NCBI GenBank assembly: GCA_937877295.1 | Contig: CALFIV010000100.1 | Span: 1 to 7,250, forward strand | Origin: an uncultured Clostridia bacterium | GTDB lineage: Bacteria; Bacillota_A; Clostridia; Christensenellales; CAG-138 | DNA length: 7,250 bases | Reading direction: 5' to 3' | In this document: piece after piece, positions 1 through 7,250 of the stretch | Position numbering within the stretch: position 1 is the first letter of the stretch | Layout of the letters: the number at the start of each line of letters is the position of its first letter | Translations under genes and position numbers: made by a program | Notes under the pieces: generated by a model | Databases searched by the model: none | Seen by the model: the letters and a program-made list of their open reading frames with translations, nothing else | Told to the model about the DNA's origin: nothing

Positions 1-1
1 G

Positions 2-139
2 GCCGCGCTGCCAGAGGACACGGATGAGCTAACGAAGCTCGCGAACCTCACCCGCATCGAGCTGGATCAAAGCAGCGCAGGCGGCGCGGCGCCGCTGCTG
101 AGCCGGTACGAGATCGTGCTGACGGGAGGCGGGCAATGA
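2..139 (+). CDS. C-terminal end of an LRR protein (5' truncated by window edge)
   Basis: An open frame enters at base 2 and runs 45 codons to a TGA at 137-139. The visible peptide has one leucine-rich-repeat-like stretch (LTKLANLTRIEL) followed by a terminal strand (LLSRYEIVL) and a short Gly-rich tail. The same ending, a last LRR and then an aromatic-acidic-hydrophobic strand, closes the next gene (FDIVLVP), closes the first LRR module of the third gene (NYEVVYP) and ends the third gene (DDYHFWL). This suggests the fragment is the tail of a paralogous membrane-LRR protein, perhaps also TIR-bearing, though nothing N-terminal is visible. Its stop codon overlaps the start of the next gene as ATGA, so the two are probably translated in a coupled way. 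Function beyond an LRR fold cannot be told from 45 residues. Confidence 0.72.
   Translation, partial: AALPEDTDELTKLANLTRIELDQSSAGGAAPLLSRYEIVLTGGGQ
124..129 (+). promoter_or_regulatory. Ribosome binding site of the TIR-LRR gene at 136
   Basis: GGGAGG lies 6 bases before the ATG at 136 and inside the last codons of the upstream gene. Together with the ATGA stop/start overlap at 136-139 it fixes this start and implies translational coupling, so no separate promoter is expected here. Confidence 0.7.
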
Positions 140-1311
140 GCGTCTATTTCAAGCCCTACGAGGGCAACCGCCCGTTCCTGTTCATCAGCTACGCCCATCG
201 CGATTCCGAGGCGGTCCTAAAAACCATCACGCTGCTCCATGACCGCAAGCTGCGCCTGTGGTATGACGAGGGCATTCCCGCCGGCAGCGACTGGCCGAAG
301 AACATTGAGCAGCACATGCAAAGCTGTTCGATGGTTCTGTTTTTCGTCTCTGAAACCGCTTTGGCTTCCGCCAACTGTTTGAGCGAGATCGAAGCCGCGC
401 TTGCGCAAAAAAAGCCCGTGCTGACGCTTCCGCTGGAAACGACGCTGCCGGACGCCGATTGGAGCGCGCTTTTGTCGCAGTGCACGCCGCTCGCATCCGC
501 CCCCGATGCGCATACGCGTGCCGATTCGGTGCTGTCGTGCAAGCAGATCACGCGTGCGTATTATCGAAAGCCGCTGGAAAATCTGCGATTCGATTGGCTT
601 GTGCTTGTGCTCGCGCTGCTGCTGTTTGCCGCCGCAGCGGCGGGGCTGTATGTGCTGATGACGGGACGGTTGGATCGCTATATCCTTCCGCCGCCGACGC
701 CCGCACCCACCGCGCGTCTGACGCCGAGCGCAACGCCCGTGTCCACCGCAACGCCGGAGCCGACGGCGACGCCATATGTGCCCGGCATGGAAAAGGTCGT
801 CTTTCCCGACGCAAAACAGGAGACGGCGGTGCGCGACGCACTTGACATTCCCAACGGGGATATCACGCTCTCCGATCTCGGCAGCATCACGGAGCTACAC
901 TTCTGCGGCACGATGGTGCTGAACGATCTTTCCGGCGTAGCGTATGCCGACGGCGTGTATACGGTAAACTCCGCAAAGCCGCTCATGGGACCCGTTTCGG
1001 ATCTTTCGGTGATCGGACGCATGCCGTATCTAAATAAGCTTTCGCTGATCATGCAGCCGGTGCAGTCGCTTGCCTCGCTCGAACGGCTCGTGCTGCTGAA
1101 CGAATTGAGCCTTGCGGGATGCGAAAGCGTGGACCTTTCTACGCTCCCGCCGCTTTCGAGCCTCAGCGTTTTGCATCTTGAACACAGCAATGTGCGCGAT
1201 CTTTCCGCGCTGAATACGCAGCCCGCACTGAAAACCGTGACCGTAAGCATCGAAATGCTGCCGCTGATCTTTTCGGACGATGCGGCGTTTGACATTGTAT
1301 TGGTACCGTAA
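136..1311 (+). CDS. Membrane-anchored TIR domain protein with C-terminal LRR ectodomain
   Basis: Encodes 391 residues. Residues about 14-100 form a TIR domain of the bacterial TIR_2 type: a first strand and box (LFISYAHRDS, 15-24), the WYDEGIPAG loop (42-50), the VLFFVSE strand (67-73) and the helix SANCLSEIEAAL (78-89). E84 sits where catalytic glutamates of NAD-cleaving TIRs lie, so NADase or cyclase activity is plausible but unproven. Residues about 154-176 are one hydrophobic span. Residues 185-215 are a Pro/Thr-rich linker, and about 230-391 hold roughly four short internalin-like LRRs (for example SDLSVIGRMPYLNKLSL) ending in a capping strand. The likely topology is TIR in the cytosol and LRRs outside; charges flanking the span do not settle this. 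The start is supported by GGGAGG and the ATGA overlap. The gene lies in a probable operon with a larger paralog and an HD-RyR protein. Most likely role: signal-receiving receptor with an enzymatic TIR. A plain protein-interaction TIR is the alternative. Confidence 0.88.
   Translation: MSVYFKPYEGNRPFLFISYAHRDSEAVLKTITLLHDRKLRLWYDEGIPAGSDWPKNIEQHMQSCSMVLFFVSETALASANCLSEIEAALAQKKPVLTLPLETTLPDADWSALLSQCTPLASAPDAHTRADSVLSCKQITRAYYRKPLENLRFDWLVLVLALLLFAAAAAGLYVLMTGRLDRYILPPPTPAPTARLTPSATPVSTATPEPTATPYVPGMEKVVFPDAKQETAVRDALDIPNGDITLSDLGSITELHFCGTMVLNDLSGVAYADGVYTVNSAKPLMGPVSDLSVIGRMPYLNKLSLIMQPVQSLASLERLVLLNELSLAGCESVDLSTLPPLSSLSVLHLEHSNVRDLSALNTQPALKTVTVSIEMLPLIFSDDAAFDIVLVP
688..780 (+). other. 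Pro/Thr-rich low-complexity linker in the TIR-LRR protein
   Basis: Codons 185-215 of the gene at 136 are dominated by Pro, Thr and Ala (repeating TPxPT and ATP units). The stretch directly follows the membrane span and separates it from the LRR domain. Such linkers are typical extracytoplasmic spacers in Gram-positive surface proteins, which supports the LRR part being outside the membrane. A shorter version (about residues 160-178, TPAPTAVP) sits at the same place in the next gene. Confidence 0.75.
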
Positions 1312-1329
1312 CCATCCAAACAATAGATC

Positions 1330-1336
1330 AAGGAGG
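1330..1336 (+). promoter_or_regulatory. Ribosome binding site of the large LRR gene
   Basis: AAGGAGG lies 5 bases upstream of the ATG at 1342, in the 30-base gap after the TAA at 1309-1311. It is a near-perfect Shine-Dalgarno sequence and decides this start. The gap shows no room or motif for a terminator, so the gene is probably co-transcribed with its upstream neighbour. Confidence 0.8.
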
Positions 1337-1341
1337 CTTAC

Positions 1342-4300
1342 ATGGCAAAAGCAACGTACCGAAAAAAGAAGCTGTTCCCCCTCTATGCGAGCGCCGATCA
1401 GGCGAAGGTTCAACCGATCCTCGATACGCTGAAAGCAAAGGGTTTTCCGATCGCAGAAGCAGGCGAAGCGCCGAACAAAAGCGGCGTAATGCTGCTGTTT
1501 CTTTCCGAACGGCTCAAAGACGAACCGGCGATTCTTGACACGTTCTTTGCCAATGACGCGAAGGGCGCGGAAGCGATTCCGGTGAACTTAGATGGGTCGA
1601 ACCCGCCGGAGCTTTTGAAAAACGCGCTTTATTCGCGTAATACGATCTTTGCGGAGCGCTACTCCGTCGACGAGCTTACGGAGCGCATCGCGACCGCAAA
1701 GCCGTTTGAGACGGCAAAAAAGCCCTTGCCGATCATTCTGATCGCCGCTGCCGCCGCGCTGGTGATCGCCGGAGCGATCTTTTTGATCACAAAACTGCTG
1801 CCCGCAAAGGAGACGGTCGCCGCTGAACCCGAGGTCACGCCCGCGCCGACGGCAGTGCCGATCATCCCCGCCGAAGCCGGTCTTTTGCCCGAGGACCTCG
1901 AGAGCGTACACGAGCTGATCATCATGGGCGATACGCTGCACTACTTCACCGGTCGCGAGGGCTGGGTCTCGCAGCGCGGCTGGGCGCGCGTCGGCGCGGA
2001 GTACTTCGCGAGCCACGGAGAGCAGGACGGCGAAGTGCATTGGTACAGCAAAGAAGACGGGCACGAAATCGAGATGGCGGAATGGACCGATCTTGACTTT
2101 TTGCGCTACATGAAGAACGTGAAGATGATCACGCTCGTGCGGGTCAAAGGCGCGCTCCCCGATCTTTCGGGCCTTGAAAAGCTCGACAATGTGGAGCTGT
2201 TCGAATGCGATATTGCCGACATCGAAGGCCTCCGCGGAACGAGGATCACGCACTTAGGCTATTCCGGCAATACGCTGACCGATTTCTCCCCGCTGTCCGA
2301 CTGCGCGCGTCTCCGCAGCGTCAACCTGACGCTGTTCGATCCGATCCCGCAGGATCTGACCTCATTCGGACCGCCGAGCCTGACCGAGCTTATGATTGAC
2401 ACCGACAGTTCATCGCGATCGGTCGACCTTTCGGGACTGAAAAACTGTCCGGAGCTGACCAGCGTTACGCTTGACAGTCTGCCTTTGACTGATCTCGACT
2501 GTCTTTCCGCGTGCAAAAAACTGCGCGAACTGGAGCTTGTGACCATGTCGGGGCTTCGAAGCATCAATGGCTTGCAGAATCATCAGCAACTGGTGCGCCT
2601 GTTTGTGGATTATCAGAGCGAAGATCTGTCTGACATGTCCGCGCTTTCGGACAATACGAGTCTCCAATATGTCGACCTGCACAACAACGCGCTTTCCGAC
2701 CTTTCCTGGCTTTCCAATGCGACGAATTTACAGGAATTGCAGCTTTGGTATACGAACGGCGTACGCACTCTCCGCGGGCTCGAAGACCATACGAAGCTGC
2801 ACAGCCTGTACATCCAGGGGCTCGAACGGCTCACCGACATCTCCGCGCTCGGAAGCTGCACGGGGCTTCAGCAGATCACCATGAGCGAGGTGTTTGACCT
2901 TGCGGATATTTCCCCGATCGTCAAGCTGCCGCGGCTCAACGACCTGCAAATCTACGGCTCACGGCTCGAGGACGTCAATTTCCTTTCAGACATTGTCAAC
3001 AAAAACGGCTTTAGCTTCGGCATTGCGGAGGTACGGGACTGGTCGGGACTCGAAGCGATCAAAAACTACAATTTCCTGAACGTCACCGACCGCACCAGCA
3101 GCGCACTGCCCTATCTCAAGGACGCGAAGGTCAACACCTTCGAACTCTGGTGCCGCAGCGGCGTCAGTGATTGGAGCCGGGAGCCGCTCGACTGGTCGCA
3201 GTTCCCGACCGTCTCTCAGGAGCTGCGGCTGCACGGCGTCGTATCGCTTTCGGGGATGCCGGAGCTTTCGCTGCATCGGTTGAGCATTGACGATTCGCAG
3301 CTTTTAAACTCGCTCGACGGTATTCAGAACCTGCTTGCCACGCGCTACGGCACGCTGTATCTGGAAATCACCGGCTGTCCGCGCTTGACTGACTGGTCAG
3401 CGATGAACGGATTGAAATTCAACCAGATCTATCTGGACAGCACCTTTACCCTGCCCGATTTCTTGACGTTCGAAGCGGATTGGATCTCGCTTTGTACGCC
3501 GGTCGATCTCCATGATCTGCACTGCTTCGACGGCATGAACCCCGAAGAGAGCGTTTCGATCGAGCTGATCGAAACCAACGACGTGACCGACCTTTCCCCG
3601 CTGTACGGGATCAAAAACGGCAACGTGCTGAAGATCCCGGCGCATCTTCAGGAGCAGGCGCAGCTGCTTGTGGACAGCGGCAATTTCCGCAATTACGAGG
3701 TCGTCTATCCGGACGAATGGTGGGAGCCCGCCGAATTCGACGTCATGCTTCTCTCGCTTGACGAGCTGGACACGCTGCCGAGCGCGGTATTGAAGCGCGT
3801 GAACAAACTGAACATGGTGGGCGATGTGATCTTCAGCTGGGACGATTACTGGGTGGATCAGCAATGGGATGACGGACAGGCGACCTTTACGCTGCGATCC
3901 AACGACGGTGACGAAAGCCACGATATCGTGATCGAGAATCGCGGCACGCTGACGGATTTTTCGAAGCTCGCTGTTTTGACGGGTCTCGAGGAGCTTTCCC
4001 TGCAGTATCAGTCGTTCGACTCGCTTGAAGGCGCGCAGAACCTTGAAAACCTCTGGAAGCTTGAGGTCGCGTTCACGCCGTCGCTTACCGACGCGTCCGC
4101 GGCGTTTACGCTGCAAAATCTCGAAGAGCTGCGGCTGCAGTACACCGGCGTCACAAGCCTCATGGGCGTGCAGAATCTTACAAAGCTCCGTTGGGTGGAT
4201 TTCAACGGGCTGAACCTCGACGATCTGACGCCGCTTGCCGCCATCCCGGAGGACTGTGATTTCTCGTTCGATTTCCCGCTGATGACGGTCGAAGAATTTA

Positions 4301-5187
4301 TGGCTCTGCCGGAGGGCGTGCTTGACATGATCGGAGAGATCGCGATTTCCGGAAACTACGTGCACAGCCCGTGGGGCGATTGGCAGTTTGAAACCGACTG
4401 GGGTACGCACAAAACCTATATGCACTGCAACAGCACCGGCGAGCGTATTCCTTGCGAAGTCGGACCCGTCACGGACCTCAACGACCTTCCCGTGATGAAA
4501 AACCTTCGGAATTTGCAGATCAACCGGCAGCCGATCGAAAATCTGAACGGCGTTGAAAAGCAGCCGAACATGCGGCAGTTCCGTATGCAGTGGTGCCCGG
4601 GCGTGACGGACGTTTCCCTGCTGTTTACCCTGCCGCAAATCGAAGATATCAGCGTGCGCGATTCGAACGTCACGTCTCTACAGGGCATCGGCGCGCTCAA
4701 GCATCTGACCCGCGTGGACTTCGGCGGAGGCGGCGTGCCGATCCATACGCTGTCGTGGCTTGAAGAAATCGACTTCACCTATGCCGAAACGCCGGACGAG
4801 AACGGCGACGTGCCGCACTTCGATCTGCAGATCGACTGGTGGGACCTTGATGATGATGCGGAGTATCAATATCTTGCGCTTGTGCCTGAATACAGCTTCC
4901 TGAACATCAACGGGCATCAGGCATCGAAGTGGGTGGATGTGCTGAAAGACAAGCGGATCGGAGGCATCGCCGTGCAGGAATGCAAGTTCGACAACGAGAC
5001 GTTCAAAACGTTCATCGAACAGCATCCGGAGCTTACGGAGATCAATATACCCAACAATCCCCGGCTCACGGACATTTCGATTCTGCTGACGCTTAAGAAT
5101 CTGCGCAATGTCTGGATCTCTGACAATATGCGGCAGGCGAGAGAATCGCTCGGCGACGATTATCACTTCTGGCTGGGAAACGAATGA
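1342..5187 (+). CDS. Giant membrane-anchored LRR protein with degenerate N-terminal TIR-like domain
   Basis: Encodes 1281 residues. Residues about 10-100 look like a shrunken TIR fold: an opening strand LFPLYASADQ (11-20), then VMLLFLSERL (49-58) and AIPVNL (78-83), matching in order the strands of the neighbouring TIR. The WYDEG loop region is missing, and the position of the catalytic glutamate appears to be D66, so NADase activity is unlikely. Residues about 128-150 are one membrane span with Lys on the N-terminal side (K126, K127), consistent with N-in. A short Pro-rich linker follows. The rest is extracytoplasmic LRRs: a large module (residues about 181-793, near 19 repeats of 21-24 residues with consensus LsxLxxxxxLxxLxL) and two short four-repeat modules (about 803-979 and 980-1150). 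An irregular C-terminal part with one or two further repeats ends in a capping strand. Likely role: ligand-binding co-receptor or scaffold for the catalytic TIR paralog upstream. No known named family is recognised. Confidence 0.88.
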   Translation: MAKATYRKKKLFPLYASADQAKVQPILDTLKAKGFPIAEAGEAPNKSGVMLLFLSERLKDEPAILDTFFANDAKGAEAIPVNLDGSNPPELLKNALYSRNTIFAERYSVDELTERIATAKPFETAKKPLPIILIAAAAALVIAGAIFLITKLLPAKETVAAEPEVTPAPTAVPIIPAEAGLLPEDLESVHELIIMGDTLHYFTGREGWVSQRGWARVGAEYFASHGEQDGEVHWYSKEDGHEIEMAEWTDLDFLRYMKNVKMITLVRVKGALPDLSGLEKLDNVELFECDIADIEGLRGTRITHLGYSGNTLTDFSPLSDCARLRSVNLTLFDPIPQDLTSFGPPSLTELMIDTDSSSRSVDLSGLKNCPELTSVTLDSLPLTDLDCLSACKKLRELELVTMSGLRSINGLQNHQQLVRLFVDYQSEDLSDMSALSDNTSLQYVDLHNNALSDLSWLSNATNLQELQLWYTNGVRTLRGLEDHTKLHSLYIQGLERLTDISALGSCTGLQQITMSEVFDLADISPIVKLPRLNDLQIYGSRLEDVNFLSDIVNKNGFSFGIAEVRDWSGLEAIKNYNFLNVTDRTSSALPYLKDAKVNTFELWCRSGVSDWSREPLDWSQFPTVSQELRLHGVVSLSGMPELSLHRLSIDDSQLLNSLDGIQNLLATRYGTLYLEITGCPRLTDWSAMNGLKFNQIYLDSTFTLPDFLTFEADWISLCTPVDLHDLHCFDGMNPEESVSIELIETNDVTDLSPLYGIKNGNVLKIPAHLQEQAQLLVDSGNFRNYEVVYPDEWWEPAEFDVMLLSLDELDTLPSAVLKRVNKLNMVGDVIFSWDDYWVDQQWDDGQATFTLRSNDGDESHDIVIENRGTLTDFSKLAVLTGLEELSLQYQSFDSLEGAQNLENLWKLEVAFTPSLTDASAAFTLQNLEELRLQYTGVTSLMGVQNLTKLRWVDFNGLNLDDLTPLAAIPEDCDFSFDFPLMTVEEFMALPEGVLDMIGEIAISGNYVHSPWGDWQFETDWGTHKTYMHCNSTGERIPCEVGPVTDLNDLPVMKNLRNLQINRQPIENLNGVEKQPNMRQFRMQWCPGVTDVSLLFTLPQIEDISVRDSNVTSLQGIGALKHLTRVDFGGGGVPIHTLSWLEEIDFTYAETPDENGDVPHFDLQIDWWDLDDDAEYQYLALVPEYSFLNINGHQASKWVDVLKDKRIGGIAVQECKFDNETFKTFIEQHPELTEINIPNNPRLTDISILLTLKNLRNVWISDNMRQARESLGDDYHFWLGNE
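1369..1641 (+). other. Degenerate TIR-like domain (codons about 10-100 of the large LRR protein)
   Basis: Order and spacing of hydrophobic strands match the TIR domain of the upstream gene: LFPLYASADQ against LFISYAHRDS, LLFLSE against LFFVSE, and IPVNLD against LPLETT. About a dozen residues are lost between the first helix and the LLFLSE strand, including the WYDEG loop. The helix after LLFLSE reads AILDTFFA where the paralog has CLSEIEAA, placing Asp at the catalytic Glu position. The assignment comes from hand alignment only, so it is moderately supported. Confidence 0.6.
3748..4791 (+). repeat. Two tandem capped LRR modules (diverged protein-level duplication)
   Basis: Codons about 803-979 and 980-1150 of the large LRR protein share one layout. 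Each opens with a cap of the form LPxxVLxxIxxLxxxG (812-828 and 989-1005), then a tryptophan-rich insertion (W833, W837, W842; W1011, W1014, W1020), then four LRRs in the same order. The third repeat in each contains FTLxxxE with VTS at its end, and the fourth contains L-x-G and ends in VDF. The similarity is evident in protein but diverged, so this is an old duplication. A related cap (residues 182-197, W208, W214) opens the large first module. Confidence 0.75.
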
Positions 5188-5205
5188 TTCTATAAAGATT
5201 CATAC

Positions 5206-5212
5206 AGGGAGG
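5206..5212 (+). promoter_or_regulatory. Ribosome binding site of the HD-RyR gene
   Basis: AGGGAGG lies 8 bases before the ATG at 5221 in a 33-base gap after the TGA at 5185-5187. Another ATG at 5214 is too close to this site and opens a frame of only 19 codons, so 5221 is the start. Confidence 0.8.
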
Positions 5213-5220
5213 AATGAAAC

Positions 5221-7250
5221 ATGGCGTACACCGCTTTGGAACAGATGCGAAAGACAAACAAAGAACGCTATAACACGGACGTGGGTCCGTTCGAACCGTC
5301 GCTGTACGGTGCGGGAAGACTTGGCAGCGATCTGAAATCCGCCGCCTTGCGGTTTTTGCACGAGCGCTGCGAGGGGCTTCGCTTCTCGCCCGAAAAGGCG
5401 AAGCAGGAGGAGCAAACGGGAACGTATCTCGGTACAAGCTACCGTCCGAACCAGATCCCGTACAACATGCAGATGGATCTCGACCGGCTGTGCCTCGAGC
5501 GTGAGCTGGAAGCGTTTATCGACTCCGGCGTGGCCGAGGACGCGTACACCGTGTACTACAGCTTCCTCGAAATGTTCATGGGTGCGTACGGGCGTTCGAG
5601 CAAGATGATCGAGTTGCTGTCGGAATTTGAGTCGAACGCGAGCTCGCTGCTGATGAAGCACCGCGATCATTATTCGCATTCGGTCTATGTCTTTGCTTTG
5701 GGACTTGCGATCTATGAAACGAACGAAACCTTCCGCAAGACATTTCAGACGTTTTACGGCTTCAAACCCTGTGAAGACGAGCACCGCGCCGCGGCATTCT
5801 TCCTCGAATACTGGGGGCTGACCTCGCTGTTCCACGACATCGGCTATCCGTTCGAAATTCCCTTTGAACAGGTGCTTGCCTATTTCGAGGTGGATCGCAG
5901 ATCGCGCGGAGAGGGCAGCATGTTCCTTGCCTACCGCGATCTTGATTGTCTCGACAATCTCGGCGAGGAAGCAAAGGCACATTTTTCCGAGCTGTTCGGT
6001 CGGTCATTCGGCTCGGTTGAGGAGCTGCTTGCGTACGGCATCGAAAAGCGGCTCGGAACCGCATACGACGTGACGGAGGAGTACCTTTGCGATACGATCA
6101 AGCGAAAGCCCACCGAGCCGAACACGTTCGGATATTTCATGGACCATGCGTATTTTTCCGCGACGCGGCTCTATCAGGAGCTTGTGGAACGGTGCGGCGC
6201 GAATGCGCTTACCGAAGCGCATGTGGACGTGCTGTCCGCAATCATGCTGCACAACAGCATGTTCAAGTTCGCGATCGCGTTCTATAAATCCAAGGACAAG
6301 CGCAAAGCGCCTCTCAGAATGGAGCTGCATCCGCTCGCGTATCTGCTGATGCTCTGCGACGAGCTGCAGTGCTGGGACCGCACCGCCTACGGCAGAAACT
6401 CGCGCACGGAGCTGCATCCGATGGACGCGGAGTTCGATTTCGCCCGCGGCATGATCCACGCGCTGTACTGCTTCGACGCCGAGGAATCCGAAAAGATCGG
6501 TGCGTATGAGGCGGAGTATCGCGCGTGGGAGCAGAACGGCGCAGCCGGAAAGCCGCCGCGGCTTAAGGCATACAGCGACATGGCGGAGCAGGAACAGCGC
6601 TTCCGCACCGACATCGAAAAGATCGTCGACCTTTCCGGTTATCCGCTGTTCATCACCACCTTTATGCGCACCGCTGACCGCAGGAGCAAGCATACGTATC
6701 TCTCCGGCAGCAGCTTTTTGCACATGTACGACTTCGCTGTCGCGCTGAACGGTCGGTATCAGTATGAGGGTCAGGAGGAGGGGATCAGCGTGGAAGCCCT
6801 CGAGCGGGATTTCGACAGCATGTCCCTGGAATACAAGCTCTATAACATCAACCAGGTCAAGAGCTTTTCAAAGTACCTCAACGCCATCGACTGCTTCTAC
6901 ACGGATCGCCCCGTCGATTTTGAGATGCTGCGCGCCTTTACCGAGGAGCAGATCGCCGTGTTCGCGCCTATGGAGCACGCGCGCTGGGTGCTGTCGCATA
7001 AGGCAATGGGCTGGACAGCGGGCGACCTTTACGAGACCTCCGCGGTTCCGGAGGGCACGAATCGCTATTGCCTGCGCGAGCAGATGCGACAGCACAAGCT
7101 TTGCATGAACGGTGATTTCGGCGAGCTCGAGATCGCGCGGCACTATCTGCAGCTGCCGGAAGAGGAGCAGGGCAAGGACTGGAAGCCGTTCAACACCATG
7201 CTGAAGCTGATCCGCAAGTTCGACGGACTGCGCATCTACAAGCTTGACTG
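5221..7250 (+). CDS. HD-domain phosphohydrolase with C-terminal RyR-like domain (stop just at or beyond window edge)
   Basis: The frame is open for 676 full codons and leaves TG as the first two bases of the next codon. No signal peptide or membrane span is seen, so the protein is probably cytosolic. Residues about 143-390 carry an HD-superfamily metal-ligand pattern: H153 in HYSHSVYVF (H147 and H150 are nearby alternatives), H205-D206 in LFHDIGYP, H344 in IMLHN, and D380 in LLMLCDELQCWDR. HD enzymes hydrolyse phosphomonoesters, nucleotides or cyclic nucleotides with bound metal; the substrate here is unknown. Residues about 391-574 are a mostly helical connector. Residues about 575-676 resemble the prokaryotic RyR domain: MEHARWVLSHKAMGW (584-598), then a QH-K segment (624-626) and LPEEEQGKDW (645-654). 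The frame ends about where such a domain normally ends, so TGA is likely the stop. It follows the two TIR/TIR-like receptors in a probable operon. It may respond to, or destroy, a nucleotide signal; this is inference. Confidence 0.86.
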   Translation, partial: MAYTALEQMRKTNKERYNTDVGPFEPSLYGAGRLGSDLKSAALRFLHERCEGLRFSPEKAKQEEQTGTYLGTSYRPNQIPYNMQMDLDRLCLERELEAFIDSGVAEDAYTVYYSFLEMFMGAYGRSSKMIELLSEFESNASSLLMKHRDHYSHSVYVFALGLAIYETNETFRKTFQTFYGFKPCEDEHRAAAFFLEYWGLTSLFHDIGYPFEIPFEQVLAYFEVDRRSRGEGSMFLAYRDLDCLDNLGEEAKAHFSELFGRSFGSVEELLAYGIEKRLGTAYDVTEEYLCDTIKRKPTEPNTFGYFMDHAYFSATRLYQELVERCGANALTEAHVDVLSAIMLHNSMFKFAIAFYKSKDKRKAPLRMELHPLAYLLMLCDELQCWDRTAYGRNSRTELHPMDAEFDFARGMIHALYCFDAEESEKIGAYEAEYRAWEQNGAAGKPPRLKAYSDMAEQEQRFRTDIEKIVDLSGYPLFITTFMRTADRRSKHTYLSGSSFLHMYDFAVALNGRYQYEGQEEGISVEALERDFDSMSLEYKLYNINQVKSFSKYLNAIDCFYTDRPVDFEMLRAFTEEQIAVFAPMEHARWVLSHKAMGWTAGDLYETSAVPEGTNRYCLREQMRQHKLCMNGDFGELEIARHYLQLPEEEQGKDWKPFNTMLKLIRKFDGLRIYKLD
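6943..7248 (+). other. RyR-like domain (codons about 575-676 of the HD protein)
   Basis: The segment shows the hallmark order of bacterial RyR domains: an EHxRW helix start (E585, H586, R588, W589), a GW pair (G597, W598) followed by Gly-Asp, a basic-His stretch (R623, Q624, H625, K626), an LPEEE helix start (645-649), a Lys-Asp-Trp and a final hydrophobic strand (LRIYKL). Ryanodine-receptor repeat domains in prokaryotes have been proposed to act in nucleotide-linked signalling or conflict systems. The assignment is from motif memory, not a profile search. Confidence 0.72.

Follow-up and report, generated by a model that had tools for sequence, protein, structure and literature searches.

The TIR - helix - LRR architecture encoded by gene B of the window (the whole stretch of 7,250 nucleotides that was analysed) is real, recurs within one family, and is set among coherent nucleotide-signal genes. 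Together these form a conserved operon, which probably converts a signal from outside the cell into an NAD-derived messenger. The following features were located in the window:

1..139, forward strand: 3' end of gene A, the upstream paralogue of B (tblastn with A of locus L002 gives 70% identity over 5-133)
136..1311, forward strand: gene B, 391 aa, TIR - membrane helix - linker - internalin-type LRR
169..582, forward strand: TIR domain of B, residues 12-149, with the probable catalytic Glu84 at 385-387
589..663, forward strand: membrane helix of B, residues 152-176
664..780, forward strand: Pro/Thr-rich linker of B, residues 177-215, of low confidence in the structure model (pLDDT 41-61 at residues 181-220)
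781..1308, forward strand: ectodomain of B, internalin-type cap and LRR, residues 216-391
1330..1336, forward strand: ribosome-binding site of gene C, AAGGAGG, identified by eye
1342..5187, forward strand: gene C, 1281 aa, degenerate TIR (about residues 6-119), helix (131-149) and large LRR ectodomain
5207..5212, forward strand: ribosome-binding site of gene D, GGGAGG, identified by eye
5221..7250, forward strand: gene D, 676 aa, HD-type hydrolase-like fold and RyR domain; the stop codon is cut by the contig end
6898..7248, forward strand: RyR domain of D, residues 560-676, with H586, W589, H625 and D653

The preliminary description of ORF 136-1311 had proposed an N-terminal TIR, a single hydrophobic span (154-176), a Pro/Thr linker and C-terminal LRRs, in an order opposite to that of animal Toll-like receptors and with the LRR outside and the TIR inside the cell. 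The analysis bears this out: a TIR fold was found in B, one membrane helix is predicted, and the linker and the capped, internalin-type LRR region follow it in the expected order. The charge bias around the helix is positive-inside in 20 of 21 B proteins, suggesting that the TIR is probably inside the cell and the LRR outside. None of the outcomes that had been named as fatal to the proposal (no TIR match, no membrane helix, LRR and TIR on one side of the membrane) was found, and B belongs to a conserved family, so that its reading as a chance ORF was rejected. The description of B as a single membrane receptor held for the receptor architecture but not for its solitude, as B is one of three paralogues and is accompanied by D and, in relatives, by a further gene, E.

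The proposed catalytic Glu of B is likewise sustained. Among solved structures, the TIR NADase Cat1, whose active site is formed by assembly, is the best sequence match to the B TIR profile, and residues E84, S18, D44 and S78 of B, which align with Cat1 E74, S7, D33 and S68, are invariant in 40/40 aligned homologues. The same profile also matches, weakly, the TIRs of TLR15 (0.0006) and MyD88 (0.008). Against ThsB_TIR, B scores 20.0 bits for a cut-off of 21.2, and with PADLOC it matches the ThsB model at 6.6e-6, over the TIR part only, the B TIR matches being weak; PADLOC gave no match for C or D.

In relatives, gene A encodes a degenerate TIR, a helix and a short ectodomain, and in the window its TGA stop (137-139) and the start codon of B (ATG, 136-138) overlap in an ATGA junction. 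Profile comparison of A with B gave 99.3% over 229 columns, reaching through the helix, and that of C with B gave 97.2% over the TIR. Reading the alignments by eye, Glu is absent at the E84 position in 8/8 A proteins and in 8/9 C proteins (the exception being that of locus L075), and the C TIR lacks WYDE and some 12 residues beyond it. A, B and C are therefore taken as paralogues, with one probable enzyme among them: the full NADase signature is kept in B alone, and the other two receptors of the set are probably not enzymes. The C ectodomain matches LRR_4 at 3.8e-26. Measured from stop to stop, complete C frames are 928 to 1895 residues long, and two C genes occur in tandem in four genomes (G711, G726, G701 and G698), one of those in G701 being cut by the contig end. 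Two further arrangements of these genes were observed. At L003 (9974-11227), the A and B frames are fused into one ORF by a frame change in a MAG contig, perhaps a sequencing error. L080 (1482-11162; contig 235 of G150) holds six successive ORFs, each with a predicted helix and each matching A, B or C in the TIR, the LRR or both, and this array of TIR-helix-LRR-like proteins adjoins a partial D-like gene.

The gene order was compared over 23 B loci, from 22 genomes and the window, leaving out a weak match in G150. A lies directly 5' of B in 23/23 loci, and C directly 3' of B in 22/23, the contig ending inside B in the remaining one (G003). D is beside the A-B-C triad in 14/23 loci, preceding A in G003 and G013. 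Of the nine others, four have C cut off by the contig end (G001, G701, G705, G715), D is located elsewhere in four (G257, G719, G724, G741), and no D was found in G717. Among the 13 non-window loci with D beside the triad, E is directly 3' of D in 11, and on another contig in G003 and G013; in G257 and G724, E follows C. The lone-receptor reading of B was rejected, as the A/C/D neighbourhood recurs across loci. I infer that E is also present in the window's own organism. The longest contig for the D cluster of the window (P0121) and the longest for an E protein (P0247) are both one of 6885 bases, a hint, short of proof, that E may lie 3' of D there.

Co-occurrence follows the same pattern in the family of G102, where, among 103 genomes, B is found in 21, D in 26 and E in 27. 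B occurs with D in 19/21 genomes (exceptions G705 and G717; Fisher p 5e-13) and with E in 20/21 (exception G719; p 2e-14), while D occurs with E in 23/26 (p 7e-16), all three p values ignoring kinship. Full B is rare beyond this family: in the order-level sample, it was found in 7/297 genomes (E < 1e-50), six of them in the family of G102; G257, which has full B, is outside the 103 genomes. In the class-level sample, B was found in 1/391 genomes at 1e-60 (G002). A motif scan of order-wide TIR/LRR matches was too crude for counting the TIR-helix-LRR architecture. No B relatives were found in viral contigs, and neither B nor D on plasmids.

The 71 flanking ORFs picked around these loci are mostly transport or housekeeping genes in appearance, and form no clear defence island. 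PADLOC matched 49 families among the flanking ORFs; the best 25 of these 49 include mads and PD-T4-6 models, with at most 3 members each, which I take for ABC ATPases and kinases. The defence-island argument was therefore rejected, and the immune role is accordingly putative.

The D family profile matches an RyR1 repeat structure at 2.2e-21. PF02026 is matched by 20/39 D proteins, but the D of the window, searched by itself, gives no match. Residues H586, W589 and D653 are kept in 13/13 loci, and H625 in 7/13. The hydrolase-like domain, a candidate HD or class I cyclic nucleotide phosphodiesterase, has His/Asp invariant in 13/13 loci. A Foldseek search with D returned nothing at E <= 0.001 (an RyR3 repeat appears at E 0.77, probability 0.80), and a separate search with residues 35-485, the RyR domain being residues 560-676, gave no RyR hit. 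Phage RyR proteins bind or cleave cADPR isomers, including binding of 2'/3'cADPR (PMC13232231). A full-length D relative with 34% identity was observed in MT836912.1 (3913-6195), an unannotated sequence of 8,290 bases from a human faecal sample, the only member of the phage collection searched to carry one. Near D-like genes, L081 encodes a multi-helix protein whose C-terminus matches RyR at a score slightly under cut-off (11119-12954, beside the D-like gene) and a nitroreductase-TIR fusion (15463-16587), and in L085, L088 and L092 longer D-like proteins (751-754 aa) have in their vicinity a 724-726 aa protein with several helices; a Pfam scan of L085 and L092 matched no family.

E, in relatives, appears to combine a SLOG domain with a SLATT/DUF4231-type membrane part. 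Its members match YAcAr in 16/25 and DUF4231, which I take to be SLATT-related, in 20/25 (E <= 0.01), and one protein (P0285) carries both in its precomputed annotation. The matches are under the curated cut-off for the E of L002, and the E-like protein of L082 reaches 16.2 bits against SLATT_3 for a cut-off of 26.3. SIR2 is absent from the families listed for the 25 E members, and from B, C and D in the domain search. The E profile gave a single match among solved structures, at chance level. In the available sections of PMC9503650 and PMC7159879, SLATT is predicted to be a nucleotide- or ADPr-driven pore, and is found beside TIRs.

Comparison of the window with its relatives shows that the parts of the operon have diverged unevenly. 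Relative to G002, identities are 81% for B inside, 81% for B outside, 64% for C outside and 85% for D; relative to G102, they are 59, 47, 43 and 86%; and relative to G084, 59% for B inside and 25% for D. Among near relatives, the C ectodomain diverges most of the parts compared. Receptors and D are therefore out of step in evolution. Receptor and D blocks have probably been exchanged, and, judged by these identities, the same slot is filled by two remote D types.

D and E also occur with other partners. In four genomes (G182, G700, G714, G715), D or the D-E pair is partnered by a TIR-helix-protein with beta-propeller-like matches, most propeller models being under cut-offs (L083 5952-8492; L168 6576-9380; L172 5946-8699; L175 5327-8032; E is also present in L083 and L168). 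In L082 (G048, 10190-15345), a Ser/Thr kinase - helix - LRR protein, a kinase variant of this arrangement, neighbours a remote D-like gene and, on the opposite strand, an E-like gene. In L084 (G267, 2021-7325), D and E are separated by a TIR-TIR-TPR protein and a kinase-like protein, the latter identified by eye. These varied partners are therefore read as exchangeable sensors, which would be swapped over a common D/E output. Kinase - helix proteins were also seen beside an A-B-C triad, in L115 (G717, 11930-17985), one of them with LRRs (LRR_4 9.3e-44, kinase 1.2e-37).

From the computed domains, charge bias, conserved catalytic residues, gene order and co-occurrence, I infer a mechanism running from ligand and complex formation, through NAD cleavage and the identity of the messenger, to the effect on the cell and the sign of D action. 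In each of A, B and C, the TIR-type domain would lie within the cell and the ectodomain on its outer face, the ligand being met mainly by the large, variable LRR of C. Ligand binding would assemble the three TIRs and switch on B, which would convert NAD+ to an ADP-ribose-type messenger. The SLOG domain of E would bind this messenger, and a change in its SLATT-like membrane part would permeabilise the membrane or stop growth; D, with its RyR and hydrolase-like parts, would bind or destroy the messenger, setting a threshold or ending the signal. I give an even chance to B being the catalytic subunit of a membrane three-receptor set that feeds E and D in this way. The fuller proposal is a bacterial cell-surface pattern-recognition receptor of three co-receptors, one TIR enzyme with two pseudo-TIRs. 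On sensing a ligand outside the cell, these would produce a messenger of cyclic-ADPR type, for which a SLOG membrane channel and a dedicated RyR-domain protein would be the readers. It is offered tentatively, at slightly below even probability.

Several other readings have to be weighed against this. The absence of a defence island and of plasmid copies, together with a sensor located outside the cell and the occurrence of kinase-helix-LRR and TIR-helix-propeller designs beside D and E, fits receptors that are sensory rather than immune, reporting wall stress, peptides, glycans or neighbours through a messenger that tunes membrane physiology. However, the exchange of receptor blocks and D, the tandem C copies and the fast C ectodomains fit an arms race, and in the literature covered, those bacterial TIR signalling systems that have been characterised act in phage defence; a purely sensory role is quite possible, while clearly short of an even chance. 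D could itself be an effector, its RyR domain sensing the B product and its HD-type hydrolase destroying cellular nucleotides, with E as a second effector. It has a hydrolase-like domain of its own, with the invariant His/Asp noted above, and 3 of the 26 genomes with D have no E, but its linkage to the SLOG-SLATT-like protein in the other 23 and the removal of signal by known phage RyR proteins (PMC13232231) make this unlikely. Least probable by far is that the B TIR is a scaffold as in MyD88, producing no messenger: the weak matches to TLR15 and MyD88 would agree with it, whereas the four invariant residues, the ranking of Cat1 and the nucleotide-signalling partner domains of D and E all argue against it.

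By analogy, the operon may work like Thoeris, in which a TIR enzyme (ThsB) is likewise expected to yield an ADPR-type signal for a SLOG-bearing effector (ThsA, SIR2-SLOG or macro-type). In contrast to Thoeris, B is a membrane receptor whose LRR is predicted to lie outside, genes A, C and D are additional, and neither a SIR2 nor a macro domain is reported in E; ThsA is absent, and the operon is therefore no Thoeris system. Similarly, B may work like a Toll-like receptor, sharing with those of animals (in B as predicted) the outside LRR, the one helix and the inside TIR. Its TIR-first order is reversed, and B is therefore no Toll-like receptor by domain order; it also differs in its internalin-type LRR, its enzyme-type TIR, and its nucleotide-signal partners, with no adaptor or kinase cascade seen among them. 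Unlike the Listeria internalins, B has its LRR anchored through a membrane helix to a TIR that is predicted to be inside.

A 2015 comparative-genomics paper reportedly predicted SLOG-SLATT and TIR-SLATT neighbourhoods. In the available sections of PMC9503650 and PMC7159879, such predicted neighbourhoods resemble the present one in having SLOG and 2TM effector-like parts beside a TIR, whereas here there is a receptor triad with predicted outside LRRs and an HD-RyR partner. The phage RyDEP and other PF02026 RyR-domain proteins (PMC13232231) have His, Trp and Asp at positions matching those of the D RyR; D, by contrast, is a cellular gene of putative activity, in which the RyR domain is joined to an HD-type fold and which neighbours the TIR gene. 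No such operon is described in the available sections of PMC7075850, PMC13142454 and PMC8635717. The literature search, at the level of listings and abstracts, turned up no account of such an operon, in line with the suggestion that this receptor may be uncharacterised. An earlier mention, including of the D-E pair, is possible in comparative genomics (2015, 2020) or in a 2025 TIR survey.

The bacterial TIR systems that have been studied in depth generally detect their triggers from within the cell. If the proposed mechanism is true, an enzymatic TIR wired to an outside LRR would mean that Toll-like surface sensing had been invented separately here, and a single operon would link a Toll-like input with an output resembling cADPR/RyR signalling. 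With an RyR domain encoded beside a likely producer of a cADPR-type signal, the old question of the RyR repeat ligand would become testable in bacteria.
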